41,663 nt of DNA. Origin: Candidatus Peregrinibacteria bacterium. Lineage in GTDB: Bacteria; Patescibacteriota; Gracilibacteria; Peribacterales; Peribacteraceae. Both the position numbers and the translations under genes were made by a program. Of this stretch, positions 1 through 41,663 are shown in pieces (within the stretch, counting starts at the first letter, position 1; every line of letters begins with the position of its first letter). The notes beneath the pieces were generated by a model. That model was not told where the DNA came from. It did not search any database and was given only the letters and a program-made list of their open reading frames with translations. Location: NCBI GenBank assembly GCA_030649955.1, contig JAUSFD010000001.1, positions 1 to 41,663 of the forward strand, read 5' to 3'.

Positions 1-1
1 G

Positions 2-718
2 CAGAAGGCAGTGGAGCTTGCCGAGAAGTACGAGTCGGGAGTATACGCCTGCATCGGAATTCACCCAATACATTCGGACAAATCCTTCCACGACAAGAAA
101 GAATTAGGTGCAGAAGGTGAAGCGTTCACTTCGCGCGGGGAAGTGTATGATGCCTCTCTTTATTCTGAACTCGCGAAACATCCGAAGGTGGTCGCGATAG
201 GCGAGTGCGGGTTGGACTACTATCGGTTGACGCCCGAGAGCAAAGAAAAACAGGTAGAAAATTTTGAAGCGCAGATTGAACTTGCGGCTTCTGTAAAAAA
301 ACCTCTGATGCTTCATATCAGGAACGGCTCGGGCATTTCTGCTTATAAAGATGCCTTTTCTATTCTCGCATCTCGATTCTCGTCTCTCGGTTCTTCTCCC
401 GGCAATCTACATTTTTTCGCCGGTTCTATTGAAGAAGCCAAACCGTTTTTGGAAGCAGGATACACCTTCTCCTTTACCGGAGTTATTACTTTCGCGCGCG
501 AGTATGACGACATCATTCGGTACCTGCCTCTTGACCGTATTCTCTCTGAAACCGACTCGCCGTATGTGACACCCGTTCCTTACCGCGGTAAGAGAAACGA
601 GCCGCTCTATGTGCAGGAAGTGGTGAAGAACTTTGCGCTCATTCGCGGGGTTCCGCTCGAGGTGATACAAGAGGCGATACTGCAGAACGCCAGTCGGCTG
701 TTCGGTATTCCTTTGTAG
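2..718 (+). CDS. tatD: TatD family metal-dependent hydrolase, 5' truncated by window edge
   Basis: The frame is open to the left edge, so the N-terminal metal-binding HxH region lies outside the window. Visible TatD-family motifs are GECGLDYYR, an HIR segment, LHFFAGSIEEA (the usual H-x-F-x-G) and SETDSPY near the C-terminus, followed by the conserved basic stretch PYRGKRNEP. TatD proteins are metal-dependent deoxyribonucleases with a TIM-barrel fold, linked to DNA quality control; cytoplasmic. The gene ends 139 bp before rpsF and is separated from it by an inverted repeat. Family assignment is firm. The exact substrate cannot be read from sequence. Confidence 0.92.
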   Translation, partial: QKAVELAEKYESGVYACIGIHPIHSDKSFHDKKELGAEGEAFTSRGEVYDASLYSELAKHPKVVAIGECGLDYYRLTPESKEKQVENFEAQIELAASVKKPLMLHIRNGSGISAYKDAFSILASRFSSLGSSPGNLHFFAGSIEEAKPFLEAGYTFSFTGVITFAREYDDIIRYLPLDRILSETDSPYVTPVPYRGKRNEPLYVQEVVKNFALIRGVPLEVIQEAILQNASRLFGIPL

Positions 719-720
719 GT

Positions 721-800
721 TAATACGAATTACGAATTTCTCCGAATATACGAATTACAGCTTACATAAGTATATTGGTACTGATTCGTTATTCGTATTA
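721..800. repeat. Inverted repeat built of TACGAAT units
   Basis: Arms 721-737 and 784-800 are complementary at 16 of 17 positions. Each arm contains two TACGAAT-like units, and a further ATACGAATTAC copy lies in the loop near 748. It fills the tatD-rpsF gap. It could fold in RNA as an intergenic stem-loop, but there is no U-tract typical of an intrinsic terminator. Confidence 0.7.
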
Positions 801-857
801 TATACGTCCTTGCTTTTCAGAGGGGTACCGTGTTATTATTTTCGGGCTTTCTAAATT

Positions 858-1352
858 ATGAGTGATGTACCAAACGAAATTGAAAACAGAGGGGCGCCCA
901 CTATCTACGAGGTGGGCTATCTTATTTTGCCTACCGTAACCGAGGAGGAATTGCCCCGGGAGGTAACGGCTCTCAAAGATGTGCTTGAAAAGGAAAAAGC
1001 AGCTCCGATTGCGGAGGAATTTCCGAGATTTAAGCCGCTTGCGTACCCGATACATAAGCGTATCGCAGGTGTGTATGTGACGTTTTCCAATGCGTACTTT
1101 GGCTGGGTAAAGTTTGAGTCCACCCCCGACGCCATCAAGAAGATAGAAAACGCGCTCAAGCAGGCGGAGAAGGTGCTCCGGTTCCTGCTTATCAAGACCG
1201 TGCGCGAGCAGACCATGTCAGCGCCGCGCGCACCGCGTGGTGAATTCCGGCGCGAACGAAAGGACGAAGGGGTGGCGGCAGTTGCGGCGCCTTCGGCTCC
1301 GGTATCCGAGGCCGAGTTGGAAAAGTCGCTTGAGAAACTTATTGCGGAGTAA
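858..1352 (+). CDS. rpsF: 30S ribosomal protein S6
   Basis: Small-subunit protein of 164 aa. The S6 fold is recognisable from YEVGYLILPTVTEEE near residue 18, KPLAYPIHKRIAGVY near residue 62, and the helix IKKIENALKQAEKVLRFLL near residue 95. A low-complexity C-terminal tail rich in Ala, Pro and Arg (after residue 122) extends beyond the usual length, as often seen in S6. The rpsF-ssb-rpsR order that follows is the classic bacterial arrangement. A TATTAT box at 825-830 with TTGCTT 18 nt further upstream is a plausible promoter. No Shine-Dalgarno sequence precedes the ATG. Confidence 0.95.
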   Translation: MSDVPNEIENRGAPTIYEVGYLILPTVTEEELPREVTALKDVLEKEKAAPIAEEFPRFKPLAYPIHKRIAGVYVTFSNAYFGWVKFESTPDAIKKIENALKQAEKVLRFLLIKTVREQTMSAPRAPRGEFRRERKDEGVAAVAAPSAPVSEAELEKSLEKLIAE

Positions 1353-1359
1353 GGAATAA

Positions 1360-1497
1360 GCACCAAGTTCCAAGCACCAAGCTCCAAACAAATTCCAAAC
1401 TCCAACTCTCAAATTCAAAATGAGTCCGTCTGTTTGAGAGTTTGAGCTTCGGTTATTGGATATTGTTTGTGATTTGGAAATTGTAATTTGGAATTTT
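1360..1497. repeat. Intergenic quasi-palindrome of CCAAGYTCC / AAATTCCAAA units
   Basis: The left half holds serial units such as CCAAGTTCC, CCAAGCTCC and AATTCCAAAC. The right half holds their complements, for example TTTGAGAGTTT and ATTTGGAATTT. AAATTCCAAA near 1390 pairs with its complement near 1486. It fills the rpsF-ssb gap. It is a degenerate long inverted repeat of unknown role. Confidence 0.6.
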
Positions 1498-1514
1498 AGA
1501 CAGTACGAAATAAG

Positions 1515-1543
1515 TTGCAGATTCCCAAAGTGAGTAGTATCCT
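1515..1543 (+). promoter_or_regulatory. Promoter of ssb, short leader
   Basis: TTGCAG (1515-1520), a 17-nt spacer, then TATCCT (1538-1543). The ATG starts 9 nt after the -10, so the predicted leader is only 2-3 nt. Confidence 0.6.
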
Positions 1544-1552
1544 TACATTACT

Positions 1553-2011
1553 ATGTATCTAAACAAGGTCTTCTTATACGGTAATCTGACCCGCGACCCT
1601 GAAGTGAAGGCCCTGCCTTCGGGCACGCAGGTGGCAAACTTTGCCATTGCCACGAACCGCGTGTATAAGGACAAGAACGGAGCCAAGCAGGAATCAGTGG
1701 AGTTCCACAATGTGGTGGCGTTTGGTAAGCTTGCAGAGATTATCGGGCAGTATATGAAGAAAGGACGGCCACTCTTTGTTGAGGGCAGGATTCAGACACG
1801 AAGCTGGGATGCCACAGACGGAAGCGGAAAAAAGTACAAAACCGAGATTATCGCGGAGAATTTCCAGTTCGGACCAAGCGGTCAAGGTGGGGGAGGTAGT
1901 ACCAGCAACCGACAACCTACGACCGACAACGTTGAAGCAAAGCAAGATGAGCCGGCGTCGGGCATTGCGTATCCGGAGGAGGAGATTAAGGCGGAGGACA
2001 TTCCGTTTTAA
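1553..2011 (+). CDS. ssb: Single-stranded DNA-binding protein
   Basis: Binds ssDNA during replication, repair and recombination as an OB-fold protein. The OB domain occupies about residues 1-108 (MYLNKVFLYGNLTRDPE at the start, then EFHNVVAFGKLAEI and GRPLFVEGRIQTRSW). A short Gly/Ser/Gln linker leads to the acidic tail ending EDIPF, the tip that recruits partner proteins. Length (152 aa) is typical. It lies between rpsF and rpsR as in many bacteria. The last six codons and the stop form the left arm of a perfect 22-bp hairpin, which is unusual. Confidence 0.96.
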   Translation: MYLNKVFLYGNLTRDPEVKALPSGTQVANFAIATNRVYKDKNGAKQESVEFHNVVAFGKLAEIIGQYMKKGRPLFVEGRIQTRSWDATDGSGKKYKTEIIAENFQFGPSGQGGGGSTSNRQPTTDNVEAKQDEPASGIAYPEEEIKAEDIPF

Positions 2012-2040
2012 TCGCAGAGCGATTAAAACGGAATGTCCTC
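1994..2040. repeat. Perfect 22-bp hairpin overlapping the end of ssb
   Basis: Arms 1994-2015 and 2019-2040 are exact reverse complements with a 3-nt loop (AGA). The left arm encodes the ssb C-terminal tip and includes the TAA stop. Downstream sequence (2041-2085) is AT-rich with repeated GTTAAC/GTTAA words but has no clean U-tract, so terminator function is uncertain. Confidence 0.85.
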
Positions 2041-2097
2041 AACTGTTAACCTTTGACTGTTAACGGTTAAGAGTTAAAAGTTAATAATTCTTTGCGT

Positions 2098-2301
2098 ATG
2101 CAAAAGCAGTGCTATTTTTCACAAAATAATATCAAGCATGTGGACTACAAGGATGTGGAGCTTCTCAAAAAGTTCCTGAATCCTCATGGCCGTATTCAGG
2201 CGGGGAAGCGAAGCGGCGTTTCCGCCAAGTATCAGCGCAAGCTTTCCCTCGCGGTAAAGCGCGCCCGATTTTTGGCGCTCTTGCCTTACGTTGCCAAATA
2301 A
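2098..2301 (+). CDS. rpsR: 30S ribosomal protein S18
   Basis: Small-subunit protein that pairs with S6 on the platform. The ATG at 2098 gives 67 aa; an in-frame TTG at 2092 is a less likely alternative. Recognisable features are the N-terminal Cys/Phe region, [17 protein letters not shown], and the C-terminal helix [15 protein letters not shown], all diagnostic of S18. It follows ssb in the conserved rpsF-ssb-rpsR order. No Shine-Dalgarno sequence is visible. Confidence 0.94.
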
Positions 2302-2303
2302 TT

Positions 2304-2381
2304 GAAAATTACCGAGCGTAGCGAGAATAATTTTCGTTACCCCGTAGTGAATTTTGCCATGGGACAAAATCTACTACGGGG
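2304..2381. repeat. Two stem-loops between rpsR and efp
   Basis: First stem: GAAAATTA (2304-2311) with TAATTTTC (2328-2335). Second stem: CCCCGTAGT plus ATTTTG (2340-2356) with CAAAAT plus ACTACGGGG (2365-2381), one 2-nt internal mismatch and an 8-nt loop. They lie in the 121-bp gap before efp and could attenuate or terminate rpsR transcripts. No poly-U follows. Confidence 0.65.
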
Positions 2382-2422
2382 TGGCGATTTTCAAATTCGC
2401 TGCGTTCATAAGAAAATCAGCC

Positions 2423-2983
2423 ATGCTTGAATATAATGAAATCACCTCAAAAAGATTTATTGTCTACGAAGGCGCTCCCTTTGAAGTGTTGGACGCGCGT
2501 ATTTTCCGCATGCAGCAGCGAAAGCCGGTCAATCAGACCAAGCTGCGCAATTTGATTACCGGCAAAGTCACGGAAGTCACCTTTCATCAGGCGGACAAGG
2601 TGGATGAGGCGGAGATTGATAAGCGTGAAATCAAGTATTTGTACAACAATCGCGGACAATGGTGGTTTTGCGAGGCAAGCGACCCGTCAAAGCGATTTAT
2701 GCTTCCGTCTGAAGTAGTGGGGGACGGTGGCCGATTTCTCAAGGCGAACTCACTGGTAGAGGTGTTGAGCTGGGACGGCAAGCTCATCACGCTGAAGCTC
2801 CCCATCAAAGTGGACCTCAAGGTAACCGAAGCACCTCCGGCAGTCCGCGGAGACACGTCAAAGGGGGGTAGTAAGCAGATTGTGCTTGAAACCGGCGCGA
2901 CTATTAATGCTCCGTTGTTTATCAACGAAGGCGAAATAGTGCGTATTAATACGGAGACCGGTGATTACGTGGAGCGAGCGTAA
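2423..2983 (+). CDS. efp: Elongation factor P with Gln at the modification-loop tip
   Basis: Relieves ribosome stalling at polyproline. The 186-aa protein has all three domains: KOW-like domain I (1-64), OB domain II, and OB domain III ending GDYVERA. The ATG at 2423 was chosen over an upstream in-frame start because it matches the family N-terminus. In domain I the loop normally carrying Lys34 (E. coli) or Arg reads MQQRKPV. Ungapped alignment puts Gln at the modified position, with Arg and Lys next to it. The gene ends 67 bp from the convergent recA stop, inside a shared palindrome. Confidence 0.95.
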   Translation: MLEYNEITSKRFIVYEGAPFEVLDARIFRMQQRKPVNQTKLRNLITGKVTEVTFHQADKVDEAEIDKREIKYLYNNRGQWWFCEASDPSKRFMLPSEVVGDGGRFLKANSLVEVLSWDGKLITLKLPIKVDLKVTEAPPAVRGDTSKGGSKQIVLETGATINAPLFINEGEIVRINTETGDYVERA

Positions 2984-3054
2984 CACGAGACGAATGAGCG
3001 AATGTTAACGAATTGACGAAGTCAGACTTCGTCAAACAGTTCGTGTCGTGTTAC
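2980..3054. repeat. Nested palindrome between convergent efp and recA stops
   Basis: Outer arms 2980-2994 and 3040-3054 pair at 14 of 15 positions and include the stop codons of both efp and recA. An inner perfect 11-bp dyad, 3013-3023 with 3025-3035, forms a second stem. Placement suggests a bidirectional terminator, but there is no conventional U-run. Confidence 0.75.
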
Positions 3055-4160
3055 TCTTCCGTAGTTTCTCCCGCGCTCATAGACACTCCATCTTTCAGAC
3101 GTTTCTGGATCTCTTTCAAAATCTCACCGGAGATTTTTTTATTCTCCCGCAGGAACACTCTGGTGGCGTCATATCCGCGCCCCAGTTTGACGCTGTCATA
3201 TTCGTAAGAGGTACCTGATTTTTTTACCAATCCCATTTTCTCGCCGAGCGCGATAAGCTCGCCTTCGCGCGAGATGCCCTCGTTGTACATAAGGTCAAAC
3301 TCGGTCTGTTTGAACGGAGCCGCGACTTTATTTTTGACTACCTTGACGCGGACGCGGCCCCCCATGACTTCGTCTCCTTTTTTTATTTGCGCAATGCGGC
3401 GGATGTCCAAACGCACCGACGTGTAGAACTTGAGCGCCTTGCCGCCCGGAGTGGTCTCCGGATTTCCGAACATGACGCCTATCTGCATGCGTATCTGGTT
3501 GATGAAGATGACGATGGTCTTTGATTTGGCGACTATGGCCGTGAGCTTGCGCAGGGCCTGGCTCATGAGTCGTGCATGGAGTCCCATGTGGTTGTCACCC
3601 ATCATGCCCTCGATCTCTGCCCTGGGCGTGAGAGCGGCAACGGAGTCGATGACGATGATGTCGATGGCACCCGAGCGCACGAGTGTCTCCGTGATCTCGA
3701 GCGCCTGCTCGCCGTCGTCGGGTTGGGAAACTAAGAGGCTATCGATATCGACGCCGATCTTCTTCGCGTACTGAACGTCGAGTGCGTGCTCAGCATCGAT
3801 GAATGCCGCTCGACCGCCCATGCGCTGCATTTCCGCGATTGCGTGGAGTGCAAGTGTCGTCTTCCCAGAGGACTCCGGGCCAAAGATCTCGATGATCCTG
3901 CCCTTCGGCAGGCCACCGCCCATCGCGATGTCGAGGGCGATAGAGCCTGAGGAGAATTTGGGGATCGCAACACTCTGTGTGTCGTTCATGTGCATGATGG
4001 ACCCTTCGCCGTACTGCTTCTTGATCTGGGCGAGCGCTACTTTGATGGCTTCGCTCTTCGCGTCAGTGCCCGAGGATTTGGATTCTTTGGGTTCGCTGTT
4101 TGCTTTCGCTTTCGTGGGTTCCATAGTGGCGCTGCTGGAAGTGGAGGAGGACTTTCGCAT
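3051..4160 (-). CDS. recA: Recombinase RecA
   Basis: ATP-dependent strand-exchange protein and SOS co-protease. At 369 aa it has a Ser/Lys-rich N-terminal extension (about 1-35), Walker [10 protein letters not shown], the segment [16 protein letters not shown], loop-2 region [15 protein letters not shown], and a C-terminal domain ending in acidic residues. Lys codons are mostly AAG in the N-terminal part but mainly AAA in the last third (coordinates 3051-3400), and the A+T content rises there too. The upstream region has a TTGACG/TAGGAT promoter, small dyads and a pyrimidine-rich 53-nt leader with a tandem 11-bp repeat. Confidence 0.98.
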
Positions 4161-4162
4161 GA

Positions 4163-4247
4163 TAGGGGATGGGGAGGGGATGGGGAAGGAAATGAACTGG
4201 TGGATGAACGTTCACCACTATCCTACGATCCTTGACGGAGTCGTCAA
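4163..4247 (-). promoter_or_regulatory. recA promoter, dyads and repeat-containing leader
   Basis: On the minus strand the -35 TTGACG (4242-4247) and -10 TAGGAT (4220-4225) are 16 nt apart. The -35 belongs to the dyad TTGACG-4nt-CGTCAA (4232-4247). A perfect palindrome TGAACGTTCA (4205-4214) lies at the predicted start site. The leader has two tandem 11-bp units (4164-4174, 4175-4185) and is pyrimidine-rich with no Shine-Dalgarno. Confidence 0.6.
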
Positions 4248-4273
4248 AGGAATGCGCTTGCATGAACAGGAGA

Positions 4274-4306
4274 GTAGGTTGGTGTATTATCGTACACCCA
4301 TCCTAC
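4274..4306. terminator. Stem-loop at the end of the lipoprotein gene
   Basis: A 13/14-nt imperfect stem (4274-4286 with 4293-4306) whose loop contains the TAA stop of the 4287-5213 gene. It probably ends that transcript. No U-tract is seen. Confidence 0.45.
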
Positions 4307-5213
4307 ACTTGCCGATGGACGTCTGGAGATCCGTGATCTCGCAGAAGTACCCTGCGGGACAGAGGATACCGGCAGGTCCACCACACGGTGTGCCCTGGGC
4401 ATTGGGTGTGCCACTCGCCGAGCTCCCTCTATCCGCTCCAATGGAATTCGACCCCGCGCTCGACCTTGAGGATGGCGGGTTACGGAAGTGGAACCGCACA
4501 GAGTTGAGGATGCGGAGCATGGTCTCCTTCGCCTCCTTCGCAGAAGTGGATTCGGTAGGGGAGTAGAGCAGGGTGATGATGGGCAGTTTCTCCAGCGTAT
4601 CCGGGTGACTGCCCGGGTCGATGAACAGCTTCTGCCACCCTGTTGTGGTATCGAGGAGTAGGAGGGATCGGCGTGCGCCGACGAGAATCGCCATGATCTC
4701 CTGTCCGGGGATGATCTCGAAGCTACTCTTCGCGGGAAGGTCCCTGCGCAGTTCCTCTGCGAGGGTGAGCACGGGATCACTGCCCGACCCACTGCGGAAG
4801 GTGACGGTGTCGTCACTGTCCTCCATGGACCACGTACTCGGGACATTGATGGTCATGTGGAACGGCGAGAGAGTGAGGGTGCGCACCTCCTCCCCTTCCA
4901 CGAGGCTCACCTCGCTGACGAGGAGGATGGGGGCATCGTAGGGGTCCGTGTTGCGCACGATCGTTCCGCGCATACGCACCGTGCGGTTCTCGAATGGACC
5001 TAGATTCACCGTCGGACTCTCCACGTAGTAGAGGGGCTCCTCACCCTGAAGGAGAACGTGGGTCCCCCTGCGTACAAGTGAAATGGGCACGGGGGTGAGG
5101 ATACCCATTGCAGACTGCTCACCTTCCGGGAGGGGCGGGAGAGGGAGTGGCTTCGTGCACGCGAAGAGCGAGAGCACGACGCTCACAGCGATGGAGGGGA
5201 GGAGGATCCGCAT
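4287..5213 (-). CDS. Secreted lipoprotein with C-terminal Cys-rich segment
   Basis: Starting at 5213 the protein is 308 aa (a second ATG at 5231 adds six residues). It has a short signal peptide ending in lipobox LFAC, so it is probably lipid-anchored on the outer face of the membrane. The middle part (about 60-230) is beta-rich with no family I recognise. A Ser/Gly-rich linker follows, then a Cys-rich tail (CGG...LCPAGYFCE...KC) like small disulfide modules seen in CPR surface proteins. It has its own stop-proximal hairpin and lies upstream of recA on the same strand without evident co-regulation. Function unknown. Confidence 0.8.
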   Translation of the reverse strand: MRILLPSIAVSVVLSLFACTKPLPLPPLPEGEQSAMGILTPVPISLVRRGTHVLLQGEEPLYYVESPTVNLGPFENRTVRMRGTIVRNTDPYDAPILLVSEVSLVEGEEVRTLTLSPFHMTINVPSTWSMEDSDDTVTFRSGSGSDPVLTLAEELRRDLPAKSSFEIIPGQEIMAILVGARRSLLLLDTTTGWQKLFIDPGSHPDTLEKLPIITLLYSPTESTSAKEAKETMLRILNSVRFHFRNPPSSRSSAGSNSIGADRGSSASGTPNAQGTPCGGPAGILCPAGYFCEITDLQTSIGKCRMGVR

Positions 5214-5307
5214 GTTGATGAAATAGTGCATAGAATGGTGACTGCTTCAGGAAGGAAAGGTACCTCACTATCTCTGTAAACTTTGCCCACTCTCACACGT
5301 TTTGAAC

Positions 5308-5646
5308 TTACTCCAAGTCCGCCGTGGTGATGCCAAGAACTTTGAGAAGAATTATTCTCCTCAATTGTTGCCGCGCTTCCCTAAGGATCTTCATGAACTC
5401 TTCAACGGGAGTGCTGAGATCTGTACTGACAATGGAAAGTAAATCGAAAATTTCATTTGGATATAATCCCTGCAAGTCTTCCAATGAAACCGTAGGAGTG
5501 AATTTCGAAATAGCGCGGATCTCCTCTAAAAATTGTTGCCTCCCAGACACTTTGCCACCTTCCTGCTCAAGCTCCTTCAATTCCTCATTTAGTTCACTTG
5601 TAGTAGTGGGGATGTAGGAATCCGTTAATCCCTTGTAGTGGTTCAT
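5308..5646 (-). CDS. Hypothetical protein, 112 aa
   Basis: Small, charged, mostly helical protein with no membrane segment and no recognised domain. The N-terminal half is Glu/Lys-rich (LNEELKELEQEGGKV); the C-terminal half ends in a Leu/Ile-rich helix (QQLRRIILLKVLGI). A strong promoter directly upstream supports it as a real gene. Its A+T content is higher than that of its neighbours, which could mean later acquisition. Confidence 0.7.
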   Translation of the reverse strand: MNHYKGLTDSYIPTTTSELNEELKELEQEGGKVSGRQQFLEEIRAISKFTPTVSLEDLQGLYPNEIFDLLSIVSTDLSTPVEEFMKILREARQQLRRIILLKVLGITTADLE

Positions 5647-5668
5647 TAGGCGGGAGAACTATGAAAAA

Positions 5669-5698
5669 ACTATATGTCACATCTACCAATCTCGTCAA
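5669..5698 (-). promoter_or_regulatory. Promoter of the 112-aa gene
   Basis: Minus-strand TTGACG (5693-5698), an 18-nt spacer, and TATAGT (5669-5674). Predicted leader is about 16 nt, with no Shine-Dalgarno. Confidence 0.7.
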
Positions 5699-5721
5699 CT
5701 ACTGAGAAAGGTTGACTGAAA

Positions 5722-6825
5722 CTACTTCTTCCCCGGATCGAACGCGTACACTGCGCGACCCACGCGGGTGAAGTACGGCATCTTCTGGAGGTTTAAGGAG
5801 ATGGTACCGACCTTCACGGTGCGCTGCTTGGCTACTTCTAAGATGATTTCCTTCTTACTGAGCGGCCCCTTCTCCTTGAGGATTCTCTCGATGACGTCTG
5901 CGACGGTCCCTGGCTCGTAGCCCCACTCCTTGAGGGCGTAGAGGCCGCGGCCGACGAGGACGAACTGCGGATAGCGGATGAGCTCATTGTGGACTGCCTG
6001 GACCGTGACGTTCTTGTGGTCGAAGCGCGCTTCGCGGATACGGTTGGCGATCTCCATGAAGTGGAGAGGTTCTCCAGACTTCTTCAGGATGATCTCCACC
6101 TTGTCACGGATGCTGCGGGGGCGGACGAAGCGCCACTCGGTGAGTCCCCACCCGTCCTCAATTTCGCGCAGGCGCTCATCGATCTTCAAGCAACTCACGA
6201 TGAGTTCCTGGCTGGGGAGGCGGTCTTTGAAGAGATTGAGTCCTTGTATAGCAGAGACGAGTTCCTCCTGCTTCATACAGGTCTTCCGCTTGCGGAGGAT
6301 CTTCACAACGTTCTCGACGATGAGGGAGATATCCTCTGCAGAGAGGGATGTGAGTCTCCAGAAGGGGACGAAGGTGTTGGAGCGTCCTGTGGAGCTCATT
6401 TCCTGATCGATGGAGAAGCTCAAGCGGAGGATTGCGCCATCCACCTGTGAGCTTCCTTGAATGCGCTTGAGCACCTGGCTCACCAAATCCTCCTCACGCA
6501 TGACGCCACCGTGCATCCGGAGGATCGTCTTCGCGAGGTCGTTCACCTCATCCAGGCGCGTGGTGCGCACGGTCCTCTTCAGTTTGCTCAACGCAATGCT
6601 CTCGATTTGACGAATACGCTCGCGCGTGACCTTGAACTGCTTCCCGATCTTCTCCAGTGTCTGCTTACCCTGTCCGCCGAGGGCGAACCGCTTCTTGATC
6701 ACCGTCACTTCCTTCTCCGTGAGTACGAGGAAGAGATTATTCAGCAACTCCTGCAAGTTGAGTGTGAGCTGTGCATTCGGAGCTTGCTGCTGACCAGACG
6801 CAGTCGCTGCGGCGGAAGTGGACAT
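5722..6825 (-). CDS. Sigma-70 region-4-like protein fused to HARE-HTH domains
   Basis: The 367-aa protein begins (about 25-90) with a sigma-70 region 4 segment: LTEKEVTVIKKRFALGG, then TLEKIGKQFKVTRERIRQIE, the -35-recognition helix-turn-helix. There is no region 2, so it cannot act alone as a sigma factor. After a helical middle region come two winged-helix HARE-HTH-type domains as in the RNA polymerase delta subunit: about 240-305 (KSGEPLHFMEIANRI) and 307-362 (KGPLSKKEIILEVA). It is probably a DNA-binding or RNA-polymerase-associated regulator; this is inference. The ATG at 6825 is preferred over 6957 because the extra residues lack similarity to anything. Confidence 0.8.
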   Translation of the reverse strand: MSTSAAATASGQQQAPNAQLTLNLQELLNNLFLVLTEKEVTVIKKRFALGGQGKQTLEKIGKQFKVTRERIRQIESIALSKLKRTVRTTRLDEVNDLAKTILRMHGGVMREEDLVSQVLKRIQGSSQVDGAILRLSFSIDQEMSSTGRSNTFVPFWRLTSLSAEDISLIVENVVKILRKRKTCMKQEELVSAIQGLNLFKDRLPSQELIVSCLKIDERLREIEDGWGLTEWRFVRPRSIRDKVEIILKKSGEPLHFMEIANRIREARFDHKNVTVQAVHNELIRYPQFVLVGRGLYALKEWGYEPGTVADVIERILKEKGPLSKKEIILEVAKQRTVKVGTISLNLQKMPYFTRVGRAVYAFDPGKK

Positions 6826-6850
6826 GGGAGGAAGGGAAAGAACAACCCTC

Positions 6851-6879
6851 GTTCTACCAGAAAATTGACAGAAGCAAAA
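6851..6879 (-). promoter_or_regulatory. Promoter of the sigma4-HARE gene
   Basis: Minus-strand TTTTGC (6874-6879), a 17-nt spacer, and extended -10 TGG-TAGAAC (6851-6856). The leader is about 19 nt and pyrimidine-rich (TTTCCCTTCCTCCC) just before the ATG. Confidence 0.5.
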
Positions 6880-6995
6880 GATTCGCGAGATGTTTGGGTG
6901 GACGGGGAGATTGAGATATTGCTTCCTCTCAATTTGTGAAGAACCAGAGATGTCCAAGGAGCTGGATGTATATTTTAATTCTTATTTTTGCTTTG

Positions 6996-7391
6996 TCAAT
7001 GGCCCAGGTAAGATTGGAGTATTTGGCAAGCAGAAGCCGAATCCACGTCATACACCTCCCCCTTCTTCGGGGTGGAAGTCGTGTACCTCTCGTCAAAAGC
7101 AATCACCGTGAATCCCTGAGCTGTGAGCGCATCCACGCATTCGCGTACTTTGCGCGCTTGCGCGCCCTCGTCGCCAGAAGGAAGGAGCGGTAGTCCAACG
7201 ATGATGTGTGTGACGCCGCGTGCGTGCGCGAGTGCGACGAGTGCTTCGATCAATTCCTCCTGCGATGCGTGGTTGATCGACGGGAGCGGGAGCACGATAT
7301 CTGTCGCGGGATCGAAAGAGGCGATCCCTGAACGACGCCCGCCCACGTCGATCCCGAGGAGGCGCTGGTTGGTGATGCGAGGTGTTGCCAC
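6996..7391 (-). CDS. ruvX: Putative pre-16S rRNA nuclease / Holliday junction resolvase-like (YqgF)
   Basis: RNase H-fold nuclease of the YqgF/RuvX family, implicated in 16S rRNA 5'-end maturation. The motifs are in order: LGIDVGGRRSGIA, IIVGLPLLPSGDEG, DERYTT and DSASACQILQSYL, with the conserved acidic residues. Length 131 aa is typical. It starts with GTG 8 nt after the rpsT stop, so the two are probably co-transcribed, a sensible pairing for ribosome biogenesis. There is no clear Shine-Dalgarno. Confidence 0.93.
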   Translation of the reverse strand: MATPRITNQRLLGIDVGGRRSGIASFDPATDIVLPLPSINHASQEELIEALVALAHARGVTHIIVGLPLLPSGDEGAQARKVRECVDALTAQGFTVIAFDERYTTSTPKKGEVYDVDSASACQILQSYLGH

Positions 7392-7399
7392 GTGTGTGG

Positions 7400-7663
7400 T
7401 TACTTCTTCACGGCGACGAGCTTGCTCACGAGGGATTTCTTCCGGTCAGCGTTGTTGCCGTGGATGATGCCCTTCTTCGCTGCGGTGTCGATCGCCTTGA
7501 AGACCGCGGGCACGATCGCCGTCGCTTCCGCGCTCTTCCCCTCCTTCACGAGATCGGACACTTTGCGCATCATCGTCTTCAAGTGCGTCTTGTAGGGTTG
7601 CCTGCGTGCACGACGCACCTCATTCTGGCGTGCTCTCTTGATGGCGGACTTGATGATTGGCAT
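7400..7663 (-). CDS. rpsT: 30S ribosomal protein S20
   Basis: Primary 16S rRNA-binding protein of 87 aa. It has the S20 pattern: Lys/Arg-rich N-terminus (IKSAIKRARQNEVRRARR), long helices, and the conserved KGIIHGNNADRKKSLVSKL near the C-terminus. The ATG at 7663 was chosen over 7687 because it matches the family start and sits just downstream of a good promoter. First gene of an rpsT-ruvX unit. Confidence 0.95.
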   Translation of the reverse strand: MPIIKSAIKRARQNEVRRARRQPYKTHLKTMMRKVSDLVKEGKSAEATAIVPAVFKAIDTAAKKGIIHGNNADRKKSLVSKLVAVKK

Positions 7664-7674
7664 AAAGCTGCGAG

Positions 7675-7703
7675 AGAGTACGTGCAAGTGCCAGGGAGGT
7701 CAA
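7675..7703 (-). promoter_or_regulatory. Promoter of rpsT, nearly leaderless
   Basis: Minus-strand TTGACC (7698-7703), a 17-nt spacer, and TACTCT (7675-7680). The -10 ends 11 nt before the ATG. A GGCAGG-type hairpin begins directly at the upstream edge. Confidence 0.7.
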
Positions 7704-7704
7704 G

Positions 7705-7800
7705 AGAAGGGCAGGAAAGGCAGACAGGGCAGGAAGGGCAGTATGGGAATTACCTTCCTGCCTTTTCTGCCCTCACTGCCTTCCCTGCCTTTTCCCAGGT
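7705..7800. repeat. GGCAGG-type dispersed inverted repeat, copy 1
   Basis: Left half (about 7706-7746) and right half (about 7753-7793) pair at roughly 32 of 41 positions. Each half is a chain of GGGCAGG / AAGGCAG units. It fills the divergent rpsT-glmS gap. Related copies lie at 14834-14936 and 33275-33362. Confidence 0.8.
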
Positions 7801-7830
7801 TCTTCCCTTCCATACCGCGCGCTCCCTCGT

Positions 7831-7836
7831 TACACT
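7831..7836 (+). promoter_or_regulatory. -10 box of glmS, nearly leaderless
   Basis: TACACT ends 10 nt before the ATG at 7847. A weak TTCCAT lies 17 nt upstream as a possible -35. Confidence 0.55.
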
Positions 7837-7846
7837 CTTCCCATCC

Positions 7847-9640
7847 ATGTGCGGAATCTTCGGATACGTCGGCGCGAGGAAGGACGCGGGAATGGTCGTC
7901 ATCGAGGGGCTCAAGAACCTGGAGTACCGTGGATACGATTCGTGGGGTGTCGCCTCGAGTGTCGCGGGGAAGCTCGTCGTCTCAAAGGACACGGGGAAGA
8001 TTAGCGGTGTTGATGCGAAATCTTTCTCCGATGAAAGCACCATCGCGATCGCGCATACCCGCTGGGCAACACACGGGGGCGTGACGCCGAAGAATGCGCA
8101 CCCGCACTTAAGCGAAGACGGCACCATCGCCGTTGTGCATAACGGGATTGTCGAGAACTACCGCGAACTCAAGGAGTGGCTCAGTGAGCGTGGACACACC
8201 TTCATGTCAGAGACGGATACGGAGGTCATCCCACACTTGATAGAGGAGGAGATGAAGAGTGGATCGGACTTCGCCGCGGCGGTGCGCAGAGCTTGCCTCA
8301 AGTTCGAGGGGCGCTTCGCGATCCTCGCGCTCCACACTCCCACGCACACCCTCGTCGCTGCGCGCACGGGTTCTCCTCTCATCGTCGGTGTTTCGAAGAA
8401 GAGTGACGGGAACGCAGAGCAGGGGTACTTCATCGCATCGGATATCCCGGCGTTCCTCAAGCACACGCGCATCGTTCAGTACCTCGACGATGGTGAGATG
8501 CTCGTGACGGATGGGGAGTCGATCCTGTTCTCCGATCTCCATACGGGGGAGGAGCGCCCCAAGCGTGAGATTGAGATCACCTGGACGGTGGAGCAGGCGG
8601 AGAAGGGAGACTTCGAACACTACATGATGAAGGAGATTATGGATCAGAAGGAGAGCGTCGTCCGTGCGGTGAACCAGGACGAGGCGCAGATCATGACGCT
8701 GGCGCAGTCGATCCGCGACGCGCAGGGGACATTCCTCGTCGCCTGCGGGACAGCGGGCAAGGCGTGCATGGCAGCGGAGTACTTCTTCTCTGTCATCGCG
8801 CGGCACCACGTGAACGTCGCCGCAGCCTCTGAGTTCAAGCTCTATCACCACTTCCTGACAGAGAAAAGTCTCCTCGTCGTCGTGAGTCAGAGCGGCGAGA
8901 CCGCGGATGTTCTCGAGGCCATGCGCGTCGCGAAGGCGAAGCGCGCGAAGGTCCTCGCCATCGTGAACGTGGAGGGCTCGACGATCGCACGCGAAGCGGA
9001 CTACACCCTGCGCATCAATGCCGGACCGGAGCGCGCGGTCGCATCGACGAAGGCACTCACCGGCCAGCTCGCGGTCCTCCTCCTCATCGCGCATGCGCTC
9101 GCGGGCAAGCTCCAGGAGGGGAAGACACTCCTCCTCGAGGCCGGTGCCATGATCAACGACATGTTGAATCCGCGCTACATCGAGCGCCTGCGAAAGCTCG
9201 CGGATCGTATTAAGGAAGATGAAGACCTCTACATCATTGGGAAGAGCTGGAACTACCCCATGGCCCTGGAGAGCGCGATCAAGATTCAGGAAGTGAGTTA
9301 CGTGCATGCGGAGGGTTTCGCCGGTGGTGAGCTCAAGCACGGTCCCATTGCCTTGATCGAAGAGGGCACTCCCTGCATTGCCCTCATCGGCAAAGATGAG
9401 GTGATGAGTGACATCCTCAGCAACACCATGGAGTTAAAAGCCCGCGGCGCCACGATCATCGGCGTCTGCCCGGACCGCTACGATGTCTTCGACGAGTGGA
9501 TCAAGGTGCCTGATGCCGGGACCGCCCAGGCGATCGTGAACATCATCCCGATCCAGGTGCTGGCGTACTTCCTCGCCGTGCATCGGGGGAAGAATCCGGA
9601 TATGCCGAGGAACCTCGCGAAATCCGTGACGGTGAAATAG
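7847..9640 (+). CDS. glmS: Glutamine--fructose-6-phosphate aminotransferase (isomerizing)
   Basis: Makes glucosamine-6-phosphate, the first step to UDP-GlcNAc for the cell wall. The ATG at 7847 gives 597 aa starting MCGIFGYVG, exposing the catalytic Cys as residue 1 after Met removal; the open frame further upstream lies in a repeat and is not coding. Glutaminase domain about 1-215 (motifs HTRWATHG, HNGIVENY, SETDTEVI). Two SIS sugar-isomerase domains follow (SQSGETADV, GGELKHGPIALI) with the conserved C-terminus NLAKSVTV. No glmS ribozyme or leader is possible with a roughly 3-nt 5' end. Confidence 0.98.
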   Translation: MCGIFGYVGARKDAGMVVIEGLKNLEYRGYDSWGVASSVAGKLVVSKDTGKISGVDAKSFSDESTIAIAHTRWATHGGVTPKNAHPHLSEDGTIAVVHNGIVENYRELKEWLSERGHTFMSETDTEVIPHLIEEEMKSGSDFAAAVRRACLKFEGRFAILALHTPTHTLVAARTGSPLIVGVSKKSDGNAEQGYFIASDIPAFLKHTRIVQYLDDGEMLVTDGESILFSDLHTGEERPKREIEITWTVEQAEKGDFEHYMMKEIMDQKESVVRAVNQDEAQIMTLAQSIRDAQGTFLVACGTAGKACMAAEYFFSVIARHHVNVAAASEFKLYHHFLTEKSLLVVVSQSGETADVLEAMRVAKAKRAKVLAIVNVEGSTIAREADYTLRINAGPERAVASTKALTGQLAVLLLIAHALAGKLQEGKTLLLEAGAMINDMLNPRYIERLRKLADRIKEDEDLYIIGKSWNYPMALESAIKIQEVSYVHAEGFAGGELKHGPIALIEEGTPCIALIGKDEVMSDILSNTMELKARGATIIGVCPDRYDVFDEWIKVPDAGTAQAIVNIIPIQVLAYFLAVHRGKNPDMPRNLAKSVTVK

Positions 9641-9647
9641 TCGTTTA

Positions 9648-9674
9648 CCTCTACAGCAAGAGAAAATGTAGAGG
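9648..9674. terminator. Hairpin after glmS
   Basis: CCTCTACA (9648-9655) pairs perfectly with TGTAGAGG (9667-9674) around an 11-nt loop just after the glmS stop. Terminator role is inferred from position only. Confidence 0.4.
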
Positions 9675-9689
9675 TTCGCAGATGATGTT

Positions 9690-9717
9690 TTGCTCTTGCA
9701 GCTCCAGTCTCTACCAT
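9690..9717 (+). promoter_or_regulatory. Promoter of the sigma factor gene
   Basis: TTGCTC (9690-9695), a 16-nt spacer, and TACCAT (9712-9717), ending 13 nt before the ATG at 9731. Confidence 0.5.
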
Positions 9718-9730
9718 ACCCTCACTCCGT

Positions 9731-10945
9731 ATGAAGCGTTCTCGATCAGCAGCGGCCCAGGATGAGGAGCGAAACGGTTCAACCGACTTGTCCCTCTACA
9801 CCAAGCATCAACGCGATCAGTTGACGAGAGAACAAGAGAAGACACTCGTGCGCACCCTGCGCGAGGGCGAGGCTTCTATGGCATCACTCGCAATGCTCGT
9901 AGGAGCTCGTCGCGGATTCGCCGGCGTCCTTCGGAGAAACCGCGAGAGATTTGCCGCTGTGCTCAAGAAGGTTCGCATACCGGAAGCGGCGATTGAGCTC
10001 CTCCTTCGCGATATCGTTTCCACAGTTGCCCGCTGTATCGGCACCTACAAGGATGCCTACAAAGAGCGGAGCATTTCCTCCGAGGTCATTGAGGAGCATC
10101 GAGAGCATCATCTATCGTCCATTCTCCATATCACGCGAGAAGCTCTCAAGCTTTTCGAAAAGGAAATAGCTCGGCGAGGTGTACAGAACCTCGTCGCGAA
10201 GATCAACAGTGGAGAGCAGGCTCGCAACCACATCATTGAGGCAAATATTCCTCTGGCAGTCGATCGCGCGAAGAAGTACGGAGGAGTGGAGTTCGGCGAT
10301 CGGGTGCAGCTCGCTGTTACCGGGACCATGCGTGCAACTGCGACTGTGGACGCCGAACAATGGGCATTCTCCACACACGCGTACCAGTGGATCAGGAATG
10401 CAGTGCTCGCAGGAGTGCGCAATCAACAGAGCACCGTCCGTGTCCCTACTCACATGCAATCGTACATTGCGAATTGGGGGAAGATCGAAGGCGAATTCCG
10501 CAGTGCACACAGGCGCTCTCCCTCCCTTGAGGAAATGGCAGAGGAATTCGGAATCACTCCGGAGGAGGCATCATGCATTGCTCGAGCTCGATCGTTGGGC
10601 ATTCAGCATCGCATTGAGCAAGGTGCTGGCATCGCAGAATCACCCACGACCATGAACGAGGAAATGATTGCAGATACGCGTGGACTCTCCGCTCTGGAAC
10701 TCGCTGGGGATTTGGAGCATCTCGAGATCTTCAGAGAGTGTTTCGATGAGCTACGACAGGAGGACAAGAGGCTCTGGAAGATACTCAAGTGGCGATTCTA
10801 CGAAAAGTTCACCCTCAGGGGAATTGGATCTCTGCTCGGTATTACAAAAGAACGAGTCCGTCAGTTGGATGGGAAAGCGATTGAGAGTCTCCGGTCACGG
10901 ATAGAGAAGAAAGCGGACATGAGGATGAAGGCGGGAGCGGTCTGA
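9731..10945 (+). CDS. Divergent sigma-70 family RNA polymerase sigma factor
   Basis: 404 aa. Region 1.2-like segment near 20-46 (LTREQEKTLVRTLREGE), a non-conserved spacer, region 2 at about 164-230 (ARNHIIEANIPLAVDRAKKYGG; FSTHAYQWIR), region 3 at about 237-290 (VPTHMQSYIANWGKIEGEF; MAEEFGITPEEAS), and region 4 at about 335-392 (TLRGIGSLLGITKERVRQL). Region 2.2, usually DLIQEGNIGLMRAVDKFD in primary sigma factors, is altered here to RVQLAVTGTMRATATVD. It therefore lacks the acidic/Gln core-contact pattern. It could be an alternative sigma, or a regulator with weakened core binding. It follows glmS with its own promoter. Confidence 0.88.
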   Translation: MKRSRSAAAQDEERNGSTDLSLYTKHQRDQLTREQEKTLVRTLREGEASMASLAMLVGARRGFAGVLRRNRERFAAVLKKVRIPEAAIELLLRDIVSTVARCIGTYKDAYKERSISSEVIEEHREHHLSSILHITREALKLFEKEIARRGVQNLVAKINSGEQARNHIIEANIPLAVDRAKKYGGVEFGDRVQLAVTGTMRATATVDAEQWAFSTHAYQWIRNAVLAGVRNQQSTVRVPTHMQSYIANWGKIEGEFRSAHRRSPSLEEMAEEFGITPEEASCIARARSLGIQHRIEQGAGIAESPTTMNEEMIADTRGLSALELAGDLEHLEIFRECFDELRQEDKRLWKILKWRFYEKFTLRGIGSLLGITKERVRQLDGKAIESLRSRIEKKADMRMKAGAV

Positions 10946-10947
10946 AT

Positions 10948-13479
10948 CTAGCGCTCATCCGGCGGGAGGCCGTAGTACTTGAAGAGCATGGCGGCGATAT
11001 CGTGGAAGACGGGGGCGGCCGTGGAGGCGCCGTGTACGGTGACAGCGCTCTTCGGACGGTCAAACTTCACGAGTGCAACGAACTTGGGGTTGTCGACGGG
11101 GGCGTAGCCGACGAACGACGCGATGGTCGAGCCTGTTCCCGCTTCGTACTTGCTGCCCGGGCCGGCGATTTGGCTGGTTCCGGTTTTGCCGGCGATGCGG
11201 TACCCCTTCACTTTCGCGGGCTTCGCGTAGCCCTTCTCGACGGAGCTCACGAGCATTGCGGTGATAGTATCGGACGTCTCTGGAGTGATGACTTGGTCGA
11301 GGACGCGCGGCTCAAAGCGCTCCACTGTACCGTCGGGGTGGGCGACACTGTCGATGATGGTCGGGCGCATGAGCTTTCCGCCATTCGCGAGCGCGGCGAA
11401 TGCGGTGATCATTTGGAGGGGGGTTGCGGAGAGACCTTGGCCGAATGCCGTGGTCGCGAGGAGGGAGCGAGACCAGTCGCGCCACGGGCGCACCTCTCCT
11501 GGGAGTTCGTCTTCCAGTTCGATACCCGTGATCCTCCCGAACCCGAAGCGCTCGATCATCCGGTGGAAGAGCTTTGGCCCCAGTTTGAACGAGACGCTCG
11601 TCATGCAGGTGTTGATGGAGAGCTCGAGGCAGTTGGTCATCGTCACCTTGCCGTAGTACACGAGGAGGGCGTTCTTGATAGTGTACTCGTCCACTTCCAC
11701 TGGCCCCTCGTCGTCGTAGGTGTCGAGCGGGGTCACCTCGCCCTGATCAATGGCGATCGCCATCGTGATCGGCTTCATGACGGACCCCGGTTCGTAGATT
11801 TCCTGGATCGTGCGGTTCAAGTACGCGCCGACCCCGATGTTGTTCTTGAACTTCAGCCACACACCTTTGCGCTCCGTCGGGAAGATCTCGCGGCGGTTAT
11901 TCTCCCCCGTGTACTGGTAGTACCGGACGAGATCATGCAGATCGTAGAGCGATTCGAGTTCCGTCAGGGACGCGCGCGTCTTCTCCGAGAGTGCTGCCCT
12001 CCCGTCCGGCGTGAAGACATCGTCCCTGTATGCCTTCACGACCCGCGCATTCGACTCGGGATGGAAGATCTCGACGACGATCTGGCGCTCGTGGGCTGCG
12101 TCGATCTCGATCGGCTCCTTCTCGTAGACGATTGCATAGTTGTTGCTGTCGAAAAGCGGTGCGTTGACCATCGCGATGATCCGCCCGGTTTTGGGCTCCA
12201 TCACGATCACCTGGCCGCTATCCGCCTTGAACTTCTTCACGGCTGCCTCGAGGATCGTCTCAATCTCCTTCTGGATGGAGCGGTCGATGGTGAGCACGAT
12301 CGTGTCTCCATCGCGCGGATCGATGATCCGCTGCTCTGGGCGCAGGATCTGGCCTCCCTGCGGATCGCTCACGGTACTGATGAGACCCTCCTGCCCGCGT
12401 AGCTGCGGATTGTACGTGCGCTCGATGCCGTACTGCGCCTCCTGATTGGTGTTGAGGAACCCCACGACGTGCGAAGCGATCGTCGCATCGGGGTAGAAAC
12501 GCCAGTGCTCGGGAATCAGCGCGATTGATCGTAGGGGGTAGAGGATTTCCTGTGCTGCCTCACGGGTAGGTGCCTGCTTGCGCAGCTCCGTCGTCTCCTT
12601 GAGGGACGCGAGCATTGCTTCTTTGATCCGTAGAGAGAGGGAGGGCGGGAGTCGCCGCATGATGGGGACGTACCGCAGCGGTCGTGAGCGCAGCAAGCGG
12701 AGGAGGAGGCTTCCGTCGATCTCGAGAGCAGTGCCCAGGCTCTTCGACGCGGAGTAGAGGGAGGAGTCAGCCATCGATTCTGGATTGGCGTAGATGAGCT
12801 TCTCCTCTGTGTTCACCGTGACACCGGCAATCCCGAGTGCCTGCACCTCGTGCATCGCAAGCTTCGTCGCCCCATACTTGAGCGGGGCGAAGGTTACGCG
12901 CTTCTCCGAAATTCTCTGCTCGATGGAGCGCGCGAAGAGTCGACGCGCTTCCGTGAGATCGGGGAGCTGCTCCTTCGCGGGGATGAATCCTGCCTCGAGC
13001 GGTTCGAGCAGCACTCCCGTCCCGACGGCTTTGAACTGCTCCAAAGGGTTGAAGGCTGCGGCGTAGAAGGGAACGAGCTCCCGCGGGCACTCCTCTTTCC
13101 CTTCCGTGCACTGCGCGTGGAATTCCTCTGTGACGAGGAGGGAAGACAGCGTCTCTGCGATGAACGTGGGATCATCCGTGACGAAGGGATCCACGTAGAG
13201 GAGCTCGAGTGTCGTGTTCGTCGCGAGGATGTTCGTTTCATTGGTCTTGCTGTTGCTCCCCAGAATCTCTCCGCGCTTTGCAGGAAGAACCACACCTCCA
13301 AAGTGCTGACTCTGTGCCGCTTCCAGGTACTCTCGTCCCCGGACAACCTGGAGTTCCATGAGGCGGGACACGACGATGAGCAACGCAAGTAAGAATGCTG
13401 CATGCACAATGGTCATCCGCCGAAGGAGCGAGCGTCGTTTCTGCGTTTCCGATGGAGAGTGGCTGGAGCGGAGGGCCAT
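10948..13479 (-). CDS. Penicillin-binding protein 2/3-type transpeptidase (FtsI/PBP2 family)
   Basis: Cross-links peptidoglycan. The 843-aa protein has one N-terminal membrane helix (about 22-42), a dimerisation/pedestal domain, then a transpeptidase domain with all three active-site motifs: SVMK (Ser about 566), SIN (about 621) and KTGT (about 765). Between NAPLFDSNNY and YEPGSVMK there are about 115 residues where E. coli FtsI has about 25, an insertion of roughly 90 residues. The ATG at 13479 is preferred over 13500 because TACTCT ends 11 nt upstream of it. No partner division genes are adjacent, so FtsI versus PBP2 is unresolved. Confidence 0.93.
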   Translation of the reverse strand: MALRSSHSPSETQKRRSLLRRMTIVHAAFLLALLIVVSRLMELQVVRGREYLEAAQSQHFGGVVLPAKRGEILGSNSKTNETNILATNTTLELLYVDPFVTDDPTFIAETLSSLLVTEEFHAQCTEGKEECPRELVPFYAAAFNPLEQFKAVGTGVLLEPLEAGFIPAKEQLPDLTEARRLFARSIEQRISEKRVTFAPLKYGATKLAMHEVQALGIAGVTVNTEEKLIYANPESMADSSLYSASKSLGTALEIDGSLLLRLLRSRPLRYVPIMRRLPPSLSLRIKEAMLASLKETTELRKQAPTREAAQEILYPLRSIALIPEHWRFYPDATIASHVVGFLNTNQEAQYGIERTYNPQLRGQEGLISTVSDPQGGQILRPEQRIIDPRDGDTIVLTIDRSIQKEIETILEAAVKKFKADSGQVIVMEPKTGRIIAMVNAPLFDSNNYAIVYEKEPIEIDAAHERQIVVEIFHPESNARVVKAYRDDVFTPDGRAALSEKTRASLTELESLYDLHDLVRYYQYTGENNRREIFPTERKGVWLKFKNNIGVGAYLNRTIQEIYEPGSVMKPITMAIAIDQGEVTPLDTYDDEGPVEVDEYTIKNALLVYYGKVTMTNCLELSINTCMTSVSFKLGPKLFHRMIERFGFGRITGIELEDELPGEVRPWRDWSRSLLATTAFGQGLSATPLQMITAFAALANGGKLMRPTIIDSVAHPDGTVERFEPRVLDQVITPETSDTITAMLVSSVEKGYAKPAKVKGYRIAGKTGTSQIAGPGSKYEAGTGSTIASFVGYAPVDNPKFVALVKFDRPKSAVTVHGASTAAPVFHDIAAMLFKYYGLPPDER

Positions 13480-13490
13480 GCGTGAGTGCG

Positions 13491-13519
13491 AGAGTAGCAT
13501 GCGGAAGCACCCCTTTCAC
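13491..13519 (-). promoter_or_regulatory. Promoter of the PBP gene, nearly leaderless
   Basis: Minus-strand extended -10 TGC-TACTCT (13491-13496) ends 11 nt before the ATG. A GTGAAA-like -35 lies 17 nt upstream. Confidence 0.6.
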
Positions 13520-13558
13520 GGAGGTGTGCGGGTTTCCTTCCGCTCCCTGGGTGGGAAC

Positions 13559-13620
13559 AGGGAACCGGGAACAGGGGACAGGACTACACCCCGTTCCCTG
13601 ATGCCTGTTCCCGGTTCCCT
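13559..13620. repeat. GGGAACAGG-type hairpin with perfect 17-bp arms
   Basis: Arms 13559-13575 and 13604-13620 are exact reverse complements around a 28-nt loop. Further GGGAACAGG words flank the left arm. It lies in the divergent gap between the PBP gene and the PilB-like gene. Confidence 0.85.
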
Positions 13621-13662
13621 TTCTTCCACTTCCCGTACCTAGCAACAATCTACGTTTTCTGG

Positions 13663-13668
13663 TATAAT
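13663..13668 (+). promoter_or_regulatory. Extended -10 of the PilB-like gene, leaderless
   Basis: TGG-TATAAT ends 8 nt before the ATG at 13677, predicting transcription start within 1-2 nt of the start codon. The -35 is weak, consistent with an extended -10 promoter. Confidence 0.7.
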
Positions 13669-13676
13669 TACCTGTT

Positions 13677-14780
13677 ATGCCGAGCCTCGATTTCACCACG
13701 ATGGATGGCGAGACCATGCTCCATACTCTGGAGCAGTACTGCACAGAGAATGGTGCGTCGGACATCCACTTATCGCCGCAGAAGGACGGCGTGCGCGTCG
13801 AGTGGCGATTGCATGGTGTGCTGCGCTCCCTCGCCATCATTCCTCCCGTGCGCTACCAGGATTTCCTCCGCCGCGTGAAGTTCGAGGCGAAGATGAAGCT
13901 AAACCTCACGAACGTTCCCCAGGACGGTCAGTACACGTTCGAGGCGAAGGGGAGAGCAGTGAACATGCGCGCCGCGACGCTCCCCAGCCGCTTTGGCGAA
14001 GCGCTCACACTACGCCTCCTCGATCCGCAGCGGGGCATCCTTCCTCTGGAGAAGCTCGGCTTCCCGGAAGATATCCGCACGAAGCTCGCAACCTTAGTCG
14101 AAATGCCGCACGGCTTGGTCCTCGTTACGGGTCCCACTGGATCGGGGAAGACGACGACTCTGTACGCGCTCCTCTCAACGATTATCGGCAAGGAACGCAA
14201 CATCATCACCCTTGAGGATCCGGTGGAGTACGAGCTCCCGGGGATCATCCAGAGCGAGATCGATGTGGAGCACGAGTACACCTTTGCCAATGGACTGCGT
14301 TCCATCCTCCGCCACGATCCCGATGTGATCCTCGTCGGTGAGATCCGTGATCTGGAGACCGCACAGACTGCTGTGAATGCGTCGCTCACGGGACACCTCG
14401 TGCTCACGACCCTCCATACGAACTCCGCTGTTGAGGCGATTCCGCGTCTCCTCTCCATGGGCGTGAGCCCCTACACGTTTGCACCCGCACTCCGCGCGGT
14501 CGTCGCGCAGCGCCTCATCCGCACACTCACTGATGCTTGCAAGACCGGAGCGACCCCCTGCGACCCCTCTTCCCACGATACCTACGGTGGGCAGATGGTC
14601 CTTCCGGAGCTCCTTACCATCTCCCCCGCGATCCAGCAGCTCATCCTCAACGTCGAGCAGACGAGCACGATCTTCGAGCAGGCGCGCAAGGAGGGCTTCC
14701 GGACGATGAAGGAATGGGGCGATCAGTTCGTCCAGGAGAAGCGTACGACGAAGGAGGAGATAGCGCGGGTCGTGGCGTAG
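13677..14780 (+). CDS. GspE/PilB/PilT-type secretion or pilus ATPase
   Basis: Hexameric motor ATPase of the type II secretion / type IV pilus superfamily, cytoplasmic face of the membrane. At 367 aa it is shorter than typical PilB. N-terminal domain SDIHLSPQKDGVRVEWRLHG (about 28-47); Walker A GPTGSGKTTTLY (about 152-163); Asp box TLEDPVEYELPG; Walker B VILVGEIRD (about 217-225); His box TGHLVLTTLHTNSA. It lacks the tetracysteine zinc motif of many GspE proteins. Motifs match GspE/PulE more than PilT, but assembly versus retraction cannot be decided. The next gene is a surface protein, which may be functionally linked. Confidence 0.9.
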   Translation: MPSLDFTTMDGETMLHTLEQYCTENGASDIHLSPQKDGVRVEWRLHGVLRSLAIIPPVRYQDFLRRVKFEAKMKLNLTNVPQDGQYTFEAKGRAVNMRAATLPSRFGEALTLRLLDPQRGILPLEKLGFPEDIRTKLATLVEMPHGLVLVTGPTGSGKTTTLYALLSTIIGKERNIITLEDPVEYELPGIIQSEIDVEHEYTFANGLRSILRHDPDVILVGEIRDLETAQTAVNASLTGHLVLTTLHTNSAVEAIPRLLSMGVSPYTFAPALRAVVAQRLIRTLTDACKTGATPCDPSSHDTYGGQMVLPELLTISPAIQQLILNVEQTSTIFEQARKEGFRTMKEWGDQFVQEKRTTKEEIARVVA

Positions 14781-14833
14781 AGGCTGCGGTACCATCCTCA
14801 CTATCATTCGTTAGAGCTGTTTCTTTCGAGGAA

Positions 14834-14936
14834 GGGCAGTAAAGGCAGGAAAGGCAGGGAGGGCAATATGTGAGAGACCGGTATGATGTTCGCTGCCCTT
14901 CCTGCCCTTCCTGCCCTGGCTGCCATTGCTGCCTTC
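14834..14936. repeat. GGCAGG-type dispersed inverted repeat, copy 2
   Basis: Left half (about 14834-14866) is a chain of AGGGCAGT/AAAGGCAGG units. Right half (about 14894-14936) is the complement (CTGCCCTTCCTGCCC...). It lies between the PilB-like gene and the FecR-like gene. The 14781-15053 gap otherwise holds only a candidate promoter. Confidence 0.75.
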
Positions 14937-14938
14937 TC

Positions 14939-14966
14939 TTGCATCAGGGAGCCCGTTTGCTACGAT
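14939..14966 (+). promoter_or_regulatory. Candidate promoter of the FecR-like gene
   Basis: TTGCAT (14939-14944), a 16-nt spacer, and extended -10 TGC-TACGAT (14961-14966). This would give an approximately 80-nt leader, unlike most genes here. Confidence 0.4.
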
Positions 14967-15053
14967 GGGCTGCCAACGCGTGCGCTCACCAGAGTTCCAC
15001 GAGCGTAACTCGCCTGGGGGGAGTGCCCGCAGAGCAGGGCTCCGCTATCCGAC

Positions 15054-16751
15054 ATGTTGCTACCATCACGTCGCCGGCGGGGGAGCTACCCGGTTGTGTC
15101 GACCCCACGTTCGTCCGGACTCGTCCGCACGGTTGTTGGCGTCGTGCTCGTCGCTGCAGTCCTGTACATCGTCGGCGGATGGTTCCTCTCGTTCCTTGGT
15201 GCCGGAAATGAAATTCGTCGTACGGCAACCACCGTTGACCTCGATGACCGTGGTGCGGTCACCGTTTCCCTCGAGGGAGAGGAGGAACAGCGTGCACAGG
15301 ATGGGATGAAGCTCTACCCGGGCGACTCCCTCGCGACGGGTCCGCAGTCTCGCGCCCTCCTTACGTTCTTCGATAGCTCGGCGTTACGCCTTGAGCAGGG
15401 AACGCACCTCGCGATCACCGAGGCGGCGATGGGCGAGAAGCAGTCAGAACTGGGGGTGGAGCTCAAGGATGGCATGATTTGGATCTCCGTTACTGACGAG
15501 AAGGCGTTCTCCGGAAACATCCTCCGTTTCGTGGAAACTCCCATTGCGTCGTATACACTCTCTCCCCGCACGGAAGCGCTCATCACACCTCGCTCGCTTG
15601 TGGTCTACGCTGCTGATGGACCGGGGATCCTCGTCGAGGTGAAAGGCAGGACAGAGATCCTCATCGGCGAAGGACAGCAGTGGCGTCTTCCTGCGGAAGG
15701 AGAGGTTGCCGCTGATCTCTACGATTACCGCTCACTTCTGCGACCTTCCACTGCTGAATTCGCGTTCACGGAAGAGAGCAGGCGCTCTGTGAGGCGCGGT
15801 GCGAGCGGTGGCGGGCAGCCAGCGCTGGGCGGATCCATGTCCGGAAGTCTTCTGACAGTCAGCTCTCCAGCGGAGGGCGCTTCCATCGAAACGCCTACCG
15901 TCCGCATCACCGGCCGAGTGGGAGAGGGAGTCATGCAGGTGCGGACGAACGGGTACCAAGCTGCTCTCGATCCGGCTACAGGAACCTTCACCCAGGAACT
16001 CTCACTTCCGGATCAGTCAGAGGTCACCATTCACATCGAGGCCCTGGATGCCCTCGGAATGCCGATTGAGCAAATGACGCGCAAAGTCACACGTGTCCTC
16101 GCAACTCTAGAACCGGCGACTATTTCCAGCCCCGCCAAGAATGGCGAGACGTACCGCACCTCCCAGACGGAGCTCATCATCCGCGGCGAAGCTCCGGATC
16201 GCGCTGCCGGCATCATCGTGAATGACTACCGCCTACAGCTCTTCAGTCCAGAGAAGGGAACCTGGAGCTACCTCGCATCCATTGCGCTCGGGAACATGAA
16301 GCAGGGGACGAATACGTACGATGTTGTTGCGATTGATGCCGCGGGCAAGAAGAGCGATCCTGTTCGCCTCACGATCATCGTTGGAGAAGGAACGGAGGGG
16401 GTAGTGAGCAGTGCTCCATCTGCAGGTGCTTCCAGTTCCGTCTCTCTTGCGACGAATGATCCCCTCACTCCTGGTGTCCTCACCGTCATTGGCCCCACAG
16501 CAGGGACTGCCCACACCGCCACTGGGAGCTCCCTTCTCATCGAGGGGACAACCTCCGCCGGTACGGATAGCATCTGGGTGAACGATTATCGTCTCCAACT
16601 CTACGTCGCAGGTAAAACCACCTGGAACTACATTGCCGATGCAGAACTCCTGACGCTCAAGCGCGGGAAGAACACGTATACCATCGTCGCCCGTGATGCA
16701 GAGGGGAAGATTCTCGACAAGTTTGAGTACACGGTGACGTACACACCGTGA
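15054..16751 (+). CDS. Membrane-anchored FecR-like surface protein with repeated Ig-like domains
   Basis: 565 aa. A basic N-terminus and one membrane helix (about 24-48) precede an extracytoplasmic FecR-type region (about 60-215, DGMKLYPGDSLATGPQSRALLTF). Three Ig-like/Gmad2-like modules follow at about 267-350, 355-443 and 475-562. The last two are internal repeats sharing VNDYRLQL...TW.Y.A and GTNTY/GKNTY...A.DA.GK. Likely a cell-surface or wall-associated protein; ligand unknown. It is downstream of the PilB-like ATPase. Start chosen as the first ATG in frame. Confidence 0.82.
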   Translation: MLLPSRRRRGSYPVVSTPRSSGLVRTVVGVVLVAAVLYIVGGWFLSFLGAGNEIRRTATTVDLDDRGAVTVSLEGEEEQRAQDGMKLYPGDSLATGPQSRALLTFFDSSALRLEQGTHLAITEAAMGEKQSELGVELKDGMIWISVTDEKAFSGNILRFVETPIASYTLSPRTEALITPRSLVVYAADGPGILVEVKGRTEILIGEGQQWRLPAEGEVAADLYDYRSLLRPSTAEFAFTEESRRSVRRGASGGGQPALGGSMSGSLLTVSSPAEGASIETPTVRITGRVGEGVMQVRTNGYQAALDPATGTFTQELSLPDQSEVTIHIEALDALGMPIEQMTRKVTRVLATLEPATISSPAKNGETYRTSQTELIIRGEAPDRAAGIIVNDYRLQLFSPEKGTWSYLASIALGNMKQGTNTYDVVAIDAAGKKSDPVRLTIIVGEGTEGVVSSAPSAGASSSVSLATNDPLTPGVLTVIGPTAGTAHTATGSSLLIEGTTSAGTDSIWVNDYRLQLYVAGKTTWNYIADAELLTLKRGKNTYTIVARDAEGKILDKFEYTVTYTP

Positions 16752-16803
16752 GGAAGATCTAAAATCCATCATGGAAGAGGGGATTCGCGATATACGTTGG
16801 AGT

Positions 16804-16832
16804 TTGACGCTTATTACTATTTAGTTTATTAA
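16804..16832 (+). promoter_or_regulatory. Promoter of the asparaginase-like gene
   Basis: TTGACG (16804-16809), a 17-nt spacer, and TATTAA (16827-16832). The -10 ends 9 nt before the ATG at 16842. Confidence 0.75.
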
Positions 16833-16841
16833 TAACAACGT

Positions 16842-18206
16842 ATGGAAACGAACGATGAAGTTTGGGTTCCCAGCGGTAATAGCAATGCAAGCGGAGCATT
16901 CGACCTCCGCGAGTACGCGATGGAGGCGAAGAATGCCAAGAGCATCTCATCCTATGAGCAACTCAAGAGAGAGAAGTTGCCGGAATTTCTCCAATGGCTT
17001 TCGGGCTTACGTGAACGACTCAGAGTATTCAAAACCGAAGGCCGCAAAGTGTTCATTGTCTTGGGAACCGGAGGAACATTCCAATCTGCCCCAGGTCCTG
17101 ATGGGTATGAACCCACCGGAAGGCTAAAGGAAAGCTTCGATGCTCTCCAACTCCCCAGCGACAAGACGATTCACCTGGAGTTGTGTGATTTGATGAACTT
17201 AGACTCTTCACAACTGACTGTCGAACAGTGGAGGTTCCTCGCAGAGGCGATAGTGCAGATCGAAGATGCCGCTGGTGACAGTTACGACGGGATCATCGTC
17301 ACGCATGGTACAGATACGATGGCCAAGGGAGCATCGTACATTTCGTTCATGCTCCGAGGATTCCCGAAGAGCATCGTATTCACAGGCTCGCAGATTCCAG
17401 CGCGCCAACCAGATGGAGATGCAAAGGATCAAATGCGGCGCGCAATTGTGACATCCAAACTGGCAGCGAACGTCAACAATCGCGTCATTGAGGTTATGGT
17501 CGCGTGTGGACTGAAGGTTGCTCGTGCAACATGGGCGGCCAAGCTCGGTGATGTCACGACGAATGCGTTCGGTCCATGGAATCAGCCTCATCAGGAATTC
17601 GATGCTACGGATTGGGCGAAAGCTGCAGCGAATGGAACCTTGGACAGGCTTGCTCCAGCATTCTTGGATTTCGGCACGGGAAAGAGTGACGGAGATCACG
17701 AGTTCGCTTCTCATGCTCGAGACTTGAGGAAGAAAGATGCTTACAGGCCGTTCACGAACATCACCAGACCAGCAGATCTGTACCCAACGAGATTGACAGA
17801 TAAGTCTCTGGAGTCCTTTGCTGATCATCTCATTGCGCAGCGTGTTGCACTGCTCACTCAGTTAGGCTCAGCGACAGCAGACGACGCACTGGTGGAACTT
17901 GCTCTTGCCGCAGGAAATAATGGGAAGATCGTAATGTTTGAGGCTCCATTCCCTGATTCCTCAGTGGAACCTGGCAGGTATAAAGCAGGGTCAGCTGTAC
18001 GGAAAATACTCCCCTTCGTTCGCCGACCACTTCCCATTCTCAATACATCGCCAGATGCCTTTGAGGCAAAAGTGAACTACGTCCAAAGCGAGCTGGGGAT
18101 GCAGCCAGTCGCGAACACCGTCGGTCTTGGAGATATTTATTCCGCAGGAGATCTCAGGAAATTCTACGATCACATGGAGACCAATATGGTCGGTGAACTC
18201 GTATAG
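16842..18206 (+). CDS. Asparaginase/glutaminase family protein
   Basis: 454 aa, longer than the usual 320-340 aa type I/II asparaginases. The first catalytic motif is VLGTGGTFQS (about 73-82), with the nucleophile Thr in TGGT. The second is VTHGTDTMAKGASYISF (about 152), giving the T-D pair, followed by SIVFTGSQIPARQPDGDA. The N-terminal 65 residues and a C-terminal extension (from about 390) have no recognised homology. It could hydrolyse Asn, or be an amidotransferase component like archaeal GatD, but no GatE partner is adjacent. The stop lies 5 bp from the convergent rluD-like gene. Confidence 0.82.
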   Translation: METNDEVWVPSGNSNASGAFDLREYAMEAKNAKSISSYEQLKREKLPEFLQWLSGLRERLRVFKTEGRKVFIVLGTGGTFQSAPGPDGYEPTGRLKESFDALQLPSDKTIHLELCDLMNLDSSQLTVEQWRFLAEAIVQIEDAAGDSYDGIIVTHGTDTMAKGASYISFMLRGFPKSIVFTGSQIPARQPDGDAKDQMRRAIVTSKLAANVNNRVIEVMVACGLKVARATWAAKLGDVTTNAFGPWNQPHQEFDATDWAKAAANGTLDRLAPAFLDFGTGKSDGDHEFASHARDLRKKDAYRPFTNITRPADLYPTRLTDKSLESFADHLIAQRVALLTQLGSATADDALVELALAAGNNGKIVMFEAPFPDSSVEPGRYKAGSAVRKILPFVRRPLPILNTSPDAFEAKVNYVQSELGMQPVANTVGLGDIYSAGDLRKFYDHMETNMVGELV

Positions 18207-18211
18207 TGCTG

Positions 18212-19159
18212 TCACTCCTTAGGACCATCCACCCAGAAAATCCCTGCCCGTTGAAGGGCATCGCGGAATATTTTAGGCATGGGTGCAATAATTTGCTTCC
18301 GCTCTCCGTCTGCGGGAGAAGTGAATGCGAGGCGCCAAGCATGCAAACATAAATCTGTGATCTTGAACTCCGTCGCTACGCGCTCACTCAGCGGTGATTT
18401 GTACGTCTGATCCCCAAGGACGGGGTGACCGACTGCTGAGAGGTGCACACGGATTTGGTGGGTGCGACCCGTGTGGAGATCGCAGGCGAGGAGCGCAGTC
18501 TGCCCCGCTGATCCCAGTGTCCTGTACGTCGTCCGCGCTTCCCGTGCAGCCGTATTGCCAATGACCGCCATCTTCGTCCGATCCTGTGCGCTGCGTCCGA
18601 TAGGGGAGTCGATCGTCGCCAGTGGAGGAGAGGGGATTCCCGCGACGAGGGCGAGGTACGTCTTCTCAATCGTTCGCTCTGCAAACTGCTCCTGGAGTTG
18701 CTGGTGTGCAGCAGGGGATTTGGCGACGAGGATGCACCCCGTCGTCTCTTTGTCGAGACGGTGCGCGAGCACTGCTTCGCTCGAGAAGGGGACTCCGCGT
18801 TCCTGGAAAAGATGAGCGATGCCATGGAGAAGTGTCATCTCCCCATCCGCCATTCCCGCACCCGGATGCACGGCAATCCCCTCCGGTTTTTCGATCACCA
18901 GGCACGCATCATCTTCGTAGAGAACCTGGAGATGGAGATCTTGAGGCGTGATCGAGGATGCGTGAATCGCGATGTCTCCCGTTACCGTCACACGGTCACC
19001 TTCTTTGAGCTGCTGAGATGGCTTGGAAGCAATGATGTCATTGACGCTCACGCACTCCTCCTCAATAGCTCGCTGCGCGCGGTTGCGACTGTCGAAGGCT
19101 CCTTGGGATACGAGGAAGGTATCGAGGCGCTCTGATGATGAAACGGTCCAGTCGGGCAT
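18212..19159 (-). CDS. rluD: RluA/RluD-family 23S rRNA pseudouridine synthase
   Basis: Converts uridines to pseudouridine in rRNA. The 315-aa protein has an N-terminal S4 RNA-binding domain (about 10-70, RLDTFLVSQGAF...AQRAIEEECVSVND) and a catalytic domain with motif AHRLDKETTGCILVAK carrying the catalytic Asp. Conserved downstream segments are EKTYLALV, CDLHTGRTHQIRVHL and GHPVLGDQTYK. Assignment to RluD rather than RluA/RluC rests on the S4 domain and length and is tentative. The -10 TACACT ends 6 nt before the ATG. Confidence 0.9.
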   Translation of the reverse strand: MPDWTVSSSERLDTFLVSQGAFDSRNRAQRAIEEECVSVNDIIASKPSQQLKEGDRVTVTGDIAIHASSITPQDLHLQVLYEDDACLVIEKPEGIAVHPGAGMADGEMTLLHGIAHLFQERGVPFSSEAVLAHRLDKETTGCILVAKSPAAHQQLQEQFAERTIEKTYLALVAGIPSPPLATIDSPIGRSAQDRTKMAVIGNTAAREARTTYRTLGSAGQTALLACDLHTGRTHQIRVHLSAVGHPVLGDQTYKSPLSERVATEFKITDLCLHAWRLAFTSPADGERKQIIAPMPKIFRDALQRAGIFWVDGPKE

Positions 19160-19165
19160 GGGGGT

Positions 19166-19171
19166 AGTGTA
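19166..19171 (-). promoter_or_regulatory. -10 box of the rluD-like gene, leaderless
   Basis: Minus-strand TACACT ends 6 nt before the ATG (19159), so the mRNA probably starts at or next to the A of the start codon. Confidence 0.65.
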
Positions 19172-19173
19172 GC

Positions 19174-19260
19174 TTGAACGATCCAGAATTAGGAATTATG
19201 AAGTAAGAATTACGGATAATCGATCGTTCAAAATTCTTCATTCTTACTTCTTAATTCTTC
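19174..19260. repeat. Inverted repeat between divergent rluD-like gene and tyrS
   Basis: TTGAACGATC (19174-19183) pairs with GATCGTTCAA (19222-19231). GAAGTAAGAAT (19200-19210) pairs with ATTCTTACTTC (19240-19250). Serial GAATTA/AAGAAT words fill both halves. It occupies the upstream regions of both divergent promoters. Confidence 0.8.
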
Positions 19261-19291
19261 GTTTGGCCTCCTTTGCTCAGCTTCTCTCCTG

Positions 19292-19297
19292 TACACT
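19292..19297 (+). promoter_or_regulatory. -10 box of tyrS, leaderless
   Basis: TACACT ends 7 nt before the ATG at 19305. No good -35 is seen. Confidence 0.65.
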
Positions 19298-19304
19298 CGA
19301 TGAT

Positions 19305-20474
19305 ATGGATGACCAGGACCTCCTCACCCGCGCCGTCGACAAGGTGACTCCGCTCGATTTGGCGAAGAAGAAGCTCACGGGAGAGTCGCCCCTCAAGCTC
19401 TACTTCGGCATCGATCCTACGGGCACGAAGCTCCACCTGGGACATTCCGTACCCTTGAGGAAACTCCGGGCTTTCCAGAATGCTGGTCATCACGTGATCT
19501 TCCTCATCGGGAGCTTCACCGCGATGATCGGTGATCCCTCCGGGCGGGATAAGCAGCGAGCACCGCTTACGCGTGAGGAAGTTCTCGCGAACTTCGAGAC
19601 GTACAAAGAGCAGGCAGCGCTGGTGCTCGATTTTAACAACGTCGAGGTGGTCTACAACCACATGTGGCTAGAGAAGCTCTCCTTCGTCGATGTGGTGAAC
19701 CTCGCATCCAATTTCACCGTGCAGCAGATGCTCGAGCGCGATATGTTCGAGAAGCGGATGACCGATGGCAACCCCATCGGTCTCCACGAATTCCTCTACC
19801 CGCTCATGGTCGGGTATGACTCCGTGATGCTCGATGTCGACTGCGAACTCGGGGGATCAGACCAGTATTTCAATATGCTCGCAGGCAGAACACTCCAGAG
19901 TGCCTATGGCAAGCGCGAGAAGTTCGTCCTCACGACGAAGCTCCTCGAAGGCACAGATGGACGGAAAATGAGTAAAACCTACGATAACTGCATATTCCTC
20001 CAAGATGCCCCGAATGACATGTACGGCAAAGTCCTCTCTGTGAAGGATGACCTGATTGTTCCCTACATGGAGTGCGCGACGGACATTCCCATGCGCGAAG
20101 TGGCTGATGCCGCGAGGAAGCTCAAGGAGGGCTCTGTGAATCCCAAAGAACTCAAGATGCGGTTAGCACGCGAGATCGTCACGCTCTACCACAGTGCAGA
20201 CGCTGCGAAAGCAGCGGAAGAGGAATTTCAGAAAGTGCACAAAGACAAGGGGATTCCCTCCGACATGCAGACCGTCACTGTAGAGAAGGGGAGTGCTCTC
20301 ATCGATGTGATCGTGAAGGAGAAGATGGCACCCTCGAAGTCCGAAGCTCGGCGACTATTTTCGCAAGGTGGAGTGCGAGTGAATGACAAGGAAGTGAAGG
20401 AGATTGATGCGAAAGTTGAGGAGGGGATTGTCAATGTCGGGAAGAGGAAGTTCATTCGCATTTCCCTTTCGTAA
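19305..20474 (+). CDS. tyrS: Tyrosine--tRNA ligase
   Basis: Class I aminoacyl-tRNA synthetase, 389 aa from the ATG at 19305 (an in-frame upstream start at 19263 would cover the promoter). HIGH motif as HLGH in GIDPTGTKLHLGHSVPL; KMSKS motif as GRKMSKTYDN; tyrosine-specific segment GSDQYFNMLAGR. A C-terminal S4 domain (about 325-389, APSKSEARRLFSQGGVRVND) binds the tRNA. The pterin dehydratase gene begins 4 nt after its stop, so the two are probably co-transcribed. Confidence 0.97.
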   Translation: MDDQDLLTRAVDKVTPLDLAKKKLTGESPLKLYFGIDPTGTKLHLGHSVPLRKLRAFQNAGHHVIFLIGSFTAMIGDPSGRDKQRAPLTREEVLANFETYKEQAALVLDFNNVEVVYNHMWLEKLSFVDVVNLASNFTVQQMLERDMFEKRMTDGNPIGLHEFLYPLMVGYDSVMLDVDCELGGSDQYFNMLAGRTLQSAYGKREKFVLTTKLLEGTDGRKMSKTYDNCIFLQDAPNDMYGKVLSVKDDLIVPYMECATDIPMREVADAARKLKEGSVNPKELKMRLAREIVTLYHSADAAKAAEEEFQKVHKDKGIPSDMQTVTVEKGSALIDVIVKEKMAPSKSEARRLFSQGGVRVNDKEVKEIDAKVEEGIVNVGKRKFIRISLS

Positions 20475-20478
20475 CCCC

Positions 20479-20829
20479 ATGGAGAAGACAACGCTGACAT
20501 CGGAGAAGTGCCTCCCCTGTGAAGGGGGAGTCAGTCCCCTCACCCGCGAGGACGCTCGTCCACTCATGAATGATGTTCTCGGATGGGACCTGCGGGATGA
20601 CGCAAAGGAGATTAGTCGGACAGTAAAGCGGAAGGATTTCGTTGATGCACTCGCGTTCGTAAGTGCTGTTGGAGCGATTGCTGAGGAGGAAGGGCATCAC
20701 CCGGATATCGACATCCGGTATTCACGGGTGACGCTCAGGTTATCAACGCACGCAATCAAAGGATTGAGTCGGAATGATTTCATCCTCGCGGCGAAGATCA
20801 ATGCCCTGCTCGATTCGGACAAGAACTAA
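20479..20829 (+). CDS. 4a-hydroxytetrahydrobiopterin dehydratase (PCD/DCoH family)
   Basis: 116-aa pterin-4a-carbinolamine dehydratase family member. Recognised by CLPCEGG...PLT at the N-terminus and the catalytic segment EEEGHHPDIDIRYSRVTLRL, followed by THAIKGLSRNDFILAAKIN. It normally dehydrates 4a-hydroxy-tetrahydropterin to recycle the cofactor of aromatic amino acid hydroxylases. No hydroxylase is visible here, so a different role, such as folate or molybdopterin-related chemistry or protein partnering, is possible. The start codon is 4 nt after the tyrS stop, with no Shine-Dalgarno. Confidence 0.9.
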   Translation: MEKTTLTSEKCLPCEGGVSPLTREDARPLMNDVLGWDLRDDAKEISRTVKRKDFVDALAFVSAVGAIAEEEGHHPDIDIRYSRVTLRLSTHAIKGLSRNDFILAAKINALLDSDKN

Positions 20830-20838
20830 TCCATATCC

Positions 20839-20867
20839 GTAGGGCGGGCATAGTGGCCCGCCGCTAC
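20839..20867. terminator. GC-rich hairpin between convergent genes
   Basis: GTAG-GGCGGGC (20839-20849) pairs with GCCCGCC-G-CTAC (20856-20867), one bulged G and a 6-nt loop. It lies between the pterin dehydratase stop and the convergent 82-aa ORF stop, a likely bidirectional terminator. Confidence 0.6.
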
Positions 20868-20893
20868 AGGGAGAAGGATATTTGTGTTCGAAA

Positions 20894-21142
20894 TTAAGCA
20901 ATGCGCGTCGTCACGCGGCATCCGAGGGACATCAGCTTGTTCTGAAATCTGCGCGTCTCCAGTGACTTGCGTGCTGAGGGGAGGACGACATGGATGTCGC
21001 TCCTCTTCGCGAACGAGAGGATCCACTGGAGTAGAGCATCCATCGTCTGCGCTGCACTCACCTCCTCGGATGGGCGGACGCGGGCCCAGTCGATGACGAC
21101 ACTCCCCGTCCCCGTGGCCTGTGTTTGCGCTGTCGTTTGCAT
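20894..21142 (-). CDS. Hypothetical protein, 82 aa
   Basis: Start ATG at 21142, supported by TACACT ending 9 nt upstream. The protein has a beta-strand/helix pattern (SVVIDWARVRPSEE, then a helix LLQWILSFAKRS, then DIHVVLPSARKS) and a basic C-terminus. No family recognised. The Rossmann-like alternation might suggest a small nucleotide- or STAS-like fold, but this is weak. It follows the Xer gene on the same strand with its own promoter. Confidence 0.65.
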   Translation of the reverse strand: MQTTAQTQATGTGSVVIDWARVRPSEEVSAAQTMDALLQWILSFAKRSDIHVVLPSARKSLETRRFQNKLMSLGCRVTTRIA

Positions 21143-21151
21143 GACGAATGA

Positions 21152-21157
21152 AGTGTA
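21152..21157 (-). promoter_or_regulatory. -10 box of the 82-aa ORF
   Basis: Minus-strand TACACT ends 9 nt before the ATG. Confidence 0.55.
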
Positions 21158-21241
21158 CGCTCGTACACCCACGAATGCAAGGGTTCACGACGAAGTTGCG
21201 TTGCGTACTTCACTGAACATGTGTGACATCACTCCTCTCCC

Positions 21242-22168
21242 TCACTTGCGATGAAACTTTTTGTGCACTTCCTTCAGGTGGGGATTGGTCACATGTGTGT
21301 AGATCTGCGTCGTCGAGAGATCCTTGTGTCCGAGGAGTTCCTGAACAGAGCGCAAGTCAGCGCCGTTCATGAGGAGATCCGTTGCGAAGGAGTGGCGCAG
21401 TGTGTGCGGAGAGGGATTGGTCACAATCCCTGCTCGCAGGGCGTGCTTCTTCACGATCATGTAGATGCTAATGCGCGATAAACGGAACTCCTCGCCTGGT
21501 GGTAGCGCGTTTCCTGCCTGCTGGTGAGCGCGAATGAAGAGAGGGTTCAGGTGATCGATGCGCACATCGAGGTACTCAGTGAGTGCTGCGACCGCGCGGT
21601 CGGAGAGGAAGACGACGCGGAGTTTGCTGCGCTTTCCACGGACAGAGATCTCACGCGTCTGGAAGTTCAAATCGCGTCTGTTCAAGCTCCGTAGTTCCGA
21701 GAGGCGAAGGCCAGTCGAGAAGAAGAGTTCGAGGATCGCGCGATCACGCTTCCCCTCCTTCGTCGAGGTATCCGGTGCAGCGAGGAGCCGCTCGAGCTCC
21801 TCGGCGAAGAGGACCTTCACTTTCCGCTCTTCCTCCTTGAACCTCTTCACGCGATCCGGTGGGTAGCAATCCATCTCCTCCTCTGTGGTTAAGTAGCGGA
21901 GGAAGGCTCGAAGCACGGTTAAGTGGTGGTTCTTCGTGCGCACACCGAGTTCCTTCCCCTGCCTTGTGCGGAACTCATGCAAGCGCTGCTTGAATTCCCG
22001 GATGGTGATCTTGCTGATTTGCCCCGGGTCGGTGAGAGGGGAGAGGGACAGAAACAGATCGAGGGATTGCCTGTAGTTCTGCACGGTCAGCGTGGATTTG
22101 TTCTCCTCGGATTGGAGGAACCCGAGGTAGCGATCGATGGCCTGCTCTAGAGGGGAGCGTGGTTGCAT
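21242..22168 (-). CDS. xerC: Tyrosine recombinase XerC/XerD family
   Basis: Site-specific recombinase of 308 aa that resolves chromosome dimers. N-terminal SAM-like core-binding domain (about 5-100, LEQAIDRYLGFLQSEENKS) and C-terminal catalytic domain (about 115-300). Catalytic residues are visible: Arg in STGLRLSELRSL, Lys in VRGKRSKLR, His-x-x-Arg in HTLRHSFATDLL, His in LGHKDLSTTQIYTHV, and the nucleophile Tyr of that same motif. XerC versus XerD cannot be decided, and it may be the only Xer protein. A 28-bp dif-like site ends 11 bp upstream of the start codon. Confidence 0.94.
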   Translation of the reverse strand: MQPRSPLEQAIDRYLGFLQSEENKSTLTVQNYRQSLDLFLSLSPLTDPGQISKITIREFKQRLHEFRTRQGKELGVRTKNHHLTVLRAFLRYLTTEEEMDCYPPDRVKRFKEEERKVKVLFAEELERLLAAPDTSTKEGKRDRAILELFFSTGLRLSELRSLNRRDLNFQTREISVRGKRSKLRVVFLSDRAVAALTEYLDVRIDHLNPLFIRAHQQAGNALPPGEEFRLSRISIYMIVKKHALRAGIVTNPSPHTLRHSFATDLLMNGADLRSVQELLGHKDLSTTQIYTHVTNPHLKEVHKKFHRK

Positions 22169-22179
22169 GGGTCTATCTC

Positions 22180-22207
22180 AGTTAACATAATGCATTTTAT
22201 GTTAAGA
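22180..22207. other. dif: Candidate dif site (Xer recombination site)
   Basis: 11-bp arm AGTTAACATAA (22180-22190), 6-bp centre TGCATT, 11-bp arm TTATGTTAAGA (22197-22207). The inner 9 bp of the arms are perfectly inverted. The right arm matches the E. coli XerD-binding arm TTATGTTAAAT at its first nine bases, and the left arm ends CATAA as in E. coli dif; the 11-6-11 geometry is canonical. Position directly upstream of the Xer gene resembles single-recombinase Xer/dif pairs. Confidence 0.8.
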
Positions 22208-22271
22208 AGGAAGGAATCCCACTTCTCAGCTCTGGGAATTGTTACATTCTAGCGCAGTTGTACAACGGTGC

Positions 22272-22925
22272 TCAATCGAGCAGTTTCCCCGCGATTGCGT
22301 AGAACAGAATGCCCAGCGCTTCGCGGATGACACTGCGCACTTCGAATGGCCCGCGTGAGACCACCTGCGCAGGGAATGTCTCGAGCTCTTCCCAGCCCAT
22401 CTGACGTGCCAGGAAAGCTATACGGGCGAGGTGATAGCGATCGCTCACCCCGGTGACTGTGGTGCAGGAGCCTGTGAGCGGCTCTGTGAAGAGCAAATTC
22501 TCCCGCGTCGACGTCGATGTGTCTTCAATGACGATATCCTCGGGATTGACGCCATCACGCATGGCGAGTTGTCGCATGACAGATGCTTCGCTCTCCTTCA
22601 TCCCCTCACCCTTGCCGCCTGTGAGGAAGAGTTTTGTAATCAATCCTCGTTTGTAGAGGTTGATCGCGGTCTCCATCCTCCGCGCTATACCCGGTCCTGC
22701 CTGCGCGCCAATGGGCTTCCCATTTGAGCCGAAGAGCGTACGTACGGCAGCACCGAAGACGATCGCGCACTGCTCCCCGCTTTCTGCAGCACTCTCCGGC
22801 AAGACCGCTGTTCCCGAGAAACCGCGAATGATGATGACGACCGCGATGAGGAAGACGCCAACTCCCGCCAGTGCGATTACGAGGAGGGCGAGGAGGACCC
22901 GACGGATGCTCACGCGTTCGCTCAT
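22272..22925 (-). CDS. YdcF/SanA-type DUF218 membrane protein
   Basis: 217 aa. One N-terminal membrane helix (about 10-34), then a DUF218 domain facing outward: CAIVFGAAV, FLTGGKGEG, ESEASVMRQLAMRDGV, IEDTSTSTRENL and VSDRYHLARI. The family (ElyC, SanA, YdcF) is associated with envelope integrity and peptidoglycan or lipid-carrier metabolism; the precise reaction is not established. Its start overlaps the preceding J-domain gene's stop by ATGA, so the two are translationally coupled. Confidence 0.85.
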   Translation of the reverse strand: MSERVSIRRVLLALLVIALAGVGVFLIAVVIIIRGFSGTAVLPESAAESGEQCAIVFGAAVRTLFGSNGKPIGAQAGPGIARRMETAINLYKRGLITKLFLTGGKGEGMKESEASVMRQLAMRDGVNPEDIVIEDTSTSTRENLLFTEPLTGSCTTVTGVSDRYHLARIAFLARQMGWEELETFPAQVVSRGPFEVRSVIREALGILFYAIAGKLLD

Positions 22926-24508
22926 TCAGCAGAGAGGTAGATGTGCGAGAGGATGCTGGGAATCGAGGGGCTCCAGGGCGGCCAGACGCTCACTTCCACT
23001 TTCTCCACCTCTGGGAGGTTCTTCACGATACGCACAGCATCTGCCTTCGACATGCCCGCGACTGCCTCACGCACTTTGCGTCCGAACTTCGCTCCCGTGG
23101 GTGATAAGGGATCCAGCACGAACTGCTCCGTTCCGGAGAGGTCCACTGTGAGCTTGATCCACGAGAGTTCATCCGCGTAGTCGATGACGTGCACGACCAT
23201 GCGATCCAATGTGAGCGTCTCGGGCAGGAGGCGCTTCCCCTCGCTAATGTGTGCTTCGATCTCCGCACTCAGCATATCGAGAATCGCCTGTGCATCGTAC
23301 GCGAACACCGTGTACTCGATGGCGCCCTCCACGGGAATGGACGCCACCTGCTCGCCAAGGAACTGCGTCGGCAACACAAAACCGGAGAAGGTCGTCTTCG
23401 TGAGTTCGTCGTAGTAGAGGATCTCCAGCTTCTTCGTGGGACTCTTCAAATTCTTGAGGAGCCGCTCCTCATCGACGAGCTGCGTCGCTGTGGAGAACAG
23501 TTCCTGCTCCAGGTGCTTGCGTGCGATGTCGAGATCCTCCTGGCGCAGGACGGTCCGGTACGCCGTCGTTCCCCCCTTTGCCTCCTTCCGATTCTCCGCG
23601 TACACGAGCTTGCGCTCCTCCTCGGAGAGGCCTGCGAAATCCCAACGCAATCCCGCGGGGACGTTGCCGCGCTGCCCGATGATTTCGCTGTAGAGATCGA
23701 CGTCCTCCGCGCGGGCGCGCACCGTCACCTCCTCACCTACGGGGACGTCTACGGGTTCCAGGAGGCGGAAGATCATCCCCGCTTGGTTCGTGAGCCGGCT
23801 CCCCTTCCGCAGTGAGTATGTCTCCTCCGCTTTGTTGACGACGGTCATCTGTGTCTCTGCACTCGTCCCGATGAACTCCTTGCTGATCTGGTCGAACGTG
23901 AGTGCTCGCTGCGTGTGTACGATGATCGGGAGCAGGGGCATCGTGCGCACGCGATCTGGTAGGTCAACGGTTGCGCCCGACAGGACGAGGAAGACGTTAC
24001 TGGTCTGGCTCACGGTGTCCTCTCGTGGCCAGACGCGGATCTCTGATGAAGGGAGGAGCTTGAAGACAACGAAGAGGAAGAGTCCCCCACTCAACGTGAT
24101 GAGGGTGAGAATGCGCAGCTTTGGGAGGGACAGGAGTCCCATGTCCTGCAAGCGTGAACGCAGCTGCTGGCGCCAGACCTGCGGGAGGAATAGGCGCAAT
24201 GCTCGCTCCGCATCGGCGGATCCCGCGAGGAGTGCACGCAGATCCTTCGCCTTGTCGATGATGCGAATGCCCATGCGCCGTGCATCGGCCACTGTTGTGC
24301 GCTGTCGCGTCGCGAGGCGGAGGCGATGACTCATCTTCGTGCATCGCGTGAGGAACTCCGTGCGCTCCTCCTCCGCTCCTGCGAGGGAGCGGTCCCTGCC
24401 AGAGAGGATCGCGACGATCTCCCCTTCCGTCTCCTCGATCCTGCGCGCGAAGGCGTTCCAGGATTCCTCCTCGCTGGGGAAGAGTACGGTGAGGGTCTTC
24501 TTCTTCAT
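22922..24508 (-). CDS. Membrane protein with baseplate-J/gp47-like extracytoplasmic domain
   Basis: 528 aa from the ATG at 24508. The N-terminal cytoplasmic part (about 1-125) is helical and charged. A single membrane helix (about 131-152, ILTLITLSGGLFLFVVF) leads to a large outer domain with the J-like stretch GQRGNVPAGLRWDFAGLSEEE and repeated beta segments. Such proteins are common in CPR genomes and are sometimes annotated baseplate J family, but no phage tail genes are nearby. Function unknown, probably in the envelope. The ydcF-like gene overlaps its stop. It starts 70 bp after pgk on the same strand. Confidence 0.75.
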   Translation of the reverse strand: MKKKTLTVLFPSEEESWNAFARRIEETEGEIVAILSGRDRSLAGAEEERTEFLTRCTKMSHRLRLATRQRTTVADARRMGIRIIDKAKDLRALLAGSADAERALRLFLPQVWRQQLRSRLQDMGLLSLPKLRILTLITLSGGLFLFVVFKLLPSSEIRVWPREDTVSQTSNVFLVLSGATVDLPDRVRTMPLLPIIVHTQRALTFDQISKEFIGTSAETQMTVVNKAEETYSLRKGSRLTNQAGMIFRLLEPVDVPVGEEVTVRARAEDVDLYSEIIGQRGNVPAGLRWDFAGLSEEERKLVYAENRKEAKGGTTAYRTVLRQEDLDIARKHLEQELFSTATQLVDEERLLKNLKSPTKKLEILYYDELTKTTFSGFVLPTQFLGEQVASIPVEGAIEYTVFAYDAQAILDMLSAEIEAHISEGKRLLPETLTLDRMVVHVIDYADELSWIKLTVDLSGTEQFVLDPLSPTGAKFGRKVREAVAGMSKADAVRIVKNLPEVEKVEVSVWPPWSPSIPSILSHIYLSAE

Positions 24509-24532
24509 GGACTTGGGAAGGGAACACGTCTC

Positions 24533-24557
24533 CCCCGCACGCGCAAGCGCTGCGGGG
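24533..24557 (-). terminator. GC-rich hairpin after pgk
   Basis: CCCCGCA (24533-24539) pairs with TGCGGGG (24551-24557). It lies just past the pgk stop and before the J-domain gene. No U-tract, so partial termination or processing is possible. Confidence 0.45.
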
Positions 24558-24578
24558 CTCGGCACAGGAAACAGAACT

Positions 24579-25775
24579 TCAGGAACTCGCGAGTGCTTCG
24601 ATGGCCGGTAAGCGCTTCCCCCCGATGAACTCCAGCATCGCTCCCCCGCCGGTGCTCACGAAGGTGTAGGCATCGAGCGAGTAGCCGTATCTCCCGTGGA
24701 AATCGATGGTGTCCCCTCCCCCGACGATGCTGATGGCACCCCCTTTCGTCGCCTTCGCGATCGCCTCGGCGACGCGCTTCGTCGCATGCGAGAAGCGATT
24801 GACTTCATAGAAGCCCAGCGGCCCGTTCCATACAATCATGCCGGCTTTCTCGATTTCGCGAACGTAGCGCTCGATCGTCACTTTGCCGATGTCGTAGATG
24901 CCCATATCCCCCACGATATCCTCCACAGGAAGGTCAAGCTTCTGCGCTTTCTCGTCTGGAGCGGACGCCACAACGGCATCGCGCGGAATGTGGATATCTG
25001 CTTTGTCCTCCTTCTCCGACTCCAGCATCAGCTCCTGCGCCTGTTCGACGTACTCCTGCTCGTACTTGGAGGTACCCACGTCGAAGCCCCGCGCTGCGAG
25101 GAACGTGTTCGCGATGCAGCCGCCCAAGAGGATCGCATCACCCTTCGAGAGGAATTGCTCGACGATGGGGACCTTCGTCTCCATCTTCGCGCCACTGATG
25201 ATGAGGAGGAGTGGCCGTCGCGGTTCTTCGATTACCTTCGAGAGCTCGTCGATCTCCTTCTCTAGTTGGAGCCCTGCGCAGGACGGGAGCAGCTTTGCGA
25301 GGCCGACCATGCTCGCGTGATTGCGGTGGCAGTTCGTGAAGGCGTCATTGCAGTACACATCGCCCAGAGCGGCGAGCTTCTGTGCGAATTGCGGATCGTT
25401 CGATTCCTCCCCAGGATCAAAGCGCAGGTTCTCGACGAACAGTACCTCTCCGGGCTTCAGTGCCTTCGCGAGTTTCTCCGTCTCTGGCCCTGTCGTTGAC
25501 GGCGCAAAGGTCACTGGCCTCTTCAAGATTTCCTCGAGGATGGGAACGACCGGTCGCTGCGTGAATGCTCGATTCACCTTGCCCTTGGGCCGTCCCTGGT
25601 GTGAGAGGATGACGAGAGACGCACCCTTCGAGAGGATGAATTCCATCGTCGGAAGCAGTGCTTCTATGCGCTCTCGGTCCATTACCTTGCCGTCCTCGAT
25701 CGCCACGTCAAATCCGGCTCGCAGGATGACACGCTTTCCAGCGATATCCATCGATTTGAGCGAATGGTAGTGCAT
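24579..25775 (-). CDS. pgk: Phosphoglycerate kinase
   Basis: Glycolytic enzyme converting 1,3-bisphosphoglycerate and ADP to 3-phosphoglycerate and ATP. The ATG at 25775 gives 398 aa. N-domain signatures RAGFDVAIEDGKV and VILSHQGRPKGK; inter-domain segment KMETKVPIVEQFLSKGDAILLGG; C-domain GPLGFYEV, the Gly-rich GGGDTIDF and STGGGAMLEFI. The usual RxDxNxP motif reads RAGFDVA, a variation at the substrate-binding N-domain. The -10 TACAAT ends 6 nt before the ATG. Confidence 0.96.
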   Translation of the reverse strand: MHYHSLKSMDIAGKRVILRAGFDVAIEDGKVMDRERIEALLPTMEFILSKGASLVILSHQGRPKGKVNRAFTQRPVVPILEEILKRPVTFAPSTTGPETEKLAKALKPGEVLFVENLRFDPGEESNDPQFAQKLAALGDVYCNDAFTNCHRNHASMVGLAKLLPSCAGLQLEKEIDELSKVIEEPRRPLLLIISGAKMETKVPIVEQFLSKGDAILLGGCIANTFLAARGFDVGTSKYEQEYVEQAQELMLESEKEDKADIHIPRDAVVASAPDEKAQKLDLPVEDIVGDMGIYDIGKVTIERYVREIEKAGMIVWNGPLGFYEVNRFSHATKRVAEAIAKATKGGAISIVGGGDTIDFHGRYGYSLDAYTFVSTGGGAMLEFIGGKRLPAIEALASS

Positions 25776-25781
25776 GTGAAC

Positions 25782-25787
25782 ATTGTA
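25782..25787 (-). promoter_or_regulatory. -10 box of pgk, leaderless
   Basis: Minus-strand TACAAT ends 6 nt before the ATG at 25775. Confidence 0.65.
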
Positions 25788-25977
25788 TCGGAACTCATAC
25801 GCCTTCGCGATTAAAACGTGACTAATGGATTTTGTGCGATACATGCTTCATGGCGTCGATATCGCTACGGCGATACGAGAGGAGGGGGTTACTGGTTTTC
25901 TGTATTAGTAATCATTTTATTGCAACTTGGTATCACTTGGGCGACAAGCACTGCGCGCTCAACGTTCCCCTCCCTGC

Positions 25978-25983
25978 TACCAT
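25978..25983 (+). promoter_or_regulatory. Extended -10 of the WecA/MraY-like gene, leaderless GTG
   Basis: TGC-TACCAT ends 6 nt before the GTG at 25990, which favours this GTG over the in-frame ATG at 26005. Confidence 0.6.
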
Positions 25984-25989
25984 GGCTGC

Positions 25990-27054
25990 GTGGATCTCTC
26001 CTCCATGGTCGTGCCGATCGTCGTTTGTCTCCTCGCGACAGTCGTCCTCCACGGATTCGCGCGTCGGTTCTTCCCCTTGGTCGGGCTCCTCGATTTCCCC
26101 GGGCACTACGGACTCAAGCGCCGTCGTCTCCCCTACCCCACTGGCATCATCGCTCTCCTGGTATTCCTCGGAGAGTACGCATTCCTGGAACCTCCATCCC
26201 TGCAGAAGACTGGGCTCCTCCTCGCCATTGCGGCGCTCGGGATCGTCACATTCTACGACGATCGCGCTCCCCTGTCCCCTTTCCTACGATTGTCCGTGCA
26301 CATCCTCTGCGCGTTCCTGGTCTTCGCGACGGGAACCCGCATCTACACACTCACCAATCCCGTCCCCTCCTTCCTGGGGATGGGGGACATCCTCAAGCTC
26401 GATACCCTCGATTTCCAAACCTCTCTCTTCGGTCCGCTGCCGGTTTTCAGCGGCATCTTCACGATCCTCTGGCTCGGGATCACCATCAACGCGCTCAATT
26501 GGTTCGATGGCATCCCCGGGCAGGTGTCGATCATCAGCGTCATCGCCTTCGCGACGATCGGGTTCCTCTCCCTCAGTGATCGCGTGAACCAGCCGCACTT
26601 GGCACTCCTCGCTTTCGTCCTCGCTGCCGTCGCACTGGGCTCTGCGGTCTTCGACTTTCCGCCTCCGCGAGTCGTCCTCGGAGATACAGGCGCAATGTTC
26701 TTCGGCCTCATGATCGGCGTGCTCACCATCTACTCCGGCGGAAAGGTTGCGACGGCATTCCTCGTCTTGGGCGTGCCGATCTTCGATTTCCTCTTCGTCA
26801 TCGCGCGTCGCGTGCTGCGCGGTACCTCTGTTGTTCACGGGAGCACGACCAATGAGCACCTCCACCACCGCCTCCTCGCGCGCGGATGGTCCCCGAGAGC
26901 GATCATCGCTCTCACAGCAGTGATCGGCTCTGCATTCGGCGTCACCGCACTTTTCCTGTCCACCACGGGGAAGTTTCTCGCGGCACTCCTCCTGGGAGCG
27001 CTCATGCTCACACTGAGTGCATTCTCCCGTCCCCTCCCCTCTTCTCGGCGATGA
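25990..27054 (+). CDS. Polyprenyl-phosphate sugar-1-phosphate transferase (WecA/TagO/MraY family)
   Basis: Integral membrane enzyme, 354 aa with about nine to ten hydrophobic helices. Family motifs: FYDDRAP (the DD motif), NALNWFDGIPG (Asn and Asp of the active site), GDTGAMFFG, and the cytoplasmic HLHHRLLARGWS loop. It transfers a sugar-1-phosphate from UDP-sugar to undecaprenyl phosphate, starting polysaccharide or teichoic-acid-like polymers. The His-rich loop fits WecA/TagO better than MraY. A GTG start is predicted from the -10 position. The YqfO-like gene overlaps its stop by ATGA. Confidence 0.9.
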   Translation: MDLSSMVVPIVVCLLATVVLHGFARRFFPLVGLLDFPGHYGLKRRRLPYPTGIIALLVFLGEYAFLEPPSLQKTGLLLAIAALGIVTFYDDRAPLSPFLRLSVHILCAFLVFATGTRIYTLTNPVPSFLGMGDILKLDTLDFQTSLFGPLPVFSGIFTILWLGITINALNWFDGIPGQVSIISVIAFATIGFLSLSDRVNQPHLALLAFVLAAVALGSAVFDFPPPRVVLGDTGAMFFGLMIGVLTIYSGGKVATAFLVLGVPIFDFLFVIARRVLRGTSVVHGSTTNEHLHHRLLARGWSPRAIIALTAVIGSAFGVTALFLSTTGKFLAALLLGALMLTLSAFSRPLPSSRR

Positions 27055-27386
27055 GCGCAAAGCTCCATCACCTCGTCGTCTACGTCCCGCTCGCGGACGC
27101 CGATCGTGTGCGGGAAGCGCTTGCGAAGGCGGGTGCCGGCGCGATCGGTGCGTACGACTCGTGCAGCTTCTCCATGCGAGGCACTGGCCGCTTCCGTCCA
27201 CTGCAGGGTGCCACTCCAGCGATCGGAGAAGTGGGTTCGCTTGAGGCAGTTGAGGAGGAACGCATCGAAGTCGTCGTCACCGAAGAACAACTGCGCGGTG
27301 TCCTCCGCGCCGTGAAGGAAGTTCATTCGTATGAGGAACCTGCGATCCATGTGCTCCCAATGGAGGACTACCGGAGATTCCTCTGA
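27051..27386 (+). CDS. Stand-alone YqfO/NIF3-insert domain protein
   Basis: 111-aa protein matching the PII/CutA-like domain inserted in YqfO-type NIF3 proteins: LHHLVVYVPLADADRVREAL, AIGAYDSCSFSMRGTGRF, GEVGSLEAVEEERIE and HSYEEPAIHVL. Here it stands alone without the dinuclear metal domains. Biochemical role unknown; a regulatory or metal-binding trimer is plausible by analogy to CutA. Translationally coupled (ATGA overlap) to the glycosyltransferase gene. Confidence 0.85.
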   Translation: MSAKLHHLVVYVPLADADRVREALAKAGAGAIGAYDSCSFSMRGTGRFRPLQGATPAIGEVGSLEAVEEERIEVVVTEEQLRGVLRAVKEVHSYEEPAIHVLPMEDYRRFL

Positions 27387-27453
27387 GAAGCGGTGAGCTT
27401 TGAGCTGTGAGCGATGGGGAGACTGCCCGCTCAACGCTCACCGCTCATCGCTT
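27387..27453. repeat. GAGC-unit hairpin between convergent genes
   Basis: Left GAAGCGGTGAGC...GTGAGCGAT and right GCTCAACGCTCACCGCTCATCGCTTC are imperfect complements made of GAGC/GTGAGC units. It probably terminates both the YqfO-like and M23 transcripts. Confidence 0.65.
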
Positions 27454-27490
27454 CCTCGATCCAAGAAAGCGCAGGAACGCTGATCAGGAG

Positions 27491-28942
27491 TTACTCAGCG
27501 ACGTAGCGCATTGGCCCACTCAGCACACCAAACGGCTGCACAACGACGACGATGGTCGTGCGCCCATGTGGGAGCATTTCGACCTGTGCAATACCATTCG
27601 CGAAGTCGAGGCGCGTGAGCTTCTCGGGGCGGAACTCCGCCTTGCCATATCCAGTCCGAAGGAAGAAGTCAGCATCGAGAACGGGTTCACGTACGGGTTT
27701 CCCATCGGGCCCGACGATGCGTACCTCGATCTTCTCCCACCCGCGACCGGAGAATTCGCCATCGTGATAAATCTCCACTGTTTCTCCAGTGAGCTTCGGC
27801 AGAGGCTGATCTGCGAGGGAGACCACTGTTTCCGTCTGTACAACGATGGACTGGGAAGACGCGGACGACTGTGTAACAGGAGCTGTGTGGAGAGGAATAA
27901 CGGGAGACGGTTCCGCGAGTGCGACCATGCTCACGCGCTTCACAGAACGCAGTTGCATGCGCTGTGCCACGCGATCGGCAATGGTAAACTTCCTTGAAGA
28001 AGAAGACGCCTGAGCAAGAATTTGTGCACCAGAAACGGGAGTGTAGTTCGCTTGCACGTAGAGCATTGCATGCACCGTGTGCTCCCTCCCGCGCTCCTGA
28101 TGCAAGCCGCGATTGATCGCTTCTGTGAAGGAGAATCCCGCTTCGCGCGCTTCACTCCCCGTGAACGGCCAGTACGGGTGCCACGGAGCGGAGTCGCGGT
28201 CGATCTGGAAGTGGAGGTGCGGACCCGAGACGAGTCCGGTTGCGCCAGAGAGCCCAATCTCCTCGCCCTTCCGGACGACCGTTCCCTCCGTGACAAATGT
28301 GCTGCTCAAGTGAGCGTACGCGGAGTGGAGGGTCGTCACTGTCGTCTGATCCGAGGGATCGGGAACACGCGGGTGACGGACGACGATGAACTTGCCGTAC
28401 CCACCCTTGTCCTCCCCAACGCGAGTCACGATGCCGTTCATGACGGAGAGCACAGGTGTCCCCTCTGGCACGCGCAGATCAACGCCGGGGTGACTCCCCT
28501 CTCCATCCGCACCCGTTGCGTAGGAGCCCAGGTTTCCGATGGAGTACACATCACCATCAGGTGCATGGTCGTAATCGAGCATTTGTTCGTCGAGAGTGTA
28601 CTTCGGCAGCTCGATCAAAAGATCCTTTGGCACCTGGCGGTAGGTATTCGCGGTAGCGTCTCCACCGTACAGTGACCACTGGCGGTAATCGGGCACCAGG
28701 CGAACCGGCGAGACTGTTCCGTCGTAGACGATGAGACTATCATCGAACTCCCCGAGCACCGACTTCCAGAACACATGCCACCCGTGCTGCCCCACCATGT
28801 TACCGGTCACGAACGCGAAGACGGAGAGGACCGCAATCCAGAACGTCACACGCTGCGAGATGTAGTACATGGGGGTCGGCTCCGTGCGCTGCTGCACAGA
28901 GGCTACGGAGAATCCCATGCGTTTCCGGGAGACGAGTGTCAT
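27491..28942 (-). CDS. M23 family metallopeptidase (LytM-type) membrane-anchored
   Basis: 483 aa from the ATG at 28942. N-terminal membrane helix (about 28-48), then an M23 endopeptidase domain (about 135-250) with metal and active-site motifs HPGVDLRVPEG, HSAYAHLS and SGPHLHFQI. The C-terminal 200 residues comprise a Ser/Thr-rich linker and an Ig-like beta domain. Likely cleaves peptidoglycan cross-bridges at the cell surface during growth or division. The catalytic His/Asp set is intact, so it should be active rather than a degenerate EnvC-like activator. Confidence 0.9.
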   Translation of the reverse strand: MTLVSRKRMGFSVASVQQRTEPTPMYYISQRVTFWIAVLSVFAFVTGNMVGQHGWHVFWKSVLGEFDDSLIVYDGTVSPVRLVPDYRQWSLYGGDATANTYRQVPKDLLIELPKYTLDEQMLDYDHAPDGDVYSIGNLGSYATGADGEGSHPGVDLRVPEGTPVLSVMNGIVTRVGEDKGGYGKFIVVRHPRVPDPSDQTTVTTLHSAYAHLSSTFVTEGTVVRKGEEIGLSGATGLVSGPHLHFQIDRDSAPWHPYWPFTGSEAREAGFSFTEAINRGLHQERGREHTVHAMLYVQANYTPVSGAQILAQASSSSRKFTIADRVAQRMQLRSVKRVSMVALAEPSPVIPLHTAPVTQSSASSQSIVVQTETVVSLADQPLPKLTGETVEIYHDGEFSGRGWEKIEVRIVGPDGKPVREPVLDADFFLRTGYGKAEFRPEKLTRLDFANGIAQVEMLPHGRTTIVVVVQPFGVLSGPMRYVAE

Positions 28943-28962
28943 AGGTATTTGTGTACATGTAT

Positions 28963-28991
28963 ATTCTAACAATTATTGACTAATTCGTCAA
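28963..28991 (-). promoter_or_regulatory. Promoter of the M23 peptidase gene
   Basis: Minus-strand TTGACG (28986-28991), a 17-nt spacer, and TAGAAT (28963-28968). The -35 touches the start codon of the divergent TsaE-HD gene, so the two genes share regulatory DNA. Leader is about 15 nt. Confidence 0.65.
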
Positions 28992-30010
28992 TGAGTGATT
29001 TTGTAACAATTTGGCTGCCAGATGCCCAGAGTACCGCTTCTGCGGGCGCTTCCCTGAGGAACAGTTTATTTGGCCCAGAATCGACAATTCTGTTGAGCGG
29101 AGAGCTGGGAGCAGGCAAAACGACGTTCCTCCAGGGATTCCTGCGGTCACTGGGAGTTTCCACAGCTGTAATTAGCCCGACGTACGCCCTCGAGCAGAGG
29201 TATGAGACACCGCGAGGGATCGTCTCGCACATCGATCTCTACCGTCTCAATGAGAAGGACGCAGTAACGTTGCTCCGAGAGACCGAGGGGACGCAGAGCA
29301 TCCGCTGCATCGAGTGGCCGGAGCGTGTGGACGAAGAAATGTGGAGAACGATTCCCGCCATTCACATTCACCTCAAGGATTCTGCGAAGGACGGTCGGGA
29401 CCTCCGCTGCGCATTCCGAGATATCCCGCTCCCGAGTACTGAGCAGATTGTGCAGTGGAGAGAGGACGTCCTCCTGCCTGAGCACATCCGTCGGCACTGT
29501 GATGCAGTCGCTGCGTTTGCACAGCGACTTGCATCGCTTCTCCTTGAGCGCGGAATCCTCGTCAGATCCCTCGCTCTCGCGAGAGGGGGCGAAGTGCACG
29601 ATCTCCTTCGATTCCTTGACTTTCGATCTGGAGCCTCGCCGAATGGCAAGGAGGAGTACACAGAGGAACAAGTACGTGTTTGGGCTCAATTGAAGAATCG
29701 ATTTGGAGGACTTAAACACGAAGCAGCATGTGCGGAGTTCCTACGAACGCACGGGTTCGATGCTCTCGCGGAAATTGTGCGTGTCCATGGACTCGTCCTC
29801 CCCTCCCCCGAGCGCACGACGATTGAGCAGAAGCTCCTGTTCTACGCGGACAAGCGTGTGCAGATTGACCGAGTTGTTTCCCTCGATGACCGCTTCGCCG
29901 ATTTCCTCGTACGCTACGGCTCGGGGAAGCAGACGAAGGAGAGTGATCTCTGGTACGCGGAAGCGAGGGCTCTGGAGCAGGAGCTCTTCCCGGAGGGGGC
30001 GCCGAGCTAG
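28991..30010 (+). CDS. tsaE: TsaE (tRNA t6A ATPase) fused to HD-domain phosphohydrolase
   Basis: 339 aa. Residues 1-150 are TsaE: P-loop GELGAGKTTFLQGF, SPTYALEQRY, HIDLYRL and CIEWPERV, the ATPase partner of TsaB/TsaD in t6A37 tRNA modification. The C-terminal half (about 155-339) looks like an HD-domain hydrolase: His in IRRHCDAV, the HD pair in GGEVHDLLRF, and a conserved KLLFYADKRVQIDRVVSL segment typical of small HD proteins. Stand-alone TsaE is about 150 aa, so this is a fusion. No frameshift separates the halves. Confidence 0.85.
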   Translation: MSDFVTIWLPDAQSTASAGASLRNSLFGPESTILLSGELGAGKTTFLQGFLRSLGVSTAVISPTYALEQRYETPRGIVSHIDLYRLNEKDAVTLLRETEGTQSIRCIEWPERVDEEMWRTIPAIHIHLKDSAKDGRDLRCAFRDIPLPSTEQIVQWREDVLLPEHIRRHCDAVAAFAQRLASLLLERGILVRSLALARGGEVHDLLRFLDFRSGASPNGKEEYTEEQVRVWAQLKNRFGGLKHEAACAEFLRTHGFDALAEIVRVHGLVLPSPERTTIEQKLLFYADKRVQIDRVVSLDDRFADFLVRYGSGKQTKESDLWYAEARALEQELFPEGAPS

Positions 30011-30591
30011 AAATTCAACGGATTGAGCTCTCGTGCGAGGATACTCGTAATCTGCTCAGGAGAGCTCTCGAGGACTCCCGGCGCGAAGGCGAGGAGAGCG
30101 GCGGTGACGATCATGATGATGCAGCAGACCTGCTCCCAGCGTGCGAACTCCGGTCGCATCCACGGCTGAACACTCGCGACGTGCGTTCGTAGAGACGCGG
30201 TGATTCCCGTCGTGTGACAGAGCACCTTGAGCTTCGGGATGAACATCCCCACAGCGCGGAGGATGTAGCCTTCCGAACGCAAGAGTCCGCTGACGGCGAT
30301 GATGCCTGCAGAGTAGTGGAGGTACACTGCGAAGACGACACCGATCATGAGGAGCATCGCATCCGTGAGACTCTCGCGCAGCGTTGCATGGATCGTGCTT
30401 TCCCATGAGAGTCCATGGACTTCGCGGTACTTGAATACGTCCAGGAGCATGTGAAGGCCGACGAGAACAGCAAACGCGCCGATGTTCAGGAGTGCAGCGA
30501 AGAGGAACGTGAGCACGATGTAACTCGCGTGGAATGCGGGGAGATCGTCGTGCTGGAGCGCGATAGTTTTGATGGTTTTGAGTATGTTCAT
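30007..30591 (-). CDS. Multi-pass membrane protein of unknown function
   Basis: 194 aa with about four hydrophobic segments: about 23-52, 78-105, a weaker one near 112-126, and 155-172. Short hydrophilic loops contain His/Asp and basic residues (LQHDDLPAFHASY at the N-terminus). No family recognised. It overlaps the convergent TsaE-HD stop by 4 bp. The promoter -10 lies inside a perfect palindrome, so expression may be repressor-controlled. Confidence 0.75.
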   Translation of the reverse strand: MNILKTIKTIALQHDDLPAFHASYIVLTFLFAALLNIGAFAVLVGLHMLLDVFKYREVHGLSWESTIHATLRESLTDAMLLMIGVVFAVYLHYSAGIIAVSGLLRSEGYILRAVGMFIPKLKVLCHTTGITASLRTHVASVQPWMRPEFARWEQVCCIIMIVTAALLAFAPGVLESSPEQITSILARELNPLNF

Positions 30592-30594
30592 GTT

Positions 30595-30629
30595 TAGTTT
30601 ATTATAAACTATTTCATGCTATTTAGCAA
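30595..30629 (-). promoter_or_regulatory. Promoter with palindromic operator over the -10
   Basis: Minus-strand TTGCTA (30624-30629), a 17-nt spacer, and TATAAT (30601-30606). The -10 lies within the perfect dyad 30595-30611 (8-bp arms, 1-nt centre). It ends 9 nt before the ATG. Confidence 0.7.
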
Positions 30630-31920
30630 CGTCGCTTTGGGCCAATACATCTCGTGTTCTCGCCAATCTCTCTCGCACTTCCGCTTCAAATCCACGATCG
30701 GTCGGTGAGTAGAACTCCTTCCGCTCCATCCCCACGGGGAAATAGTGAGAGGACACGACGCCGCCCTCCGTGTTGTGAGGATAGTTGTAGCCCACTCCGT
30801 ACCCCTGTTCCTTCATTCCCTTCACGGGAGCGTTGCGCAGGTGCTTCGGGATTTCCAGTGTTGGCGCGCGCTCGATCGTTGCATGTGCAGCGTGCATTGC
30901 TCGTGTGATTGCATTGCTCTTCGGAGCCTGACTGACGTAGATACAAGCGTGGGCGAGGAAGAACTCCCCCTCCGGCATACCGATGAGTTCAAATGCCTGC
31001 CAAGCGGAGACGACGATCTGCAGCGCCCTCGGGTCGGCGTTGCCCACATCCTCACTCGCGAAGATCGCCATCCTGCGGAAGAGGAACCGCGGATCTTCTC
31101 CACTCTTGAGCATCTTCAGGAGCCAGAGGAGTGCTGCATCTGGGTCACTTCCGCGCATGGATTTTATAAAGGCAGACACCGTGTTGTAGTGATCCTCCCC
31201 TGCGCGGTCATAGCGCATGCTCCTCTGCTGCAGTAGCGCCTCCGCATCCTTGAGGGAGATCTGTTTCCCAGCGGTCATGACCGTGAGTTCCAGGAGGTTT
31301 AAAGCGATGCGAGCGTCTCCATTGGATCTCTCCGCTATGAGCTGAAGCGCTGCATCCTCCACCTTCACCTTCCCCCCGTACCCGCGTTCATCCGTGAGGG
31401 ATCGCGTGAGAATCGTCAGAAGATCATCGACCGAGAGGGGCTCTAAGAGGTAGACATGCGATCGCGAGAGCAACGCCTGGTTCACATCGAAGTAGGGATT
31501 CTGTGTCGTCGCGCCGATGAGGCGGATGACCCCATTCTCCACAGCGGGGAGGAGCGCATCCTGCTGTCCCCGGTTGAACCGGTGGATCTCGTCGACAAAG
31601 AGAACCGTTCGCTGTCCGAAGGATTTCTGCACACGCTCCGCTTCCTCACAAATTCCTCGGAGTTCCTTCACTCCACTCGTCACGGCGTTCACCTGGATGA
31701 ATTGGGCATGCGTCGTTTCTGCGATGATCTTCGCAAGTGTCGTCTTCCCCGTCCCCGGAGGGCCGGAGAGGATAATCGAGTGAATCTGGTCCTCGGCAAT
31801 GGCTTTCCGCAGTGCTGTCCCCTCCCCCACAATCTTGCGCTGTCCGACGAACTCCTCGAGTGTCGTGGGGCGCATACGGAACGCGAGCGGTTCAGCCGAG
31901 GCTGTTGCGGATGGTGGCAT
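30619..31920 (-). CDS. rarA: Replication-associated recombination protein A (AAA+ ATPase)
   Basis: 433-aa RarA/MgsA family protein acting at stalled replication forks. Features in order: FRMRPTTLEEFVGQ, Walker A GPPGTGKTT, Walker B VLFVDEIHRFN, sensor GATTQNPYF, then the C-terminal tetramerisation region (MRGSDPDAALLWLLKML; RFLFRRMAIFASEDVGNADP; YGVGYNYPHN). Length and motif order match the family. TATAAG 12 nt before the ATG is a candidate -10. Its C-terminal codons overlap the upstream regulatory DNA of the membrane protein gene. Confidence 0.96.
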   Translation of the reverse strand: MPPSATASAEPLAFRMRPTTLEEFVGQRKIVGEGTALRKAIAEDQIHSIILSGPPGTGKTTLAKIIAETTHAQFIQVNAVTSGVKELRGICEEAERVQKSFGQRTVLFVDEIHRFNRGQQDALLPAVENGVIRLIGATTQNPYFDVNQALLSRSHVYLLEPLSVDDLLTILTRSLTDERGYGGKVKVEDAALQLIAERSNGDARIALNLLELTVMTAGKQISLKDAEALLQQRSMRYDRAGEDHYNTVSAFIKSMRGSDPDAALLWLLKMLKSGEDPRFLFRRMAIFASEDVGNADPRALQIVVSAWQAFELIGMPEGEFFLAHACIYVSQAPKSNAITRAMHAAHATIERAPTLEIPKHLRNAPVKGMKEQGYGVGYNYPHNTEGGVVSSHYFPVGMERKEFYSPTDRGFEAEVRERLARTRDVLAQSDVAK

Positions 31921-31929
31921 CGTGAATCT

Positions 31930-31992
31930 GAGCTTATAGCTTGTAGCTTTTAGGTCTAGGGAATACCCCTAAAAGCCAACAGATAAAAAGCT
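31930..31992. repeat. Stem-loop of GCTTTTAGG / CCTAAAAGC units
   Basis: GCTTTTAGG (about 31946-31954) pairs with CCTAAAAGC (about 31968-31976), with outer GAGCTT/AAGCTC words. It lies between the Gmad2 lipoprotein stop side and the rarA start on the minus strand; the candidate rarA -10 is in its outer part. Confidence 0.6.
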
Positions 31993-31998
31993 CATCGC

Positions 31999-32526
31999 TC
32001 ACTGTGACTCGAACCGAACGGAGATCCGCACCATGTCGATCTCGCTCCCATCTTTTGCGGAGTAGGCGAAAACCTCAAGCGTGCCACTTGCTCCCGATGG
32101 TGGACCGAAAGGTACTTCCACAGTGAAAGCACCAAACTGCCCGATGTCAGGACTCAACGCACTTTCAAATCCCTCGACGAGGACAGTGCCATCTTCATCC
32201 TTCAAACGGTACTGGAAGACATTCTCAAAGACGCGCGCTTCGCCACGGATAGTGAGCGGTGAACTCACGACATCCTCAGAGGCAGGTTCCGTGACGCGGA
32301 TGTTCGATTCTTGAGTGGTTGAGGAACTCGTGCCCTGATTCTCGAGAACTTCTGTGACGGTGCGGCCATCAGGGAAGCGACATTGGCGGGGATACGATTC
32401 CATGACGGGATTCCCTTGTGCTGCGCATTCTTCAAACGTAAAAGTGGCTGCCTGGTCCTTTCCAGGAGTGCATGCGCTGAGGAGGACGATGGAGAGTAGG
32501 CCGATGGTTGAACGGGTGTTGTGCAT
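31999..32526 (-). CDS. Lipoprotein with Gmad2-like Ig domain
   Basis: 175 aa from the ATG at 32526. Signal peptide ending in lipobox LLSAC. After it comes a short Cys-containing motif, FEECAAQGNPVMESYPRQC, typical of CPR secreted proteins, then a Ser/Thr/Gln linker. The C-terminal Gmad2-type immunoglobulin-like domain spans about 75-172 (VTEPASEDVVSSPLTIRGEA). Probably displayed on the cell surface; ligand unknown. The -10 TATACT ends 8 nt upstream. Confidence 0.85.
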   Translation of the reverse strand: MHNTRSTIGLLSIVLLSACTPGKDQAATFTFEECAAQGNPVMESYPRQCRFPDGRTVTEVLENQGTSSSTTQESNIRVTEPASEDVVSSPLTIRGEARVFENVFQYRLKDEDGTVLVEGFESALSPDIGQFGAFTVEVPFGPPSGASGTLEVFAYSAKDGSEIDMVRISVRFESQ

Positions 32527-32534
32527 AGGAAAAT

Positions 32535-32540
32535 AGTATA
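32535..32540 (-). promoter_or_regulatory. -10 box of the Gmad2 lipoprotein gene
   Basis: Minus-strand TATACT ends 8 nt before the ATG at 32526. Confidence 0.6.
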
Positions 32541-32652
32541 CAGACATCTATGAGAGAGATCTCGATTCACCGCAGAAAGTAGACGAATATCTTGTGTTTC
32601 TTCGGTGTTTGCGTAATGTTTCCCACAGAGTACTTAACCGTACTTCAATACC

Positions 32653-32670
32653 CCCCTGGCTTGCCAGGGG
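32653..32670 (-). terminator. Hairpin after pdxT
   Basis: CCCCTGGC (32653-32660) and GCCAGGGG (32663-32670) form a compact GC stem just past the pdxT stop. Likely terminator, though only short T-runs are near. Confidence 0.5.
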
Positions 32671-32682
32671 TGTTATTCATGC

Positions 32683-33246
32683 TCAGAGTTTCAGGAAGAG
32701 TGCATGGATCGCCGTCTCGCCCGTGACTTCTGGGTGGAATGTCGATGCGAGGATGCGACCTTGCCGTACGAGAATGGGATCTCCATTGTGCTTCGCGAGT
32801 ACAGAGACACTTTTTCCCATCTTTGTGAACCGAGGCGCGCGAATGAAAGCAACTGTGATCTTCGGGCGAACAACCAAAACGGTGATCGATGCCTCGAAAC
32901 TCTGGTGCTGCGTGCCGTACGCATTTCGCTCGATTGTTGCATCGAGGAGCTTGAGGGAGTGTGGAGGAAGTTTTCCAGTAATCTTCTTCGTGAGGAGAAT
33001 TGCTCCTGCGCACGTGCCGAAGACTGCGAGTGAACCTTCAGCAACTCGTTTCTGAATTCGTTTTCCCATCCCCGTCCGTTCGAGGAATCCTCCCATCACG
33101 GTACTCTCCCCTCCAGGGATGATGAGGTGCGTGAGCGGAGCGAGGTCCTCGAGAGTACGAATCTCTCGAGATTCCACATCCAATGATGCGAGCACACTCC
33201 TGTGCTCCGAGAAATCGCCATGTACTGCGAGGACTCCCACGGTCAT
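32683..33246 (-). CDS. pdxT: Pyridoxal 5'-phosphate synthase glutaminase subunit PdxT
   Basis: 187-aa class I glutamine amidotransferase that supplies ammonia to PdxS. Signatures: VGVLAVHGDFSEH, IIPGGESTVM (oxyanion region), VFGTCAGAILL with the catalytic Cys, and TFHPEVTGE giving the His-x-Glu pair. It lies 119 bp downstream of pdxS, separated by a GGCAGG-type hairpin, and has its own predicted leaderless promoter. The two subunits may therefore be transcribed separately. Confidence 0.95.
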   Translation of the reverse strand: MTVGVLAVHGDFSEHRSVLASLDVESREIRTLEDLAPLTHLIIPGGESTVMGGFLERTGMGKRIQKRVAEGSLAVFGTCAGAILLTKKITGKLPPHSLKLLDATIERNAYGTQHQSFEASITVLVVRPKITVAFIRAPRFTKMGKSVSVLAKHNGDPILVRQGRILASTFHPEVTGETAIHALFLKL

Positions 33247-33252
33247 ATGTTG

Positions 33253-33258
33253 AGCATA
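33253..33258 (-). promoter_or_regulatory. -10 box of pdxT, leaderless
   Basis: Minus-strand TATGCT ends 6 nt before the ATG at 33246. Confidence 0.55.
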
Positions 33259-33274
33259 CCTGTACTCGCATCTT

Positions 33275-33362
33275 GGAAGGCAGGAAAGGCAGACAGGGCA
33301 GGAAGGGCAGTATGTGAAAATACCTTCCTGCCGTTCCTGCCTTCTCTGCCCTCACTGCCCTT
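33275..33362. repeat. GGCAGG-type dispersed inverted repeat, copy 3
   Basis: A left chain of GGCAGGAAAGGCAGACAGGG units, almost identical to copy 1 at 7711-7746, is followed by a complementary CCTTCCTGCCGTTCCTGCC chain. It fills the pdxS-pdxT gap. Confidence 0.8.
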
Positions 33363-33365
33363 TCC

Positions 33366-34244
33366 TTACCACCCCCTCTCTTGCAACCGCGTCGAAAGCG
33401 AATCGATCTCCAGTCCCGCCATCACTTCTCCAAGTCCCTCCGAGATCGCTGCGAGCTTTTCGTTATCGGCGAAGTGCACCGTCGCTTCTACGATCGCGCG
33501 GGCGACCCGGGCAGGATTGGCTGCCTTGAAAATCCCTGATCCGACGAAGACTCCCTCCGCCCCCAGCGCCATCAGCAGTGCAGCATCCGCGGGAGTCGCG
33601 ATGCCACCGGCCACGAAGGTGACGACGGGGAGGCGCTGATCTGCCCGGACCTGCGAGACGAGGGCAGTCGGTACGCCTTCTCGCTTCGCGAAAGCGGCGA
33701 GAGCGGCAGGCTTCATTTGCTTCAGTATTTCGATCTCCCCTCGAATGATTTTCCAGTGCCGTACGGCTTCGATGACATTCCCCGTTCCAGCCTCTCCTTT
33801 CGTGCGGATCATCGCCGCTCCTTCATGGATGCGACGTAGCGCTTCCCCCAAATTTGTCGCCCCACAGACGAAGGGTGTTTTGAATGTAGATTTCTCAATG
33901 TGATCGAAGGGATCCGCGGGTGTGAGGACTTCACTCTCATCGATGAAATCGATCTCGAGCGCCTCGAGGATGCGTGCTTCCGCACTGTGGCCAATGCGCA
34001 CCTTCGCCATCACGGGGATGGAGACGGCTTTTCTAATCTCCTTGATGAGCTTGGGATCGCTCATGCGAGCTACTCCTCCTTGAGCTCGAATATCCGCGGG
34101 AACACGCTCGAGTGCCATCACCGCACAAGCACCTGCCTGCTCCGCGATCTTCGCCTGCTTGGCGTTCACCACGTCCATGATCACGCCGCCTTTCAGCATG
34201 CGTGCGAGGTCGCGTCCCAGCCGAGCGCTCTCACCTTTGTGCAT
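33366..34244 (-). CDS. pdxS: Pyridoxal 5'-phosphate synthase lyase subunit PdxS
   Basis: 292-aa TIM-barrel enzyme making PLP from ribose-5-phosphate, glyceraldehyde-3-phosphate and ammonia. Conserved segments: [48 protein letters not shown] with one Schiff-base Lys, TKGEAGTG with the second Lys region, and [16 protein letters not shown]. Very high family conservation and full length. The -10 TACACT ends 6 nt before the ATG. Confidence 0.97.
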
Positions 34245-34250
34245 GCGCGT

Positions 34251-34256
34251 AGTGTA
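34251..34256 (-). promoter_or_regulatory. -10 box of pdxS, leaderless
   Basis: Minus-strand TACACT ends 6 nt before the ATG at 34244. Confidence 0.65.
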
Positions 34257-34297
34257 GCGGATACGGAGCGATCAGCGAGCAGCGGCCAGCTGACAGC

Positions 34298-35026
34298 TCA
34301 CTCCGGTTGCATCTCTTCTTCAAGAGGCATCGAGTCCTCCATTTCCTGGAGCGTCTCCGGATCGAACATCTGATTCTCTTCAGAGAGGGTGATACCCGCT
34401 GGCACTTTGAACTTGTCTTCGGAAATTGGGCCGCCTTCCTGGACACTCGTCGCAATACCGGAGACTTGGATATCGCCCAGTGTCACCTCTGTCTTCAGGG
34501 GAATGGAATTCCAGATGCAGTTCACACTACCCAAGCTCTCGAGCAGCCACACATCACACTCCTTCCCTGCGATGACTTCCGTTCCTGTCTTCTTCCCCCC
34601 AAGGCTCTGGAGCATGGATTCCCCCAGCGTTGCCATATCCTTGGAGCCGGACTGCTCTGCGATCTCCGCGTACGATGAATTCTTGAGCTTCGTACCTTCC
34701 TTCGTGTTGAGATCGATGTTGTACGTCCACTCACCATCGAGGAGGATGAGTTGATTGGTCTTCACCGTCTCTCCCTCTGCGGTGATCTCCGAATCGTCGT
34801 AGCGCGCCTCCCGCATGCCCCACTGATCGAAGTACACTGTCTCTGTCCCCGTCTGGTACCCCGTCTTCTCGTAGACGATGATCCCGGACTCCACCCCGTA
34901 GCGCTTGTAGCCCTCCTGCGTCATGCTCTGGCTGTTCCCCTCTACGGGCAGGGACGTTTTCTCTGCGCAGGATGCCAACGTGAAGAGGGATGTGGCGAGG
35001 AGTAGTGATCGTACGAGGGAGCGCAT
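34298..35026 (-). CDS. Lipoprotein of unknown function
   Basis: 242 aa from the ATG at 35026, with a signal peptide and lipobox LASC. The mature part is beta-rich with regularly spaced acidic and aromatic residues and a single further Cys pair (GKECDVWLLESLGSVNCIW). The C-terminus is Glu/Met/Pro-rich (MEDSMPLEEEMQPE). The pattern resembles LolA-like or outer-surface carrier folds, but I cannot assign a family. TACACT lies 27 nt upstream, giving a pyrimidine-rich leader of about 20 nt, longer than most here. Confidence 0.75.
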   Translation of the reverse strand: MRSLVRSLLLATSLFTLASCAEKTSLPVEGNSQSMTQEGYKRYGVESGIIVYEKTGYQTGTETVYFDQWGMREARYDDSEITAEGETVKTNQLILLDGEWTYNIDLNTKEGTKLKNSSYAEIAEQSGSKDMATLGESMLQSLGGKKTGTEVIAGKECDVWLLESLGSVNCIWNSIPLKTEVTLGDIQVSGIATSVQEGGPISEDKFKVPAGITLSEENQMFDPETLQEMEDSMPLEEEMQPE

Positions 35027-35089
35027 GGAGAAAAGGAGGGAGGGATTTGATGCAGTGTAGCTGTTCAGGACTCTGCGCTGCAAGACTCC

Positions 35090-36145
35090 CTACGCAGCGA
35101 GCTTCCTGAGGACCCGCTTCACGATGTCCTTGATTGTCCGTCGTCGAGGTTCTGTCGCAGTCGGTAGAGCTTCATCGCTCTGCACCATCGTCTGGACCGG
35201 AGCTGCTTGCATCGGTGTTTGGGGAGGAGGAACAGGCGTGGGTGCATCCGGCGGGACCCGCGTGATCACCTGTCCGTTGTACATATTAGGTACGGGCTTC
35301 CCACTGCGGATATCGGTAATGGACCGTAGGAACATCCTGCCGATGTAGGGATCAGAGAGCATCGGCGTGTAGTAGAGGCAATCGCTGAAGAAGAAGTGCG
35401 TCACCTGGCTGTGGCGTGAGCGCTTCTGATCGAGAATCGGATCTCCTCCATGGAGGACGTTCGCCGCCCAGATGAGGGCTTGCCCTTTCTTCAAATGCAC
35501 CTGCATCTTCTGGAGCCCTGCCGTCTCTACGTAATGACCCAGACCGGCTTCGTAGAGCTCGTAGTGATCGGGGTTGGAGGGAAGGCCCATGTCGTGGAAG
35601 TTCCACACAGGGTGCTTCTGGCTACCGGGGTAGATATGCAGTGGGCCGTTCGCCGTATCCGTGTCCTCCAGTGCTACCCACACACCGCACATGAAGCGGT
35701 GCGGCACGCAGTGGAAGTGGACCGTATCGCTGTGCGTCCCTTGTTGCGTCCCGTAGGGGAAGTTGAGCGTCTGGAACGGGATGGGGTCGCGCTGGTAGAG
35801 GATGCGCAGGATCGCATCGATGCGCGGCGCCAGAGCCAGACGCTTCACGTGCTCATTGAATGTCCAGGCATCCTGAACGCGGCCCTGCCCCTGATACTTG
35901 TCCGCGAGTGAATCAATGACCGCACTCGCCAGCGCATCGAAGTCGTGGATGTGTGGATCCACAACCGCGTACCCGTTCTCCGCGAAGTGCCGCGCGAGCG
36001 CCTTATCCTCCTCTGAGAAATCGGACTCTTCCAAGAGTTGCCCGAAGAATGGAGACTCTACCCACGGGATGTTCATCTGCGGAAGCCCCGCGAACTCCAC
36101 CCCCGGTCTCGCGAGGAGTGCTGCAGAGGATTTCTGAATGTCCAT
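35090..36145 (-). CDS. Phytanoyl-CoA dioxygenase (PhyH) family oxygenase
   Basis: 351-aa Fe(II)/2-oxoglutarate-dependent dioxygenase. Iron-binding His-x-Asp in GTHSDTVHFH, jelly-roll segment GPLHIYPGSQKHP, distal His in VLHGGDP, and the 2-oxoglutarate-binding Arg likely in SRHSQVTHFFF. A Pro-rich linker (about 285-325) and a basic C-terminal helix (KDIVKRVLRKLAA) follow the enzyme domain and could mediate membrane or partner contact. Natural substrate unknown; the family includes hydroxylases of small molecules. Good promoter with TTGTCA-17-TACAGT. Confidence 0.88.
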   Translation of the reverse strand: MDIQKSSAALLARPGVEFAGLPQMNIPWVESPFFGQLLEESDFSEEDKALARHFAENGYAVVDPHIHDFDALASAVIDSLADKYQGQGRVQDAWTFNEHVKRLALAPRIDAILRILYQRDPIPFQTLNFPYGTQQGTHSDTVHFHCVPHRFMCGVWVALEDTDTANGPLHIYPGSQKHPVWNFHDMGLPSNPDHYELYEAGLGHYVETAGLQKMQVHLKKGQALIWAANVLHGGDPILDQKRSRHSQVTHFFFSDCLYYTPMLSDPYIGRMFLRSITDIRSGKPVPNMYNGQVITRVPPDAPTPVPPPQTPMQAAPVQTMVQSDEALPTATEPRRRTIKDIVKRVLRKLAA

Positions 36146-36151
36146 GCGAGC

Positions 36152-36180
36152 ACTGTAGGAGCTTCATTCTTTTTTGACAA
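36152..36180 (-). promoter_or_regulatory. Promoter of the PhyH-family gene, leaderless
   Basis: Minus-strand TTGTCA (36175-36180), a 17-nt spacer, and TACAGT (36152-36157), ending 6 nt before the ATG. The CCCAAAA-type hairpin starts a few bases upstream of the -35. Confidence 0.75.
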
Positions 36181-36182
36181 TC

Positions 36183-36320
36183 CAACCGCATTCCATGCGG
36201 AAATCCCAAATCACAAAACCCAAAACCCAAAGAAATCGAAAAGCCAAAATTCAAATTTGGGTTCTGAGTTTTGGTCTTTGGATTTTTCTTTGGTACTTGG
36301 GTTTTGGGTTTTGGTGCTTC
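36183..36320. repeat. CCCAAAA-type long hairpin
   Basis: CAAAACCCAAAACCCAA (36214-36230) pairs perfectly with 36297-36313. Further CCAAAATTCAAATTTGGG and CCAAAG/CTTTGG words pair inward. It fills most of the gap between the zinc ribbon gene and the PhyH gene. Confidence 0.85.
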
Positions 36321-36331
36321 CTCGCAAGGCT

Positions 36332-36595
36332 TCACTCCCTCCACCGCCTGAGCCCGGGGATGACCTCCCGGGAGAGTCGTTCTGCCTCCTCCTTCGCATA
36401 CCCGAGATTCGTCGACATGAAGTGGATGGATTTCTCGACCATTTCCTCGAGAGTCAGCTCTGGTTCTGTGAATGCCCCCTTCTGAAAGCAGAACTGACAA
36501 TAGTCCTCCTTTGGCGTGCCATCTGCATTCGTTCCCACGAACGCTCTATCCATCAGGGGCATGCCGCAGCTCTGACAGCGAACCTTCTCTTCCAT
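36332..36595 (-). CDS. Small zinc ribbon protein
   Basis: 87 aa. Two Cys pairs, CQSCGMPL near residue 7 and YCQFCFQKGAF near residue 32, form a putative zinc ribbon of the type found in small bacterial proteins with a CGMP motif. The rest is helical (LTLEEMVEKSIHFMSTNLGY). Function unknown. It is transcribed divergently from yhhQ; both -10 boxes occupy the same palindromic bases. Confidence 0.85.
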   Translation of the reverse strand: MEEKVRCQSCGMPLMDRAFVGTNADGTPKEDYCQFCFQKGAFTEPELTLEEMVEKSIHFMSTNLGYAKEEAERLSREVIPGLRRWRE

Positions 36596-36602
36596 GCTGA
36601 AC

Positions 36603-36631
36603 TATCATAGACTCCCTGTGAATTCCTTCAA
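36603..36631. promoter_or_regulatory. Bidirectional promoter with overlapping -10 boxes
   Basis: The palindromic block CTATCATAG (36602-36610) gives TATCAT on plus (36603-36608; 9 nt before the yhhQ GTG at 36618) and TATGAT on minus (36604-36609; 8 nt before the zinc-ribbon ATG at 36595). A minus-strand TTGAAG (36626-36631) lies 16 nt upstream of the minus -10. Confidence 0.65.
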
Positions 36632-37298
36632 GCGCATGCACAGCAAGTACCTCCCCCTCCTCGGCTCGCTCTTCATCACGACGCTGATCGTGAGCAACAT
36701 CATCGCCGTGAAGGTGGGGATGTTTGGAACACTCGCTCTCCCTGTTGCCGTTATTGTCTTCCCCCTCGCCTACATCCTCTCCGATGTCGTCACGGAAGTG
36801 TACGGCTACGCGGCGATGCGACGACTTATCTGGACAGGATTCATGTGCAATGCGGTCGCCGTCCTCCTCTTCGCAATCGCACTCCGTATTCCGCCCGCTC
36901 CCTTCTTCGACGGAGACAGCGCATTCGCGCGGATTCTCGGAGCGACACCACGGATCCTCGGAGCCTCCTTCGTCGCGTACCTTGTCGGTTCCTTCACGAA
37001 CTCCTTCATCCTCGCAAAGCTGAAGGTGAAGACGCAGGGGAGGTTCCTCTGGCTGCGAACGATCACCTCGACGCTCATCGGAGAAGGCATTGATTCGGCA
37101 CTCTTCCTCACGCTCGCCTTCGCAGGGATCTTCCCCCGTGCGGATCTGCTCTCCCTCATCCTTGCTCAATGGCTCTTCAAGTCCGCATTCGAAGTACTTG
37201 CGACACCCTTCACCTACGCTCTTGTTGGCTTCCTGAAGCGCTCGGAGAGAATCGATCACTTCGATACAGGAACGAACTTCAATCCCATCAAGTTCTAA
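36618..37298 (+). CDS. yhhQ: Queuosine precursor transporter (YhhQ/VUT family)
   Basis: Membrane transporter importing preQ0/preQ1. About 226 aa from the GTG at 36618 (chosen by -10 spacing; ATG 36636 is the alternative). About six hydrophobic helices and the family landmarks LFITTLIVSNIIAVKVG, FPLAYILSDVVTEVYGY, SFTNSFILAKLK and ITSTLIGEGIDSALFLTLAF, ending KRSERIDHFD. The queF gene starts 2 nt after its stop, so the pair forms a preQ0 uptake and reduction unit. There is no room for a preQ1 riboswitch. Confidence 0.93.
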   Translation: MNSFKRMHSKYLPLLGSLFITTLIVSNIIAVKVGMFGTLALPVAVIVFPLAYILSDVVTEVYGYAAMRRLIWTGFMCNAVAVLLFAIALRIPPAPFFDGDSAFARILGATPRILGASFVAYLVGSFTNSFILAKLKVKTQGRFLWLRTITSTLIGEGIDSALFLTLAFAGIFPRADLLSLILAQWLFKSAFEVLATPFTYALVGFLKRSERIDHFDTGTNFNPIKF

Positions 37299-37300
37299 AG

Positions 37301-37705
37301 ATGCCCACAAAAGCTTCTGACATGCAGGCCCTCACGAAGCTCGGAGCGAATGCGAAACCCGGGAGGACGTTGGAAGCGTTTCCGAACCATGCCTCGGGAA
37401 AGATGGAGGTCACGCTCCACTGCACAGAGTTCACCTGCATCTGCCCGCTCACGAAGCAGCCGGACTTCGCAGAGATCGACATCACCTACCGACCGGACAA
37501 GTTCGTCGTTGAGTCCAAGTCCCTGAAGCTTTACCTCGAGTCCTACAGGAACGTTGGCGTCTTCCACGAACACCTCGCAATCGACATCGCCCAGGATTTC
37601 GTGAAGTTCATCGAACCGCTCAGCGTCGACATCACCGTCCGCTTCAACGTTCGTGGTGGCATTGCCATCGACGCAACCTACCATTACGAGCGCGGCAAGA
37701 AGTGA
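37301..37705 (+). CDS. queF: NADPH-dependent 7-cyano-7-deazaguanine reductase
   Basis: Reduces preQ0 to preQ1 for tRNA queuosine. The 134-aa short QueF type has the catalytic Cys in EFTCICPLTKQPDF and the NADPH/substrate motif ESKSLKLYLESYRN, then VGVFHEHLAIDIAQDF. Immediately follows yhhQ. The downstream gene start overlaps its stop (TGATG). No biosynthetic queC/D/E are present nearby, so preQ0 is probably salvaged from outside. Confidence 0.96.
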   Translation: MPTKASDMQALTKLGANAKPGRTLEAFPNHASGKMEVTLHCTEFTCICPLTKQPDFAEIDITYRPDKFVVESKSLKLYLESYRNVGVFHEHLAIDIAQDFVKFIEPLSVDITVRFNVRGGIAIDATYHYERGKK

Positions 37706-38361
37706 TGATCCCCTCCCCCCCTCCCCTCGCGGCTGAGAGTCTTTCGTCCATCACAGCTGCATTTCACTGCGCATACTACGAGCGTGCGAAGAACACGTGG
37801 CAGAATACCTTCTGGTTGGGAGTTCGAACATTCAAGTGCCCGCTTGATTTATGGGTGTACCAGGAAATCCTCACCGAGAAGCGACCGGATATCATCATCG
37901 AGACGGGGACTGCGGCTGGAGGTAGTGCCTTATTCTTGGCTTCTACCTGCGATGCTCTTGGAAGTGGGCGTGTGATCACCATCGATATTGAACGTGGAGA
38001 ATTTCCGAAGCATCCGCGCATCACGTACCTCACAGGATCATCGACCGACCGAAGTACTCCTGATCAACTCCTACCATTGATTGAAGGGAAGACGGTGATG
38101 GTCATCCTCGATTCCGATCATCGCGCCCCACACGTCTTAGAGGAACTCCATCTCTACTCCCCTCTCGTTACTGCTGGACAGTACCTCATCGTCGAGGATA
38201 CGAACGTGAACGGGAATCCTGTCCTCGAGCACTTTGGGCCCGGTCCGCAGGAAGCTCTGGAAGAATTCCTCGTTGGAAATGAGAACTTCACCGTTGATCG
38301 GAACAGGGAGAAGTTCCTCATGACGTTCAATCCGGGGGGGTACATCTTGCGCATGCGCTGA
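37705..38361 (+). CDS. CmcI/cephalosporin-hydroxylase-type SAM-dependent methyltransferase-fold protein
   Basis: 218 aa, Rossmann methyltransferase fold with SAM-binding IIETGTAAGGSALFLAS (about 73) and acidic VITIDIE. The ILDSDHRAPHVLEEL and IVEDTNVNGNP segments are typical of the CmcI/rhamnosyl O-methyltransferase group, which binds a metal via Asp/Glu/His. Translationally coupled to queF through TGATG, so it may be part of the same operon. Whether its substrate relates to deazaguanine is unknown. Substrates of relatives are sugars, macrolides and beta-lactams. Confidence 0.82.
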   Translation: MIPSPPPLAAESLSSITAAFHCAYYERAKNTWQNTFWLGVRTFKCPLDLWVYQEILTEKRPDIIIETGTAAGGSALFLASTCDALGSGRVITIDIERGEFPKHPRITYLTGSSTDRSTPDQLLPLIEGKTVMVILDSDHRAPHVLEELHLYSPLVTAGQYLIVEDTNVNGNPVLEHFGPGPQEALEEFLVGNENFTVDRNREKFLMTFNPGGYILRMR

Positions 38362-38377
38362 TAGTCGATGAACGTAT

Positions 38378-39160
38378 TTACTCGCTCTGGTACCAATCGG
38401 CACCGTTGCCCTTCCACGTACCTAGATGTCTCTCGTAATCGGCAATGCGGAGTACGGGAGAGGAACGTGGGCAATGCAGCATCGTGAGGCAATTGCTCGC
38501 AGAGAGGAAATCGCTGTCGACATGCCAGACATCGCCCTCACGTCGATGAGCGAGGACGAGGTTGTCGAACAGTGCAAACCTCCCTTGTTTCCATTCGATG
38601 CGGTGAAGGGAGTTCTTCTTCTCGAGTATAGCAGCGATGTGCTCCATAATTTTCCCTTGAAGCGAGAGCAGAGAACGTGGCCGCGGCGGAGTATCCCTGA
38701 AGATTCCCAGCGTTTCTCGACCGAGGAATTCGAGGAGGTCTGCAGCAGAATCTGCCGATTCCCCCCTTCCACGCATCATGCGTTGGGATAGGAAATCATC
38801 GATGCAATCCACGAGAGATTCTATGTACCCCTCCAGGGACTTCTTGCGTTCTGCTCGTCGCTTCAATCCAGAGAGGAGCGGCTGTGCTAGCGATGACCGG
38901 AAGTACCACTGCAAGGCGGGGAGAGTGACGAACTCAGTATCGAGCGTCAATGGGCGTTGTCCCTCGTCAACAGGTTCCCATGCTGTCTCCGGCAACTCCG
39001 TGACCATGCGATCATCGGGAACATCGCAAGTGAGGATCTCTGCATGTTTCCTTCGCATCAACTTGCGAAGGGATGCACACGTGCTCGGTTCGAGCTTCCT
39101 CAGTAAGTCGATAGCCTCCTTACCTTCGATGGTGTGGACGACGAGAGGATTGATTGCCAT
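38378..39160 (-). CDS. Hypothetical protein, 260 aa
   Basis: Start ATG at 39160, supported by TTGACG-17-TTCACT ending 10 nt upstream; an in-frame TTG at 39199 falls on that -35. No family recognised with confidence. The C-terminal part contains RFALFDNLVLAHRREGD, reminiscent of the DN...H.R region of TauD/GBBH-type dioxygenases, but no His-x-Asp iron motif is evident. The middle is helical and Arg/Ser-rich. It is convergent with the CmcI-like gene. Confidence 0.6.
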   Translation of the reverse strand: MAINPLVVHTIEGKEAIDLLRKLEPSTCASLRKLMRRKHAEILTCDVPDDRMVTELPETAWEPVDEGQRPLTLDTEFVTLPALQWYFRSSLAQPLLSGLKRRAERKKSLEGYIESLVDCIDDFLSQRMMRGRGESADSAADLLEFLGRETLGIFRDTPPRPRSLLSLQGKIMEHIAAILEKKNSLHRIEWKQGRFALFDNLVLAHRREGDVWHVDSDFLSASNCLTMLHCPRSSPVLRIADYERHLGTWKGNGADWYQSE

Positions 39161-39170
39161 TGGATGGTTC

Positions 39171-39199
39171 AGTGAAACAGGAGCCTTTCTACGCGTCAA
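39171..39199 (-). promoter_or_regulatory. Promoter of the 260-aa hypothetical gene
   Basis: Minus-strand TTGACG (39194-39199), a 17-nt spacer, and TTCACT (39171-39176), ending 10 nt before the ATG. Confidence 0.6.
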
Positions 39200-39220
39200 T
39201 GGGCAGTTGAGGGCTTGAAC

Positions 39221-39846
39221 TCAGGGAATGATGAGTACTTCCCCATCTCGCAGAGTCTTGTAGGGAAGATTGTTCTGCTTGCAGTACTCAATCTCTTTGT
39301 CGATATCCGAAGATTCAGGATGGTCTGAATCGAAATGTGGCAGGAAAACGAAATTGATGAGACCGATACCCTCCCACACAACTTCCTTCAATTCTTTGTA
39401 CGGTGTATCAGTGGAATCATCGACGATCTTGTACGCGTCGAGTTGTTTTGAGAGAACGCAGCCAGCTGCACTGTATCCTCCGTAGAGGAAGTCTTCTCTC
39501 GTCGTTAGTTCATGAAGTATTTCGTCTAATCCAGAGAGCTTCATCGCTTGCCGAAGAACGAACACATTCCCGCCACTCACCCACACTCCACCCAGGGTGG
39601 CAACCTTCTTCGAAGGTCTTCCGCTCTCCCGAAGAACTCGCGCAGATCAAGAACTTCTACAGTGAGGCCAATTTCTAGAAGCGATGATAGGTCATCCTCG
39701 ATGTGTTCCTTCCTCCGGGTAGGATCGGCATGCGAGAAATCGAGCGCGTTCGGGATATAGCCCACTTGCCCTTTGGTGTGGGAAATGAGCTCCTTGAGCT
39801 TCTCGACTTCGTTACCGAGCTTGAACGAAGAGAGGTAGAGCTTCAT
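39221..39846 (-). pseudogene. Peptidase E (S51 family), frameshifted
   Basis: Two overlapping frames together give one S51-like peptidase. The N-terminal piece (39846 down to about 39600) begins MKLYLSSFKLGNE and ends in-frame at EDLRRRL; the C-terminal piece (from about 39600) resumes as TLGGVWVSGGNVFVLRQ and carries the nucleophile-Ser region YGGYSAAGCVL and LPHFDSDHPES. The join needs a one-base change near CTTCGAAGAAGG (about 39605-39616). This may be a real inactivating indel, a sequencing error, or less likely programmed shifting. The promoter (TAGAGT ending 7 nt upstream) is intact. Confidence 0.8.
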
Positions 39847-39853
39847 TGTTCCT

Positions 39854-39859
39854 ACTCTA
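39854..39859 (-). promoter_or_regulatory. -10 box of the peptidase E gene
   Basis: Minus-strand extended -10 TGA-TAGAGT ends 7 nt before the ATG at 39846. Confidence 0.5.
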
Positions 39860-39886
39860 TCATTGGAGTATTGGTAGGAGTGGCGT

Positions 39887-39914
39887 TTGTTTCAGTTCAG
39901 GAACCAGCTACGAT
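39887..39914 (+). promoter_or_regulatory. Candidate promoter of tRNA-Pro
   Basis: TTGTTT (39887-39892), a 16-nt spacer, and TACGAT (39909-39914), about 16 nt before the tRNA 5' end. Confidence 0.5.
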
Positions 39915-39930
39915 ATTCCTGTCACATCAC

Positions 39931-40231
<301 letters not shown>

Positions 40232-40326
40232 GTTCTTCAGTAGGGGGCTTGTGCGTGAAGGAGGAGGGCAAAAAGCTTCACAGACACCTTCAGAAGGCCA
40301 GATGTCTATGTTCTGAACGCAAAAAC

Positions 40327-40376
40327 GGCTCTCTTTGCTTTACATTGGCTCTCTTTGCCGATAATATAAGGGCACA
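40327..40376. repeat. 12-bp direct repeats, 20-bp period, next to a TAATATAAG box
   Basis: GGCTCTCTTTGC at 40327-40338 and again at 40347-40358. An AT-rich ATAATATAAG follows at 40361-40370. The spacing of two helical turns suggests a regulator-binding site. The 40232-40444 gap otherwise shows nothing recognisable. Confidence 0.55.
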
Positions 40377-40444
40377 GAATCAATCGAATACTTCCCTTTC
40401 GGGTTGGTGGCCATTCGCTCGTCGGATGGCCTAGATTGATTATG

Positions 40445-41014
40445 TCAGCACTTCTTGATGACGTGGTTCGTCGTAGCGCGGCGATGGAGCTTTTGCATAT
40501 CTTCATCGCCTTCCAGACTGTCGCGGAGGAACCCCGCAATAGCATCGCATAGACGTATGAATTCATCAGCTTCATCGGTGAGACCACGCACGAAATCCAC
40601 ATGGACGTGCAATCTGCGTAGCCCTGCCGTGAACGCTCGTCGCTCACTCTTCTGCAATCCATCAACGTAGACTTTTGTATCGTACGGTTCCTTCGCCTTT
40701 TCAAGAATCGCTTTGGCAGTGGAGAGGATTGTGAGGTCTACATACGAACGAGAATCAGTGTAATGCGAGTAATAGATCAGCTCTGAAAATCTCTCGTCAG
40801 CAACGATCTGCTCCATGTACGCCTTTCTCTGTTTGCGAGTGGCCTTCGTCCATTTCTTCTGTCCCTTGCCGCTCTCTTTCTCCAACTTCATCAGCCATTC
40901 TTTCAATTCCTCACGCTTGCCTTCAAGAATCACAATCGAAACGAGAAAGAACTCCCCAGCCGTATCTTGTCCCGTCTCATCAACGTAACAGTAGAGTTTC
41001 TGTGCAGCCTTCAT
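40445..41014 (-). CDS. DUF3800-like protein
   Basis: 189 aa. N-terminal KLYCYVDETGQDTAGEFFLV matches the DUF3800 opening (Asp/Glu acidic pair on an RNase H-like strand), with a second strand KVYVDGLQKSERRAF and helix RGLTDEADEFIRLCDAIAGF, also typical. These proteins are frequent in phage, islands and defence-associated neighbourhoods; the biochemical role is unsettled and nuclease activity is suspected. The -10 TACACT ends 7 nt before the ATG. Located in the accessory flank beyond tRNA-Pro. Confidence 0.75.
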   Translation of the reverse strand: MKAAQKLYCYVDETGQDTAGEFFLVSIVILEGKREELKEWLMKLEKESGKGQKKWTKATRKQRKAYMEQIVADERFSELIYYSHYTDSRSYVDLTILSTAKAILEKAKEPYDTKVYVDGLQKSERRAFTAGLRRLHVHVDFVRGLTDEADEFIRLCDAIAGFLRDSLEGDEDMQKLHRRATTNHVIKKC

Positions 41015-41021
41015 AGAGAGA

Positions 41022-41027
41022 AGTGTA
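41022..41027 (-). promoter_or_regulatory. -10 box of the DUF3800-like gene
   Basis: Minus-strand TACACT ends 7 nt before the ATG at 41014, the same arrangement as in the core genes. Confidence 0.55.
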
Positions 41028-41086
41028 CAAGAGAACTGAGAGAGAAACGAAGGTCTGTCTTGCTGATACTACGGTTCGAGAACGGG

Positions 41087-41314
41087 TCAGGTTATTGCAA
41101 GACATGGAATGCTTCGGCTCATCTGTGCCAAGTCCTCTTCCGTATAAGGCGTGTAATTTGGATTGAAAGCACGGATGACCTCGACGTACCGTTTGCCAAG
41201 ATTTCCGCTCTCCCTGTGGTACTCTCTCAACCGTTCGAGTTGAGCTGCCCAAACCCGACCACGCAAAAGCGCGCAGCCAGCTTTTACGTGCCACGTGGTG
41301 AAGCAGTCGCTCAC
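41087..41314 (-). CDS. Small hypothetical protein, possibly truncated
   Basis: 75 aa from a GTG at 41314. Composition looks protein-like (helix RVWAAQLERLREYHRES, then NPNYTPYTEEDLAQMSRSI). No family recognised. An in-frame stop lies five codons upstream, so a longer ancestral gene may be disrupted. No convincing -10 precedes the GTG, which lowers confidence. Confidence 0.4.
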   Translation of the reverse strand: MSDCFTTWHVKAGCALLRGRVWAAQLERLREYHRESGNLGKRYVEVIRAFNPNYTPYTEEDLAQMSRSIPCLAIT

Positions 41315-41663
41315 GCGGCACCGCCAGAGTCATCACTTCCAACACACTCGAAAGAATAGAGTCCGCGAAGCCCTTCCGTAGCACCCACGATTCCTCTGAA
41401 CATGCAATCGAAGGATGGCCTTCCTGATCGTCAGCAATTCGTGGTTACGATTGCAGGCTATACAACAACATCCGGCTTTACATTTTCATCGTCCTGACGT
41501 TTCTCGTTCTCCATATATTCTTGAATCAATCCGACTTCGCCCCGTGCGCGGGGCTACGCCGGACGAGCGGCCTGGAGAAAGTATACCTGCTTGCGGAGTC
41601 GATGGTCTGATTCCCCGGAGCTTGCTCCGGAAAAAGGAGTCCAGAGCTTGCTCTGGGGTTCAT
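41315..41663. other. 349-bp stretch with no convincing gene; three hairpins at the right end
   Basis: No ORF of note; a 28-codon minus-strand frame around 41460-41545 is probably noise or a gene remnant. Hairpins: GCCCCG-4nt-CGGGGC (41539-41554), CCGGAGC-TT-GCTCCGG (41615-41630) and CCAGAGC-TT-GCTCTGG (41641-41656). The last two share a GAGCTTGCTC core 26 bp apart. Confidence 0.6.

Follow-up and report, generated by a model that had tools for sequence, protein, structure and literature searches.

The STRR heptamers of cyanobacteria are dispersed tandem repeats of short words, REP sequences are built on a stem with a GTAG-type foot, and Rickettsia palindromic elements sit in frame within coding sequences, where they occupy linkers that tolerate extra residues. 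Published accounts describe dispersed, mostly intergenic arrays of words 7 nt long, in some cases as inverted pairs (PMC4692102, PMC4679880, PMC2700814), in one of which such short-word arrays generally have no association with mobile elements (PMC4692102). According to a further account, tandem heptamers lie ahead of the S23 ORF in the 23S rRNA IVS of Coxiella, and the protein XCC0516 is cited as a homopentamer of four-helix bundles (PMC4990558). Avd, of diversity-generating retroelements (DGR), resembles the S23 family, PF05635 (PMC10053308). Apart from the Coxiella heptamers, the portion of the literature covered by our search describes no word arrays flanking S23 genes, and it does not contain the exact string of the motif analysed here.

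The window analysed here is a stretch of 41,663 nt from a Candidatus Peregrinibacteria bacterium (contig JAUSFD010000001.1). It contains three hairpins of one common anatomy, in which GGCAGNNAR is repeated four times, a centre that is not symmetric (TATGTGAAATACCTTC) follows and four inverted units complete the hairpin, the consensus unit being GGCAG-N-N-A-R (9 nt) with A as the third spacer base in 203 of 209 units. Most left arms of the GGCAG family have four units and many centres are TATGTGAAATACCTTC or near to it, with slight variation in unit number between arms. The 14-mer GGCAGGAARGGCAG, allowing up to two mismatches, has 19 matches in the window against 0.54 expected, all 19 within the three copies, which fold much more stably than shuffled sequences (z -4.9 to -6.9). 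An earlier note on this DNA had reported a dispersed family with copies at these three places, and all three are present; the hairpins it described are real, but it had not remarked that the period is strictly 9 nt, that each arm counts four units and that an asymmetric centre is conserved, nor that the window has at least four more hairpins made of other words. Its placement of copy 3 between pdxS and pdxT agrees with the Pfam identities of both genes. The features are as follows.

7400-7663, minus strand: rpsT (ribosomal protein S20), flanking copy 1 (Pfam PF01649)
7706-7741, plus strand: copy 1 left arm, four 9-nt units (NNAR)GGCAG (sequence; tandem repeats finder, period 9, 4.0 copies)
7742-7757, plus strand: copy 1 centre, TATGGGAATTACCTTC, a variant of the family consensus TATGTGAAATACCTTC
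7758-7793, minus strand: copy 1 right arm, four inverted units
7847-9640, plus strand: glmS-like gene (GATase and SIS domains, Pfam), flanking copy 1 in a divergent gap
13677-14780, plus strand: T2SSE-family ATPase gene, upstream of copy 2 (Pfam PF00437)
14831-14866, plus strand: copy 2 left arm, four units
14867-14892, plus strand: copy 2 centre, a longer variant
14893-14937, minus strand: copy 2 right arm, five inverted units
15096-16751, plus strand: gene downstream of copy 2 (Pfam Glucodextran_B above cut-off, FecR weak)
32683-33246, minus strand: pdxT, split from pdxS by copy 3 (Pfam PF01174)
33275-33310, plus strand: copy 3 left arm, four units
33311-33327, plus strand: copy 3 centre, TATGTGAAAATACCTTC
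33328-33363, minus strand: copy 3 right arm, four inverted units, the outer core 6 nt from the pdxS stop codon
33366-34244, minus strand: pdxS, upstream of copy 3 (Pfam PF01680)

UvrA similarity places the host among Peribacteraceae/Peregrinibacteria-like CPR bacteria, its best named relatives being ~80% identical. The family was surveyed across the host genome (1.67 Mb, 34 contigs), where a three-unit pattern, GGCAGNNNRGGCAGNNNRGGCAG, with at most one mismatch gave 60 + 55 matches compared with 1 + 1 for the reversed control pattern. Clustering resolved these into 37 sites, 27 two-armed and 10 one-armed, which align as a family; a density of three copies in 42 kb is thus ordinary here. Not one of the 27 two-armed copies is contained in an ORF, though some overlap a gene end, and a rough gene call assigns ~79% of the window to genes. 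The gaps holding copies are divergent, co-directional and convergent, and in many cases a stop codon is no more than 10 nt away. Four one-arm copies are in frame within large genes, which by our own reading of the sequence encode UvrA, a TraG/VirD4-like ATPase, a glycosyltransferase and a 2-oxoacid oxidoreductase subunit. Alignment with relatives indicates that the extra arm residues of the ATPase and the oxidoreductase are specific to the host genome, and the UvrA linker is variable, with other insertions there in relatives. Proteins of relatives (L115, L390 and L396) carry different repeat-like inserts (such as PSTLLRTG and TSSGQA) at the tolerant linkers that hold GGCAG arms here.

Two one-armed clusters (77208-77246 and 77629-77660 of contig C30) flank a single gene and together form a larger element, C30:77208-77660, which we call the parent. 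The gene encodes an S23 four-helix-bundle protein (PF05635, E 3.5e-31; TIGR02436, E 8e-27) whose nearest solved structure is PDB 2GSC (XCC0516, E 6e-15). The same arrangement with the same word is found in another genus (G054), where the S23 protein is 56% identical to that of the parent. As in a 23S rRNA IVS, the stem of the parent is formed by inverted arms and its loop holds an S23 ORF, while the window copies are without an ORF; indeed none of the 27 two-armed copies has one, and their inverted termini are common to this ORF-bearing element of the same genome, as in MITEs, except that the parent gene is S23 and not a transposase. No nuclease activity is known for S23 proteins. The MITE-like reading offered in the earlier note gains from the alignable dispersed family, from junctions without the element in relatives and from the ORF-bearing parent with the same arms. 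On sequence grounds, the three GGCAG hairpins are gene-less miniature relatives of the S23 element with the same arms. There is one GGCAG S23 gene in the host genome as against 27 miniatures, and this sole gene may be inactive.

Flanking word arrays are general among S23 genes. The host genome has nine PF05635 matches, several of them between inverted arrays of AGGGYT, GGATTA, CGTTTATT or TCAGCNN, and in the host genome and its class (Peribacteria) together inverted arrays of 6-9 nt words flank 86 of 93 S23 genes (z>4, a rough value from simple shuffles) but only 1 of 41 window genes. Plasmid S23 genes of other phyla (Cyanobacteria; Gemmatimonadota, sampled in Gemmatirosa; Alphaproteobacteria, in Azospirillum; Bacteroidota, in Riemerella) lie between inverted word arrays in 16 of 18 cases, some within operons such as cas6-S23-cas4. 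Units in S23 arms are 7 (52), 9 (23), 8 (17) or 6 (5) nt long, and the G-rich strand points inward in 91 of 99 elements. Similarity of S23 proteins correlates with similarity of their words, and does so across genomes too (Mantel r 0.33, null sd 0.025); unit length equals that of the nearest S23 from another genome in 82% of cases compared with 37% after shuffling (maximum 53%). Since both word and unit length track S23 lineage, arms and gene constitute one evolving unit, although the correlation between word and protein may reflect plain co-inheritance rather than binding specificity.

Miniatures are not restricted to GGCAG. A second S23 word of the host genome, CGTTNNTT, occurs at one S23 gene and ~30 further loci, and those whose sequence was read have ~4 units per arm and a centre common to several; TCAGCNN has a few miniatures. 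The other-word hairpins of the window are built like the GGCAG copies. One at 13554-13620, upstream of the T2SSE-family ATPase gene and of the same class, has inverted arms of the 7-nt word GGGAACA, which seemingly also occurs in frame in an oxidoreductase protein (NREQGTGNR, L105). Hairpins of an AGAATTA-like and a TGAGCTT/TGAGCGG-like 7-nt word lie at 19186-19258 (intergenic) and 27391-27450 (a convergent gene junction), respectively. Inverted CCAAAAC/TTGGGTT arrays ~65 nt apart at 36203-36314 have the C-rich strand inward, unlike most, and degenerate inverted arrays of 7-nt words (CCAAGCACCAAGCTCC ... GATTTGGAA) are found at 1357-1498. The ends of contigs C30 and C34 (L200 1-120, L202 1630-1759) apparently overlap, and the S23 gene in which they do so itself contains another inserted hairpin (CCCCAGAGCAAGCTCTGG...CCGGAGCAAGCTCCGG), one element nested in another.

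Comparison of related sequences indicates that such elements insert. A 428-bp S23 element of Trichormus variabilis (L327, 720-1180) is absent from plasmids of Nostoc linckia and Microchaete that are 98% identical around it, with GTAAT on both sides of the element and once in the empty site (a 5-bp direct repeat). This is the only clean insertion junction, the others replacing or realigning ~11-42 nt of target. One rRNA copy of Azospirillum lipoferum 4B has, in place of a 19-nt 23S rRNA hairpin found in another copy of the same genome, an S23 element whose arms are heptamer arrays (flanks of 478 and 550 nt, 100% identical). This makes the element a classical IVS, so that IVS have the anatomy of chromosomal S23 elements. 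In the pdxS-pdxT gap (copy 3), several related genera have no element, and further relatives have other-word hairpins in some cases and single arrays in others. The word in this gap ranks first of 101 with the S23 word of its own genome in three genomes (G000, G017, G025); the remaining three of six gaps had no matching word among a partial set of own-genome S23 genes.

These observations bear on whether the arrays are instead binding sites of a host DNA-binding or nucleoid protein in which S23 genes merely land or which they acquire. Conservation per unit rather than per hairpin, together with fixed polarity and number of units, would suit such a protein, and the Geobacter heptamer arrays have been interpreted as sites of a global regulator (PMC2700814). 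Words nevertheless differ among elements of a single genome and track S23 lineage across genomes, the whole element including its arms is missing from near-identical plasmids, and the association of S23 with arrays recurs in several phyla. We consider this explanation unlikely.

Selection for RNA pairing, in the form of a terminator, 3' end protection or an RNase III site, is improbable. It draws on the strong folds predicted for both strands, on the many copies close to stop codons and on the cleavage of rRNA IVS stems by RNase III (PMC4990558). Yet opposite spacers of the GGCAG arms are alike at 0.41, 0.47, 0.95 and 0.27 per position as compared with 0.35, 0.52, 0.93 and 0.36 for random pairs, and no covariation was found between opposite GGCAG units, the spacers of which pair no better than non-opposite or randomly chosen spacers do. 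Mismatches in the A/G columns of GGCAG arms are divided equally between G-U (49) and A-C (49) types, and those of S23 arms nearly so (213 vs 210), a pattern that, with the lack of spacer complementarity, indicates conservation of the unit motif and not of pairing. The transcript-processing element considered in the earlier note gains no support, on the same evidence. Copies are moreover found in divergent gaps, and a scan around the three window copies gave no terminator-like site (GC stem plus U-tract), in agreement with the earlier statement that they are not simply terminators; no Rfam family was matched at these copies. Conservation of the unit motif suggests that the word is recognised in double-stranded DNA, and speaks against an RNA function.

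REP or REPIN-type elements mobilised by a RAYT (Y1 HUH transposase), the other option named in the earlier note, are highly improbable. The GGCAG copies are dispersed intergenic palindromes with mismatches and the genome has two Y1_Tnp genes; against this, neither gene has a GGCAG copy within ~2.5 kb, the arms are 9-nt iterons in fours, unlike the REP stem and foot, and it is an S23 gene that is flanked by the same arms. Formation by slippage with no mobile element is barely credible, for although tandem 9-mers can expand and unit number varies a little, one motif recurs at ~35 unrelated sites with ~4 units per arm and in many an asymmetric centre, and word and centre common to the copies contradict pure slippage. 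A DGR-type reverse-transcriptase partner was also considered and rejected, the host genome having no PF00078 match at E 0.001.

We think it probable that the hairpins are gene-less copies of an S23 mobile element, and that S23 multimers bind the word arrays and mobilise miniatures in trans. The full element would be an inverted pair of tandem word arrays around one S23 gene. S23, a homopentamer in the solved relative, would bind adjacent GGCAGNNAR units along double-stranded DNA, with four in each arm, and when bound would pair the two arms, marking the segment between them for excision or copying to a new site. Miniatures, comprising the arms and a short centre, would be moved in trans by S23 of the same word family. 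We infer the binding from linkage, multimer structure and word specificity, and likewise the DNA-cutting step; the cutting and joining nuclease or polymerase would not be encoded by the element and would presumably be a host or other enzyme, our search having identified no catalytic partner for S23 elements and detected no reverse transcriptase in the host genome. As part of the S23 explanation as a whole, and with the same good likelihood, only intergenic full palindromes survive, and protein linkers tolerate single arms (~12 codons) in frame.

More broadly, with about an even chance of being correct, S23 proteins are sequence-specific 'address readers' of a widespread transposase-less mobile class with inverted short-word-array ends, in which word and protein co-evolve and same-word miniatures spread in trans, so that many unexplained short-word arrays and the rRNA IVS would be products of one class. 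Two old questions would thereby be joined, the role of the IVS S23 protein and the origin of dispersed short-word repeats in bacteria, and the link predicts for each S23 protein a binding site readable from its own flanks. Such elements may account for much of the repeat content of small CPR genomes and be a source of in-frame protein linkers. The association of dispersed short-word arrays with S23 appears to be new with respect to the part of the literature covered, and earlier work may exist.

Among known systems, REPIN/RAYT resemble the present elements in being small palindromes scattered through bacterial genomes, possibly with a partner acting in trans, and differ from them in anatomy and in the RAYT link, which is lacking here. 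Rickettsia palindromic elements share in-frame insertion at tolerant protein linkers but differ in that GGCAG insertions within genes are single arms only and never full palindromes. The S23 family has a likeness to Avd of DGRs, but no reverse transcriptase was found in the host genome. Like the STRR-type repeats, the GGCAG family consists of dispersed tandem words in the 6-9 nt range that are mostly intergenic, and the same holds for the dispersed short-word arrays of Xanthomonas/Nostoc (GGGAATC, GGGGATT), Beggiatoaceae (TAACTGA) and Geobacter (GGACCGG), a likeness of description, with no S23 link in the available parts of those accounts. MITEs are similarly short, gene-less and dispersed, with inverted termini in common with an ORF-bearing relative, whereas here the parent ORF is not a transposase, the termini are iteron arrays and just one junction shows a target duplication. 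The 23S rRNA IVS (Leptospira, Coxiella; Azospirillum lipoferum AZO_p2) have one ORF between inverted arms, likewise encoding an S23 family protein, and the heptamer arms of the Azospirillum IVS resemble those of chromosomal S23 elements. Known IVS, however, lie in rRNA genes, as the Azospirillum element does in 23S rRNA, and RNase III removes them from the RNA, whereas the elements described here are scattered through ordinary genes and the gaps between them, the GGCAG copies all between or inside protein genes, and have gene-less miniatures in tens of copies.
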